Below are positions 1-43,932 of a DNA stretch of 43,932 bases, piece after piece (the stretch's first letter is position 1; each line of letters starts with the position of its first letter). The notes beneath the pieces are model-generated. The model saw only the letters and a list, made by a program, of their open reading frames with translations, did not search any database and had not been told where the DNA came from. The stretch lies in contig JANWYE010000007.1 of the NCBI GenBank assembly GCA_025057175.1, forward strand, positions 1 through 43,932, given 5' to 3'. The DNA is from Chloroflexus sp. (GTDB lineage: Bacteria; Chloroflexota; Chloroflexia; Chloroflexales; Chloroflexaceae). The translations under genes were made by a program, and so were the position numbers.

Positions 1-3
1 TTT

Positions 4-768
4 ATGCAGCGCAAAGTTACTCTGCATGACGGTGCGATATTGGCATACCACGATCTTGGCAGCGGCCCGCCGCTGTTGTTGATGCACGGCTTTACCGGTA
101 CGGCACGTACTCACATGGGGTTGCTCATAGATGAACTAAGCCGTGATCATCGCGTGATCGCGCCCGATTTGCGCGGCTATGGCGCTAGCCGCCCGCCTAA
201 CCGCACTTTTCCGCCCGATTTTTACCAGCGCGATGCGGCTGATATGGCTGAGTTGCTCGACATTATTCAGCCGGGGCCGGTAGTGGTGTTGGGTTTTAGC
301 GATGGCGCCGAGAGCGCATTGGTGCTGGCTGCCCGCCGGCCCGACTTGCTGCGTGGGGTGATTGCGTGGGGCGTGGCAGGGGTAATGAGCCAAGCCATGG
401 TTGACGCCGTGCAAGATTGGCTGCCGGTTTCGGCGTGGGACGAGCGGCGCGCGGCGTGGCGGCAAGAGATTATCGAGCTGCACGGGCGCGAGCAGCTCGA
501 ACCGATGATCGAGGGTTGGGTGCGGGCGGCGCAGGCGATTGTCGCTGCCGGCGGCGATATTTGCCTGCGCGAAGCGCCGCAGATTCGCTGTCCGGCGCTG
601 CTCATTAATGGCGATGGCGAGCAAAATAATCTGCCGGAAGATGTGCAGCGGCTCGCTGCCGCCATCCCCAATTGTCGCCTTGAGTTTGTTGCCAATAGCG
701 GCCACAGCATCCAAGACGACCAACCGGAGGCGTTGATCCGGTTGATCCGGCAATTTTTAGCGCGGTGA
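4..768 (+). CDS. alpha/beta hydrolase
   Basis: A 254-residue cytoplasmic alpha/beta-hydrolase-fold protein. The oxyanion-hole segment HGFTG is at residues 28-32, the nucleophile elbow GFSDG puts Ser99 at the active site, Asp204 (NGDGE) is the likely acid and His234 (SGHS) the base, so the triad is complete. No signal peptide or membrane segment is visible. The substrate cannot be told from sequence; hydrolases of this size include esterases, lactonases and C-C bond hydrolases. The ATG lies three bases from the window edge and no stop precedes it in frame, so a start further upstream cannot be excluded. The 3' end overlaps the convergent sugar dehydrogenase gene by 12 bases. Confidence 0.85.
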   Translation: MQRKVTLHDGAILAYHDLGSGPPLLLMHGFTGTARTHMGLLIDELSRDHRVIAPDLRGYGASRPPNRTFPPDFYQRDAADMAELLDIIQPGPVVVLGFSDGAESALVLAARRPDLLRGVIAWGVAGVMSQAMVDAVQDWLPVSAWDERRAAWRQEIIELHGREQLEPMIEGWVRAAQAIVAAGGDICLREAPQIRCPALLINGDGEQNNLPEDVQRLAAAIPNCRLEFVANSGHSIQDDQPEALIRLIRQFLAR

Positions 769-2061
769 CGCCACCAACCGGTATACCCCGCCCGCTCGAT
801 CAAGGAGGTAGATCTCACCGGCTTCATCAACGCCGAACGAGGTGGTTTGAATATTCAAGCGCGCCACCAGTGCATGCCGCCACGCGCCGGCGTCTGGCCA
901 CAACGCCCACAAGTTGCCGGTGCAAAAGTCGGCGTAGAAGTAGACGCCGGCCAGCGCCGGTTGGCGCGCCCCACGGTAGACTTCGCCACCTGTTATCGAA
1001 CAGCCGCCGGTGGCGCTGTCATGCCCATACACTGCCACTGGCAATACCAACCCACTCGGATCGCAATTGCTTGGCCGGTAACACTGCTCGCCTTCCATCA
1101 AGCGCCAGCCGTAATTGAGGCCGGCAGCGTTGGCGGGTACAGCATTGACCTCTTCCCACGCATTTTGGCCCACGTCAGCAATAAAGAGCATACTGCTCAC
1201 CGGATCAAAGGCGAAGCGCCACGGGTTACGCAAACCGTAGGCCCAAATCTCTGGCAAGGCGCCAGCGCGGTTGATGAAAGGGTTATCCGGCGGAATGGCA
1301 TACGGCTGGCCGCTATCAACATCAATCCGCAACAGTTTGCCTAACAGCGTATCGAGCCGCTGCCCGGCATCGAGCGGGTCGCCGGCGCTGCCGCCATCAC
1401 CAGTGCCGATGTAGAGGTAGCCGTCGGGGCCAAACAACAATAGGCCGCCATTGTGATTAGCTGCCGGCTGCTCGATCCGCAGCAACGGGCGGGCGCTAGC
1501 CGGGTCGGCCCGGTCAGGATCGGCGCTCACCCGATATTCGGCCACCACTGTGTCGCCATCGGTGCCGGTGTAGTTGACGAAGAAGCGCCCGTTGGCGCCA
1601 AACTGCGGATGGAACGCGATGCTGAGCAAGCCTTGCTCGTTGCCGCGCGAACCGACCAATTCCCGAATATCGAGAAACGGTGCGTTTAGCCGTTGACCAT
1701 CACGAATGATCCAAACCCGCCCCGCCTGTTCCACCACAAACAGGCGTCCACTGCCGTCGCCAGCATGAGCGAGGTGCGTGGGCCGGTCAAAGCCACTGGC
1801 AATGCGTTCGAGCACATACGTCAAGCTAGTGGGATCAACTGTTACTGCCGGCGTGGTTGGCGCGGGCAGTGGCGCTGCGGTCGCCGCCGGCGTGGTTGGC
1901 GCGGGCAGTGGCGCTGCGGTCGCCGCCGGCGCTGTTGGCGCGGGCGTAACGATGGGAGCCGTAGGCGGCAAGGGCGGTTGCGCAACCGGATTACCGGTTG
2001 CGGCTGCGCAAGCTGTTAAACTGACCAAACCAATCAAACCGATCCATATCCAACGTGGCAT
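757..2061 (-). CDS. PQQ-dependent sugar dehydrogenase (GSDH family) lipoprotein
   Basis: About 434 residues. The start at 2061 gives a short signal peptide ending in the lipobox LTAC (Cys18) and is preceded by an AGGA ribosome site; an upstream start at 2106 would bury the signal. After Cys18 comes a Pro/Ala/Thr linker (about 25-75) containing a duplicated 13-residue unit, then the six-bladed glucose/sorbosone dehydrogenase propeller. Family hallmarks are NHNGG (His203, the likely catalytic base), the glycine-rich segment around 211-225 and the LRNPWRFAFDP stretch. It would be a membrane-anchored extracytoplasmic aldose dehydrogenase passing electrons to PQQ. No PQQ synthesis genes are in the window, so cofactor use is inferred from the family. 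It overlaps the upstream hydrolase gene tail to tail. Confidence 0.85.
   Translation of the reverse strand: MPRWIWIGLIGLVSLTACAAATGNPVAQPPLPPTAPIVTPAPTAPAATAAPLPAPTTPAATAAPLPAPTTPAVTVDPTSLTYVLERIASGFDRPTHLAHAGDGSGRLFVVEQAGRVWIIRDGQRLNAPFLDIRELVGSRGNEQGLLSIAFHPQFGANGRFFVNYTGTDGDTVVAEYRVSADPDRADPASARPLLRIEQPAANHNGGLLLFGPDGYLYIGTGDGGSAGDPLDAGQRLDTLLGKLLRIDVDSGQPYAIPPDNPFINRAGALPEIWAYGLRNPWRFAFDPVSSMLFIADVGQNAWEEVNAVPANAAGLNYGWRLMEGEQCYRPSNCDPSGLVLPVAVYGHDSATGGCSITGGEVYRGARQPALAGVYFYADFCTGNLWALWPDAGAWRHALVARLNIQTTSFGVDEAGEIYLLDRAGGVYRLVASPR
1848..1935 (-). repeat. 39-bp tandem duplication in dehydrogenase linker
   Basis: Two nearly exact copies of a 39-base unit encode the Pro/Ala/Thr linker between the lipid anchor and the catalytic propeller. 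Being a multiple of three, copy-number change would lengthen or shorten the tether without breaking the frame. Boundaries are approximate. Confidence 0.7.
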
Positions 2062-2183
2062 GCAGTTCCTGTCTAGTGTGGCAATAGCGGCGCAGAACAG
2101 CCACAAAGCGCGCAGAAAACAAGCCGCTATCTTATTCTTACCACACCTTGGCGGTAGCGCGCCACCTAGACAGCGATCAGCAT

Positions 2184-4997
2184 TTACACCCCGCCATTTT
2201 TCGCCTGCAAAAAGCGCGTGATCAGCCCCGGCAGGTTAGCCAGCGGCCCGGTGCGCACCCGCGTGTGCGGCAACGAATCGAGGAATTGCTGGCCGTACTT
2301 CTTGGTCAGCAACCGGCGGTCGAGCACTACCACAATCCCGCGATCATCGCGCGATCGGATCAAGCGGCCAAAGCCTTGCTTGAAGCGCAGAATGCTCTGC
2401 GGCACGCTGTATTCGCTGAATGGATCGGCAAATTGTTCGCTGCGCGCCGCTACTATCGGGTCGGTCGGCACCGCAAAGGGCAGCTTGGTAATCACCAGCA
2501 CCGACAGCGCATCGCCTACCACATCCACCCCTTCCCAGAAACTGTTGGTGCCGAGCAAAACCGAGCGTGGAAATTCTTTGAGCCGGTCAACCAATGCCCG
2601 CCGCGAGCCGTCAATTCCCTGCGCCATCACGCCAATCCCGTGATCTTCGAGCGTCTCTTGAATCGCGGCGTAGGTCTGGCGCAGCGCATTTGATGCGGTA
2701 AACAACGCCAGCATGCGCCCGCCCGCCGCCAACGCCAGATCGATGATCGCCTGCTCGATCATCTGCTGATACCCGCGCTGATTCGGTTCGGGAATATCGT
2801 TGGGGATGTAGACCAACGCCTGCTGTTCGTAATCGAATGGCGAATCCAGCATCAATTCGTCACATTCGGCGAGACCAATCCGGCTCTTGACGAAGGCAAA
2901 ATCGCCGGCAATGCTCAAGGTTGCCGAGGCGAGGATACTGGTCTGTTTTTGGGCAAAGAGTTGGCTCTGCAAGATCTCGGCCACGCTCAGTGGCGCAGCA
3001 GTGAGGGTCAATGTATCGCGCTGGCGGTCATACGTCAGCCAACAGATGCTGTCGTCATCGCCGAAGATGACGTGGCCGCTGCGCACGCGGGCATCGGTGG
3101 CGAAACGACGCAGCACTTCGGCGCGCAAAAGCACATCATCGAGACCGCCAGACGCCTCATTCAGCTCGCGCACTTGCTCTTCAATCACAGCCAGCTCGTT
3201 GCCGATAGCGGCCAGCATATCGCTCAGGTTCTGCCATGCCTGCTCGATCGCTTGCCATTCAGGCCGCTGCCGCACCCCCTTGGTCAAGCGCAAGCGCGGG
3301 TCGTACTGGCTCGCTGACTCGGTATCGAGCTGGACAAAACGGGTCAGCAGGTTAAAGCACTCGTACACCGCCGTGCGCGCCCGGATCAAGGTCGGGCGCA
3401 TGCGCTCAATCGCGGCGGTAATCCGCTCGCCGGCAGCGCCGCCGCCACCCAACTCGGTCAAGATGGCTGGCAACTCGCTGAGCAAGCCGCTCACCACCTG
3501 CGCGCCGCCGGTTTGGAACAGATCATCGAGAAACTTGAGCAGCCCGGCCTGATCGAGATTAAAGCTAAGCTGGTCGGTCGCGACATCCTCAAGATTGTGC
3601 GCCTCGTCAATGATCAGATGATCGTAAGGCGGCAACACCTGCGACGCAGCGGCGAGATCGGCAATCAGCAAGGCGTGATTGACCACTACTACATGGGCCG
3701 ATTCGGCGGCGCGGCGGGCGCGGAAGAAGTAGCACTCACGGAAGTGGGGGCAACGAGCGCCGGTGCAGGTCTCCACCGAGACATTCACCTTGTTCCACGC
3801 CGCCTGCTCACGATCAACTAGTGGCAGCTCGGTGCGATCGCCGCTGGTCGTCACCGGCAACCACAGTTGGATCTTCAGCAAGGCGCGCACCTCTTCAACC
3901 GCGAGATTCTCGCTGCGGCGCAGCTCGTGATAACGCTTGAGGCAAAGATAGTTGCTGCGCCCTTTCAACAACGCGGCGCGAAAGGCGGGCAGGCCAGCAG
4001 TGGCAAAGATGCGCTGCAAATCGGGAATGTCTTTGTTGTAAAGCTGATCTTGCAGATTGATCGTATTCGTCGAGATGACCACCCGCTCGCCGCGTTGGGC
4101 CGCGTACAGCGTCGCCGGCGCCAGATAGGCCATACTCTTGCCGGTGCCGGTGCCAGCCTCGACCAGCAACGGCTCGCTCTGATTAAACGCCTTAGCCACT
4201 GCGCGGGCCATCTCAACCTGCGGCGGGCGCGGTTCGTAGCCGGGGAAAGCGCGACCAAAGGGGCCATCGGGGCTAAAAAACGCGCTGATCGCATCGAGAT
4301 CGAGCGGGCGGGCATCGCCGGTTGGACGCAGCGGCAGTGGCTCGGCAGACTGCGGCTCGGCCGGTTCAGTCGGGACGGCAATCGGTTCCAGAAAAGCGTT
4401 GCGCGCCTTCTGGCGCAGCGCCTCTTCAAACAGATCGCGCAGCGGCAAGCCAATCTTGCCCATTAGCCGCACCATCTCACCCAACGTCGCCAGATCGAGC
4501 TGCAACATGCGCTCGGTCAGCTCTGCGAAGAGCTGCGCCGTCACCTCTGCGTCATTGAGCGCGCGGTGAGCGTCAGGATGAGGAATACCAAGACGAGCGG
4601 CCAGCGCCGACAGCTTATAACTCGTCGCCTGCGGCAAGAGCAACGTTGCCAGATCGAAGGTATCGTACACCGGCTGGTTGAAATTCATTCCCTGTGCCCG
4701 CAGCATGGTCAAATCGAAGCTGATCGAATGGCCAACAATCGGGCGATTGCCGATAAAGCGGGCCAGCTCAGCGCCAATCTCGTTGAAGCGCGGGGCTTGG
4801 GCCAATGCCGCCGGATCGATCCCGGTCAGGCGGGTAATCTTCAGCGGCACCGATTGGCGCGGGCGCACCAGCCGCTCGAAGCGGTCGAGAATCTCGCGCC
4901 CGCGAAAGGTAACGGCAGCGACCTCGATGATCTCATCGAGGCCGCTCTGCAAGCCAGTGGTTTCCACATCGATCGCAACGTAAATGCGGTTATTCAT
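2184..4997 (-). CDS. dinG: DnaQ-like exonuclease / DinG-type helicase fusion
   Basis: About 937 residues joining a 3'-5' exonuclease to an XPD/DinG superfamily 2 helicase. Exonuclease: DVET (Asp10, Glu12), HSISFD (about 90-95), and H144-x4-D149. Helicase: Walker A GTGTGKS (about 282-288), DEAH box at 464-467, and a C-terminal motor half containing GTNSFWEGVD and a QGFGRLIRS motif VI. Cysteines at 352, 411, 416 and 422 show the C-x4-C-x5-C spacing of the 4Fe-4S cluster of E. coli DinG. It probably unwinds damaged or R-loop/D-loop DNA. ATG 4997 is chosen; an in-frame GTG at 5003 is possible. It lies downstream of the hydrolase at 5943 with a 76-base gap and may share its transcript. Confidence 0.9.
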   Translation of the reverse strand: MNNRIYVAIDVETTGLQSGLDEIIEVAAVTFRGREILDRFERLVRPRQSVPLKITRLTGIDPAALAQAPRFNEIGAELARFIGNRPIVGHSISFDLTMLRAQGMNFNQPVYDTFDLATLLLPQATSYKLSALAARLGIPHPDAHRALNDAEVTAQLFAELTERMLQLDLATLGEMVRLMGKIGLPLRDLFEEALRQKARNAFLEPIAVPTEPAEPQSAEPLPLRPTGDARPLDLDAISAFFSPDGPFGRAFPGYEPRPPQVEMARAVAKAFNQSEPLLVEAGTGTGKSMAYLAPATLYAAQRGERVVISTNTINLQDQLYNKDIPDLQRIFATAGLPAFRAALLKGRSNYLCLKRYHELRRSENLAVEEVRALLKIQLWLPVTTSGDRTELPLVDREQAAWNKVNVSVETCTGARCPHFRECYFFRARRAAESAHVVVVNHALLIADLAAASQVLPPYDHLIIDEAHNLEDVATDQLSFNLDQAGLLKFLDDLFQTGGAQVVSGLLSELPAILTELGGGGAAGERITAAIERMRPTLIRARTAVYECFNLLTRFVQLDTESASQYDPRLRLTKGVRQRPEWQAIEQAWQNLSDMLAAIGNELAVIEEQVRELNEASGGLDDVLLRAEVLRRFATDARVRSGHVIFGDDDSICWLTYDRQRDTLTLTAAPLSVAEILQSQLFAQKQTSILASATLSIAGDFAFVKSRIGLAECDELMLDSPFDYEQQALVYIPNDIPEPNQRGYQQMIEQAIIDLALAAGGRMLALFTASNALRQTYAAIQETLEDHGIGVMAQGIDGSRRALVDRLKEFPRSVLLGTNSFWEGVDVVGDALSVLVITKLPFAVPTDPIVAARSEQFADPFSEYSVPQSILRFKQGFGRLIRSRDDRGIVVVLDRRLLTKKYGQQFLDSLPHTRVRTGPLANLPGLITRFLQAKNGGV

Positions 4998-5079
4998 GGG
5001 CACATCGCTCGTGGGCCGGACGGATCGTTGCCGGTTGGTTTAGCGCAATTGTACCACGAACCGCGAGAACAATGCGGCG

Positions 5080-5943
5080 TTATGGCGCGGCCAAAAACGG
5101 CCCAACCTGCGCGACAAAAGCCTCCGGTTGCTCGTCTTGCACCAGTAAGCTGGCGCGATCGATGGTGACGATCTTGGTTGTTACCCGCGCGCGCACAAAA
5201 TTGCTGGCCAGTTGCAACGGGCTGGTCTTGGCCTCACTCCCCCACACCACCAGCGTGGGATGCGGCAGTGCGGCAAACGTTGCGGCAATGTCGCAATTGA
5301 GCAGGCCGCTGAGAAAGCAAATCGGCGCGTAGTAAGCGCCGGGGCGACGGCAGGTTTGGTAAAACCCTTCGAGCCGTTCGGGCGTGATGTTCGCAGGGTC
5401 GGCGTATGCTTGGCTAGCCAGAAAGAGGCGCACGCTAGCGCGGGTCGTGAGCAGCTCGTAGAGCAACCGTCCAAAGGGGCTGCGCAGCAGTTGGTAGACT
5501 GTGTAGGCAGCGATGCCGGGGCCGCGATCTAGCTGGCCGATTCCAGTTGGGCAGATGAGCGCCAACCGGCTGACTAACTGGGGCCGGCGGGCGGCGGCCA
5601 TCACCGCATAAGCCGCGCCGAGTGAGCTGGCGATCAGCGCTGTTGGCTCACCAATCCGCTCAAGCATCGCAGTGATAAGATCAATGTAGATCGCAGCCCG
5701 ATAGCGCCACGGCGGGCGGCTTGAGTTGCCATAGCCGAGCAGGTCAAACGCATGCACGGCAAACTGCTGGCTCAGCCGTTGAAACGGTTCTCGCATCTCG
5801 AACACGGATGCCGCCGCATTGATACTGTGGATTAGCAGCACGGGCCGGCCGGCGCCAGCGTGGTAGGCGGCAATCTGCTGATCGCGCCAGCCGAAGTAGG
5901 TGGGCGACACCGGTAACAGGGGTAACGCAGAGTCTTGCGCCAT
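5080..5943 (-). CDS. alpha/beta hydrolase-fold protein with degenerate triad
   Basis: About 287 residues. Start 5943 has an AGGA ribosome site; an ATG at 5994 has none. The fold is clear: LLIHS strand and oxyanion region (36-40), DLLGYGNSS (67-75), nucleophile elbow ASSLG with Ser107. However, the usual WGxxD acid reads WGSEA and the usual GHxPQxEQP base region reads ASLLVQDEQP, so neither the expected Asp nor His is present at its normal place. It may be a non-catalytic member, or use residues elsewhere. Transcribed divergently from the PH-domain gene, and upstream of dinG in the same direction. Confidence 0.75.
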   Translation of the reverse strand: MAQDSALPLLPVSPTYFGWRDQQIAAYHAGAGRPVLLIHSINAAASVFEMREPFQRLSQQFAVHAFDLLGYGNSSRPPWRYRAAIYIDLITAMLERIGEPTALIASSLGAAYAVMAAARRPQLVSRLALICPTGIGQLDRGPGIAAYTVYQLLRSPFGRLLYELLTTRASVRLFLASQAYADPANITPERLEGFYQTCRRPGAYYAPICFLSGLLNCDIAATFAALPHPTLVVWGSEAKTSPLQLASNFVRARVTTKIVTIDRASLLVQDEQPEAFVAQVGPFLAAP

Positions 5944-5998
5944 AGAGCATTTTCCTGTCTGTTGGCTGCCGGTGGGCACGAGCGGCGAGTTCACTGCT

Positions 5999-6027
5999 AT
6001 TATGCAGCGAAATCAAATGAAATGCAA
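5999..6027 (-). promoter_or_regulatory. sigma70-type promoter for the 5943 hydrolase
   Basis: Reading the minus strand, TTGCAT (6027-6022) and CATAAT (6004-5999) are separated by 17 bases, about 55 bases before the start codon. Confidence 0.5.
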
Positions 6028-6049
6028 TGATTTGTTTTATATGCAAAGA

Positions 6050-6078
6050 CTGCATAGCCGTGCGAGGCAAGGTATAAT
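6050..6078 (+). promoter_or_regulatory. sigma70-type promoter for the PH-domain gene
   Basis: CTGCAT (6050-6055), a 17-base spacer and a perfect TATAAT (6073-6078) lie about 56 bases before the start codon at 6135. It is divergent from the hydrolase promoter. Confidence 0.6.
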
Positions 6079-6134
6079 GGGTAGAGATTGCAATACAGGC
6101 GTTGCGATGCAATGCCGCTACAAGGATCCGTACT

Positions 6135-6716
6135 ATGTCCTCGTCCATCCGCTTCGCGCCGGCGCCACTCGACTCGTATGCCGCCAAAGTCACCTATGGC
6201 CTTGCCTATGTCGGCGGGTTGTTGGTATTGCCGCAGTTGTTCGCCTATCTCGCCAACCTGCGTTGGAATGGATTGCAGGTACCGCTGGGGCTGGCAGCGG
6301 CGCTGGCGTTGTTTCTACTGTTGAGTTACGCCTTTCAACCCAAAGCGTACCGGATTGACCCCGACACGCTGGTGATCGAGCGACGCTGGGCGCCGGCGGT
6401 GCGCATTCCCTTCGACCAGATCAGCGGGGTCTCGTTGGCAACGGCGCTAGCCGATATGCCGCGGTTCGGGTTGCGCTTCGCGTTCAACCCCGGCGTGTTC
6501 GGCTATCAGGGGCCGTTTCACCTCGATCCTTATGGAAAAGTGGCGCTTTTCGCCACTCACCGGCAACGGCTGGTAGCTATCTCGCGCTATGATGCCTCAG
6601 TTGTCATCATCAGCCCCGATCGACCGCGCGATTTTGTCGCTGCCCTCAACGACCAACGCCTCGCCTCTGCTACGCGACGCATGCAAGAATCGGCGGAGGT
6701 GAGCAATGCGCTTTAG
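6135..6716 (+). CDS. membrane protein with bacterial PH-like domain
   Basis: About 193 residues. ATG 6135 follows AAGGA eight bases upstream. Two adjacent hydrophobic segments (roughly residues 17-37 and 45-65) form a hairpin, followed by a cytoplasmic domain with the pattern of bacterial PH-like (YdbS/YdbT-type) domains: YRIDPDTLVIERRW, IPFDQISGV, and a final strand-helix VVIISPDRPRDFVAAL. The role of such proteins is not established; some are stress-related membrane scaffolds. Its stop overlaps the next gene by 11 bases, so the two are translationally coupled. Confidence 0.65.
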   Translation: MSSSIRFAPAPLDSYAAKVTYGLAYVGGLLVLPQLFAYLANLRWNGLQVPLGLAAALALFLLLSYAFQPKAYRIDPDTLVIERRWAPAVRIPFDQISGVSLATALADMPRFGLRFAFNPGVFGYQGPFHLDPYGKVALFATHRQRLVAISRYDASVVIISPDRPRDFVAALNDQRLASATRRMQESAEVSNAL

Positions 6717-7278
6717 CGCCCTTGGTCAACTCCACCTGCGTTGCCGCTACGAGCAGTTCATTCCCGGCGCGTTGCACCCTGATGGGCGACGCTATCTGCC
6801 GCAAGTGGTGATAACACCGCTAGCCGCCGGGCCTGACACTGCGCCAGACACGAAGTTGTGGCTGGTTGATCGCCACCACCGTGTCGATCCTGAATTGGCC
6901 GGCCAGATCGCCATTGCCCGCCTGCTCTGCGCGCTGAGCACCGTGCAACTACAAACCCCGCCTTTTCGCGCCGGTTTCGCGCCGCCCACTCATGGAAAAC
7001 CTACCACTCCCCTCAGCGAACCGATTGTCTATGGCCGGGTTGCCGCCGTATTAGCGTGGGAAGTGCAGCGCGAGCATCTTCCGTTCGAGACGCTCTACAC
7101 CGAGCTGGTGATTGCATTGGATGACGAAGCAACGATCGGGCTGCGCACCACGCTCAGCGCGCCGCGGATTGCCGATCTGATCGGTTGCGATCACCTTACT
7201 ATCGGCGATTGGATCGAGGTGCGCCGGTCGCGGATCGATATTTTGGCTTTGGAAGCCGATACCGTTGTCACGGCATAA
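6706..7278 (+). CDS. hypothetical protein coupled to PH-domain gene
   Basis: 190 residues, with a strong GGAGGTGAG ribosome site ending just before the ATG at 6706. No signal peptide, membrane segment or known motif is visible. The C-terminal half has an alternating hydrophobic/charged beta-strand pattern ending in TIGDWIEVRRSRIDILALE, which reads like a small beta domain. I do not recognise the family. The 11-base overlap with the PH-domain membrane protein suggests they work together, perhaps as a membrane protein and its soluble partner. It converges on the GT4 gene with a 12-base gap. Confidence 0.7.
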   Translation: MRFSALGQLHLRCRYEQFIPGALHPDGRRYLPQVVITPLAAGPDTAPDTKLWLVDRHHRVDPELAGQIAIARLLCALSTVQLQTPPFRAGFAPPTHGKPTTPLSEPIVYGRVAAVLAWEVQREHLPFETLYTELVIALDDEATIGLRTTLSAPRIADLIGCDHLTIGDWIEVRRSRIDILALEADTVVTA

Positions 7279-7290
7279 GATCGCGGGCCG

Positions 7291-8424
7291 CTACAGTGAT
7301 TTCGCCAACCCGCGCCGGCGTCGCATCGCATGGCCGTAATAGCCCATCAGCTCTTCCATCACGCTCGGCCACGAGCGGCGCTCGGCGGCGGCGCGACCGG
7401 CCAACCCTTGCGCAATCCGGCGGCTATCATCGGCGAGGAGGTCACGCAGGCGAGCGCGCAGGTCAGTGGCGACGCCGGGGGTGAAGAGGTAGCCATTCTG
7501 GCCGTGATGCACTAAATCGATGGCGCCGCCGGCCCGCGCTGCAACCACTGGCAACGCCGAGGCCATCGCCTCTTGGATGACCTGCCCGAAGGTGTCGGTA
7601 TCTGAGGGGAAGACAAACGCATCGGCGCTGGCATACGCCGCCGCCAGCGCTTCGCCCTTGAGGTAACCGGTGAAATGCACTGGCAGACCGACGCAGCGCC
7701 GCTGCAATTCGGGGCGGAAGGGGCCATCGCCAACGATCACGAGCCGGGTATTGGGCAAGCCACGAATTGCTTCGGGTAGCAGTTCGACCCGCTTCTCGGC
7801 GGCGACGCGGCCCACATACAGCACAATCCGCTCGCCGGGCTGCGCGCCGACCGCTGCGCGCCACGCTTCGCTACGGTGGCGCGGATGGAAGCGTTCGACA
7901 TCAACCCCCCGGCCCCAGATCCGCAGCCGGCGAAATCCGGCTGCCCGGAGCACGCGCAGAGTAAAGCTCGACGGGCAGAGGTTGATCCGGCAACGGTTGT
8001 GGATCCAGCGCAGCCATGCATTGACGCCGTGCTGCAAGAAGCCGAAGCCATAGTGCCGGCTATACGCGCCGAAGTCGGTGTGGTACGAGGCAATCAGCGG
8101 CAAGCCGAGCCGGCGAACAATGCCGGGCACGATTGCGCCCAACACGACCGGCCCAACCAGATGCACCACATCGGGTTGAAAGCTGCGCAGGCGCGCCGTC
8201 AAACCGGGTTGCGGCGGGGTTAACTTGACTTCGGGGTACATCGGCAGCGGCATCCCGCTGAGCGGCACAATCTCAGCGCCGGCGTAGCTCTCCGGCGCTC
8301 CCTGCGGCGCAAACAACACCGCCTCATGGCCGGCGCGCTGCAAATGTTCTAACAGACGGCAGAGGGTAGTGGTTACACCATTCACGTCGGGCAGAAACGT
8401 TTCCGCAATCAGCGCCACACGCAT
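7291..8424 (-). CDS. GT4-family glycosyltransferase
   Basis: 377 residues with a GT-B fold. The N-terminal acceptor domain has AETFLPDVNGV (7-17) and HTDF (115-118). The donor domain has YVGRVAAEKRVE (203-214), VGDGPFR (231-237) and the acid pair in DTDTFGQVIQEAM (about 275-287). It resembles GDP- or UDP-hexose-dependent mannosyl/glucosyltransferases that make glycolipids or the sugar part of membrane lipids (MgtA/PimB-like). Donor and acceptor are unknown. GGAG lies eight bases before the ATG. Transcribed divergently from the 8685 operon. Confidence 0.85.
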   Translation of the reverse strand: MRVALIAETFLPDVNGVTTTLCRLLEHLQRAGHEAVLFAPQGAPESYAGAEIVPLSGMPLPMYPEVKLTPPQPGLTARLRSFQPDVVHLVGPVVLGAIVPGIVRRLGLPLIASYHTDFGAYSRHYGFGFLQHGVNAWLRWIHNRCRINLCPSSFTLRVLRAAGFRRLRIWGRGVDVERFHPRHRSEAWRAAVGAQPGERIVLYVGRVAAEKRVELLPEAIRGLPNTRLVIVGDGPFRPELQRRCVGLPVHFTGYLKGEALAAAYASADAFVFPSDTDTFGQVIQEAMASALPVVAARAGGAIDLVHHGQNGYLFTPGVATDLRARLRDLLADDSRRIAQGLAGRAAAERRSWPSVMEELMGYYGHAMRRRRGLAKSL

Positions 8425-8583
8425 GGCATCGGCTCCAGACGAAGAGCGGATATCTTGATACTATTGACACAATACAATGCTGGTGTTAAGCCGGTGTGCG
8501 CCAACGGTTAAGCGCGAGCTAACCCGCGACTAAATTTCAGGCAGTGATTAACCTCCCTGCCATCACCGGTTACGATAACCCGG

Positions 8584-8589
8584 TATAAT
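8584..8589 (+). promoter_or_regulatory. -10 box of the 8685 operon
   Basis: A perfect TATAAT about 96 bases upstream of the 8685 start. No good -35 is seen. An imperfect inverted repeat (ACCGGTTA / TAACCCGGT, about 8564-8583) abuts it and could be an operator, suggesting an activator- or repressor-controlled promoter. Confidence 0.4.
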
Positions 8590-8684
8590 AGGAAAGGACG
8601 TGCATCTCGCGCCGGTGGCACGAGCGCCATCTCCATCGCTCTTGACGTGGGACATCGCATGCTTGTAACGGAGGACTGACCACT

Positions 8685-8990
8685 ATGGCCGACGCGATGG
8701 CGGCCAGCCGCGATGCTTGCTACCAGCGGCTGGCGATGATCTTTCCCGCCGGGGCGCTGGTCTGGATTGAATCCGAAGAATACGATAGCGCTGGCATGTT
8801 CTGGCGTGTAACCTTGCTTTACCGGAATCCATCTGGCCAGTGGGAACGCCTGCGGTATCGCTACGATATACCAACTGAAGTCGTCTTTTTTATGGGTTCG
8901 ACACCAATCAGCGACGAAGAAGCGGCTCACATCCGGCGCACAGCGCCACGGCTGCCCACTAGTCGCACCCTGCTAGCGAGGAGCGTATGA
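8685..8990 (+). CDS. small hypothetical protein
   Basis: 101 residues behind a GGAGG ribosome site. Rich in aromatic residues (WIESEEY, FWRVTLLYRNPSGQW, RYRYDIP), looking like a small beta-rich soluble domain with a helical N-terminus. No known motif or cysteine pair suggests a redox role. Its stop overlaps the ccdA start in the ATGA arrangement, so it heads a coupled operon with ccdA and the Nudix gene. Function unknown. Confidence 0.7.
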   Translation: MADAMAASRDACYQRLAMIFPAGALVWIESEEYDSAGMFWRVTLLYRNPSGQWERLRYRYDIPTEVVFFMGSTPISDEEAAHIRRTAPRLPTSRTLLARSV

Positions 8991-9907
8991 CGTTACAACC
9001 AATCGACTCGCCACGCCGGTTTGGCAAGCGCAGTCTGATTGCGCTGGCTGTGTTGGGCATCTTACTGTTGCTGGTCTTGCTGGCCCTTAGCATGGATGCC
9101 GGCGAGCAGACCCGTTTTCTCACCGGCGGCGGTAGTGTGCTGGTGCTGGCGCTGCCCGCTTTTCTGGCTGGTGTGCTGAGTTTTCTCTCGCCCTGCACCC
9201 TTCCCATCTTGCCTGCCTACTTCGCGTTTACCTTTCAGGCCAGCGGCCACGGGCGAGCGCGGGTGGCGATGATGGGCATTGCCTTCTTCCTTGGCCTAGC
9301 TACCACCATGACCTTGCTCGGCGCGAGCGCCACTGCGCTGAGCGGCTTGCTCTTCGCTAACCGCAGCGCGCTCACCTTTTGGGGCGGCCTGATTATTATC
9401 GGTTTCGGCCTGATGGGTATGTTTGGCAAAGGCTTTGCCGGGCCGCAACTACAAGAGCGCCCGGCTGCCACCTTCGCCGGTTCGTACCTGTACGGCGCGA
9501 CGTTTGCGCTCGGTTGGACGGCCTGCGTCGGGCCGATTTTGGGCGCGTTGCTGACTCTGTTGGCTGCCACCAGTGATGTCGCTATCTTGCAGGGAGCAGT
9601 GCTTGCCTTCATCTATTCGCTTGGGCTAGGGTTGCCCCTGATCCTGATCGCCACCTTCTTCCACCGGCTCGGCGCCGGCTCACGGGCATGGCGCTTTTTG
9701 CGCGGGCGTGGGTTCACCGTCAATCTGTTTGGGCGTGAACTTTTCTTGCATACCACGAGCCTACTGAGCGGCGCGTTGATGGTGGTGATGGGTCTACTCT
9801 TGGCCACCGGACGGCTCGAATGGATTTCGCAGCAAGCTAATGCTACCCCAATGGCGCAATGGTGGGTTGAAATCGAAGCGGCAATTGGCCGGTTGTTTGG
9901 GCTTTGA
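8987..9907 (+). CDS. ccdA: CcdA/DsbD-family thiol-disulfide membrane protein
   Basis: 306 residues, multi-spanning. After an N-terminal transmembrane helix (about 17-36), the core shows the two family cysteine motifs: LSPCTLPILPAY with Cys70 and WTACVGPILG with Cys180, one in each pseudo-repeat. These cysteines shuttle electrons from cytoplasmic thioredoxin across the membrane to extracytoplasmic thiol proteins, usually for cytochrome c maturation. The extra N-terminal helix makes it longer than minimal CcdA (about 240). Start overlaps the upstream stop (ATGA). Confidence 0.9.
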   Translation: MTLQPIDSPRRFGKRSLIALAVLGILLLLVLLALSMDAGEQTRFLTGGGSVLVLALPAFLAGVLSFLSPCTLPILPAYFAFTFQASGHGRARVAMMGIAFFLGLATTMTLLGASATALSGLLFANRSALTFWGGLIIIGFGLMGMFGKGFAGPQLQERPAATFAGSYLYGATFALGWTACVGPILGALLTLLAATSDVAILQGAVLAFIYSLGLGLPLILIATFFHRLGAGSRAWRFLRGRGFTVNLFGRELFLHTTSLLSGALMVVMGLLLATGRLEWISQQANATPMAQWWVEIEAAIGRLFGL

Positions 9908-9913
9908 GGACGT

Positions 9914-10354
9914 ATGACGGATACACCCATTCGCGCTGCCGGTTGTGTTGTGCTGGCCCGTGATGAAACGGGCCGGCATCTTGTCTTATTAATACAGGAT
10001 CAGCAAGGAGTCTGGACACTGCCCAAGGGTCATGTTGATGATGGCGAGAGCGATGAAGAAGCAGCAGTGCGTGAAGTAGCCGAAGAGACTGGGATTCGTT
10101 GTAGCCTCGCCGAGCGGCTGGAACGGGTGACCTATCCGGTCTACCGGCGTGGGCGTTGGCGCGACAAGCAAGTGACCTTTTTTCTGGCCAGCGCTGCGCC
10201 CGAAGCACCCGTGCCAGCGTTAGCCGAAGGAATTCGAGCCGCAGCTTGGGTGCCGCTCGATGATGCGATTCACCAGATTGGTTACCGCCAGTTGCGGGTG
10301 CTGCTACAGCGCGTCGCCCGGCGCTTGGGACGCGCCGGACGAGGTGAGCGTTAA
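9914..10354 (+). CDS. Nudix hydrolase
   Basis: 146 residues with a complete Nudix box from Gly39 to Ile61: Gly39, Glu45, Arg53-Glu54, Glu57-Glu58 and Gly60 all fit the consensus. The segment WTLPKGHVDDGES resembles diadenosine-polyphosphate and sugar-nucleotide hydrolases of the Ap4A type, but specificity cannot be settled from sequence. GAGGA lies just upstream of the ATG and six bases separate it from ccdA, so it is the last gene of that operon. Confidence 0.88.
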   Translation: MTDTPIRAAGCVVLARDETGRHLVLLIQDQQGVWTLPKGHVDDGESDEEAAVREVAEETGIRCSLAERLERVTYPVYRRGRWRDKQVTFFLASAAPEAPVPALAEGIRAAAWVPLDDAIHQIGYRQLRVLLQRVARRLGRAGRGER

Positions 10355-10452
10355 TGGCGATCAGACCACATCGCTGCCAGCCCTACATCACGCCACCGTC
10401 CTAACCGCGTTCAAGTGCGCCTTTTTACGGCCATTTACCATCCGGCTGCCTC

Positions 10453-10482
10453 TTCGCATTACGCAAGCAGACGTGCTATAAT
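10453..10482 (+). promoter_or_regulatory. promoter of tig-clpP-clpX
   Basis: TTCGCA (10453-10458), an 18-base spacer and TATAAT (10477-10482) with an extended TG at 10474-10475. Transcription would give a leader of about 85 bases before the tig start. Confidence 0.6.
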
Positions 10483-10572
10483 GCAACATACGGCGCGCCA
10501 GCATGCAAGCGCCCAAGGTTGGAATTGGCGCATTGGTTGTTGCGCGAAGCGAATTGTGCTAAGGATACCACC

Positions 10573-11970
10573 GTGAAAGTTACGACCGAAAAACTGCCAA
10601 AGAGCCTTCTCTCGTTGCAGATTGAAATCGACCGAGATCAGTTCGAGCGCGGCCTCGATCAAGCGGCGCGCCGTCTGTCACAGAAGTTTCCCATTCATGG
10701 CTTCCGCCCCGGCAAAGCGCCCCGCTTTATCATTGAACGCACATTTGGGCGCGCGGCGTTGATTGAGGAAGCGACTGAAGATCTGATTAATACGGCCTAC
10801 AAGAAGGCCATCCAGCAGGAAAAGATCGAGGTGATCGGACCGCCAACCCTCGAGCGGATTGACTCGCTCGAACCGTTTATCTTTACCGTCAACGTGCCGG
10901 TGCCGCCGACAGTGACGCTGGCCGATTATCGCAATATTCGCGTGCCGCTTACTGTCGAGCCGATCACCGATGAAATGGTCGAGCTTGAGCTTGAGCGCAT
11001 GCGCGAAGAGCACGTCACTCTGCAAGAGCTTGACGAGCCGCGCCCGGCGCAGCAGGGCGACCGGGTGCGCGTGCTGCTCAGCACCAAGGTCGAGGGTGAC
11101 GAGGAGAATGGCGAAGCCGAGGCTGAAACTGAAGCTGAGCCAGAAGCCGCCGGCTCGGAAGAGCAGCTCGATCTAGAGCCGAACCGGCTGGTTGATGAGC
11201 TGTACCAAGGGCTGATCGGCATGAACGTTGGCGACAAGAAAGAGATCGTCGCCGTCATGCCTGACGATCACGCCGAAGAGTCGATCCGCGGCAAGAAGGT
11301 GACGTTTAAGGTTGAGGTGCTGGGCATTCAGCGCCGGATTGTGCCGGCGTGGGAGGAGTTGCCGGCGCTGGCGAATGTTGAGGGTACGCTCGATGATCTC
11401 AAGGCTAAGGTGCGGGCAAACCTCGAAGAGGCCGAACGCCGCCGCGCCGAGCAGGCCCTGCTTAATGCCTACCTTGAGCAGTTGGTCGAGCAGACGACCT
11501 TCGATATTCCCGATGTGATGATCCGCGATCTGGCCCACTCGATGCTGCACGACCAAGAGCAGCAGTATGCGCGCTATGGCATTACGCTCGAGCAGGTGTT
11601 GCAGTATCGCGGCATCACCCACGATCAGGCCGTTGATGAATTACTGCCCGAAGCCGAGCGACAGACGAAGGTGACGCTGGCGCTCAGCGAGGTGATCAAG
11701 CGTGAAGGCCTAACGGTCAGCGATGACGAGATCGCCGCCGAGATCGAGCGCATTCTGGCCGACTACGAGGAAGAGCGGCGGCCACAGCTCAAAGAGATGC
11801 TGAACACCCAATTGCGCTCCTCGGTGGCGAATGTAGTGCTTGACAAGAAGCTACGCGCTCGCCTCGCCGAAATTGCGCGCGGTGAGTTGAGCGCAACCCC
11901 AGCCGCCGAGCCGGCTACCCAATCGACTGCAACGGATGAACAATCGAGCCGTGCAACAGATGAATCGTGA
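10573..11970 (+). CDS. tig: trigger factor (ribosome-associated chaperone)
   Basis: 465 residues from a GTG start at 10573, chosen because AAGGA sits seven bases upstream and the protein then begins MKVTTEKLP as usual for the family; a longer reading from 10519 has no ribosome site. The ribosome-docking signature GFRPGKAP is at 43-50, followed by the FKBP-type prolyl isomerase domain and the helical chaperone arms. The isomerase domain carries an acidic Glu/Ala-rich insertion (about residues 174-202). First gene of the tig-clpP-clpX cluster, common in bacteria, linking nascent-chain folding to proteolysis. Confidence 0.96.
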
Positions 11971-11980
11971 GGAGTACCGT

Positions 11981-12646
11981 ATGAATTGGTCAACGCGCTA
12001 CAGTCACGACTGGCGCAGCATGCCAAGCCCGGAGTGGCTCTCGCAACGGCCGGAATTGTTGATTCCGATGGTAGTCGAGAGCACGAGCCGCGGCGAACGC
12101 GCCTTTGATATCTATTCACGCTTGTTGAAAGAGCGAATTGTGATTTTGGGAACGCCGATTGACGATCAGATCGCCAATCTGATCGTCGCTCAGTTGCTCT
12201 TCCTCGAGAGCGAAGACCCCGATCGCGACATTTGGCTCTACATCAACAGTCCGGGCGGGTCGGTCACTGCCGGTTTGGGCATCTACGACACGATGCACCA
12301 CATCCGGCCCGATGTCGCCACAGTCTGCGTCGGCATGGCCGGCAGCATGGCAACGCCGATTCTGGCCGGCGGGGCTAAGGGCAAGCGTTACAGCCTGCCA
12401 CACTCGACCATCCACATGCATCCGGCCGGCGGCGGCGCGCGCGGCTACGCGCCCGACGTCGAGATTATGGCCCGCGAGCTGCTCCGGCTGCAACAAGTGG
12501 TGCGCGAGTTGCTGGCGAAAGATACCGGCCAGCCGATTGAGCGCATTGCTAAAGATTTTGACCGCGACCTGTTTATGACGCCGGAACAGGCCAAAGAGTA
12601 CGGCATTATTGATGAAATCCTCATCCGTGAGGATAAGAAAAAGTAA
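11981..12646 (+). CDS. clpP: ATP-dependent Clp protease proteolytic subunit
   Basis: 221 residues. ATG 11981 is preceded by GTGAGGAG six bases away, overlapping the tig stop; earlier in-frame ATGs at 11936 and 11960 lie inside tig. Catalytic Ser122, His147 and Asp196 keep the exact spacing of E. coli ClpP (25 and 49 residues). The usual GQAASMG around the serine reads GMAGSMA, and the usual IHQP at the histidine reads MHPA. It forms the tetradecameric protease chamber and would be fed by ClpX encoded 54 bases downstream. Confidence 0.95.
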
Positions 12647-12654
12647 TGATGCCC

Positions 12655-12680
12655 GGGGTGTGCGGTTCGCCGCGCACCCC
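12655..12680 (+). terminator. strong hairpin between clpP and clpX
   Basis: An 11-bp stem (GGGGTGTGCGG / CCGCGCACCCC, one G-T wobble) closed by a TTCG tetraloop. There is no T-tract, so it is more likely an RNA stability or processing element that sets clpP/clpX ratios than a true terminator. Confidence 0.6.
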
Positions 12681-12700
12681 GCTCGGCTGGAGAATTCCCC

Positions 12701-13990
12701 ATGACTCGTACCCGCAATCCCGGTCGTGATCCGTATGCCTGCTCGTTCTGCGGGCGCGGACAGGATGAAGTGCAACGCTTGATCGCCGGCCCCGGCAATG
12801 TCTTTATTTGCGATGAGTGCGTAGCCCTGTGCAGCGCCATCATTGCCGAGGAGAGCGATCAAAAGACGCCGGCGTCGCGCCGAACGCCGCCTCCCGGCCC
12901 TGCCCGCCTGCCCACGCCGCGCAAGCTGCGTGAAAAGCTCGATCAGTATGTCATCGGGCAGGATCGCGCGAAAGTCGCTCTTGCCGTGGCAGTGTACAAC
13001 CACTATAAGCGCGTGCGCGCCGGCGCCCGCATCGATGATGTTGAGATTAGCAAGAGTAATATTTTGCTGATCGGGCCAACCGGCAGCGGCAAGACGTTGC
13101 TGGCCCAGACGATGGCTCGCCTCCTCGATGTGCCGTTCGCGATTGCTGACGCTACTGCCTTAACCGAAGCCGGGTATGTGGGGGAAGATGTTGAGAATAT
13201 TCTGCTGCGCCTGATCCAAGCCGCCGATGGCGATGTCGAACGCGCGCAGACCGGCATTATCTATATCGACGAGATTGACAAGATTGCCCGCAAGTCGGAT
13301 AACCCCTCGATTACGCGCGACGTGTCGGGCGAAGGTGTGCAGCAGGCGCTGCTGAAGATTCTCGAAGGCGGTGTCGCCCATGTGCCGCCGCTGCCCGGCC
13401 GCAAGCATCCGCAGCAAGAATATATTCCCTTCGATACAACCAATGTGCTGTTCATCTGTGGCGGCGCGTTTGAAGGGATTACTAACATCATCGCCAAACG
13501 GCTGCGCGGCAAACAGTTGATTGGTTTTGGAAGCAATCCGGTGAAGACGGTCGATGAAGAGGGCGCATTGCTCGCGCAGATCACCCCCGATGACCTGATG
13601 CGCTTTGGCTTCATCCCCGAATTTGTCGGACGGTTGCCGGTCATTGTTGCGCTCGACCCGCTCAGCCGCGAAGCGATGCTGCGCATCTTGACCGAGCCGC
13701 GCAACGCGATTATCAAGCAGTATCAGAAGCTGTTCGCACTCGATCACTGCGAGCTGGAGTTTACTCCCGACAGCCTCGAAGCAATTGTCGATCGGGCAAT
13801 GAGCGCGCGCACCGGCGCTCGCGCGTTGCGTAGCATCGTCGAAGAGGTGCTGCTTGAAGTGATGTTTGAGCTGCCATCGCAAGAGCATATTGGGCGCTGC
13901 ATTGTCAATGCTGAGGTGATTCAGGGCCGTGGTCGCCCGATTTTGGTGCCACGCGCCGACTACCGCCGCCGGTTAGACGAAGCCGTATAA
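12701..13990 (+). CDS. clpX: ATP-dependent Clp protease ATP-binding subunit ClpX
   Basis: 429 residues. N-terminal zinc-binding domain with Cys14-x2-Cys17 and Cys37-x2-Cys40, a short proline-rich linker (about 53-72), then the AAA+ motor: Walker A GPTGSGKT 125-132, pore loop GYVG 158-161, and Walker B ending in Asp190-Glu191. It unfolds tagged substrates and threads them into ClpP. GGAG precedes the ATG by about nine bases. Co-transcribed with tig and clpP. Confidence 0.97.
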
Positions 13991-13995
13991 ATGCC

Positions 13996-14017
13996 GGGCC
14001 GCGCGGCTGCGCGGCCC
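13996..14017 (+). terminator. perfect GC hairpin after clpX
   Basis: Nine perfect base pairs (GGGCCGCGC / GCGCGGCCC) around a GGCT loop, five bases after the clpX stop. It lacks a T-tract. It probably ends or protects the clpX transcript. Confidence 0.6.
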
Positions 14018-14048
14018 ACGCAGCCTAGCATGAACAAGCAACAACCGT

Positions 14049-14786
14049 ATGCCGTTATTTCACCGCACATCACAACGTTCTGCCGACCAACCACCACCGA
14101 AACGCCGGATTCTGGTTGCCGACGATGATCCGTCAATCGGGCGCCTTATTCAGACTGCCCTCCCGGCTAACCAATACGAAACCGTGGTCGTGGCGAATGG
14201 GATGGAGGCATTGGACGCCTTCAATAAAGGGCAGTTCGATCTGGTCTTTCTCGATGTGATGATGCCCTTCGTTGACGGCTTCGATGCTTGCGAGCGCATT
14301 CGCGCCAAGAGCGATGTGCCGATCGTGATTATCACTGCCCGTGACGGCACCGATGATATTGTGCAGGGCTTTAGACGCGGAGCCGATGAGTACATTACCA
14401 AGCCGTTCAAAGTCGCCGAGTTCGTGGCTCGCGTCGAAGCAATTTTGCGCCGGGTTGACATGCAAAAAGCGCGCACTGCGCCCACGTTCGTGCAAGTCGG
14501 CGATCTCGTGATCGATGCCATCGCTCACAAAGTATCGGTGCGCGGCGCCGAAGTGAAGCTGACGCCGATGGAGTTTGAATTGCTCTATTTCCTCGCTGCC
14601 AACGCTGGTCAGGTCTTTACCCGCGAGGTGTTGTTCCGCGAGGTGTGGGGCTATGAGTATGTCGGCGAGACCAATTTGGTTGATGTCTGCGTGCGCCGGT
14701 TGCGGGAAAAGGTTGAGGTTGAGCCTTCCAAACCGAAGGTTATTTTGACAGTGCGCGGCGTTGGCTATAAGCTTGAGCGATCGTAG
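14049..14786 (+). CDS. OmpR/PhoB-family response regulator
   Basis: 245 residues. Receiver domain with the acidic pocket at Asp25-Asp26, phosphoacceptor Asp69 (LVFLDVMMP), a Thr in IIITARDG and Lys in TKPF. The C-terminal winged helix (about 148-243) has the family signature VDVCVRRLREKVE and ends in RGVGYKLE. A 17-residue polar extension precedes the receiver. No histidine kinase is adjacent, so it is an orphan here. No clear ribosome site precedes the ATG, which may mean weak translation. Confidence 0.93.
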   Translation: MPLFHRTSQRSADQPPPKRRILVADDDPSIGRLIQTALPANQYETVVVANGMEALDAFNKGQFDLVFLDVMMPFVDGFDACERIRAKSDVPIVIITARDGTDDIVQGFRRGADEYITKPFKVAEFVARVEAILRRVDMQKARTAPTFVQVGDLVIDAIAHKVSVRGAEVKLTPMEFELLYFLAANAGQVFTREVLFREVWGYEYVGETNLVDVCVRRLREKVEVEPSKPKVILTVRGVGYKLERS

Positions 14787-14851
14787 ACCAAGATACCGTA
14801 ACGCAACGCTGTTGGTGGGCAAACCCACGCATATACCAATGAGGGTGGGAA

Positions 14852-15487
14852 GTGAATATGCCATCACACGTGTTTGTTTCGCGCCACCCGCTGGTGCAAC
14901 ACAAACTTGCGCTGTTGCGCAGTAAGTGGACTGAGCCAAAGAAGTTTCGCGAATTGGTGCGAGAGATCGCACAGTTGTTGTTTTACGAGGCAACCCAAGA
15001 TTTAGCGCTGGCGCCACTGACCGTTGAGACGCCGTTAGCCAATTGCGAGGGTTTTGAAGTGGCCGAACGGATCGGCATTATCCCGATCCTACGCGCTGGC
15101 TTGGGGATGGCAGAGGCCATTGTTGATATTCTGCCGACGGTGCATGTCTGGCATCTTGGCCTCTACCGCGACCACGAAACGCTGCAACCGGTGACGTATT
15201 ACAACAAATTGCCCAGCAAGCCGGATATTGATCTCACGATTATCGTCGATCCGATGCTGGCCACTGGCGGATCGGCGGTGGCAGCAGTTGATATTCTGAA
15301 GCAGTGGGGCGCGCAACGGATTAAGTTCCTCGGCTTGATTGCGGCGCCAGAAGGAGTGCGCGCGCTGACCGAGGCCCATCCTGATGTGGCTATTCATCTA
15401 GCGGCTATCGATAGCCATCTCAACGAACGCGGCTACATCGTGCCCGGCCTCGGCGATGCTGGCGACCGCCAATTCGGCACGGGGTAA
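14852..15487 (+). CDS. upp: uracil phosphoribosyltransferase
   Basis: 211 residues converting uracil and PRPP to UMP in pyrimidine salvage. The PRPP loop reads [13 protein letters not shown] and the uracil-binding C-terminus [18 protein letters not shown]. The family norm there is DRLFGT, so the Leu to Gln change is unusual. A GTG start (14852) sits behind AGGGTGGGA; ATG 14858 is an alternative two codons in. The last 32 bases of the gene recur downstream (see repeats). Confidence 0.93.
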
Positions 15488-15559
15488 AGCCACACGATAC
15501 AGACGAACGTTGGGCGGAAGGTTTGGAATGCTGGCGACCGCCAATTCGGCACGGGGTAA
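15456..15559 (+). repeat. 32-bp direct repeat of the upp 3' end
   Basis: The last 32 bases of upp (15456-15487) are repeated exactly at 15528-15559, 72 bases apart start to start. The second copy includes the same stop codon. Confidence 0.9.
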
Positions 15560-16108
15560 GCCCCTCCCTCCCACCTTGCGGGAGAGGTGAGAGGCAAGCA
15601 ACTTGTGCTACCTACGTTACTAGCCGGTGCTGGCAGCCATAGATAGCCACATAGCATCGCAACCGGCCTTGGCAATGCCGGCCACCGCCTATTTGGGATG
15701 GGAGAGGACGCTCTCGCTCTCGGACCGCTGGTTGGAAAATGGGTCTGGCACATCAACAGCCGGTGTTTTCTGATTTTGACGACACTTACCATCATCATTA
15801 CGCGAGCGCAGCGGTCGCAACACGGCAATCGCCTTGCCTTCGCGATGAGGGCCGCCTGCGGGGGGATTGCCACTGTGGCTCGCAATGTCTGGACAGATTC
15901 TGACCAACTAACATTGTTGATAGACCAGCCGGCAAATATCGTTTTGCATTTGCTCTCTTGCCTGAATTCCTTGGCAAAGAATGAGTGACAGGATAGCAGC
16001 GCGAGCATGTTGTTGTGCCCAGCACAGCCACGCATGGGTATGCCAACACTATCGTTGCGCTCACGCCACAACTGAGGGTTTCGCATTTTGAGGTGAAGCG
16101 ATTGTTGC
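15488..16108. other. long intergenic region, repeat-rich
   Basis: A 621-base stretch with no convincing gene. It holds the upp-end repeats, an imperfect inverted element near 15560-15595 (CCTCCC…GGGAGAGG), and at about 15835-15900 a sequence of the type seen in dispersed intergenic repeats (CGCGATGAGGGCC … CTCGCAATG). Open frames here on either strand lack ribosome sites and family motifs. Confidence 0.6.
15600..15712 (+). pseudogene. decayed third copy of the upp 3' end
   Basis: Around 15650-15706 the sequence reads, in the upp frame, ATGLGNAGHRLFGMG, clearly matching the upp C-terminus. It has the canonical Leu where intact upp has Gln. Upstream bases (about 15632-15660) retain weaker similarity. 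It is too short and broken to be functional. Confidence 0.6.
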
Positions 16109-17224
16109 ATGCTTGTTACATTGGCCCTGCTTGGTGCGCCGCTGATCGCTTTTGCTGTCACGGCGCTGCTCACCCCGCCATTGATCACGTTGGCGCGCCG
16201 TGAAGGATGGGTGGCGCAACCCGGCCCGCGCCACGTCCATCGCGAACCAACGCCGGTGGTGGGTGGGCTGGCGATGATCGCCGGCTTGGTCACGGCGATT
16301 GTGGCCAGTCTCGCATTTGAGCTGCTCGATCCGGCGTTGCGCCGCTCGTCGTTTGAACATCTACGTATCGGATTGCTATTGATCGGGCTTTCTATCATCG
16401 CCTGCGTTAGCCTGCTCGATGATCTCTACGACCTGCCGGCGCTGCCACGTCTCGGCGTGCATATCATCGCTGCGCTGGTTGCAGTTGGCCCGTACCTGTG
16501 GGATCACACTCTTTACCCCGACGCGCTCGGCCAACCGACCGAGGCACGGGGGATTATTCTCACCGCATTTAATTTTCCCTTTGTTGACCAAATTCATCTG
16601 CATAACCTCAGCCCATGGCTAGCGATCGCCGCCACCGTGTTCTGGATTGTGGGCATGCAGAATATGGTGAACTGGATCGATGGCCTCGACGGGCTGGCAG
16701 CGGGAGTGACGCTGATTGCCGGCTTGATACTGGCCCTGCACACCCTGACGCTTGACCCGCCGCAAATAACGGTCGCGCTGTTACCACTGGCGCTCAGCGG
16801 TGCATGCGCGGCATTCTTGCTCTACAACACCCATCCGGCTCGCATCTTCATGGGTGACGTGGGCGCGATGACGATCGGCTACACCCTCGGCATCTGCGCG
16901 CTGATCGGCGGCGCCAAACTGGCCACAGTCTTGCTCGTGCTCGGCGTGCCGATTGTCGATATGGCATGGCTCATCCTCACCCGCACGCTAGGCGGGCGCT
17001 CGGCAGCGCAGTCCGGGCGCGACCATCTGCACCACCGCCTGCTCGACCTTGGCCTCAGCCAGCGGCAGGTAGTAGCCTGCTATTACGGGTTGAGCATCGC
17101 GTTTGGCGTGATTGGGCTGCTCGATTTCTTTACTCCACTGATGAAATTGGTGGCGCTGCTGGTGCTGGGTAGCGCGGTGTTGCTGGTGTTGTTGGTGTTG
17201 CAGCCTAAGCGGGTGGTTGCGTGA
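16109..17224 (+). CDS. MraY/WecA-family polyprenyl-phosphate glycosyl-1-phosphate transferase
   Basis: 371 residues with about ten membrane helices. Family motifs: Asp104-Asp105 (LLDDLYDL, Mg2+ and polyprenyl phosphate), NWIDGLDGL (188-196), FMGD (247-250) and DHLHHR (305-310). The histidine motif and lack of MraY-specific loops favour the WecA/TagO branch, which moves GlcNAc-1-P or a similar sugar-1-P onto undecaprenyl phosphate to begin surface glycan synthesis. Possible ribosome site AGGTG lies 13 bases before the ATG, longer than ideal. It stands alone between repeat-rich gaps. Confidence 0.88.
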   Translation: MLVTLALLGAPLIAFAVTALLTPPLITLARREGWVAQPGPRHVHREPTPVVGGLAMIAGLVTAIVASLAFELLDPALRRSSFEHLRIGLLLIGLSIIACVSLLDDLYDLPALPRLGVHIIAALVAVGPYLWDHTLYPDALGQPTEARGIILTAFNFPFVDQIHLHNLSPWLAIAATVFWIVGMQNMVNWIDGLDGLAAGVTLIAGLILALHTLTLDPPQITVALLPLALSGACAAFLLYNTHPARIFMGDVGAMTIGYTLGICALIGGAKLATVLLVLGVPIVDMAWLILTRTLGGRSAAQSGRDHLHHRLLDLGLSQRQVVACYYGLSIAFGVIGLLDFFTPLMKLVALLVLGSAVLLVLLVLQPKRVVA

Positions 17225-17313
17225 TTAGTCCCTCACCACCAGTCTCGCTGATGAAAACCACACCACATCCGTCCTCAGTCTGTTGCATCGCTTGCCCCAG
17301 CGAGTATCATACA

Positions 17314-17422
17314 AAGAGAGAAGAGTTTCTCAACCGGCGCAAGCAACGAAACCCATCAGGGTTTTTCGCGGGTCGCGGCACGGCCAAGAGAGAAGAGTTT
17401 CTCAACCGGCGCAAGCAACGAA
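17314..17422. repeat. two 37-bp direct repeats separated by 35 bp
   Basis: Identical 37-base copies at 17314-17350 and 17386-17422. Each contains an internal small inverted element (GAGAA…TTCTC). The spacer has its own inverted AAACCC…GGGTTT. The gap 17225-17471 holds nothing else I can identify; the promoter of the next gene is presumably here. Confidence 0.85.
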
Positions 17423-17471
17423 GCAGCATTCACCAATAACTTCTGTGCGCCAATCCAGACAGGCACCGCCT

Positions 17472-18290
17472 ATGCGACGCTTCTTTGTGTTCGTCATTGC
17501 GCTCTGCCTGATCAGCGTGGATCACGCAGCCCCGGTAGCCGGGTCGCCGCAGACGCATACTCCTGTGTTGCTCACGCGGACGGCCCCACCCACCCGCCCC
17601 GGCCCAACCATCGAAGCCTACGTGCGCCCAGAATTTGCGGCCCGGATGCGGCAATTGCGCGGCGCAATCTTGGCGGCGGCGGCGCGGCATAATCGCCCGC
17701 AGCTATCGGGCATGAGCAACCGCGAGTTTGCCGAGGTGATGGCGACGATCCTCTACAACGAGAATTTTGGTTGGGCGGAGGAGCTGGCCCCGCCATTACG
17801 CATGGTGACGCCGTGGTACCAAGCCGCTCAACAGCAAGCCAACCTGAGCGGGATGGGGGCCAATTTTAGCGTTTGGCCGGCTAACCTGCGCCCCTCAGTC
17901 GCTGCCGAGATTCTGGCCGGCGAGGTGCCGCTGGCCGATGGCAGGGTGTTGCGGGTTCCATTGCGCGTGGAAGGCAGCCGGATCGATCCAGCGCAGTACG
18001 CTGATCAGCGCACCTTGTTTGCCGCCATCACTGCCGAAATCAGTAACGACGAGCTGGCGATCAACTACCTCGCTGCCAACCTCGAACGTGGCATCCTGCG
18101 CGCCGCCGTCGAGGGACAGCCAATCTCGTGGCGCACTTTGGCGGCGTGGCACAATCAGGGCATCGTCGATCCGGTGCTGATCCGGGCTAACCCGACCGCC
18201 CGCGACTATGTGCGTCGCGCATCGGCCTATCTACCCTTGGCGCGCGCGTTGTTCGCGCCAACCAGCCGGGTTGAAATGCGGGCCGTGTGA
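17472..18290 (+). CDS. secreted protein of unknown function
   Basis: About 272 residues from ATG 17472, chosen because it gives a clean signal peptide (MRRFFVFVIALCLISVDHA, cleavage near residue 23-28). A longer reading from 17283 runs through the direct repeats and is rejected. The mature part is largely helical with a conserved-looking block around residues 75-105 (SNREFAEVMATILYNENFGWAEE) containing acidic residues in a context reminiscent of lysozyme-like domains, but I cannot assign a family. Likely extracytoplasmic. No close operon partner. Confidence 0.7.
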   Translation: MRRFFVFVIALCLISVDHAAPVAGSPQTHTPVLLTRTAPPTRPGPTIEAYVRPEFAARMRQLRGAILAAAARHNRPQLSGMSNREFAEVMATILYNENFGWAEELAPPLRMVTPWYQAAQQQANLSGMGANFSVWPANLRPSVAAEILAGEVPLADGRVLRVPLRVEGSRIDPAQYADQRTLFAAITAEISNDELAINYLAANLERGILRAAVEGQPISWRTLAAWHNQGIVDPVLIRANPTARDYVRRASAYLPLARALFAPTSRVEMRAV

Positions 18291-18575
18291 GTGGTGGAGG
18301 CGCGGAGGGGGCAAAGACGCGGAGGTATTTAAACGCAGAGGCGCAAAGGGCGCGGAGAGCGCAAAGAGGTTTGATGGGTGGGGCGCGAGGATGGCGTCTG
18401 CCATTCCTTCACCTTCCGCAACCCATCACAGCAGCCGCACCTACCGTCCTCCCCATCCTCTCACAACAACTGCGGTGGAGGCGTGGGGACGGTGCCAGAG
18501 TCTCGCTGTACCTACCGTCATCCTCACTCCACAACACCCTCTACGCCCTCGCGTTTTCCGCGTCTTTGCGTTTAT
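18291..18575. other. intergenic region with 13-bp inverted repeat
   Basis: Between convergent genes. The 13-mer at 18311-18323 (GCAAAGACGCGGA) recurs inverted at 18557-18569. The left end is a purine-rich GCAAAG/GCGGAG tract of the type dispersed between genes in these genomes. No gene is seen. Confidence 0.6.
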
Positions 18576-21272
18576 TCACTTCTGCGCCGCCGCTTGTTCC
18601 CGCCGCAACACCCATTTCGCCGCCTCTAGCACTGGCACTACTGTCAGCGCCACCAGCGTTACGATCAGCCAATCATTCAGCGATAGCGGGAAGGTGCCGA
18701 ACGGTTCATGTAGGAAGGGCAGGTAAACCACCCCCATCAGGAGCAGCAGCTCCCAGAGGATGGCGAGGTTGAGCCAGCGGTTGGCGAAGGGACGGTGGAA
18801 GACCGATAGATGATCGGAGCGGAAGTTGTAGGCTTTGAAGAATTGGATCAGCACCAGCGAAACGAAGGTCATCGTCATCGCCTCAACCATGCTGCGCCCG
18901 CTCTGTAAGGCCCAGACGAAGAGCGAGATGTTGACCAGCGCCGACCATAACCCGCCGGCCATCATCAACCCCACCACCGGGCGAGTAAAGATCCCGCGCC
19001 GCGGGTCGCGCGGCGGCTGGCGCATAAGGTCGTCATCGGGCGGATCAACCGCCAACGCCAGCGCCGGTAGACCGTCGGTAGCGAGATTGACGTAAAGAAT
19101 CTGCACTGCAGTTAGTGGCAGCGGCAAACCGGCCAACGTCGCGCCGGCCATCAATGTAATCTCGCCGATGTTTGACGAGAGGAGATACATCAGGTACTTT
19201 TTGATGTTGCCAAAGATGCGCCGGCCCTCTTCGACAGCAGCGACAATCGAGGCAAAGTTGTCGTCTGTGATCGTCATGGCTGCCGCCTCTTTGGTGACAT
19301 CGGTGCCGGTGATGCCCATCGCGATGCCAATGTCGGCCTTCTTAAGCGCCGGGGCATCATTGACGCCATCGCCGGTCATCGCCACCACGTAGCCCTTCTG
19401 TTGCAGCGCCGTCACTACCCGCAGCTTATGCACCGGCGCCACACGCGCATAGACATCCACCGTCTCGACGATGCGGGCAAAGGCCTCGTCGCCGAGGGCA
19501 TCGAGTTCGCTGCCAGTCATCACCCGGCCATGGCTCAGCAACCCCAATTCGCGCGCAATTGCCGCCGCTGTCAGCGGGTGATCGCCGGTAATCATCACTA
19601 CTCGAATGCCGGCCTGCTGGCAGGTTTGGATAGCGGCTTTGGCTTCGGGACGAGGCGGGTCGATCATGCCCACAAGGCCCAGCAAGGTAAGATCGCGCTC
19701 GGCATTGGCCAAGGTAGCCGGAGCTTTGGTTGCGATGGCTAGCACCCGCAGGGCAGCGCCGGCCATCGTTTGCGCCGCGTCAAGCACTCTCGCCTGATCG
19801 GCAGCAGTGAACGGCGCAGGGCCGGTGGGCGATAACCAATGGCTACACGCCGGCACAATCACCTCCGGCGCACCCTTAGCATAAGCCACCGTGACGCCAT
19901 CTTCATCGTGCAGCGTCGTCATGCGCTTGGTCTCAGACGAAAACGGGATCTCGGCCACGCGCGGCGCTTGCGCGACGAGTTCATCAACCGCTAACCCAGC
20001 CTTCGCCGCCGCCACCACCAACGCCGCCTCGGTCGGATCACCCTGCGCCCGCCAGCGGTCGTCGCGGAAGACAACACGGGCATCGGAAGCCAGCGCCGCG
20101 CCGCGCAACAACCAGCGCACCGCATCATCGGGAGGCGCTGGTTGATCGTCACGGCGAAACTCACCTTCTGGCGCATACCCCGAACCGGTAATATCCCACC
20201 ATTGGCCGGCCACAAACAACCGGCGGGCAGTCATTTCATCTTTGGTCAAAGTGCCGGTCTTATCGGTGCAGATCACCGACGTGCTGCCCAGAGTTTCGAC
20301 CGCCGGCAAGCGGCGCATGAGCGCATTGCGCTTGACCATGCGCTGCACGCCAATCGCCAGCGAGATGGTGACGACGGCGGGCAATGCTTCGGGCACCACC
20401 GCCACTGCCAGCGCAATCCCGAAAATAATCATCTCGACCAACGGCTGGCCGCGCCAGAGACCAAGCAAGGTAATCACCGCCACAATCACCAGCGCCGCCC
20501 GCGCCAAGGTATGGCCCACCCGGTCGAGATTCTCTTGCAACGGCGTACGCCCGGTCTCAATCGTCTGCAACATCGCGGCAATCGCGCCAAACTCGGTCTG
20601 CATACCGGTGGCGACCACAATCCCGCGCCCGCGGCCATAACTGACCGAAGTGCCGGCATAGACCATATTCCGCCGCTCGGCAACCGGGGCCTCTGGCGGC
20701 ACACTCATCTCAGCCGACTTCTCGACCGGCAGCGATTCGCCGGTCAAAGCCGCCTCTTCGATCTGCAAATTCACCGCCTCGATCAAGCGCAGGTCGGCAG
20801 GAACCCGATCACCGGCGCGCAACAGCACCACATCACCGGGCACCAGATCGCGGGCCGGCACCGCTTGCTCGATGCCATCGCGCAGCACAGTCGCGTTCGG
20901 CGCAGCCAAGCGGCGCAACGCCTCGATCGCCCGTTCGGCGCGGTATTCCTGCACAAACCCAAGCAGCACCGCGAAGAGCACAATCACGATGATTGCAATC
21001 GACTCGATGCCGTGGCCGAGCAACAGCGAAAGGCCGGTTGCGATCAACAGAATGATAATCAGCACATTCTGAAACTGAGCCAGCAAAATCGCCCATGGCG
21101 AAACGCGCGCCGCCGCTTGCAGCTCGTTGGGGCCATACTGCGCCAACCGGCGCGCAGCTTCGGCGCCAGTCAAACCGGATGGCGAACTTTCTAATTCGGC
21201 ATAGACTTCGGCCAGATCACGGGCATGCCACGCTGAACGCGACTCGGTGCGCGGTGGGGCGGTAGTGATCAT
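18576..21272 (-). CDS. P-type cation-transporting ATPase (P2 type, probably Ca2+)
   Basis: 898 residues. N-terminal cation-ATPase domain (about 15-80), actuator loop TGES 177-180, helix M4 PEALP 294-298, phosphorylation site Asp337 in DKTGT, nucleotide-binding KGAPE, hinge GDGVNDAPAL, then M5-M10 with the ion-site NLATDGLPALAL in M6. Overall it follows the Ca2+/SERCA-PMR1 group; PEALP instead of PEGLP leaves specificity (Ca2+, Mn2+ or Na+) open. A good AGGAGG ribosome site precedes the ATG. Its promoter is preceded by the palindrome array at 21491-21549. Confidence 0.92.
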   Translation of the reverse strand: MITTAPPRTESRSAWHARDLAEVYAELESSPSGLTGAEAARRLAQYGPNELQAAARVSPWAILLAQFQNVLIIILLIATGLSLLLGHGIESIAIIVIVLFAVLLGFVQEYRAERAIEALRRLAAPNATVLRDGIEQAVPARDLVPGDVVLLRAGDRVPADLRLIEAVNLQIEEAALTGESLPVEKSAEMSVPPEAPVAERRNMVYAGTSVSYGRGRGIVVATGMQTEFGAIAAMLQTIETGRTPLQENLDRVGHTLARAALVIVAVITLLGLWRGQPLVEMIIFGIALAVAVVPEALPAVVTISLAIGVQRMVKRNALMRRLPAVETLGSTSVICTDKTGTLTKDEMTARRLFVAGQWWDITGSGYAPEGEFRRDDQPAPPDDAVRWLLRGAALASDARVVFRDDRWRAQGDPTEAALVVAAAKAGLAVDELVAQAPRVAEIPFSSETKRMTTLHDEDGVTVAYAKGAPEVIVPACSHWLSPTGPAPFTAADQARVLDAAQTMAGAALRVLAIATKAPATLANAERDLTLLGLVGMIDPPRPEAKAAIQTCQQAGIRVVMITGDHPLTAAAIARELGLLSHGRVMTGSELDALGDEAFARIVETVDVYARVAPVHKLRVVTALQQKGYVVAMTGDGVNDAPALKKADIGIAMGITGTDVTKEAAAMTITDDNFASIVAAVEEGRRIFGNIKKYLMYLLSSNIGEITLMAGATLAGLPLPLTAVQILYVNLATDGLPALALAVDPPDDDLMRQPPRDPRRGIFTRPVVGLMMAGGLWSALVNISLFVWALQSGRSMVEAMTMTFVSLVLIQFFKAYNFRSDHLSVFHRPFANRWLNLAILWELLLLMGVVYLPFLHEPFGTFPLSLNDWLIVTLVALTVVPVLEAAKWVLRREQAAAQK

Positions 21273-21327
21273 AAGATGGCCCTCCTTTGGTCAGACGCAA
21301 AGACGCGAAGATGACCTCGACAGCTTG

Positions 21328-21356
21328 AGCATAGCACATAGTCGCAGGCAAGACAA
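21328..21356 (-). promoter_or_regulatory. promoter of the P-type ATPase
   Basis: On the minus strand TTGTCT (21356-21351), 17 bases, TATGCT (21333-21328), about 56 bases upstream of the start codon. Confidence 0.5.
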
Positions 21357-21490
21357 TTGCCCACAGCGACTCCGGCAGCGGCACAGAGCTGCCAGCATCA
21401 TTCGCGCCCGCGAAGGAGATTGCTGCGGGGTCGGGATAGAGCGTTGCTATGCCCTACCACACTAACGATTACGCAATTCGCGGTATGCCA

Positions 21491-21549
21491 TTACGAGCGC
21501 GCTCGTAATAGTTTTGAGCGCGCTCGCAAATTAGGGAGCGCGCTCGTAA
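21491..21549. promoter_or_regulatory. triple palindromic operator array (downstream side)
   Basis: Three copies of a palindrome with invariant core GAGCGCGCTC: perfect TTACGAGCGCGCTCGTAA at 21491-21508, and variants at 21512-21529 and 21532-21549. Centres are 21 and 20 bases apart, two helical turns. The third copy overlaps the stop and last codons of the AlbA_2 gene (encoding YYERAP). Confidence 0.85.
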
Positions 21550-23225
21550 TAGGTAGCACGTGAGGAGCCACGCCGGATCAGGCGACCACTCCGCACTAAT
21601 CGATCAAGTAACCGGCTCGCTTGATACGAGCTGATCTGGCAGAGTTTGGCTGCCTCTTGGCGCGTAATGCGGCCATAACTCGAAACGTATTGCAGCACCA
21701 TCTGCTCTTGCTGTACCACTTCAAAACCGCGCAGCCGCACGTAAGCATCAGCTTGGCCAAGACGGCGATACGTAGCCGCCGAGAGGTGCCACACGCGGCT
21801 TTTGCCTTCGCCGCGTGCGACCACAAACCCATTTTCAACTAATCGACTCAACACTGCGCGCGCTATCGCAACCGATTTCTGGATCAAACGTGCTGCTTCG
21901 TCTGTCGTGATTTGTCGTTCGTACCAAAGCCTATTCAAAATCAGCAATTCATCGACATTCACCAAGCGGCCATTACGTGATTCTTCAGAAACAAGCCGGA
22001 CGAAGGCAAGATTTGCTCCACCACCCGGCAATGTAAGCACAACGCTCGTCTCGTTACTGCGCTCATACGAAGGGGCAGGCCGGCCATTGCGGAGTTGCTC
22101 ATAGAAAATAATATCAATACCGCGTCCGGTACGTTCGACAATCCCGGCCCGCTTGAAGGCATCGGCCAATAAGGGATTGCGCGGACGCGGCGCTGTAACC
22201 AGCAAATTATCGAGCCGCACCCCTTCAGGAAAACCACCCGGACTGGAAATTTCGAGGTAGTCGGTATGCCACTGAATATGCACCGCGCCAAGACGCGAAT
22301 AATCGCGGTGTGTCAGAGCATTAGCTACCGCTTCACGAAAAGCGGCCGGTGGATAATCCGGCACGACAATCCGTAACATCCCAACTAACAGCTCCTGCTC
22401 ACGACTACGCGCAGCAAAGCGCTGCTCGCACGCTTCCATCACGCGTAGCAGGGGCCAGCGAAAAAATTCATTCACCTCAACATACGAGCCGGCCAACACC
22501 TGAAATGCAACTTCATGGGTGGGCAGGAAACGGCGGATGGCATGCTCCTTGCCGAACAGCAACAATCCCAATACGCGCACATGCCGAATCTCACCATTTG
22601 CTTCAATCGCGCCTAAAGCCTTAGCTAATTCGAAATCCGGCAACGAAAGCAATACTCGATCACCATCGCGCCGCTCACGGATACTACGGCGGAATCGCTC
22701 GAATTCGAGCGGATCAAGATCATCCCATGTTGCTTCTGGCACAATCAACGCCGAATAATCTTCTGCGCCACGATCAGCTTGCTGGGAATGCATTTCGTGA
22801 AAGAACATAGGCACACAGCATGGCCGGCCATCGCCGCCGATAGCGCGGCGCAGGTATTTGCCGGCAGCGGTAGCCACTGGCAATCTCGCAGGCGGCACTT
22901 CGATCACGATAATCTCCTGCGCTTGCCATTGCGCTATGGTAACGCGCGGGATCAATGCAGGCCGAGTGTGGTTAGCAATCAACGCCGCTAATCGTAACGG
23001 ATCGGTGTGACCGGCTTCATGGCGTGGGCGCGCGCCGGTTACACGGCCATCATCTTCGACACCAATCAAGAGCCATGCCGGCGTGCTGTTCGAACGGTTA
23101 GCAAGACAAACAACCGTCTCAACAATTTCGTCGTCGCTAAGCAAACGGCGCTCTTCGCCTTTGAACTCGACATCAAGCGTTTCGCCGTCGTTGATTAGCT
23201 GGTGAATCAATTCAGGCGTGATCAT
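21531..23225 (-). CDS. AlbA_2/RecG-like ATP-binding transcriptional regulator
   Basis: 564 residues; start 23225 has a GGAG site, in preference to one six codons upstream. N-terminal AlbA_2 (Schlafen-like, DUF4062-adjacent) DNA-binding domain with the typical TLDVEFK opening (16-22) and LIGVEDDGRVTG (53-64). The middle has the GHKL-like ATPase block FREAVANALTHRDY seen in COG2865 'predicted transcriptional regulator / ATP-dependent helicase' proteins. The C-terminus has two winged-helix segments (around 395-450 and 495-560, ITRQEAAKLCQISSYQASRLLDRLV). It is flanked on both sides by the same palindrome, suggesting it binds it. It is divergent from the DUF5131 gene. Confidence 0.85.
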   Translation of the reverse strand: MITPELIHQLINDGETLDVEFKGEERRLLSDDEIVETVVCLANRSNSTPAWLLIGVEDDGRVTGARPRHEAGHTDPLRLAALIANHTRPALIPRVTIAQWQAQEIIVIEVPPARLPVATAAGKYLRRAIGGDGRPCCVPMFFHEMHSQQADRGAEDYSALIVPEATWDDLDPLEFERFRRSIRERRDGDRVLLSLPDFELAKALGAIEANGEIRHVRVLGLLLFGKEHAIRRFLPTHEVAFQVLAGSYVEVNEFFRWPLLRVMEACEQRFAARSREQELLVGMLRIVVPDYPPAAFREAVANALTHRDYSRLGAVHIQWHTDYLEISSPGGFPEGVRLDNLLVTAPRPRNPLLADAFKRAGIVERTGRGIDIIFYEQLRNGRPAPSYERSNETSVVLTLPGGGANLAFVRLVSEESRNGRLVNVDELLILNRLWYERQITTDEAARLIQKSVAIARAVLSRLVENGFVVARGEGKSRVWHLSAATYRRLGQADAYVRLRGFEVVQQEQMVLQYVSSYGRITRQEAAKLCQISSYQASRLLDRLVRSGRLIRRGSSRATYYERAP

Positions 23226-23289
23226 ACACGCTCCAGCCTGCACACTAACAGCTAAAACCTGCTGTGATTTGCATTGTATCGTCGCATTA

Positions 23290-23327
23290 TTACGAGCGCG
23301 CTCAAAAAATTACGAGCGCGCTCGTAA
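23290..23327. promoter_or_regulatory. double palindromic operator (upstream side)
   Basis: TTACGAGCGCGCTCAAAA at 23290-23307 and the perfect palindrome at 23310-23327, centres 20 bases apart. Both lie just downstream of a minus-strand TATAAT (23333-23328), so bound protein would sit on the start site of the AlbA_2 gene. Confidence 0.85.
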
Positions 23328-23333
23328 ATTATA
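23328..23333 (-). promoter_or_regulatory. -10 box of the AlbA_2 gene
   Basis: A perfect TATAAT on the minus strand touching the operator. A poor -35 (TTGTGA, 19-base spacer) lies upstream. Confidence 0.5.
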
Positions 23334-23377
23334 GCAAACTCTGGCCTGTGCCTCACAATTGCTATCGCCATCTGTCT

Positions 23378-23383
23378 TATAAT
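23378..23383 (+). promoter_or_regulatory. -10 box of the DUF5131 gene
   Basis: TATAAT about 59 bases upstream of the start at 23442, divergent from the AlbA_2 promoter; no clear -35. The operators lie about 50-95 bases upstream, so the regulator could affect this gene too. Confidence 0.4.
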
Positions 23384-23441
23384 AAAACATTTGTGCTACA
23401 ATCTAAGAGAATCAAATGTCCGCCCTTTCCGGAGCATGCCT

Positions 23442-24296
23442 ATGGCCCGCAGCAGCATCGAGTGGACCGAAGCGACGTGGAATCCGCTCACCGGCTGCAC
23501 CAAGATCAGCCCCGGCTGCAAGCACTGCTATGCCGAACGGATGGCGCTGCGCTTGCAGGCGATGGGCCTCGCGAAGTACCGCAATGGCTTTCGCCTGACG
23601 CTGCACCCCGAAACGTTGCCGGAGCCGTTGCGCTGGAAGACGCCGCGCATGATCTTCGTCAACTCGATGAGCGATCTGTTTCATCGCGATGTGCCGGTAT
23701 CATTTATTCAGCAGGTCTTTGCGGTGATGGCGGAGGCCCACTGGCACACGTTTCAGGTCTTGACCAAACGGGCCGAACGGCTGCGCGAACTCGATGCGTT
23801 GCTATCGTGGCCGCCAAATGTGTGGATGGGGGTGAGCGTCGAGCGCGCCGATTATGTCGAGCGAATCGATCTACTGCGCGCAACCGGCGCGGCGATTAAG
23901 TTTCTGTCATGTGAACCGCTGCTGGGGCCGTTGCCCAATCTGCCGCTCGATGGCATTGACTGGGTGATTGTAGGCGGCGAGTCAGGGCCGGGAGCGCGGC
24001 CAATGGATCCGGCATGGGTGCGCGATATTCGCGATCAGTGTTTGGCCGCCGGTGTGCCATTCTTCTTTAAGCAGTGGGGCGGCCCGCGCAAAGACCGCAC
24101 CGGACGCCTGCTTGATGGGCGAACGTGGGACGAATGGCCGCGACAAGTAGCTGCAACGGCAGCGCCGGATGGGGAGCGGTTCATCGCTAACGAGACTGGC
24201 GGCGATGGCGGCTTGCGCTGCCTTGTGCCGGCTGTGGGGCACGACATCGCTGCGCGCGGCAACAACGCCTCCTTGATGAATGATCCAACCCTTTAA
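23442..24296 (+). CDS. DUF5131 / Gp37-Gp68 family protein (radical-SAM-like three-Cys motif)
   Basis: 284 residues from ATG 23442, preceded by GGAG. The N-terminus reads [16 protein letters not shown] followed by a C-x6-C-x2-C motif ([11 protein letters not shown], Cys19, 26, 29) and YAERM, diagnostic of the family once named after phage Gp37/Gp68. The motif resembles an iron-sulfur radical SAM site with unusual spacing. Later parts carry [35 protein letters not shown] and [15 protein letters not shown]. Biochemical role is not established. The usual partner TcmP is not present here; the neighbour is the divergent AlbA_2 regulator. Confidence 0.85.
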
Positions 24297-24317
24297 TAAC
24301 TGCGTGCGTTATTAAAG
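24291..24317. terminator. 10-bp AT-rich inverted repeat over the DUF5131 stop codon
   Basis: CTTTAATAAC (24291-24300) and GTTATTAAAG (24308-24317) are perfect inverted arms around a 7-base loop. The left arm includes the last codons and TAA stop. It lies between convergent genes and could end transcription from both sides, or be a protein site. Confidence 0.6.
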
Positions 24318-24393
24318 AAAATGGCCGAATCGTTTAATTAGCATCTTACCGGTTAGATACTGTTGCCCGTCAAATCTGCTAAACGCACTGTGT

Positions 24394-25521
24394 CTAATCG
24401 GCAAATGCGCCCTGCTGCGCGGCGGTTTGGCGCGCGGCACGGCGATCAGCGTTGATGCGGCGCGCCCGGCGCGGTAGCGGCGCGCGAAGGGGCAGGGCCG
24501 GCGCGGCTAGCAGTAAGATCGCTATGCCAACGCGCAGATCGAAGGCGGGAGCAATGATGGCAGGGAAGGGGTAGTAGACAAGCGCGGTGGGTTCGAGCAG
24601 GCGCATAGCAGCGACGGCGGCCAACCCAAGGCCAGCGGCGGCGCAGGCGATAGTGTCGTGGCGATGCCAGCGTTCGCGCCGGTAGGTGGTGCGCGGCACG
24701 CTCCGGCTGAGCCGGCGGGCTGCCCAGCCGGTGAGCAGCAGGCCAGCGATGCCGAGCGGAGCCATGACCGGCAGCGTGGCCGGGCCAGCCCACAACCAGC
24801 CGATCAGTGCGCCGGCCAGACTGCTGAGACCGGCCAGCAAAGCGAGCAGGCGGCCAGTGTCTGGCCTTGGCGTCAGGGTGCGCCCATAACCACGCGCCTC
24901 AAGCGCTTCGGCCAATTGCAGCGCCCGTTCGAGGCTACCGGCTAACAGCGGCCCGGCCAGCGCCCACCAACTGCGCAGGCTGCCAAAGCGATGGCCACGC
25001 GCGCGTTGGGCAGCGGTGATGTCTTGGATGGCCTGCACCAATCCCGGCGCAAAAGCGATTGCGATCGTGACTGCTAACCCAGCATGGAAGAGCGAGCGCG
25101 GCGCTAAGCGCAGCAACCGGTGATGATCGACCAGCGCATTGAACGCGCCGAAGATGAGCAGCAACGTCCATAGCCCTAACCCGCGCGTCGCCCCCCATGC
25201 CAACGCCTCGGCGGTAATCGGCCCGCCAAACACAATCCCGCCCAACCAGACCGGCAACTGGAAGGCAGGCAGCGTGACCAGCACCGTTGCGCCACGCGGC
25301 CCGCCCACCGTCACCACCGCGAAGATGACATAGCCGAGCCAGATGATCGCGCCGGCGCGGGCAAAGAGCGAAAAACTGCGCGCCAGCGGGCGATCGTCGC
25401 GCCGGGCAACGAAGACATACGTCACTGCCAACATGAGCAAGATATGGTAAAGCGGGTGTGGGGCCAGCGTCGCGATGGCAGCGGCGGCAACCAGCCAACA
25501 GAGCCATGTCCGGGTATGCAT
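24394..25521 (-). CDS. ecfT: ECF transporter transmembrane component EcfT, C-terminally extended
   Basis: 375 residues; start 25521 follows GAAAGG. It has about eight membrane helices. The two coupling Ala-Arg-Gly motifs that bind the ECF ATPases are at 174-176 (AQRARGHRFG) and 209-211 (LEARGYGR). Standard EcfT/CbiQ proteins end soon after at about 250-270 residues; this one continues about 110 residues with further helices. Position at the end of a riboswitch-led operon with cobC and cobS argues for cobalamin or corrinoid uptake. Neither ATPase nor S-component is in the window. A 259-base gap with a weak hairpin (25738-25768) separates it from cobS. Confidence 0.85.
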   Translation of the reverse strand: MHTRTWLCWLVAAAAIATLAPHPLYHILLMLAVTYVFVARRDDRPLARSFSLFARAGAIIWLGYVIFAVVTVGGPRGATVLVTLPAFQLPVWLGGIVFGGPITAEALAWGATRGLGLWTLLLIFGAFNALVDHHRLLRLAPRSLFHAGLAVTIAIAFAPGLVQAIQDITAAQRARGHRFGSLRSWWALAGPLLAGSLERALQLAEALEARGYGRTLTPRPDTGRLLALLAGLSSLAGALIGWLWAGPATLPVMAPLGIAGLLLTGWAARRLSRSVPRTTYRRERWHRHDTIACAAAGLGLAAVAAMRLLEPTALVYYPFPAIIAPAFDLRVGIAILLLAAPALPLRAPLPRRARRINADRRAARQTAAQQGAFAD

Positions 25522-25780
25522 AGCGAGCCTTTCTCTCGCGCCAAGGCGCAACAGGGTGTATTGAACGAACGTTTTAAGGCACCGCGACCCTCGCTGCCAT
25601 ACTTCTCATTTGTGGCCGGCCATCACGTTTTTTTGCCACGTTACTACCCATCGCCACATCTCATACATCACCCCCGCCGCGCAACTATTTCATTTCATTG
25701 CGAGGGTGCGTGGTAGGTCTAGCGCCATCGTGCTCCACGCCCGCAACAATCCCTTCCGAAAGCGGGCGCGCTTGCCGCGT

Positions 25781-26533
25781 TCACATTCTCACCGTCAGCG
25801 CCGCCAAGGCCACCACTTCGCCAATTTCGCACAACGCGCCATAGGTATCACCGGTAAGGCCGCCAAGATCGCGCACCCACCAGCGCGCCAGCAAATGAGC
25901 AACAACCAACACCAACGCCGCAGCGACGATCCCGGCGAGACCGGCGATTAGCCATGCGCTGCCCAGCATCAACAGCGAAGAAAGCCAAAGATCGCGCTGC
26001 CGGACGTATGAATTAAACATCCGGCCCAAGCCGCCTTCGCGGGCAGGCGGGAAACGATAGATGCCGTAGCAATCGGCCCAGCGGCCCAACATCGGCGCCA
26101 ACAGCAGCGCCGGCCATGCCACTGCCGCGCTGGCGACGAATGCCACCTTGAACAGAATCAGCACAATCAGCGCAATCGCCCCCATCGCGCCGATCCGGCT
26201 ATCTTTCATGATCTCTAGCTTGCGCTCGCGCGAACGCCAGCTCATCACCGCATCAAACGTGTCACTGAGGCCATCGAGATGCAGTCCACCGGTGATAATT
26301 CCCCACGTGGCGACGACCAACATGGCTGCCACCAGCTCACCCCACAGCAGGCGAGCCAGTGCATCAGCGGCAACCAATGCGCCGCCAATCACCAATCCGG
26401 CAGCCGGAAACCACGGAATCGCCCGCGCCACACTCTGTTCGTTCATCGGCGGCAAGCCGGGCAGCGGGATGATAGTCAGAAAACGGATAGCTTCGAGCAG
26501 ACCATTGGCAGGGCGGGCCGGCGCTTCACTCAT
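25781..26533 (-). CDS. cobS: adenosylcobinamide-GDP ribazoletransferase (cobalamin synthase)
   Basis: 250 residues, integral membrane protein. Start 26533 follows GGAG; the longer reading from 26581 has no site. The family motif GGLHLDGLSDTFDA (82-95) with Asp87 and Asp91 is intact, and the C-terminus has LGGLTGDTYGA. It joins alpha-ribazole(-phosphate) to adenosylcobinamide-GDP, the last assembly step of the nucleotide loop. Located 51 bases after cobC, and ahead of ecfT. Confidence 0.93.
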   Translation of the reverse strand: MSEAPARPANGLLEAIRFLTIIPLPGLPPMNEQSVARAIPWFPAAGLVIGGALVAADALARLLWGELVAAMLVVATWGIITGGLHLDGLSDTFDAVMSWRSRERKLEIMKDSRIGAMGAIALIVLILFKVAFVASAAVAWPALLLAPMLGRWADCYGIYRFPPAREGGLGRMFNSYVRQRDLWLSSLLMLGSAWLIAGLAGIVAAALVLVVAHLLARWWVRDLGGLTGDTYGALCEIGEVVALAALTVRM

Positions 26534-26584
26534 AGCCACACTCCGCAGCGGGTAAAGAATAGCTGCAAAGCAATCCAACAACGT

Positions 26585-27202
26585 CTAACCGTAGCGCCCC
26601 AGTGGCGGTACCGTATTGACTGTGCGGATAATAATCGACGATCCATACACATCAAGCGCGGTGATGCTCCCCAAATCAATTCGCCAACGCCAATGATCGG
26701 CGATCGGAGTATTGCAACAAAAACAGAGCACTAACTGTATCGGAGTCGCATGGGTCACGACCAATATCCGGCCACCACGATAGCTCACCAACAGCTCTTG
26801 CCACGCCGCCGCCACTCGCGCCGCCGCTTCAGCCAGACTCTCGCCACCGGTTGGTCGCCCATCCACCCCTTGCGTCCAGCGCGTTTGGGCATCAACCGGA
26901 AAGCGTTGCCCCACCTCACGGTAGGTCAACCCCTCCCACAACCCATGATCAACCTCGATCCAACGTGGATCTTCAATCAACGGAATAGAACGATCGCGCA
27001 TCAGTGCAGCGGCCAACGCGCGCGTGCGCTGAGTTGGGCTAACCACAGCGTGTGTGAACGGCAGCGCGCGCAAACGATGGGCAACGGCATCGTGCTGGCG
27101 TAGGCCATACTCGGTCAACGGACTATCGCCGCGACCGAGATAACGGCGGGCGCGATTAGCCTCGGTTTGGCCATGGCGAACGAACCAGATACTGGTGCGC
27201 AT
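26585..27202 (-). CDS. cobC: histidine phosphatase, probable alpha-ribazole phosphatase
   Basis: 205 residues. ATG 27202 follows GGAG. Phosphatase motif RHG (9-11) with nucleophile His10, conserved Glu90 in HGLWEGLTYREV, and the second histidine His151 in THATP. The histidine phosphatase family includes phosphoglycerate mutases, but the position directly upstream of cobS and downstream of a cobalamin riboswitch supports removal of the 5'-phosphate from alpha-ribazole phosphate or adenosylcobalamin phosphate. Confidence 0.85.
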   Translation of the reverse strand: MRTSIWFVRHGQTEANRARRYLGRGDSPLTEYGLRQHDAVAHRLRALPFTHAVVSPTQRTRALAAALMRDRSIPLIEDPRWIEVDHGLWEGLTYREVGQRFPVDAQTRWTQGVDGRPTGGESLAEAAARVAAAWQELLVSYRGGRILVVTHATPIQLVLCFCCNTPIADHWRWRIDLGSITALDVYGSSIIIRTVNTVPPLGRYG

Positions 27203-27255
27203 AACGTTCTCCAACCCTTCCCCCTGCCCCCGCCAACCCCGATCACCAGCCTCTG

Positions 27256-27330
27256 CTCATCGTTCATTCGTTCATTCGTTTTCCTCATTCGTTCATTCGT
27301 TCATTCGTTCTCCTCATTCGTTCATTCGTT
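27256..27330. repeat. 8-bp microsatellite at the end of the DUF4430-like gene
   Basis: Interrupted tandem copies of CATTCGTT (AACGAATG on the coding strand) run from inside the last codons of the gene past its stop. The unit is not a multiple of three, so slippage would alter the C-terminal tail and stop. Confidence 0.8.
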
Positions 27331-28178
27331 GACACAATTACAATTCCGCTGATCAGCAACACCACCAGCGCTACGAAGCCCAGCCATTGCCAAGCGTTGC
27401 CTGCCGCAGCCGGCGCAGAAGGAGCGGCGCCACCCGCAATTGCCGTGGTGGAGGTCACTGTTGCGCTTGGCACTAGCGTTGCGGTGGACGCAACGGTTGC
27501 CGTGGGCGCGATGGTCGCCGTGGACGCAACGGTCGCCGTGGGCGCAACGGTCGCCGTGGGCGCAACGGTCGCCGTGGGCGCAACGGTCGCCGTGGGCGCA
27601 ACGGTCGCCGTGGGCGCAACGGTTGCCGTGGGCGCAACGGTCGCCGTGGGCGCAACGGTTGCCGTGGGCGCAGCCGGCGCGGTAGATGTCACTCCCGCCG
27701 TTTCACTCCGGCACACATCGGCCAACTCCAACTCAGGCGGCACTGCGCCGCCACGAGCATCGCCCGGCCCCCATGCCCACCCATGCACATCGCCATCGCT
27801 AACCCGCACGCTACTTGCGCCGAGGTTGGAATAGCGCCACGCACCCGATTCGCGCCGGTAGAAGGCCCAATACACCGCGCGCCCCTGCTGATCGCGGGCG
27901 CAGAAGCAACTGGTGGCCGGGTAATCGCATCCTTCGCGCCCAATCTTGCACACTGCTGCGCCAATGCTGCTCTGCTGGCTGATCACCGGCAACCCGCTGC
28001 GTTCGAGCAGTTCCAGCCCGCTAATTGACGGTTCGCTAAACTCGACGCAAGCAGTAACGACCTCGCCATTGCCAAACCGCACGACGACACCGGCGCGGTT
28101 GGTTGCCGGCTGAGCGGCAGCCACGCCGGCGAGGAGCGCGATCGCGCAGCAGACAACAAGTTGGCGAACAACATTCAT
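27285..28178 (-). CDS. secreted, membrane-anchored DUF4430 (transcobalamin-like C domain) protein
   Basis: 297 residues. Signal peptide (1-22), a small beta domain (about 30-156), a TVAPTA hexapeptide stalk (about 170-250), a C-terminal membrane helix (about 266-282) and a charged tail. The beta domain matches the pattern of DUF4430, the fold of the intrinsic factor/transcobalamin beta domain: VVVRF opening, SGLELLERSGL, GAAVCKIG, a WAFYRRESGAW block and VRVSDGDVHGWAWG at the end. It has six cysteines (44, 77, 84, 91, 93, 156), likely disulfide-bonded outside the cell. The family call comes from pattern reading. AGAGG precedes the start; the upstream alpha/alpha-barrel gene ends 50 bases away. 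Confidence 0.75.
   Translation of the reverse strand: MNVVRQLVVCCAIALLAGVAAAQPATNRAGVVVRFGNGEVVTACVEFSEPSISGLELLERSGLPVISQQSSIGAAVCKIGREGCDYPATSCFCARDQQGRAVYWAFYRRESGAWRYSNLGASSVRVSDGDVHGWAWGPGDARGGAVPPELELADVCRSETAGVTSTAPAAPTATVAPTATVAPTATVAPTATVAPTATVAPTATVAPTATVAPTATVASTATIAPTATVASTATLVPSATVTSTTAIAGGAAPSAPAAAGNAWQWLGFVALVVLLISGIVIVSTNERMRRTNERMNE
27472..27690. repeat. 18-bp coding minisatellite (TVAPTA stalk)
   Basis: About twelve tandem 18-base units inside the DUF4430-like gene, the central ones almost identical. They encode a Pro/Thr/Ala/Val stalk between the ligand domain and the membrane anchor. Confidence 0.9.
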
Positions 28179-28228
28179 CCTCTCGCCCCCCGTACGGGAA
28201 CAGCGGCGCTGTGCCCTTGCGGCCCCTG

Positions 28229-29281
28229 CTACGCCCGCCGCTGCAAAGCTTTCCCCACCACGATCAACAGCAACCCGGCCAGCGCCAACAGCGGCGCTAC
28301 CGGCTGCGCTTCGCCAGCAGTGCGCGGCAATGCCGTCGCCGGCGCAATCAGGCTTTGAGCCGCCGGGATCGATGTAGTAACGACCGGCAACGCCCGCCCA
28401 GCCAACGCTGGAATAGCCTGATAGGTCGCCAGCGCATTATCATCAGGCATCGCATTCTGATAGCGGAATGCGCCGCTGCTGTTTTGGAACGCAGCCAACG
28501 CGCTGAGCGGCGTCGCATCGCCCTGCTTCCACGCTGCGCCGCTGGGGTCTTCGCCGAGCGCAATGATCGCCATTGCTACGGCTGCCGTTGAATTGGCATC
28601 ACTGGCGTTGCCGAACGCCGATGTCTGCGAATAAGGGAAACCGCCATCAGGATTCTGCTGGCCCCGCAGATAGGCGCGCGCCGCGTTCAGCGCATCGGCG
28701 GCGCGGGCCCGGCCAGCCAGCGCCATCACTGCTAGCGCCGTGGTGTTGGTATCGCTGCCAGTCGCCGCCGCGCCATCAAAGCTCCAGCCGCCATCGCGCA
28801 GTTGCAACGAAATCAGCCGGTCAATTGCTGCCGCCGGCGGTTGCGCACCCATCGCCTTGATCGCTAGCAGCGCCAGCGCATGGCCATACACATCGCTGCC
28901 ATACTGGCCAGTGGTTGCGCTATACGTCGAACCGAGCTGGCGCGCCAAATTGACGCCACCGAAGTTGAGCGGGTCGCGCCCGGCGGCAACTGCGGCCAAG
29001 ATCAGCTTGGCCGTAGCGCCGGCTGACGAAGTGCCGTAGGAAGCAGCCTGTCCGGCGAGATAATTCACGGCGCTGGCCGGTGGCTGCTGGCCGCCGGCCA
29101 CAAAGGCCACGACTGCGTCGGCGGTGTCGCCCGGCCCAAAGCCGGCAAAGCTGCCGTCAGCCTGCTGCTGGCCGGCAACCCACTGCAGCGCCGCAGCGAC
29201 CGCAGCGCTTTGCGCGGCAACCGGCTGCCAAATTATGGCACTCAAGATGATGGTCAGAAACAACGCAAGCACTCGGCGCAT
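28229..29281 (-). CDS. secreted alpha/alpha-barrel (prenyltransferase/squalene-cyclase-like repeat) protein, intrinsic-factor alpha-domain-like
   Basis: 350 residues; ATG 29281 follows AAGGA. Signal peptide (1-24), then helical repeats with the turn signature QxxDGGF/W: QQQADGSFAGFGPGDT (38-53), LRDGGWSFDG (161-170), QQNPDGGFPY (208-217) and FQNSSGAFRY (265-274). This is the alpha6/alpha6 toroid shared by terpene cyclases and the alpha domain of intrinsic factor. The acidic DXDD motif of squalene cyclases is absent, so binding rather than catalysis is likely. The C-terminus has LPRTAG (318-323), a hydrophobic helix and an Arg tail, like a sortase signal. First gene after the cobalamin riboswitch. 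Confidence 0.8.
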   Translation of the reverse strand: MRRVLALFLTIILSAIIWQPVAAQSAAVAAALQWVAGQQQADGSFAGFGPGDTADAVVAFVAGGQQPPASAVNYLAGQAASYGTSSAGATAKLILAAVAAGRDPLNFGGVNLARQLGSTYSATTGQYGSDVYGHALALLAIKAMGAQPPAAAIDRLISLQLRDGGWSFDGAAATGSDTNTTALAVMALAGRARAADALNAARAYLRGQQNPDGGFPYSQTSAFGNASDANSTAAVAMAIIALGEDPSGAAWKQGDATPLSALAAFQNSSGAFRYQNAMPDDNALATYQAIPALAGRALPVVTTSIPAAQSLIAPATALPRTAGEAQPVAPLLALAGLLLIVVGKALQRRA

Positions 29282-29383
29282 GAACAACTTCCTTTCGTTC
29301 ACCAATCCATCACGATCCGTTTGTGTTGTCTGAGTTTACGGCTGCGATAGAATCGGGCATCCCGATCTCACTGCGCATCCAAC

Positions 29384-29411
29384 AAAAACCCCTTCCACGC
29401 ATGTGGAAGGG
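29384..29411 (-). terminator. intrinsic terminator of the cobalamin leader
   Basis: On the minus strand, CCCTTCCAC (29411-29403), loop ATGC, GTGGAAGGG (29398-29390), then G and five Ts (29388-29384). It sits between the aptamer and the first start codon. An upstream stretch near 29468-29452 (GGAAAGGGGGTG) can pair with its 5' side as an antiterminator. Confidence 0.85.
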
Positions 29412-29490
29412 TGCATCGACGAAGGCAAGAAGGAATGCCAATCTTGCGCGCGCCTCACCCCCTTTCCAGCGCGGGTGTGACAGCGAACAA

Positions 29491-29604
29491 GTAGGGACGG
29501 GCATTCTGGCTTGTCGCCAACGGCGACCTACAGTAGCGTGGACTGCGCCGGCCTTTGACCGGACTTCCCCCAATTAAGCCCTTCGCTTCCTCCGGGCTCC
29601 CTAC
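29491..29604 (-). ncRNA. cobalamin riboswitch aptamer
   Basis: Read on the minus strand. Closing stem GTAGGGA (29604-29598) pairs with TCCCTAC (29497-29491). Inside are the conserved cobalamin-aptamer elements in order: TTAATTGGGGGAAGTCCGG, a CCGG/CCGG hairpin, CGCAGTCC, GCTACTGTA, a GTCGCC/GGCGAC hairpin and AAGCCAGAATGCC (the B12-box side). A further GC hairpin lies just 5' (29624-29607). Together with the downstream terminator it predicts transcription switched off when cobalamin is bound. Confidence 0.9.
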
Positions 29605-29648
29605 CGGCGGGGTTATTACCCCGCAGTTGCTTATATTCAATTGCGCCG

Positions 29649-29677
29649 ATAGTACCACAATCGCTACCGCGCGTCAA
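29649..29677 (-). promoter_or_regulatory. promoter of the cobalamin operon
   Basis: TTGACG (29677-29672), 17-base spacer, TACTAT (29654-29649) on the minus strand; the start site would fall a few bases before the riboswitch leader. The rest of the gap 29306-29797 beyond leader and promoter shows nothing else definite. Confidence 0.75.
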
Positions 29678-29797
29678 TTCTGAACATGGCGCGATCGGCA
29701 GTGGCGCTCCCGCATTACCAACTGCGTTTGCATTGAAGATTCATCGAGAGAGGGCGCGAGCCTCTCATCGCCATCTAGGGTAGGCCATCCCCCACCA

Positions 29798-30844
29798 TCA
29801 CCGCAACTGCGCCAGCACTTCGGCGAGCACCGCGATTGCCCGCTCGTACTCAGCCAGTTCGACGTGCTCGTCGGGGGTGTGGTCGAGGCGCGAGTCGCCC
29901 GGCCCGTAGGCGACAATCGGGCATTGCCACACCGGCCCGACCACATTCATATCGGCGGTGCCGGTTTTGTGCAAAAAGGCGGGTTGGCCGCCGTGTTGGC
30001 GAATGGCGCGCACAAAGGCGCTGGCCAGCGGCGTGGTGCGCGGGCTTTGAAAAGCGGGGCAGGCTCCTTCAAACGCGACTTCAGCCGGGCCGGCCAACTC
30101 GCGCAGCGTCGCAGCCAATTCGGAAGGATCGATACCGGGAGGCAGGCGCAAACCGACCGTCGCTTCCACCCACTCGGTGATGCCGTCGCTGCCACTATTC
30201 ACGCGACGCAGCGAGGGGATCAACTGCTCGAACAGCCGCTCGCGTCCAGCATTGACCGCTTGGCAATGTTGCTCGACGGCGCGCCAAAAGTCAACCATCT
30301 GCTCAGGCGCGGCGCGCTGCTCGCCGGCGCTGTGAGCTGCCGGTTGTGCGTAGCGGTAATGGGCCAGCAAACGGCCCTTATACCCCAGCGTAATCCGATC
30401 CCAGCCGCTCGGCTCACCGATCACGCAAAACGCCGGACGATAGCGATCGCGGGCGGCATGCGCGCCCCGCGAACTGGCCGCTTCTTCCTCGGTCGCGCCG
30501 ATAATTGCCAGCCGGCAACGCAGCGTTCCTGCCAATTCCGCTCGCCGCGCCGCCCAAATAAAGGTCGCCAACGGCCCTTTTGCGTCAACTGCGCCCCGCC
30601 CATACAATTTGCCATCTTCGATCCGCACTGGCACCTCGCCGGGCACAGTATCAATATGGCCGAGCAACACAACCAGCGGCCCTTCTGTGCCGATATGGCC
30701 AACCGCACTGCCCGACTCATCAACAAACGCTTCCCAGCCAAAATCCGTCATCTGCTCGACCATCACCTGCACTGCTGCCGCTTCTTGGCCCGAAAGCGAG
30801 GGCGTGCGCAACAGGCGGATCAGAAATTCGATAGCTTCGTGCAT
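29798..30844 (-). CDS. lysK: M20-family peptidase, probable [LysW]-lysine/ornithine hydrolase
   Basis: 348 residues. Two-metal M20 site: His63-x-Asp65 (GHIDT), Asp87 (VDAKGP), Glu119-Glu120 (TEEE) and EPSGWDR, and a last ligand in SRLDHTPDEHVEL. The sequence KTGTADMNVVGP and the length match LysK, which frees lysine or ornithine from the LysW carrier protein in the aminoadipate-type pathway; ArgE or carboxypeptidase G2 relatives are the alternative. AGGAG precedes the ATG. No other lys genes are in the window. It lies upstream of, and points toward, the cobalamin operon, but that has its own promoter. Confidence 0.82.
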   Translation of the reverse strand: MHEAIEFLIRLLRTPSLSGQEAAAVQVMVEQMTDFGWEAFVDESGSAVGHIGTEGPLVVLLGHIDTVPGEVPVRIEDGKLYGRGAVDAKGPLATFIWAARRAELAGTLRCRLAIIGATEEEAASSRGAHAARDRYRPAFCVIGEPSGWDRITLGYKGRLLAHYRYAQPAAHSAGEQRAAPEQMVDFWRAVEQHCQAVNAGRERLFEQLIPSLRRVNSGSDGITEWVEATVGLRLPPGIDPSELAATLRELAGPAEVAFEGACPAFQSPRTTPLASAFVRAIRQHGGQPAFLHKTGTADMNVVGPVWQCPIVAYGPGDSRLDHTPDEHVELAEYERAIAVLAEVLAQLR

Positions 30845-31067
30845 TATGTAGCACTCCTAAGCAATTTGCAATAAGTGCTGCAAGATACCACTACCCGAGG
30901 TTACAACAATAATAAAATGACATGGCATCATTATCGGCACGATATATCACACTCTTTAGATCGCCAACCCTACTCAAGTTCTTCATCGTCTCTTTGCATC
31001 GACTCACTCGCCCTATGGTATCATGGGGCCTGTGTCTTGCCGAATCCCCAACAACACCGGAGTCTCT

Positions 31068-31481
31068 ATGTCCGCATCTTTTGCCTTTAACGCCAACCTT
31101 CGCAGCCTCAAACAGATTCGGCGTTTCATTACTGATGCGGCTAGTAACATCGGCGCTCGGCGTGATAGCATTGACGATATTGTATACGCGGCCAATGAGC
31201 TGATTTCCAATGCAATTACCTATGGCTACGGCGGTCAAGCCGGACCAATCTGGGTTGATGTCTGGAACGATGGTGATACGCTGTATGTGCGCATCTGTGA
31301 TGCAGCACCGGCTTTCAACCCGCTCAATGTGCCGTTGCCGCGCAATTTGATCGGGCGTGGTCAGCAACGCGCTGGCGGGCTGGGTCTGTTTCTGTCGCGC
31401 CATCTACTCGATGATCTCCAACATCGAGAATTGCCTCATGGTGGGAATGAGTTGATTTTGGTGAAGTGGCATGCATTTTAG
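31068..31481 (+). CDS. RsbW-like ATP-binding protein (anti-sigma factor/serine kinase type)
   Basis: 137 residues; ATG 31068 follows GGAG. A compact GHKL ATPase: N box YAANELISNAITYGYGG, G1 box DAAPAFNP, G2 GGLGLFLSRHL. This is the HATPase_c_2 domain of RsbW/SpoIIAB-type switch kinases that hold sigma factors or phosphorylate STAS proteins. No STAS protein or sigma factor is adjacent. Twelve bases separate it from the YcxB-like gene. Confidence 0.85.
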   Translation: MSASFAFNANLRSLKQIRRFITDAASNIGARRDSIDDIVYAANELISNAITYGYGGQAGPIWVDVWNDGDTLYVRICDAAPAFNPLNVPLPRNLIGRGQQRAGGLGLFLSRHLLDDLQHRELPHGGNELILVKWHAF

Positions 31482-31493
31482 CGGTAACGAGCT

Positions 31494-31997
31494 ATGATTA
31501 TTGAGAGCACGATTAGCCAGAAAGAGTTTACTCGTCACGCGCTAAGCCGGTATTTTCGCCGGCCAATCTTTTATGTGTTTGCTTTTGTGGCAGCGGTGCT
31601 GACCGCATTTGTCATTTATGATCCCAATACACCGCAAGCGCCGGCGCTGCTCGGCGGCTGGATCCCGTTTTTGGTCTATGCGATTGTCGGTTGGGTGTTC
31701 ATTCATCGCCAAAGCCGCAACCGCGATCTACCGGTTTACCAACCGACCCGCTACGAATTAGGACGTGACACGCTCATCGTCAGTGCGCGCAGCGGGCGCA
31801 GCGAGATCCCGTGGGCGAAGGTGCGCGCATGGCGAAAACTCGGTGGTGTCTACGAGCTACAGTTGATCAATGGGCAGATGCTCCTGATTTCGGCCCGCGC
31901 TATCGGCCCGCGCCAAGTGGGCGCGTTCGAGCGGATGCTGCGTAACCGGATCGATCCTAAGCCAGAGGCGGGGGTGTTCGATGAACCGGCGGCATGA
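31494..31997 (+). CDS. YcxB-like membrane protein
   Basis: 167 residues. Two transmembrane helices (about 25-45 and 53-71) followed by a YcxB-like beta domain: RYELGRDTLIVSARSGRSEIPWAKVRAWRKLGGVYELQLINGQMLLISARAI, ending in a helix. Role in bacteria unknown. Weak ribosome site (CGAG), short gap after the ATPase gene, and a 17-base overlap with the next gene indicate one operon. Confidence 0.75.
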   Translation: MIIESTISQKEFTRHALSRYFRRPIFYVFAFVAAVLTAFVIYDPNTPQAPALLGGWIPFLVYAIVGWVFIHRQSRNRDLPVYQPTRYELGRDTLIVSARSGRSEIPWAKVRAWRKLGGVYELQLINGQMLLISARAIGPRQVGAFERMLRNRIDPKPEAGVFDEPAA

Positions 31998-34900
31998 ACG
32001 AGCAATAGATGATCGCCTGCCGCCATTGACGATTGATCCCGCCCAGCCGCAGGCGATCTCGCCGACCGATTTGGCCCAATATCTGCGGCTCGATCAGTGC
32101 CGGCGCTATCTGCGCTTGCGTCTGCACGAGCGGCGGAAGGAGTTGCATTGGCTGCCTCGCTACGGCATGGCGCTGCAACCAATCCCGCCTATGCTCACCA
32201 TTGCCGGGCGCCGGTTTGAGCAGGCAATCGAAGCGCAGGTACTCCAGCGGTTTCCGCAGGCAATTCATTGCGCGCAACGCCGGCAGCAGGGTGATCCCGC
32301 TTTTCTCACCTCTGATCACAATCATATCGTTATTGCTCACCTGCAGCAGTTGGCCCCCAACGCGGCCCAAGTGTTGTTTCAACCGCGCTTGGCCGCCGTG
32401 TTGCACGGTTGGGCGATGAGCGGCGATGTTGATCTGCTGCTGTTGCAATGTGACGATGCCGGCGCGCGCCACGCGATCATCATCGACACCAAGAGTTCAG
32501 CAACAGCCAAAATCGAGCATCGCTTGCAATTGGCCTGTTATCAGCGCCTGTTGGAACAGATTATCAACGAAGCCGGAGTCAAGCTTCGTTCGATCCGGCT
32601 AGGAGTGCTCTATCGTGGCGAGTTGCCCTCGCCGCAGCTTCCCCCCGCCGAGCGCCAGCGGATTGCAGCCGAGCAGCAACAGGCCGTTGATCTGCTCGGC
32701 GTGACCATCGCCCAGCTCGCATTGATCGCCGATCCCGCCCCTTATCTGGCCGAGATCGAGACGCTGCTGGCCGGGCCAGAGTCAATTCTGGCCGCCACTG
32801 CCGCCGCCCCGTTTGCCGAGTTGCCGTTTCATCTTACTGCCAAGTGTGATGGCTGCCTCTACAACGAGGTTTGTATGCGGTGGGCCGCCACCTACGACGA
32901 CCTCTCGCTCATTCCCACCCTTACTGAGCCAGAGAAGTCGGCGCTACGCGCCCACGGCATCGCAGCCACCGAACAATTGGCCCTGCTCAAAGAATTTGAT
33001 GGCGAGAAGCTGGTGACGCCACCGAACCATCGCCCTCTGATCGGAAAGTTGCTGCGCCACCCGACGCTCGCTCCTCGCCTCGATGAGCTGATCCACCGCG
33101 CTCGCGCTTTTCGCCGCTGGCGTGGCGATCAGCTTGCCGCTACGGCCTACCTGCCCTACAAAGGCCACAGCTCGCTGCCCGCTGTCAGCGCCGATCTTCA
33201 CCCTAATCTGATTGCCGTCTATCTCGACCCGCTTTACGACCATACCCAAGGCATGCTCGTGCTGCTCGGCGCGCTCGTCGTGGGACACGAGAACGGTGAA
33301 CCACGCCAGCGCCGGACGGTGATCAAGCTGCTCGCCGGGCCGCCGCAGTCGCCGGCTGACGAGGAGCGTTTGTTAGCCGATTGGATCACCGAGCTGTTGC
33401 AGGCAATCGTCGCCGTGGCTGCGCCCGATGCCGAAGGCAACCTGCGCGCGCCGATCCATCTGATCGTGCCCGATTCATTTAGCCTGCAAACCCTGCTCGA
33501 TGGGCTGGCCCGCCAGCCGGGTGTCTTTGGTTCGACGCCGCTCTACGATCTGGCAGCGCAGAATGCCGGCTTTGAAGCGCCAATGGTGACGGTGTTGATC
33601 GGTGAGCGTCGCCGCTTCCGTAACGACCCGCTAGCCTACGATTCGCTGGCGCGGCTGGCGCAGATGCAGCGGTTTGATTGGGGCGAGTACCGCCGGCTCT
33701 TCTACCGGCGCGTCTTCGATGACCTGAGCAACGACAAAGACTTGGGCTGGTATACCCGGCGGGTGCGTTTCAATAACCAGATCCCGCTGGAGTATATCTA
33801 CGCGGCATGGCAGGCGCTGCCGCCGCCGCCCGACCGCGGCGATGACGATCTGGTCGATTATCGGCGCGTGAAACAGGCCGATGTGATCGGATTTGTAGAA
33901 AAGCGGCTGCACGCGCTCGAATTGCTGGCCGGCCAGTTGCCGCGCAACGCGCGCACGACCAAGCCGCCATTTGATCTCTCATGCATCGTCAACTACTCCC
34001 GGCGGGCGCATACGCTGGCCGCCGCGCTGGCTGAGTTTTTGCTGATCGAGCGGTACGTGGCGCTGGTGACGTGGGGCCAACAACATCTGCCGCCACCCGA
34101 ACAGCGAGTGCTGGCCGGCACGAGCTTGATCGCGCGGTATGAATTGGCCGATCAAGACCCGGCATTGCGAGAGACGCTAGCCGAGAACGAGCGCCGGCAG
34201 GCGTTGAAGGCCGAGTTGACCGGCGGGCGCAAACGGGCGCGCTTGACGGCTGAGCAGAAAAAGCTGGTCGAGCCGTTACCGCTGCCCGACGTGCCGTTGC
34301 GCTTGCGGATCGACCTTAGCAATGTTGAGTGCGATCTAGAGACGGCGCTGCGCCTGACGAGTCTCTCACCCGGTGATAAAGTCATTCTCGCCCCGCGTTG
34401 GAGCGTTGATGAGCGCTTGCCACCTGATCAGCAAGAATGCTTCACCACCACTGCCCGCCAACTGCTCTACCAGCCACGGGCGACCCTGATCGCAATTGAG
34501 CCGGATGGAGTTGTGTTGCTGAAACCTGACCATCGCTACAGTAGCGGCGACCGGCGCTTTACCTTCCCAGCGCAATGGAAATGGCCGCAAGATGGCGAGC
34601 TGTACACGATCGAGGCCGATCCCAACGACATTTATGGCCAACGCTGCATGGAGGTGGTGCAGGAATTGCAGCAAGGAGCGGAGAATGCGCTCTACGCGCG
34701 TTTAGTCGATCCTGCCGGCACGAGTGTGGCGTTACCGCCAGCAGCACTAACCGGCCACGAGCGGTTTGCCAACGGCCTGCGCGCGCTGGCCGCGACCGAG
34801 GTGTTGCACCCGTTCGACCAAAACCAGATGGGTTATATTGCCGGCCATGGCGACGCTCCCACGCTGCTGGTGCAAGGGCCACCCGGCACCGGCAAAAGCT

Positions 34901-36231
34901 ACACCTCAGCCTTTGCGCTGCTGGCCCGCATGCAAGGCCTACTGGCCGCCAGCCAACCCTGCCGGGTGCTGCTCAGTTGCAAGACTCACGCCGCGACTGA
35001 TGTGCTCTTGCGCAAGATGGCCGAGGTGCAGGCCAAACTGGCTGCCATCCGCGCCCAACATCCAGACCTCTTCGCTGCGTATTTTGACGAACGGCTACTG
35101 GCCGTCCCTCTCTTCCGCGTGCGGCCTAAAGAGGGCGCCGATCTGCCGCCGGCAGCGCAGGTCATCGACAGCATCGGCCCTATCACTGATGCGCCGGTAT
35201 GCTTCGTTGCCGCCACGCCATTCGCGGTGGCCTCATTGCTCAAGCGCGAGCAATACTACCACACCGAGCCGTTTGCCGACCTGTTGCTGCTCGATGAAGC
35301 CTCGCAGATGAACCTGCCCGAAGCCTGCATGGCGGCGCTAGCCCTCCGCCCGAACGGACGGCTGATCGTGGTTGGCGATCACCGCCAGATGCCGCCGATC
35401 GTACAGCATGAATGGCGCGGCGAACGCCGGCGCACCTTCCAGTCGTACCGCGTCTACGCCTCACTGTTCGAGACGCTGCTCACTCTCGATCCGCCGCCGC
35501 CGATGGCCCGGCTAGCCGAAAGCTTCCGCCTGCACCGCGATCTCGCCGCGTTTCTGCGCCGTGCCATCTACGAACAAGACGGCATTCCCTACTTTTCGCG
35601 CCGCGCCACTACCCTAGCCGCTGCGCAGATCAACGATCCGATGGTCGCCGCCGCGCTCGACCCGCGCCACCCGCTGGTGGTCATCGTGCATGACGAAGCG
35701 CAGAGCCAAGACAGCAACCCATTCGAGGCCAGCCTCATCCGGCCCTTGATCGAAACCCTTGTTAGACAGCTCAACCTCGACGCCGCCAATGGCATTGGCA
35801 TTGTGGTGCCCCACCGCGCGCAGCGGCTGGCGCTGCGCGAACAACTGCCCGAACTGATGCAAGCGCTCTTGATCGAGCACGATGGCGCGACGGTCGATAC
35901 CGTCGAGCGCTTCCAAGGCGACGAACGCGACGTGATTATCGTCTCGGCCACCGAGAGCGACCCCGACTACCTGCGCGCTGCCAGCGGCTTTTTGCTCGAT
36001 CCGCGCCGGCTCAATGTCGCCCTCAGCCGCGCTCGCCACAAGCTCATCCTGATCGCTGCTCGCACCGTCTTCCAGCTCTTCGCCACCGACGAAGAGATCT
36101 TCCAGCATGCCCAACTTTGGAAACGGCTGCTGCGTGACACCTGCCGCGTGCTCCTCTGGCGCGGCGAGCGCGATGACATTCCGGTGGAGGTGTGGGGAAA
36201 CGAGGGTGAGAAGCAATTCTATATAGAATAG
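31981..36231 (+). CDS. RecB-type Fe-S nuclease fused to Dna2/UPF1-like SF1 helicase
   Basis: 1416 residues. The N-terminal PD-(D/E)XK nuclease has GDVDLL (Asp151) and IIIDTKSS (Asp169, Lys171), with Cys40 and Cys289-x2-Cys292-x5-Cys298 framing it exactly as the 4Fe-4S cluster in Dna2, AddB and Cas4. A long central region (about 310-950) has no motif I recognise apart from a possible RNase H-like part. The C-terminal SF1B helicase has Walker A GPPGTGKS (966-973), DEAS (1105-1108), GDHRQMPP, VERFQGDERD and motif VI VALSRAR (1346-1352). It would cut and unwind DNA. Overlaps the YcxB-like gene; last gene of the operon. Confidence 0.88.
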   Translation: MNRRHERAIDDRLPPLTIDPAQPQAISPTDLAQYLRLDQCRRYLRLRLHERRKELHWLPRYGMALQPIPPMLTIAGRRFEQAIEAQVLQRFPQAIHCAQRRQQGDPAFLTSDHNHIVIAHLQQLAPNAAQVLFQPRLAAVLHGWAMSGDVDLLLLQCDDAGARHAIIIDTKSSATAKIEHRLQLACYQRLLEQIINEAGVKLRSIRLGVLYRGELPSPQLPPAERQRIAAEQQQAVDLLGVTIAQLALIADPAPYLAEIETLLAGPESILAATAAAPFAELPFHLTAKCDGCLYNEVCMRWAATYDDLSLIPTLTEPEKSALRAHGIAATEQLALLKEFDGEKLVTPPNHRPLIGKLLRHPTLAPRLDELIHRARAFRRWRGDQLAATAYLPYKGHSSLPAVSADLHPNLIAVYLDPLYDHTQGMLVLLGALVVGHENGEPRQRRTVIKLLAGPPQSPADEERLLADWITELLQAIVAVAAPDAEGNLRAPIHLIVPDSFSLQTLLDGLARQPGVFGSTPLYDLAAQNAGFEAPMVTVLIGERRRFRNDPLAYDSLARLAQMQRFDWGEYRRLFYRRVFDDLSNDKDLGWYTRRVRFNNQIPLEYIYAAWQALPPPPDRGDDDLVDYRRVKQADVIGFVEKRLHALELLAGQLPRNARTTKPPFDLSCIVNYSRRAHTLAAALAEFLLIERYVALVTWGQQHLPPPEQRVLAGTSLIARYELADQDPALRETLAENERRQALKAELTGGRKRARLTAEQKKLVEPLPLPDVPLRLRIDLSNVECDLETALRLTSLSPGDKVILAPRWSVDERLPPDQQECFTTTARQLLYQPRATLIAIEPDGVVLLKPDHRYSSGDRRFTFPAQWKWPQDGELYTIEADPNDIYGQRCMEVVQELQQGAENALYARLVDPAGTSVALPPAALTGHERFANGLRALAATEVLHPFDQNQMGYIAGHGDAPTLLVQGPPGTGKSYTSAFALLARMQGLLAASQPCRVLLSCKTHAATDVLLRKMAEVQAKLAAIRAQHPDLFAAYFDERLLAVPLFRVRPKEGADLPPAAQVIDSIGPITDAPVCFVAATPFAVASLLKREQYYHTEPFADLLLLDEASQMNLPEACMAALALRPNGRLIVVGDHRQMPPIVQHEWRGERRRTFQSYRVYASLFETLLTLDPPPPMARLAESFRLHRDLAAFLRRAIYEQDGIPYFSRRATTLAAAQINDPMVAAALDPRHPLVVIVHDEAQSQDSNPFEASLIRPLIETLVRQLNLDAANGIGIVVPHRAQRLALREQLPELMQALLIEHDGATVDTVERFQGDERDVIIVSATESDPDYLRAASGFLLDPRRLNVALSRARHKLILIAARTVFQLFATDEEIFQHAQLWKRLLRDTCRVLLWRGERDDIPVEVWGNEGEKQFYIE

Positions 36232-36261
36232 CCACGCAAAGCCGCAAGCAGCGCAACATAT

Positions 36262-36335
36262 TGCGGCTCTTGGCTATGCCAGCGCCTCTACCATAGGATG
36301 TGGAGTGCGGCAGTTTCACCGCCGCGCGCCATGCT
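36262..36335. repeat. 74-bp direct repeat, left copy
   Basis: Matches 38321-38394 at 73 of 74 positions. Just upstream (36232-36261) a weaker similarity to about 38258-38290 continues the element, with about 35 bases missing here. AGCCGCAA/TTGCGGCT arms form a hairpin at its left border. The rest of the gap to 36552 is AT-rich with no gene. Confidence 0.9.
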
Positions 36336-36552
36336 GGGGCGGCGTCAATACATATACTGGCGCAGCGAGATGGTCACGAATGAGTAGGCAGCGTGGATAA
36401 CAGTTACATTATAATAAGGTATTAACTCAATGCACATCGCATCGTCGCACTATTTCTTAGAGTCTCACTAAAAATAATCGTTGTTGTTATGGCGATGTTT
36501 CGGGTAATCTATCGACAGTTTCGTTTATGAACTGCTTGATCAGTTCATGCGA

Positions 36553-36942
36553 CTACATAATATCATCAAGAATAGATTGGAGCTTGTTCCAATCTAGTAA
36601 GAAACTGTAGATTTTAGTCGCAACATGGCGAAATGCCATTAAACGCTCGATTACATCAAAGGGACTGTCACTATTTGTTAATGGCGGAGCTATCTGACGA
36701 AAGAGCTTGATAGTCTCTTTGTGTGATGCTGGACCAGATGGCGCTGAATAACGCAAGTATTTTATGATACGGATCATTAGGTGTTCAACGGCATTGTAAT
36801 AGCCAGAACAATCATATGCTAATGCTGCCAACTTTATGCGTTGGTCGACCGTCGCTTGCATCGTGATGGCAATGTTACTGTACACCCGTTCCAGATTCTC
36901 AAGACCATACGCTATCTCCTGTCGCAACTCAAGTTTATGCAT
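36553..36942 (-). CDS. HEPN-domain protein, HepT-like
   Basis: 129 residues, all-helical, of the HEPN fold partnered with minimal nucleotidyltransferases. The RNase motif R-x4-H is expected in the FRHVATKIY segment; Arg105 is present but the histidine position is Lys110, so RNase activity is doubtful. Start overlaps the end of the upstream MNT gene by 8 bases, the usual coupled arrangement for MNT-HEPN toxin-antitoxin pairs. Base composition is clearly more AT-rich than the surrounding genes, suggesting recent transfer. Confidence 0.8.
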   Translation of the reverse strand: MHKLELRQEIAYGLENLERVYSNIAITMQATVDQRIKLAALAYDCSGYYNAVEHLMIRIIKYLRYSAPSGPASHKETIKLFRQIAPPLTNSDSPFDVIERLMAFRHVATKIYSFLLDWNKLQSILDDIM

Positions 36943-37246
36943 AGATTATCTTCCCTTCTGTCAAGATTCGCGTCCGGAAATATCCGTGAGTATCCTTGAG
37001 CGCGACAAGGCTGAGCGGACGATCAATTGCCATCATACATTCGGCTAAAGCACGAAAATAGACTTGATCTGGAAGGCCTTCCACGCAGAGGTCAATATCA
37101 GAATCCGGACGATAGTCGCCCCGCGCTAACGACCCGTACACAATAATTTTCTGCGCGCCACGCTGCATCAGAATAGTCGAGACTTTTTGCAAGTCACGGA
37201 TCATGTCAGGCGGAAAGTGCTGTTCATCTAAGAGCATACGTTCCAT
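36935..37246 (-). CDS. minimal nucleotidyltransferase (MNT), antitoxin-type
   Basis: 103 residues. The Pol-beta nucleotidyltransferase signature is intact: Gly38-Ser39 in YGSLARGDYRPDSDIDL with Asp50 and Asp52. In characterised pairs MntA adenylylates the HEPN toxin to silence it. Starts at 37246 or three codons in; neither has a strong ribosome site. Together with the HEPN gene it forms a two-gene operon in an AT-rich islet between the 74-bp repeats. Confidence 0.85.
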   Translation of the reverse strand: MERMLLDEQHFPPDMIRDLQKVSTILMQRGAQKIIVYGSLARGDYRPDSDIDLCVEGLPDQVYFRALAECMMAIDRPLSLVALKDTHGYFRTRILTEGKIIYA

Positions 37247-37438
37247 AACAGTGCCATTTAATGCAGCGATAACGTGTATACTACACCTTATCTCTTATTG
37301 TAGTGATGATATGTACCTCATGCAAAGCCATCTGCCGCCGGTAACGAGCCACGCCTACTGTGCAGTAGGGTCGCTCGGCCACAGGGTCAAGGCGCACGCT
37401 AGCAACAACTGAGATCCAAGGGCAAGAGCAATACGTCC

Positions 37439-38056
37439 TTACTGTGCGGCGAAGATAGCTTGCACTGGGATCGACAGTTCCGGCAACAACACTGATCGGA
37501 TCTGGTCGCCCTGTTGGTAGACACCGGCTTCGTGATAGACGCCGTCTTGCAGCGTCAGCACTATTACCCGTTCGGCGTCCGGCGCGACAATCCAGTATTC
37601 GGGGATACCGGCCTCGGCGTAGTCTGCCCGTTTTACTACTGTATCTCGTTCTGGGTCGTCAGGGCTGACGATTTCAACAACTAGATCGGCGCCAAGCCAA
37701 TAGCGGTTTTGCCGGCGCGGGTCATCACGCCGCTGCAATAACAGCGCATCCGGTTCGCGAAATTTGCCGGCCCGAATACGCAAACGGAGCGGTGCGTACA
37801 GCACAATGCCCCCGCGCGGGTAAATGTAGGCGTGCAGCGCAATGAATAGCGCCTGCGAGATCACTTGATGACGGTCGGTGGGCATTGGCAAGACCTCGAT
37901 CGTGCCATCAACATATTCGAGCAAGCGGCGGCTCTGATCGGTGATGGCGAGGTATTGCTCTACCGTCCAGAGACCTTGCAACGGCGTCAGATCAACAATC
38001 GTTTCATCATCTTCGGTCGCAATCCGAAGATGCTGCGCAGGCAATCCAGAGGTCAT
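37439..38056 (-). CDS. Uma2-family (DUF820) putative nuclease
   Basis: About 205 residues with the PD-(D/E)XK-like Uma2 fold: YVDGTIEVLPMPTDRHQ, REPDALLL (acid), DLVVEIVSPDD (the D-x-n-E core), and YAEAGIPEYWIV. These proteins are abundant in cyanobacteria and Chloroflexota and are thought to be nucleases, often linked to mobile DNA; no role is proven. ATG 38056 follows TAGGA; a GTG one codon earlier is possible. Also inside the region bounded by the 74-bp repeats. The gap 37247-37438 shows nothing definite. Confidence 0.82.
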   Translation of the reverse strand: MTSGLPAQHLRIATEDDETIVDLTPLQGLWTVEQYLAITDQSRRLLEYVDGTIEVLPMPTDRHQVISQALFIALHAYIYPRGGIVLYAPLRLRIRAGKFREPDALLLQRRDDPRRQNRYWLGADLVVEIVSPDDPERDTVVKRADYAEAGIPEYWIVAPDAERVIVLTLQDGVYHEAGVYQQGDQIRSVLLPELSIPVQAIFAAQ

Positions 38057-38320
38057 CACTGTGTTCCTAGGGTGTATGATTCAGCCGTAATATCAGTATA
38101 CTGGCGTGACACGCGCATCGCAAGCAGCATCCGTCATCGAGCCGGTGGCATCACGCCGTTGACCGGTGACGGTAAACGGCGTGGCGGTGATGCCGCCGTG
38201 CCCCCTGATCGAAGGCTGGATATTGGTGGAGCGCGCCATCCGGCGCAGTGGTGCAATAGCCGCCAAAAGCCATAAGCAGCACAACACAAGGGGGCGCGAG
38301 GGTATATGTTTTGTGCCCGC

Positions 38321-38394
38321 TGCGGCTCTTGGCTATGCCAGCGCCTCTACCATAGGATGTGGAGTGCGGCAGTTTCACCGCCACGCGCCATGCT
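38321..38394. repeat. 74-bp direct repeat, right copy
   Basis: Same orientation as 36262-36335, with one base different. Confidence 0.9.
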
Positions 38395-38580
38395 AGAGCA
38401 GCCTTAGTACATCATTCGCTACGATCTTTGCCGGACAGTGCGCAGGGATAAACATGCCTCTTCGTGGCGATTCCACCCTTGCCCAACATTTCGCTGCTAC
38501 GACCAACCTTCGTTGCGGCACGATTGGCAACGCAACATTTTTGCACAAACATCGCACTGTTTTTCACAAGAAAAAGGGCA

Positions 38581-38609
38581 TTGCAGCGGCTGATCGGCAG
38601 TGCTATGAT
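38581..38609 (+). promoter_or_regulatory. promoter of korAB
   Basis: TTGCAG (38581-38586), 17-base spacer, TATGAT (38604-38609), about 70 bases before the korA start. Confidence 0.65.
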
Positions 38610-38679
38610 ATTTGCACCACTCTCGTGTCGTTCTAGCGCCAACGGCGGCGCAGAGCAACGCAGCTACGGCGAGGTCGCC

Positions 38680-40416
38680 ATGATCCAAAAAGAAGATGTC
38701 GTCATCCGTGTCGCCGGCGAAAGCGGCGACGGCAGCAGCGCCACTGGCGAGATGCTGGCGCAGGCGGCTGCCCGTTCCGGCCTCCACGTCTTTACCTTCC
38801 GCACCACTCCGGCTGAAATCAAGGGCGGGCCGGTGATGTTTCAGGTGCGCGCCTCTAACAGCCCGGTGCGTTCGATGGGTGATGCGGTTGATGTGCTGTT
38901 CGCCTTTAACCGCGAGGCGTGGGATCTGCACCACGCCGATATGGCTCCTAACGCAGTGTTGCTCTACGATCCCGAAGAGTTTGACCTTCCCGCCGAGTTT
39001 TCCGGTATCGCCTATCCAGCGCCGATCGGCCAGATTGCCCAAGCAGCGGGCAACCGGCGCGGTAAGAATGTGGCTGCGCTCGGCGTGGTGGCGGCATTGT
39101 TTGGCTTGGGCCTGAACAAGCTCGAAGATATTGTGCGCGCCAAGCTGGGCAAGAAGGCCGATCTGCTCGAGTCGAATCTAGCTGCGCTGCGCGCCGGCAT
39201 CGAGTATGCCCACCAGCTCGAAAAGCGCGATCCGTTCTGGATGGAATCGACCGGCGAGCACGATCGGTATGTGATGACCGGCAATCAGGCGATTATCGCC
39301 GGCGCGCTCCACGCTGGGGTCGAATTCTTTGCCGGCTATCCAATTACGCCCGCCTCCGATATTATGGAGGGGATGGCAGCGATGTTGCCCCAAATCGGCG
39401 GCGGCTACATGCAGGCCGAAGATGAGATTGCTGCGATTATGGCCTGCATTGGCGCGTCGTATGGCGGCAAGCGCGCAATGACGGCCACTTCCGGGCCGGG
39501 GCTGTCGCTGATGAGCGAGGCTATTGGCTACGCCAGCATGACCGAGATACCGGTGGTTATCGTTGATGCTCAACGCGGCGGCCCTAGCACCGGCCTGCCG
39601 ACCAAGATGGAGCAGTCAGATCTGAATATTGCGCTCCATGGCGGCCACGGCGATAGCCCGCGCATTGTGCTCGCCCCGGCCAGCGTCGCCGAGTGTTTCC
39701 ATCTGACGGTCTGGGCTTTTAATCTGGCTGAACAGTACCAGACGCCGGTGATTGTATTGAGCGACTATTCGCTCTCGTTCCGCACCGAGACGGTAGAGCC
39801 GTTTGATCTGGGCAAGTATCCCCGCATTGACCGGCTGCGGCCCAATGGCGCGTTGGCTCCTAAGCAGTACCGCCGCTATGAGCTGACGTCTAGCTTGGTG
39901 TCGCCAATGGTCGCTCCCGGTGTGGCCTATGCTCAGTACACTGCCACCGGCCTTGAACACAACGAGTTCGGCAACCCCGACTATACGCCGGCTAACCATG
40001 CGGCCATGACCGAGAAGCGGTGGGGCAAGTTGGCTCCCTTGCAGCATTCACGCGAGTATGTGCGCCGTTTCGGGGCCGAACGGGCTAAGGTTGGGATCAT
40101 TTGCTGGGGCACCACTGCCGGCCCATGCCGTGGCGCGGTTTATCTGGCCGGCCAAGAGGAGTTACCGGTGGCGATGCTGCAAGTGCAGATGCTCTCGCCG
40201 CTGCCGGTTGACGCAATTAACGAGTTTCTCGAGCAGGTTGAGATTGTGCTGGTGCCAGAGGTCAATTTCCAAGGCCAGTTCGCCAAGCTCTTGCAAGCCG
40301 AACTCGGCATCAAGGTGCGCTCAATGACCAAGTACACCGGCATGCCCTTCTCGCGGCTCGAAATCTTGCGCCAGATTCATGCCCTGCACGGGTTGGCCGA
40401 ACCGGTGATGGTTTGA
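38680..40416 (+). CDS. korA: 2-oxoacid:ferredoxin oxidoreductase, fused gamma-alpha subunit (probably 2-oxoglutarate)
   Basis: 578 residues; ATG 38680 follows GAGGT. Gamma domain first (GESGDGSSATGEML, 13-26; FRTTPAEIKGGPVMFQV), then the pyruvate/2-oxoglutarate synthase alpha domain from about residue 205 (GNQAIIAGALHAGVEFFAGYPITPASDIMEG region) and the transketolase-like C-terminal domain. With KorB it forms the enzyme that interconverts 2-oxoglutarate, CoA and ferredoxin with succinyl-CoA and CO2. The two-subunit gamma-alpha/beta form is typical of KorAB; substrate could also be another 2-oxoacid. Confidence 0.9.
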   Translation: MIQKEDVVIRVAGESGDGSSATGEMLAQAAARSGLHVFTFRTTPAEIKGGPVMFQVRASNSPVRSMGDAVDVLFAFNREAWDLHHADMAPNAVLLYDPEEFDLPAEFSGIAYPAPIGQIAQAAGNRRGKNVAALGVVAALFGLGLNKLEDIVRAKLGKKADLLESNLAALRAGIEYAHQLEKRDPFWMESTGEHDRYVMTGNQAIIAGALHAGVEFFAGYPITPASDIMEGMAAMLPQIGGGYMQAEDEIAAIMACIGASYGGKRAMTATSGPGLSLMSEAIGYASMTEIPVVIVDAQRGGPSTGLPTKMEQSDLNIALHGGHGDSPRIVLAPASVAECFHLTVWAFNLAEQYQTPVIVLSDYSLSFRTETVEPFDLGKYPRIDRLRPNGALAPKQYRRYELTSSLVSPMVAPGVAYAQYTATGLEHNEFGNPDYTPANHAAMTEKRWGKLAPLQHSREYVRRFGAERAKVGIICWGTTAGPCRGAVYLAGQEELPVAMLQVQMLSPLPVDAINEFLEQVEIVLVPEVNFQGQFAKLLQAELGIKVRSMTKYTGMPFSRLEILRQIHALHGLAEPVMV

Positions 40417-40496
40417 TGGGCATGATCGCCCGCTGTCCGGGCAAGACCGTGAATTGCCCTAGCAATATCTCGCATTGGTAAACGAAGGTCACACCT

Positions 40497-41345
40497 ATGA
40501 CAGCCGTACCCATTACGTCAACGCCCGTTGTTTACAAGCCAGCCGATTACCGTAGCGACCTCAAGCCGATCTGGTGTCCGGGTTGCGGAGATTTCGGCGT
40601 GTTGGCCGCTATCCAGCAAGCGTTGGCCGCCGTCCAGATTAATCCCAAAGATTTGGCCGTGGTCTCCGGCATCGGTTGTAGCTCGCGCCTACCCGGCTTC
40701 TTGCAGACCTACGGCCTGCATACGGTGCATGGCCGGGCGTTGCCGGCAGCCATTGGCCTGAAGATCGCTCGCCCTGATCTGACCGTCATGGCCGTCGGCG
40801 GCGATGGCGATTTCTTCAGCATCGGGTTGGGCCATCTACCCCACGCAGCCCGCCGCGATCTCGACATCACCGTGGTGGTGATGGATAACGCCATTTACGG
40901 CTTGACCAAAGGCCAAACCTCGCCGACCTCGCCGCGCGGCCATGTGACCAAGAGCACGCCCTACGGCCAATCAGCTCAGCCCCTTCACCCGCTAGCTATC
41001 GTGCTCTCAAGCGGCGCGTCGTTCGTCGCCCGTGGCTTTTCCAGCCAGCCGAAGCAGTTGGCCGAGCTGATTAAGGCCGGATTAGAACACCGTGGTTTTG
41101 CCTTTATTCACGTGCTTAGCCCATGCGTGACCTTCTACGACACCTATAAGCTGTACAAGGAGCTGGTTTACAACTTGCCCGATTCGCACGATCCATCCGA
41201 CCTTGATGCGGCAATGCATTACGCGATTGAGAGCGAGCGGTTGCCGCTCGGTATCTTCTACCGCCGCCCGCCGCTCGAACCGTTGCCGCGTCCAACGCCC
41301 AAGCCGTTCGATACGCAAGCGTATTTGAACCGGTTCCGGGCATAA
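40497..41345 (+). CDS. korB: 2-oxoacid:ferredoxin oxidoreductase beta subunit
   Basis: 282 residues; AAGG eight bases before ATG. TPP-binding subunit: WCPGCGDFG (26-34, cluster and TPP region), SGIGCSSR, HGRALPAAIGLK, and the TPP/Mg2+ motif GDGDFFSIG … DNAIYGLTKGQ. The C-terminus has CVTFYDTYK. Follows korA by 80 bases in one operon. Confidence 0.93.
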   Translation: MTAVPITSTPVVYKPADYRSDLKPIWCPGCGDFGVLAAIQQALAAVQINPKDLAVVSGIGCSSRLPGFLQTYGLHTVHGRALPAAIGLKIARPDLTVMAVGGDGDFFSIGLGHLPHAARRDLDITVVVMDNAIYGLTKGQTSPTSPRGHVTKSTPYGQSAQPLHPLAIVLSSGASFVARGFSSQPKQLAELIKAGLEHRGFAFIHVLSPCVTFYDTYKLYKELVYNLPDSHDPSDLDAAMHYAIESERLPLGIFYRRPPLEPLPRPTPKPFDTQAYLNRFRA

Positions 41346-41361
41346 CGGAGCGACGGGTGAT

Positions 41362-41390
41362 GGCAGGGCAGGCCTGAAACCTGCCCTGCC
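41362..41390 (+). terminator. 11-bp perfect hairpin after korB
   Basis: GGCAGGGCAGG and CCTGCCCTGCC pair perfectly around a CCTGAAA loop. No T-tract. It lies 12 bases before the next ATG, so it could also affect translation of the ferredoxin-like gene. Confidence 0.6.
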
Positions 41391-41402
41391 CGCACAATCA
41401 CT

Positions 41403-41654
41403 ATGCCTCGCCTTTACCTCTGTATGGGACCACATTGCCGCAGCCGCGGCGCTGCCGATGTGTACGCCGCGCTTGAACAAGCCCTCTGGCGGTCTGGCTT
41501 GTGGGGACGGGTGGAGTGTATCGCCAGCGGTTGCCACGATCGCTGCCAGATCGGGCCAAACCTGCTCGTCCAGCCCGGCGGGCGCCGTTGGCACGGCCTG
41601 ACTCCCCCCCAGATCGACGCCCTCGTCGCCTTTCTCGCCGATACCGTTGTATAA
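41403..41654 (+). CDS. thioredoxin-like [2Fe-2S] ferredoxin
   Basis: 83 residues. Cysteines at 7, 12, 39, 44 and 48; C-x4-C near the start and C-x3-C (44-48) in CHDRCQIGPNLLV are the ligands of the thioredoxin-fold 2Fe-2S family (also in NuoE and Shethna-type proteins). A likely electron carrier, perhaps for KorAB given its place 57 bases after korB. There is no ribosome site; the hairpin and short leader suggest coupling or low expression. Confidence 0.78.
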   Translation: MPRLYLCMGPHCRSRGAADVYAALEQALWRSGLWGRVECIASGCHDRCQIGPNLLVQPGGRRWHGLTPPQIDALVAFLADTVV

Positions 41655-41747
41655 TGCCAACGCGCACAGCGTGATGTTCGCAAACCCATCGCGCCATTGC
41701 GTTTTTTCAAGCAACATCGTGTTGGCAGCACATTTGTGGGAATCACC

Positions 41748-43932
41748 GTGCGACAGGCTCTAACTCGACACCACGCATGGGTCGTCCGCCTTGGGCTGGC
41801 GGCCATTTTACTGGTGGCGCTCTATTTTCGCACCCTCAACCTGTTTGAGTGGGATTCCGGCACCGGCCAGCATCCCGATGAGCGCTTCTTTACCTACGTC
41901 GCCTCGACGGTGCGTATGCCGAGCGATGTGGCTGAGCTGTACGACTCAAGCCGCTCGCCGCTTAATCCGCGCAATTACGAACAGTTTCCGCTCTACGTTT
42001 ACGGCCCAATGTCGATTATGCTCACCCGGGCGGTAGCAGTGATGCTGACGCCCAGCGAAGTCTTGCCGGCGCAAGTGCTCTCGATCGAAGGGCCGCCACG
42101 GGTGGGCGCCGATCCGGCGGCGCCGAATGAACGGCGCACCGATTATGGCCCGCCGGTGCCTAACCCCGAACGCAATTGGCCACGCCTGATACCGCTCATG
42201 CTATGGCTCAACCCCAATGGCGTCGATCTGACCAGCTATGGCGAAATCGTGAAAGTAGGGCGTGGATTGGCGGCCATGTTCGATCTCGGCAGTGTGTTGC
42301 TCGTCTACTTGATCGGGCGGCGACTGTTTGGCCGGCGGGTGGGGCTGCTCGCTGCGCTACTGGCCGCGCTAACGGTGATGCATATCCAGCAGAGCCATTT
42401 CTTCGTCGATCCGGCCTTTTCTACCTTCTTTTGCCTGCTCGCGCTCTACTGGACGGTGCGCGTGGCGCAGGGCGGTGGCGCGGGGGTGTCTGTCGCACTG
42501 GGCCTGAGCATTGGCGCGGCGATGGCCAACCGGATTACGATGGCGACCATCGGCGGCTTGGCGATTGTGGCTGCCATTATCGCCGCGCAGCGCGCGCTGC
42601 GCGGGCAGCCATGGCCAACCGTGTTCGACCGCTTTGTCCGCCGTGAGATCTGGTTGCTGATCGTGGCCGGTGTGGTCACACTGCTGACCTTCCGTACCCT
42701 CGCCCCCGACTCGTTCATTGGCTCACGCGCCGACTCGCCGCTGATCGGCGGGCCATCGTTGCTCCACGGAGCCGGCTTCTTTGATGTCCGGCTCGATCCG
42801 CGCTTCCGCGAAAACCTGACCACGGTGCGGGCGCTGGTGACGGGTGAATATGACTTCCCCCCCGGTCAGCAATGGGTGGGCCGCCCGGCCTACATCTTTC
42901 CATGGCTAAACATGGTGCTGTGGGGGATGGGGCCTCTGCTGGGGTTGGCAGCATGGGGCGGCTGGGCGCTCTTCGCCGCCCGCCATGCTCGCCGCGGCTG
43001 GCAGTGGGCGCTGCGTCCGTCGCCCTACGTAGGCCGGCCTTGGCACCCAGCATGGGTGTTGTGGGTCTGGATTGCCTTTTACTTCGCGTGGCAGGGTGGC
43101 CAGTTTGCGATTACGATGCGCTACCTGCTGCCAATCTATGGCGCCTTGATCGTGCTGGCGGCATGGGCGCTGGCGGTAGCAACCTGCTGGGGGCGGCGGT
43201 GGCTGAATGCCGCCGCCACGTTGCGGCCCGCAGGATGGCTGCAAGCATGGCACACGCGACTGTGGCAAGGGCTGGCATGGGCGGCCCGGCTGGCACTGCC
43301 GGCAGTGCTGATCGCAACCGCCGGCTGGGCCTACGCCTTCTCACGCATCTATACTGTGCCCCACTCGCGCGTGCAGGCAGCCCAATGGCTGGCCGAACAT
43401 GCGCCGCCCGGCAGTTATGTGATCTCGGAGCGTTGGGATGACCCGTTACCGCTGCAAGCAACTTCGACGGCAGCGTGGAATATCACCTTCTTCGGGATTG
43501 ACTCATCACCTTACGCCGAAGATGAGCCGGCTAAATATTTTGGCAATGGCGGCGAGCCGGGCCTGCTCGATCAGCTCGACCGGGCCGATTACATCACCCT
43601 GACCAGTAACCGTGTCTACGATAGCACCTCGCGCCTGCGCATGCGCTACCCGGCGCTCATGCGCTATTACCACAGCCTGTTCACCGGCGAGCTGGGCTTC
43701 GAGCTGGCGGCAGAGATCACATCCTATCCGACGATCCTCGGCATTCGCATTCCCGACTGGATGGCCGAAGAGGCGTTTAGTGTCTACGACCACCCACGGG
43801 TGCTGATCTTCCGCAAGACGCCGTTGTATAGCCGTGAACGGGCCGAACAACTGATCACCAACGACGTTGAGTGGGGCGAAGTCTACAAGTCGCCAACGCT
43901 CATCGCCGACCGTAACCCGACCGCGCTCCGTC
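41748..43932 (+). CDS. GT-C membrane glycosyltransferase (GT39/PMT-like), truncated by window edge
   Basis: At least 728 codons, open to the last base. Starts at GTG 41748 behind TGGGA; GTG 41736 is an alternative. An N-terminal membrane helix (about 9-27) is followed by the GT-C acidic motif in GQHPDERFF (about 42-50), a long extracytoplasmic loop, then many membrane helices and a soluble C-terminal part from about residue 545 (QWLAEHAPPGSYVISERWDD). It probably moves a sugar from a polyprenyl-phosphate donor to a lipid or protein outside the membrane. A possible -10 TATAAT (41650-41655) lies in the end of the previous gene. Confidence 0.8.
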   Translation, partial: MRQALTRHHAWVVRLGLAAILLVALYFRTLNLFEWDSGTGQHPDERFFTYVASTVRMPSDVAELYDSSRSPLNPRNYEQFPLYVYGPMSIMLTRAVAVMLTPSEVLPAQVLSIEGPPRVGADPAAPNERRTDYGPPVPNPERNWPRLIPLMLWLNPNGVDLTSYGEIVKVGRGLAAMFDLGSVLLVYLIGRRLFGRRVGLLAALLAALTVMHIQQSHFFVDPAFSTFFCLLALYWTVRVAQGGGAGVSVALGLSIGAAMANRITMATIGGLAIVAAIIAAQRALRGQPWPTVFDRFVRREIWLLIVAGVVTLLTFRTLAPDSFIGSRADSPLIGGPSLLHGAGFFDVRLDPRFRENLTTVRALVTGEYDFPPGQQWVGRPAYIFPWLNMVLWGMGPLLGLAAWGGWALFAARHARRGWQWALRPSPYVGRPWHPAWVLWVWIAFYFAWQGGQFAITMRYLLPIYGALIVLAAWALAVATCWGRRWLNAAATLRPAGWLQAWHTRLWQGLAWAARLALPAVLIATAGWAYAFSRIYTVPHSRVQAAQWLAEHAPPGSYVISERWDDPLPLQATSTAAWNITFFGIDSSPYAEDEPAKYFGNGGEPGLLDQLDRADYITLTSNRVYDSTSRLRMRYPALMRYYHSLFTGELGFELAAEITSYPTILGIRIPDWMAEEAFSVYDHPRVLIFRKTPLYSRERAEQLITNDVEWGEVYKSPTLIADRNPTALR

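Follow-up and report, generated by a model that had tools for sequence, protein, structure and literature searches.

A riboswitch-led Chloroflexus operon encodes a split toroid and β-domain protein pair with the folds of animal cobalamin carriers

Secreted B12 scavengers composed of an α/α toroid and a transcobalamin-like domain, encoded beside CbiQ and CbiO in Gram-positive bacteria, were predicted by Burroughs et al. in 2007 (PMC1796856). That study names low-GC Gram-positives, planctomycetes and euryarchaea, and mentions neither Chloroflexi nor riboswitches. It also proposed a bacterial origin of the animal B12 carriers, of which no experimental test was found in the literature searched. 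Isolated domains of such carriers bind cobalamin and assemble upon its addition (PMC11107200, PMC5599065). On the transporter side, a related described system is ECF-CbrT of Lactobacillus delbrueckii, which takes up cobalamin and cobinamide through an S component, EcfT and two ATPases (PMC5997447). Here, we describe a related locus in a contig of 43,932 nucleotides from a photosynthetic Chloroflexus-type bacterium, from now on referred to as the window, whose genome assembly is 82% complete.

Operon organization and conservation

The locus consists of five genes on the minus strand of contig JANWYE010000007.1, arranged in the order toroid, β-domain, cobC-like, cobS and ecfT with intergenic gaps of 50, 82, 51 and 259 bases, respectively (Table 1). 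All five lie behind a cobalamin riboswitch, as a preliminary description of this DNA had proposed. The aptamer clears the Rfam gathering threshold of 31.5 bits (E = 7e-7), a score below that threshold having been named beforehand as grounds for abandoning the proposal. A promoter-like site is located just upstream of the aptamer, and an intrinsic terminator between the aptamer and the toroid gene completes the riboswitch with an expression platform. The terminator hairpin and T run, with compensatory changes, are found in all 12 leaders examined.

Table 1 Features of the riboswitch-led operon in the window
Feature	Position	Strand	Basis
Promoter-like site TTGACG-17-TACTAT, extended -10 TG	29649..29677	-	Aligned, largely conserved in 6 Chloroflexus leaders
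Cobalamin riboswitch aptamer RF00174	29478..29618	-	Rfam 40.3 bits, full model 1-189
Intrinsic terminator, hairpin then T run	29390..29411	-	Expression platform of riboswitch
Secreted α/α toroid protein P0001, 350 aa	28229..29281	-	PF13249, PF13243 above cut-off
Secreted β-domain protein P0002, 297 aa	27285..28178	-	Predicted fold, pLDDT 93
cobC-like histidine phosphatase, α-ribazole phosphatase family	26585..27202	-	PF00300; TIGR03162 below cut-off
cobS, adenosylcobinamide-GDP ribazoletransferase	25781..26533	-	PF02654; TIGR00317 above cut-off
ecfT, CbiQ-family ECF transmembrane coupling protein	24394..25521	-	PF02361

The suggested survey of Chloroflexota showed the toroid and β-domain genes to be neighbors across Chloroflexales. 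The order toroid, β-domain, ecfT is kept in those Chloroflexales loci that hold enough sequence, and a riboswitch is found upstream in 18 of 19 loci, which places the arrangement beyond chance. Chloroflexus locus L044 did not yield a riboswitch, even on renewed search with permissive filters. Of 53 Chloroflexota genomes with matches, 35 carry both halves on one contig within 6 kb of each other. The riboswitch also recurs in eight of ten more distant loci and in Catellatospora, where, as in Kitasatospora, the toroid/β-domain pair has the same neighbors as in the window. In a Lachnospiraceae operon, a true PF14478 (DUF4430) protein occupies the same slot.

Among the three downstream genes, the earlier assignments of cobS and ecfT are confirmed. 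CobS scores 155.4 bits against TIGR00317 (cut-off 110), while EcfT scores 46.6 bits against PF02361 (cut-off 25) and displays the two ARG motifs (residues 174 and 209) of an ECF T component together with a C-terminal extension. For the cobC-like gene, TIGR03162 is the best of the phosphatase models, but its 144.6 bits miss the curated cut-off of 162.9. The genome of the window additionally contains a BtuF/C/D-like locus led by a B12 riboswitch.

Structure of the two secreted proteins

The two secreted proteins are encoded by separate genes; each begins with a hydrophobic signal and has a hydrophobic helix at its C-terminus, in agreement with the preliminary description. For the toroid, described there as a secreted α/α-barrel protein, Pfam profile searches returned two models above cut-off, and the signal peptide is accompanied at the C-terminus by a sortase-like LPRTAG motif together with the hydrophobic helix; an LPxT-like motif is present in all 14 toroid orthologues. 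PF01122, the profile of the animal cobalamin carriers, did not match P0001 at E-values up to 10, and its best E-value among relatives was 0.051. The match to NCBIfam SCO2321_fam (116.6 bits) lies below the cut-off of 300.

The β-domain protein consists of a signal peptide, a transcobalamin-like β-grasp domain at approximately residues 23–156, a Pro/Thr-rich repeat stalk and a C-terminal membrane helix. Its earlier designation as DUF4430-like is correct with respect to the predicted fold but not to the profile. PF14478 matched neither P0002 nor, in a separate search, any protein of the window's genome, and across 35 relatives it gave a single match at E = 0.13. Profile comparison with PF14478 proteins reached E = 6e-5 at a probability of 65%. 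Structure searches with the predicted model returned the DUF4430 crystal structure 3u7z and cobalamin carriers as the top 15 structures (Z 11.0–12.4, rmsd 1.8–2.6), the next unrelated fold reaching only Z 5.7. The carriers matched are the β-domains of transcobalamin, haptocorrin and intrinsic factor, aligned over 96–101 residues, and a Foldseek search likewise returned the DUF4430/transcobalamin β-domain fold. In the model, strands 43–48 and 51–57 come after helix 32–37, so P0002 is predicted to carry the β-hairpin insert after the helix that marks the β-grasp proteins of the transcobalamin-like SLBB clade. Other features of this clade are likewise present: secretion and C-terminal helices, a toroid gene that is adjacent or fused, and a CbiQ-family gene in the operon, the tandem ATPase corresponding to CbiO being encoded only in the operons of relatives. 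P0002 scored 28.3 against the NCBIfam SCO2322 family (cut-off 85). Matches to NCBIfam LpxA/LpxD and PHROG models arise from the PTATVA repeats of the stalk and were discarded.

Natural fusions and ECF components in relatives

In several relatives, the two halves are joined in one chain. Locus L116 encodes a toroid-β fusion and L134, L135 and L140 encode toroid-toroid-β fusions, while L107, L108 and L112 combine a β-toroid-toroid fusion with a fusion of a β-domain to an ECF S component (PF12822). The L116 protein was modeled as a stand-in for the two-protein pair of the window. Transcobalamin, haptocorrin and intrinsic factor account for all of the top 15 PDB matches of this model, which extend across both domains; the domain packing of the holo form is not reproduced (rmsd about 21 Å across both domains). 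At the sequence level, the two-domain profile A5 matches haptocorrin (E = 4e-6), and the aligned region runs across both domains. It is the only one of the β-domain and fusion profiles searched against PDB sequences that reached cobalamin carriers; the β-domain profiles A1, A4 and A8 and the C-terminal profile of four fusions, A7, did not. The analogy to intrinsic factor drawn in the preliminary description is supported at the fold level for both proteins, and by the natural toroid/β-domain and β-domain/S-component fusions.

Neither an ECF S component nor tandem ATPase genes were found in the 82% complete genome of the window. An S component was identified in 10 of 11 genomes searched and a tandem ATPase in six of seven. 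Most relatives encode the S component elsewhere in the genome; others have it inside the operon or as a fusion with the β-domain. Tandem ATPase genes are found inside the operons of L057, L110, L114 and L116, and L057 represents a complete operon of the form toroid-β-β-S-T-AA.

Proposed function and comparison with known systems

We consider it likely that this operon serves the capture and import of corrinoids, B12 and/or cobinamide, in the manner of a two-gene bacterial intrinsic factor placed on an ECF transporter. The relevance of B12 is backed by the riboswitch, by cobS and by the retention of the system in genomes without the corrin-ring gene cbiC. When B12 is scarce, the riboswitch would let RNA polymerase pass the terminator. 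The β-grasp protein, tethered to the membrane via its Pro/Thr-rich stalk, would then capture a corrinoid, and the separately anchored toroid may close over it to form a two-chain clamp. The corrinoid would be handed over to the ECF S component and brought into the cell by EcfT together with tandem EcfA ATPases. CobC and CobS could finish assembly of the nucleotide loop on salvaged corrinoids. Counting against this reading are the S and tandem ATPase genes not found in the 82% complete genome, its BtuF/C/D-like locus, the L044 locus without a riboswitch, the operons without cobC and cobS, the cyclase-like toroid and the domain packing of the L116 model.

Cobalt importers are often controlled by B12 riboswitches, and the locus could be read as a CbiMNQO-type ECF transporter for cobalt (or nickel) under B12 control, with the secreted proteins as metal-binding accessories. 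EcfT belongs to the CbiQ family, and the closest of the solved DUF4430 structures carries the title 'putative metal binding protein'. We nevertheless regard a metal transporter as improbable. The S component of the complete L057 operon is PF12822 and not CbiM, the folds are those of carriers of organic corrinoids, and Chloroflexus aurantiacus possesses separate cbiMNQO genes (PMC3150298). Further, the operon is retained in genomes that are 99–100% complete and lack cbiC, where importing cobalt to build corrin would bring little benefit. Slightly less probable still is that the toroid is a terpene cyclase-like enzyme or an adhesin and the β-domain protein an unrelated surface protein, the riboswitch reflecting B12-dependent metabolism instead of capture. 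Taken alone, the toroid does resemble squalene-hopene cyclases more closely than cobalamin carriers in both sequence and fold; however, the catalytic DxDD motif of class II cyclases is absent from all 14 orthologues, the protein is secreted and anchored, and it is strictly paired, fusions included, with β-domain and ECF genes.

A corrinoid precursor or fragment such as cobinamide, cobyrinate or α-ribazole, taken up in place of complete cobalamin by the same capture mechanism, is a possibility that we hold as the less likely one and that overlaps with the capture of corrinoids proposed above. It would fit the location of cobC and cobS within Chloroflexaceae operons and the presence of cobU in the window's genome and most relatives. 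The isolated transcobalamin β-domain has been crystallized with cobinamide (PMC5599065), and in reconstructions from gut genomes cbrUVT is given the role of taking up cobyrinate diamide (PMC8123684). However, several operons keep toroid, β-domain and ecfT without cobC and cobS, and B12 transporters usually accept both cobalamin and cobinamide (PMC5997447).

Returning to the capture and import of corrinoids, we think it probable, with somewhat less assurance than for that function itself, that a B12-specific ECF transporter is here equipped with its own extracellular trap, made of two proteins assembled by the ligand and in some genomes welded onto the S component. To our knowledge, ECF transporters are generally held to need no external binding protein; if true, the system would therefore be a hybrid importer as well as a functional equivalent of intrinsic factor in bacteria. 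As the pair is compact and naturally split, clearly regulated and accompanied by natural fusions that can serve as controls, ligand-induced assembly, hand-over to the S component and the counterpart role are directly testable. The system points to a surface route of B12 capture in Chloroflexota, also for genomes without a corrin-ring gene.

In Bacteroides BtuG/BtuH and in BtuFCD, B12 is captured for import by proteins at the surface or in the periplasm; their folds and transporter types are unrelated. The likeness to ECF-CbrT is one of transporter type: S-component binding is described for CbrT (PMC5997447), whereas here the ECF genes stand beside genes for putative dedicated proteins of extracellular capture. 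Animal intrinsic factor, transcobalamin and haptocorrin share the combination of α/α toroid and β-domain, and some relatives of the window pair hold both domains in one chain in the order of intrinsic factor. The window pair differs in its two chains, its membrane or wall anchors, the missing PF01122 match and its more cyclase-like toroid, and is not a member of the animal carrier family. The Streptomyces SCO2321 and SCO2322 families are distant matches to the toroid and β-domain proteins, far below curated cut-offs. The locus is of the kind seen in the transcobalamin-like SLBB clade, with secreted or anchored β-grasp proteins fused to or paired with α/α toroids in CbiQ/CbiO operons (PMC1796856). 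In contrast to that clade, the window encodes the pair in two riboswitch-led genes with a β-domain beyond the reach of PF14478, and the S component of the system has been identified, fused to the β-domain in three genomes. The general idea dates from a prediction made in 2007 (PMC1796856); new here is a split, riboswitch-controlled Chloroflexota variant tied to a membrane importer.

Two surface proteins of the operon

The five genes named in the preliminary description are all present on the minus strand, in the order claimed and with short gaps between them: a secreted toroid protein (P0001), a secreted β-domain protein (P0002), cobC, cobS and ecfT, which encodes the transmembrane coupling protein of an ECF transporter. 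Both surface proteins carry the proposed signal peptide and C-terminal anchor. P0001 scores above cut-off with the Pfam toroid models PF13249 and PF13243, confirming its claimed toroid similarity, and ends in LPRTAG followed by a hydrophobic helix and arginines. Each of the 14 orthologues in the alignment ends in an LPxT-like motif and lacks DxDD, the motif characteristic of class II terpene cyclases. Taken alone, the toroid aligned more closely with squalene-hopene cyclases (Z 26) than intrinsic factor did with the whole model of a fused toroid/β-domain protein (L116; Z 19.9). In two Sphaerobacter genomes (L106, 6740-8527; L113, 7001-8524), a duplicated module with EFVENGRTVQYFERARFEWHPG replaces the membrane anchor at the toroid C-terminus. 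Herpetosiphon genomes encode a second, more divergent toroid paralogue with no detected β-domain partner (L054, 7045-8136; L055, 7049-8197).

In P0002, a signal peptide is followed by a single compact domain, which a stalk of Pro/Thr-rich repeats links to a membrane helix. Its earlier label "DUF4430-like" holds for the predicted fold but not for sequence, as a profile search of P0002 with PF14478 (DUF4430) gave no match. A domain model built from a 35-sequence alignment (pLDDT 93.2, pTM 0.87) retrieved with Foldseek, as its top 18 matches, the DUF4430 protein 3u7z, transcobalamin, haptocorrin and intrinsic factor. With VIA-align, 3u7z scored Z 12.4 and the cobalamin carriers Z 11.0-12.2 (rmsd 1.8-2.6 Å over 96-101 residues), the first entry beyond these reaching Z 5.7. 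Comparison of the β-domain profile with that of genuine PF14478 proteins was weakly positive (E 6e-5, probability 65%).

Riboswitch and terminator

The cobalamin riboswitch proposed to head the operon is supported by an RF00174 score exceeding the gathering threshold.

Features of the operon and its leader
Feature	Position	Strand	Remark
Promoter-like site	29677-29649	minus	just upstream of aptamer
RF00174 aptamer	29618-29478	minus	40.3 bits; gathering 31.5
Intrinsic terminator	29411-29390	minus	between aptamer and first start codon
18-bp coding repeat (PTATVA)	27480-27680		encodes P0002 stalk
GAATGAAC-type repeat	27240-27345		just downstream of stalk; spans gene end and beyond stop codon

In 12 leaders of Chloroflexales relatives, a GC-rich hairpin with a downstream T run lies 48-66 nt past the aptamer, with the exception of L057 (90 nt), and the hairpin arms co-vary among leaders (CCCTTCCAC/GTGGAAGGG, CCCTCCACC/GGTGGAGGG, ACACCCTCCA/TGGAGGGTGT). 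Aptamer and terminator are arranged as in a transcription-terminating switch. In the cobalamin riboswitch family, B12 turns the switch off. The aptamer was found upstream in 18 of 19 Chloroflexales loci, L044 being the one negative, in 8 of 10 further, more distant loci and at a Catellatospora locus; the riboswitch search detected none at L093, L109, L111, L117 and L120-L123. At Kitasatospora L119 the riboswitch lies on the opposite strand. In Catellatospora L118 (6329-14602), three B12 riboswitch matches lie between or next to a pair of divergent toroid loci.

Conservation, fusions and genome setting

The gene order toroid, β-domain, (cobC, cobS), ecfT is repeated across Chloroflexales. Among 350 sampled Chloroflexota genomes, 53 matched the toroid/β-domain pair and, by reading of the match table, 35 of these have both halves on one contig less than 6 kb apart. 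Fused versions occur in more distant relatives. At L116, toroid and β-domain form a single 547-residue frame with the domain order of intrinsic factor, followed by genes for the ECF substrate component (S), coupling protein (T) and tandem ATPases (A), and cobS. L134, L135 and L140 encode toroid-toroid-β fusions, and L107, L108 and L112 a β-toroid-toroid fusion followed by a second β-domain fused to an S component, the S part of which matches PF12822 in L108. Such β-domain/S-component fusions would place the β-domain at the mouth of the importer. A single operon at L057 contains riboswitch, double toroid, two β-domain proteins and the ECF components S, T and tandem A, and in a Lachnospiraceae genome a true PF14478 protein occupies the β-domain slot between toroid and ecfT. 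An 807-residue frame at Lachnospiraceae L117 (9950-12373), which apparently fuses an S component to a pair of ECF ATPase domains, adjoins a toroid protein apparently ending in S-layer-homology repeats.

The window is one contig of a Chloroflexota genome (G000, 82% complete) whose closest relatives are Chloroflexus genomes. Searches of this incomplete genome found neither an S component nor a tandem ECF ATPase; a search of 11 Chloroflexales genomes recovered S component orthologues from 10, most of them lying outside the operon and having no riboswitch. A second B12-riboswitch locus in G000 (L060, contig C97, 1330-7094) encodes a lipoprotein that resembles periplasmic binding proteins (PF01497), along with a BtuC-like permease and an ABC ATPase, and is a putative parallel B12 uptake route. 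A further B12 riboswitch in G000 (L058, contig C602, 229-1098) precedes a gene that on inspection resembles cobalamin adenosyltransferase (CobO/BtuR).

Ligand, precedent and comparison with animal carriers

A role of the operon in cobalt supply is unlikely, because the operon is kept in Herpetosiphon-type and other genomes lacking cbiC, some of them 99-100% complete, and because the S component belongs to PF12822. For a corrinoid ligand, cobC and cobS of the Chloroflexaceae operons, together with cobU, which is present in G000, are consistent with cobinamide salvage, and the preferred ligand may be either cobalamin itself or a corrinoid precursor.

The concept of a bacterial intrinsic factor is prior art, since Burroughs et al. 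2007, who defined the SLBB superfamily, proposed B12 scavenging for bacterial transcobalamin-like proteins, in which they described signal peptides, anchors and toroid fusions on either side of the domain, as well as operons shared with CbiO and CbiQ (PMC1796856). As far as the literature searched shows, the new elements are a Chloroflexota branch of transcobalamin-like β-domains outside PF14478, the toroid/β-domain split over two genes, a riboswitch with covarying terminator on such an operon and the fusion of a β-domain to an ECF S component.

The model of the L116 fusion (pLDDT 88, pTM 0.76) had solely transcobalamin, haptocorrin and intrinsic factor among its top 15 PDB matches, which cover both domains (E 4e-9 to 2e-7), and a two-domain sequence profile finds human haptocorrin (E 4e-6). 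Across both domains the rmsd to the carriers is ~21 Å, so domain placement in the apo model is unlike that of the holo carriers. Isolated domains of animal carriers bind cobalamin, the β-domain first, and separately expressed domains assemble once ligand is added (PMC11107200; PMC5599065), which makes it plausible that a two-gene version of an intrinsic-factor-type carrier exists in nature. Animal intrinsic factor holds toroid and β-domain in one chain, as does the L116 protein, whereas the window splits the two halves over two genes.
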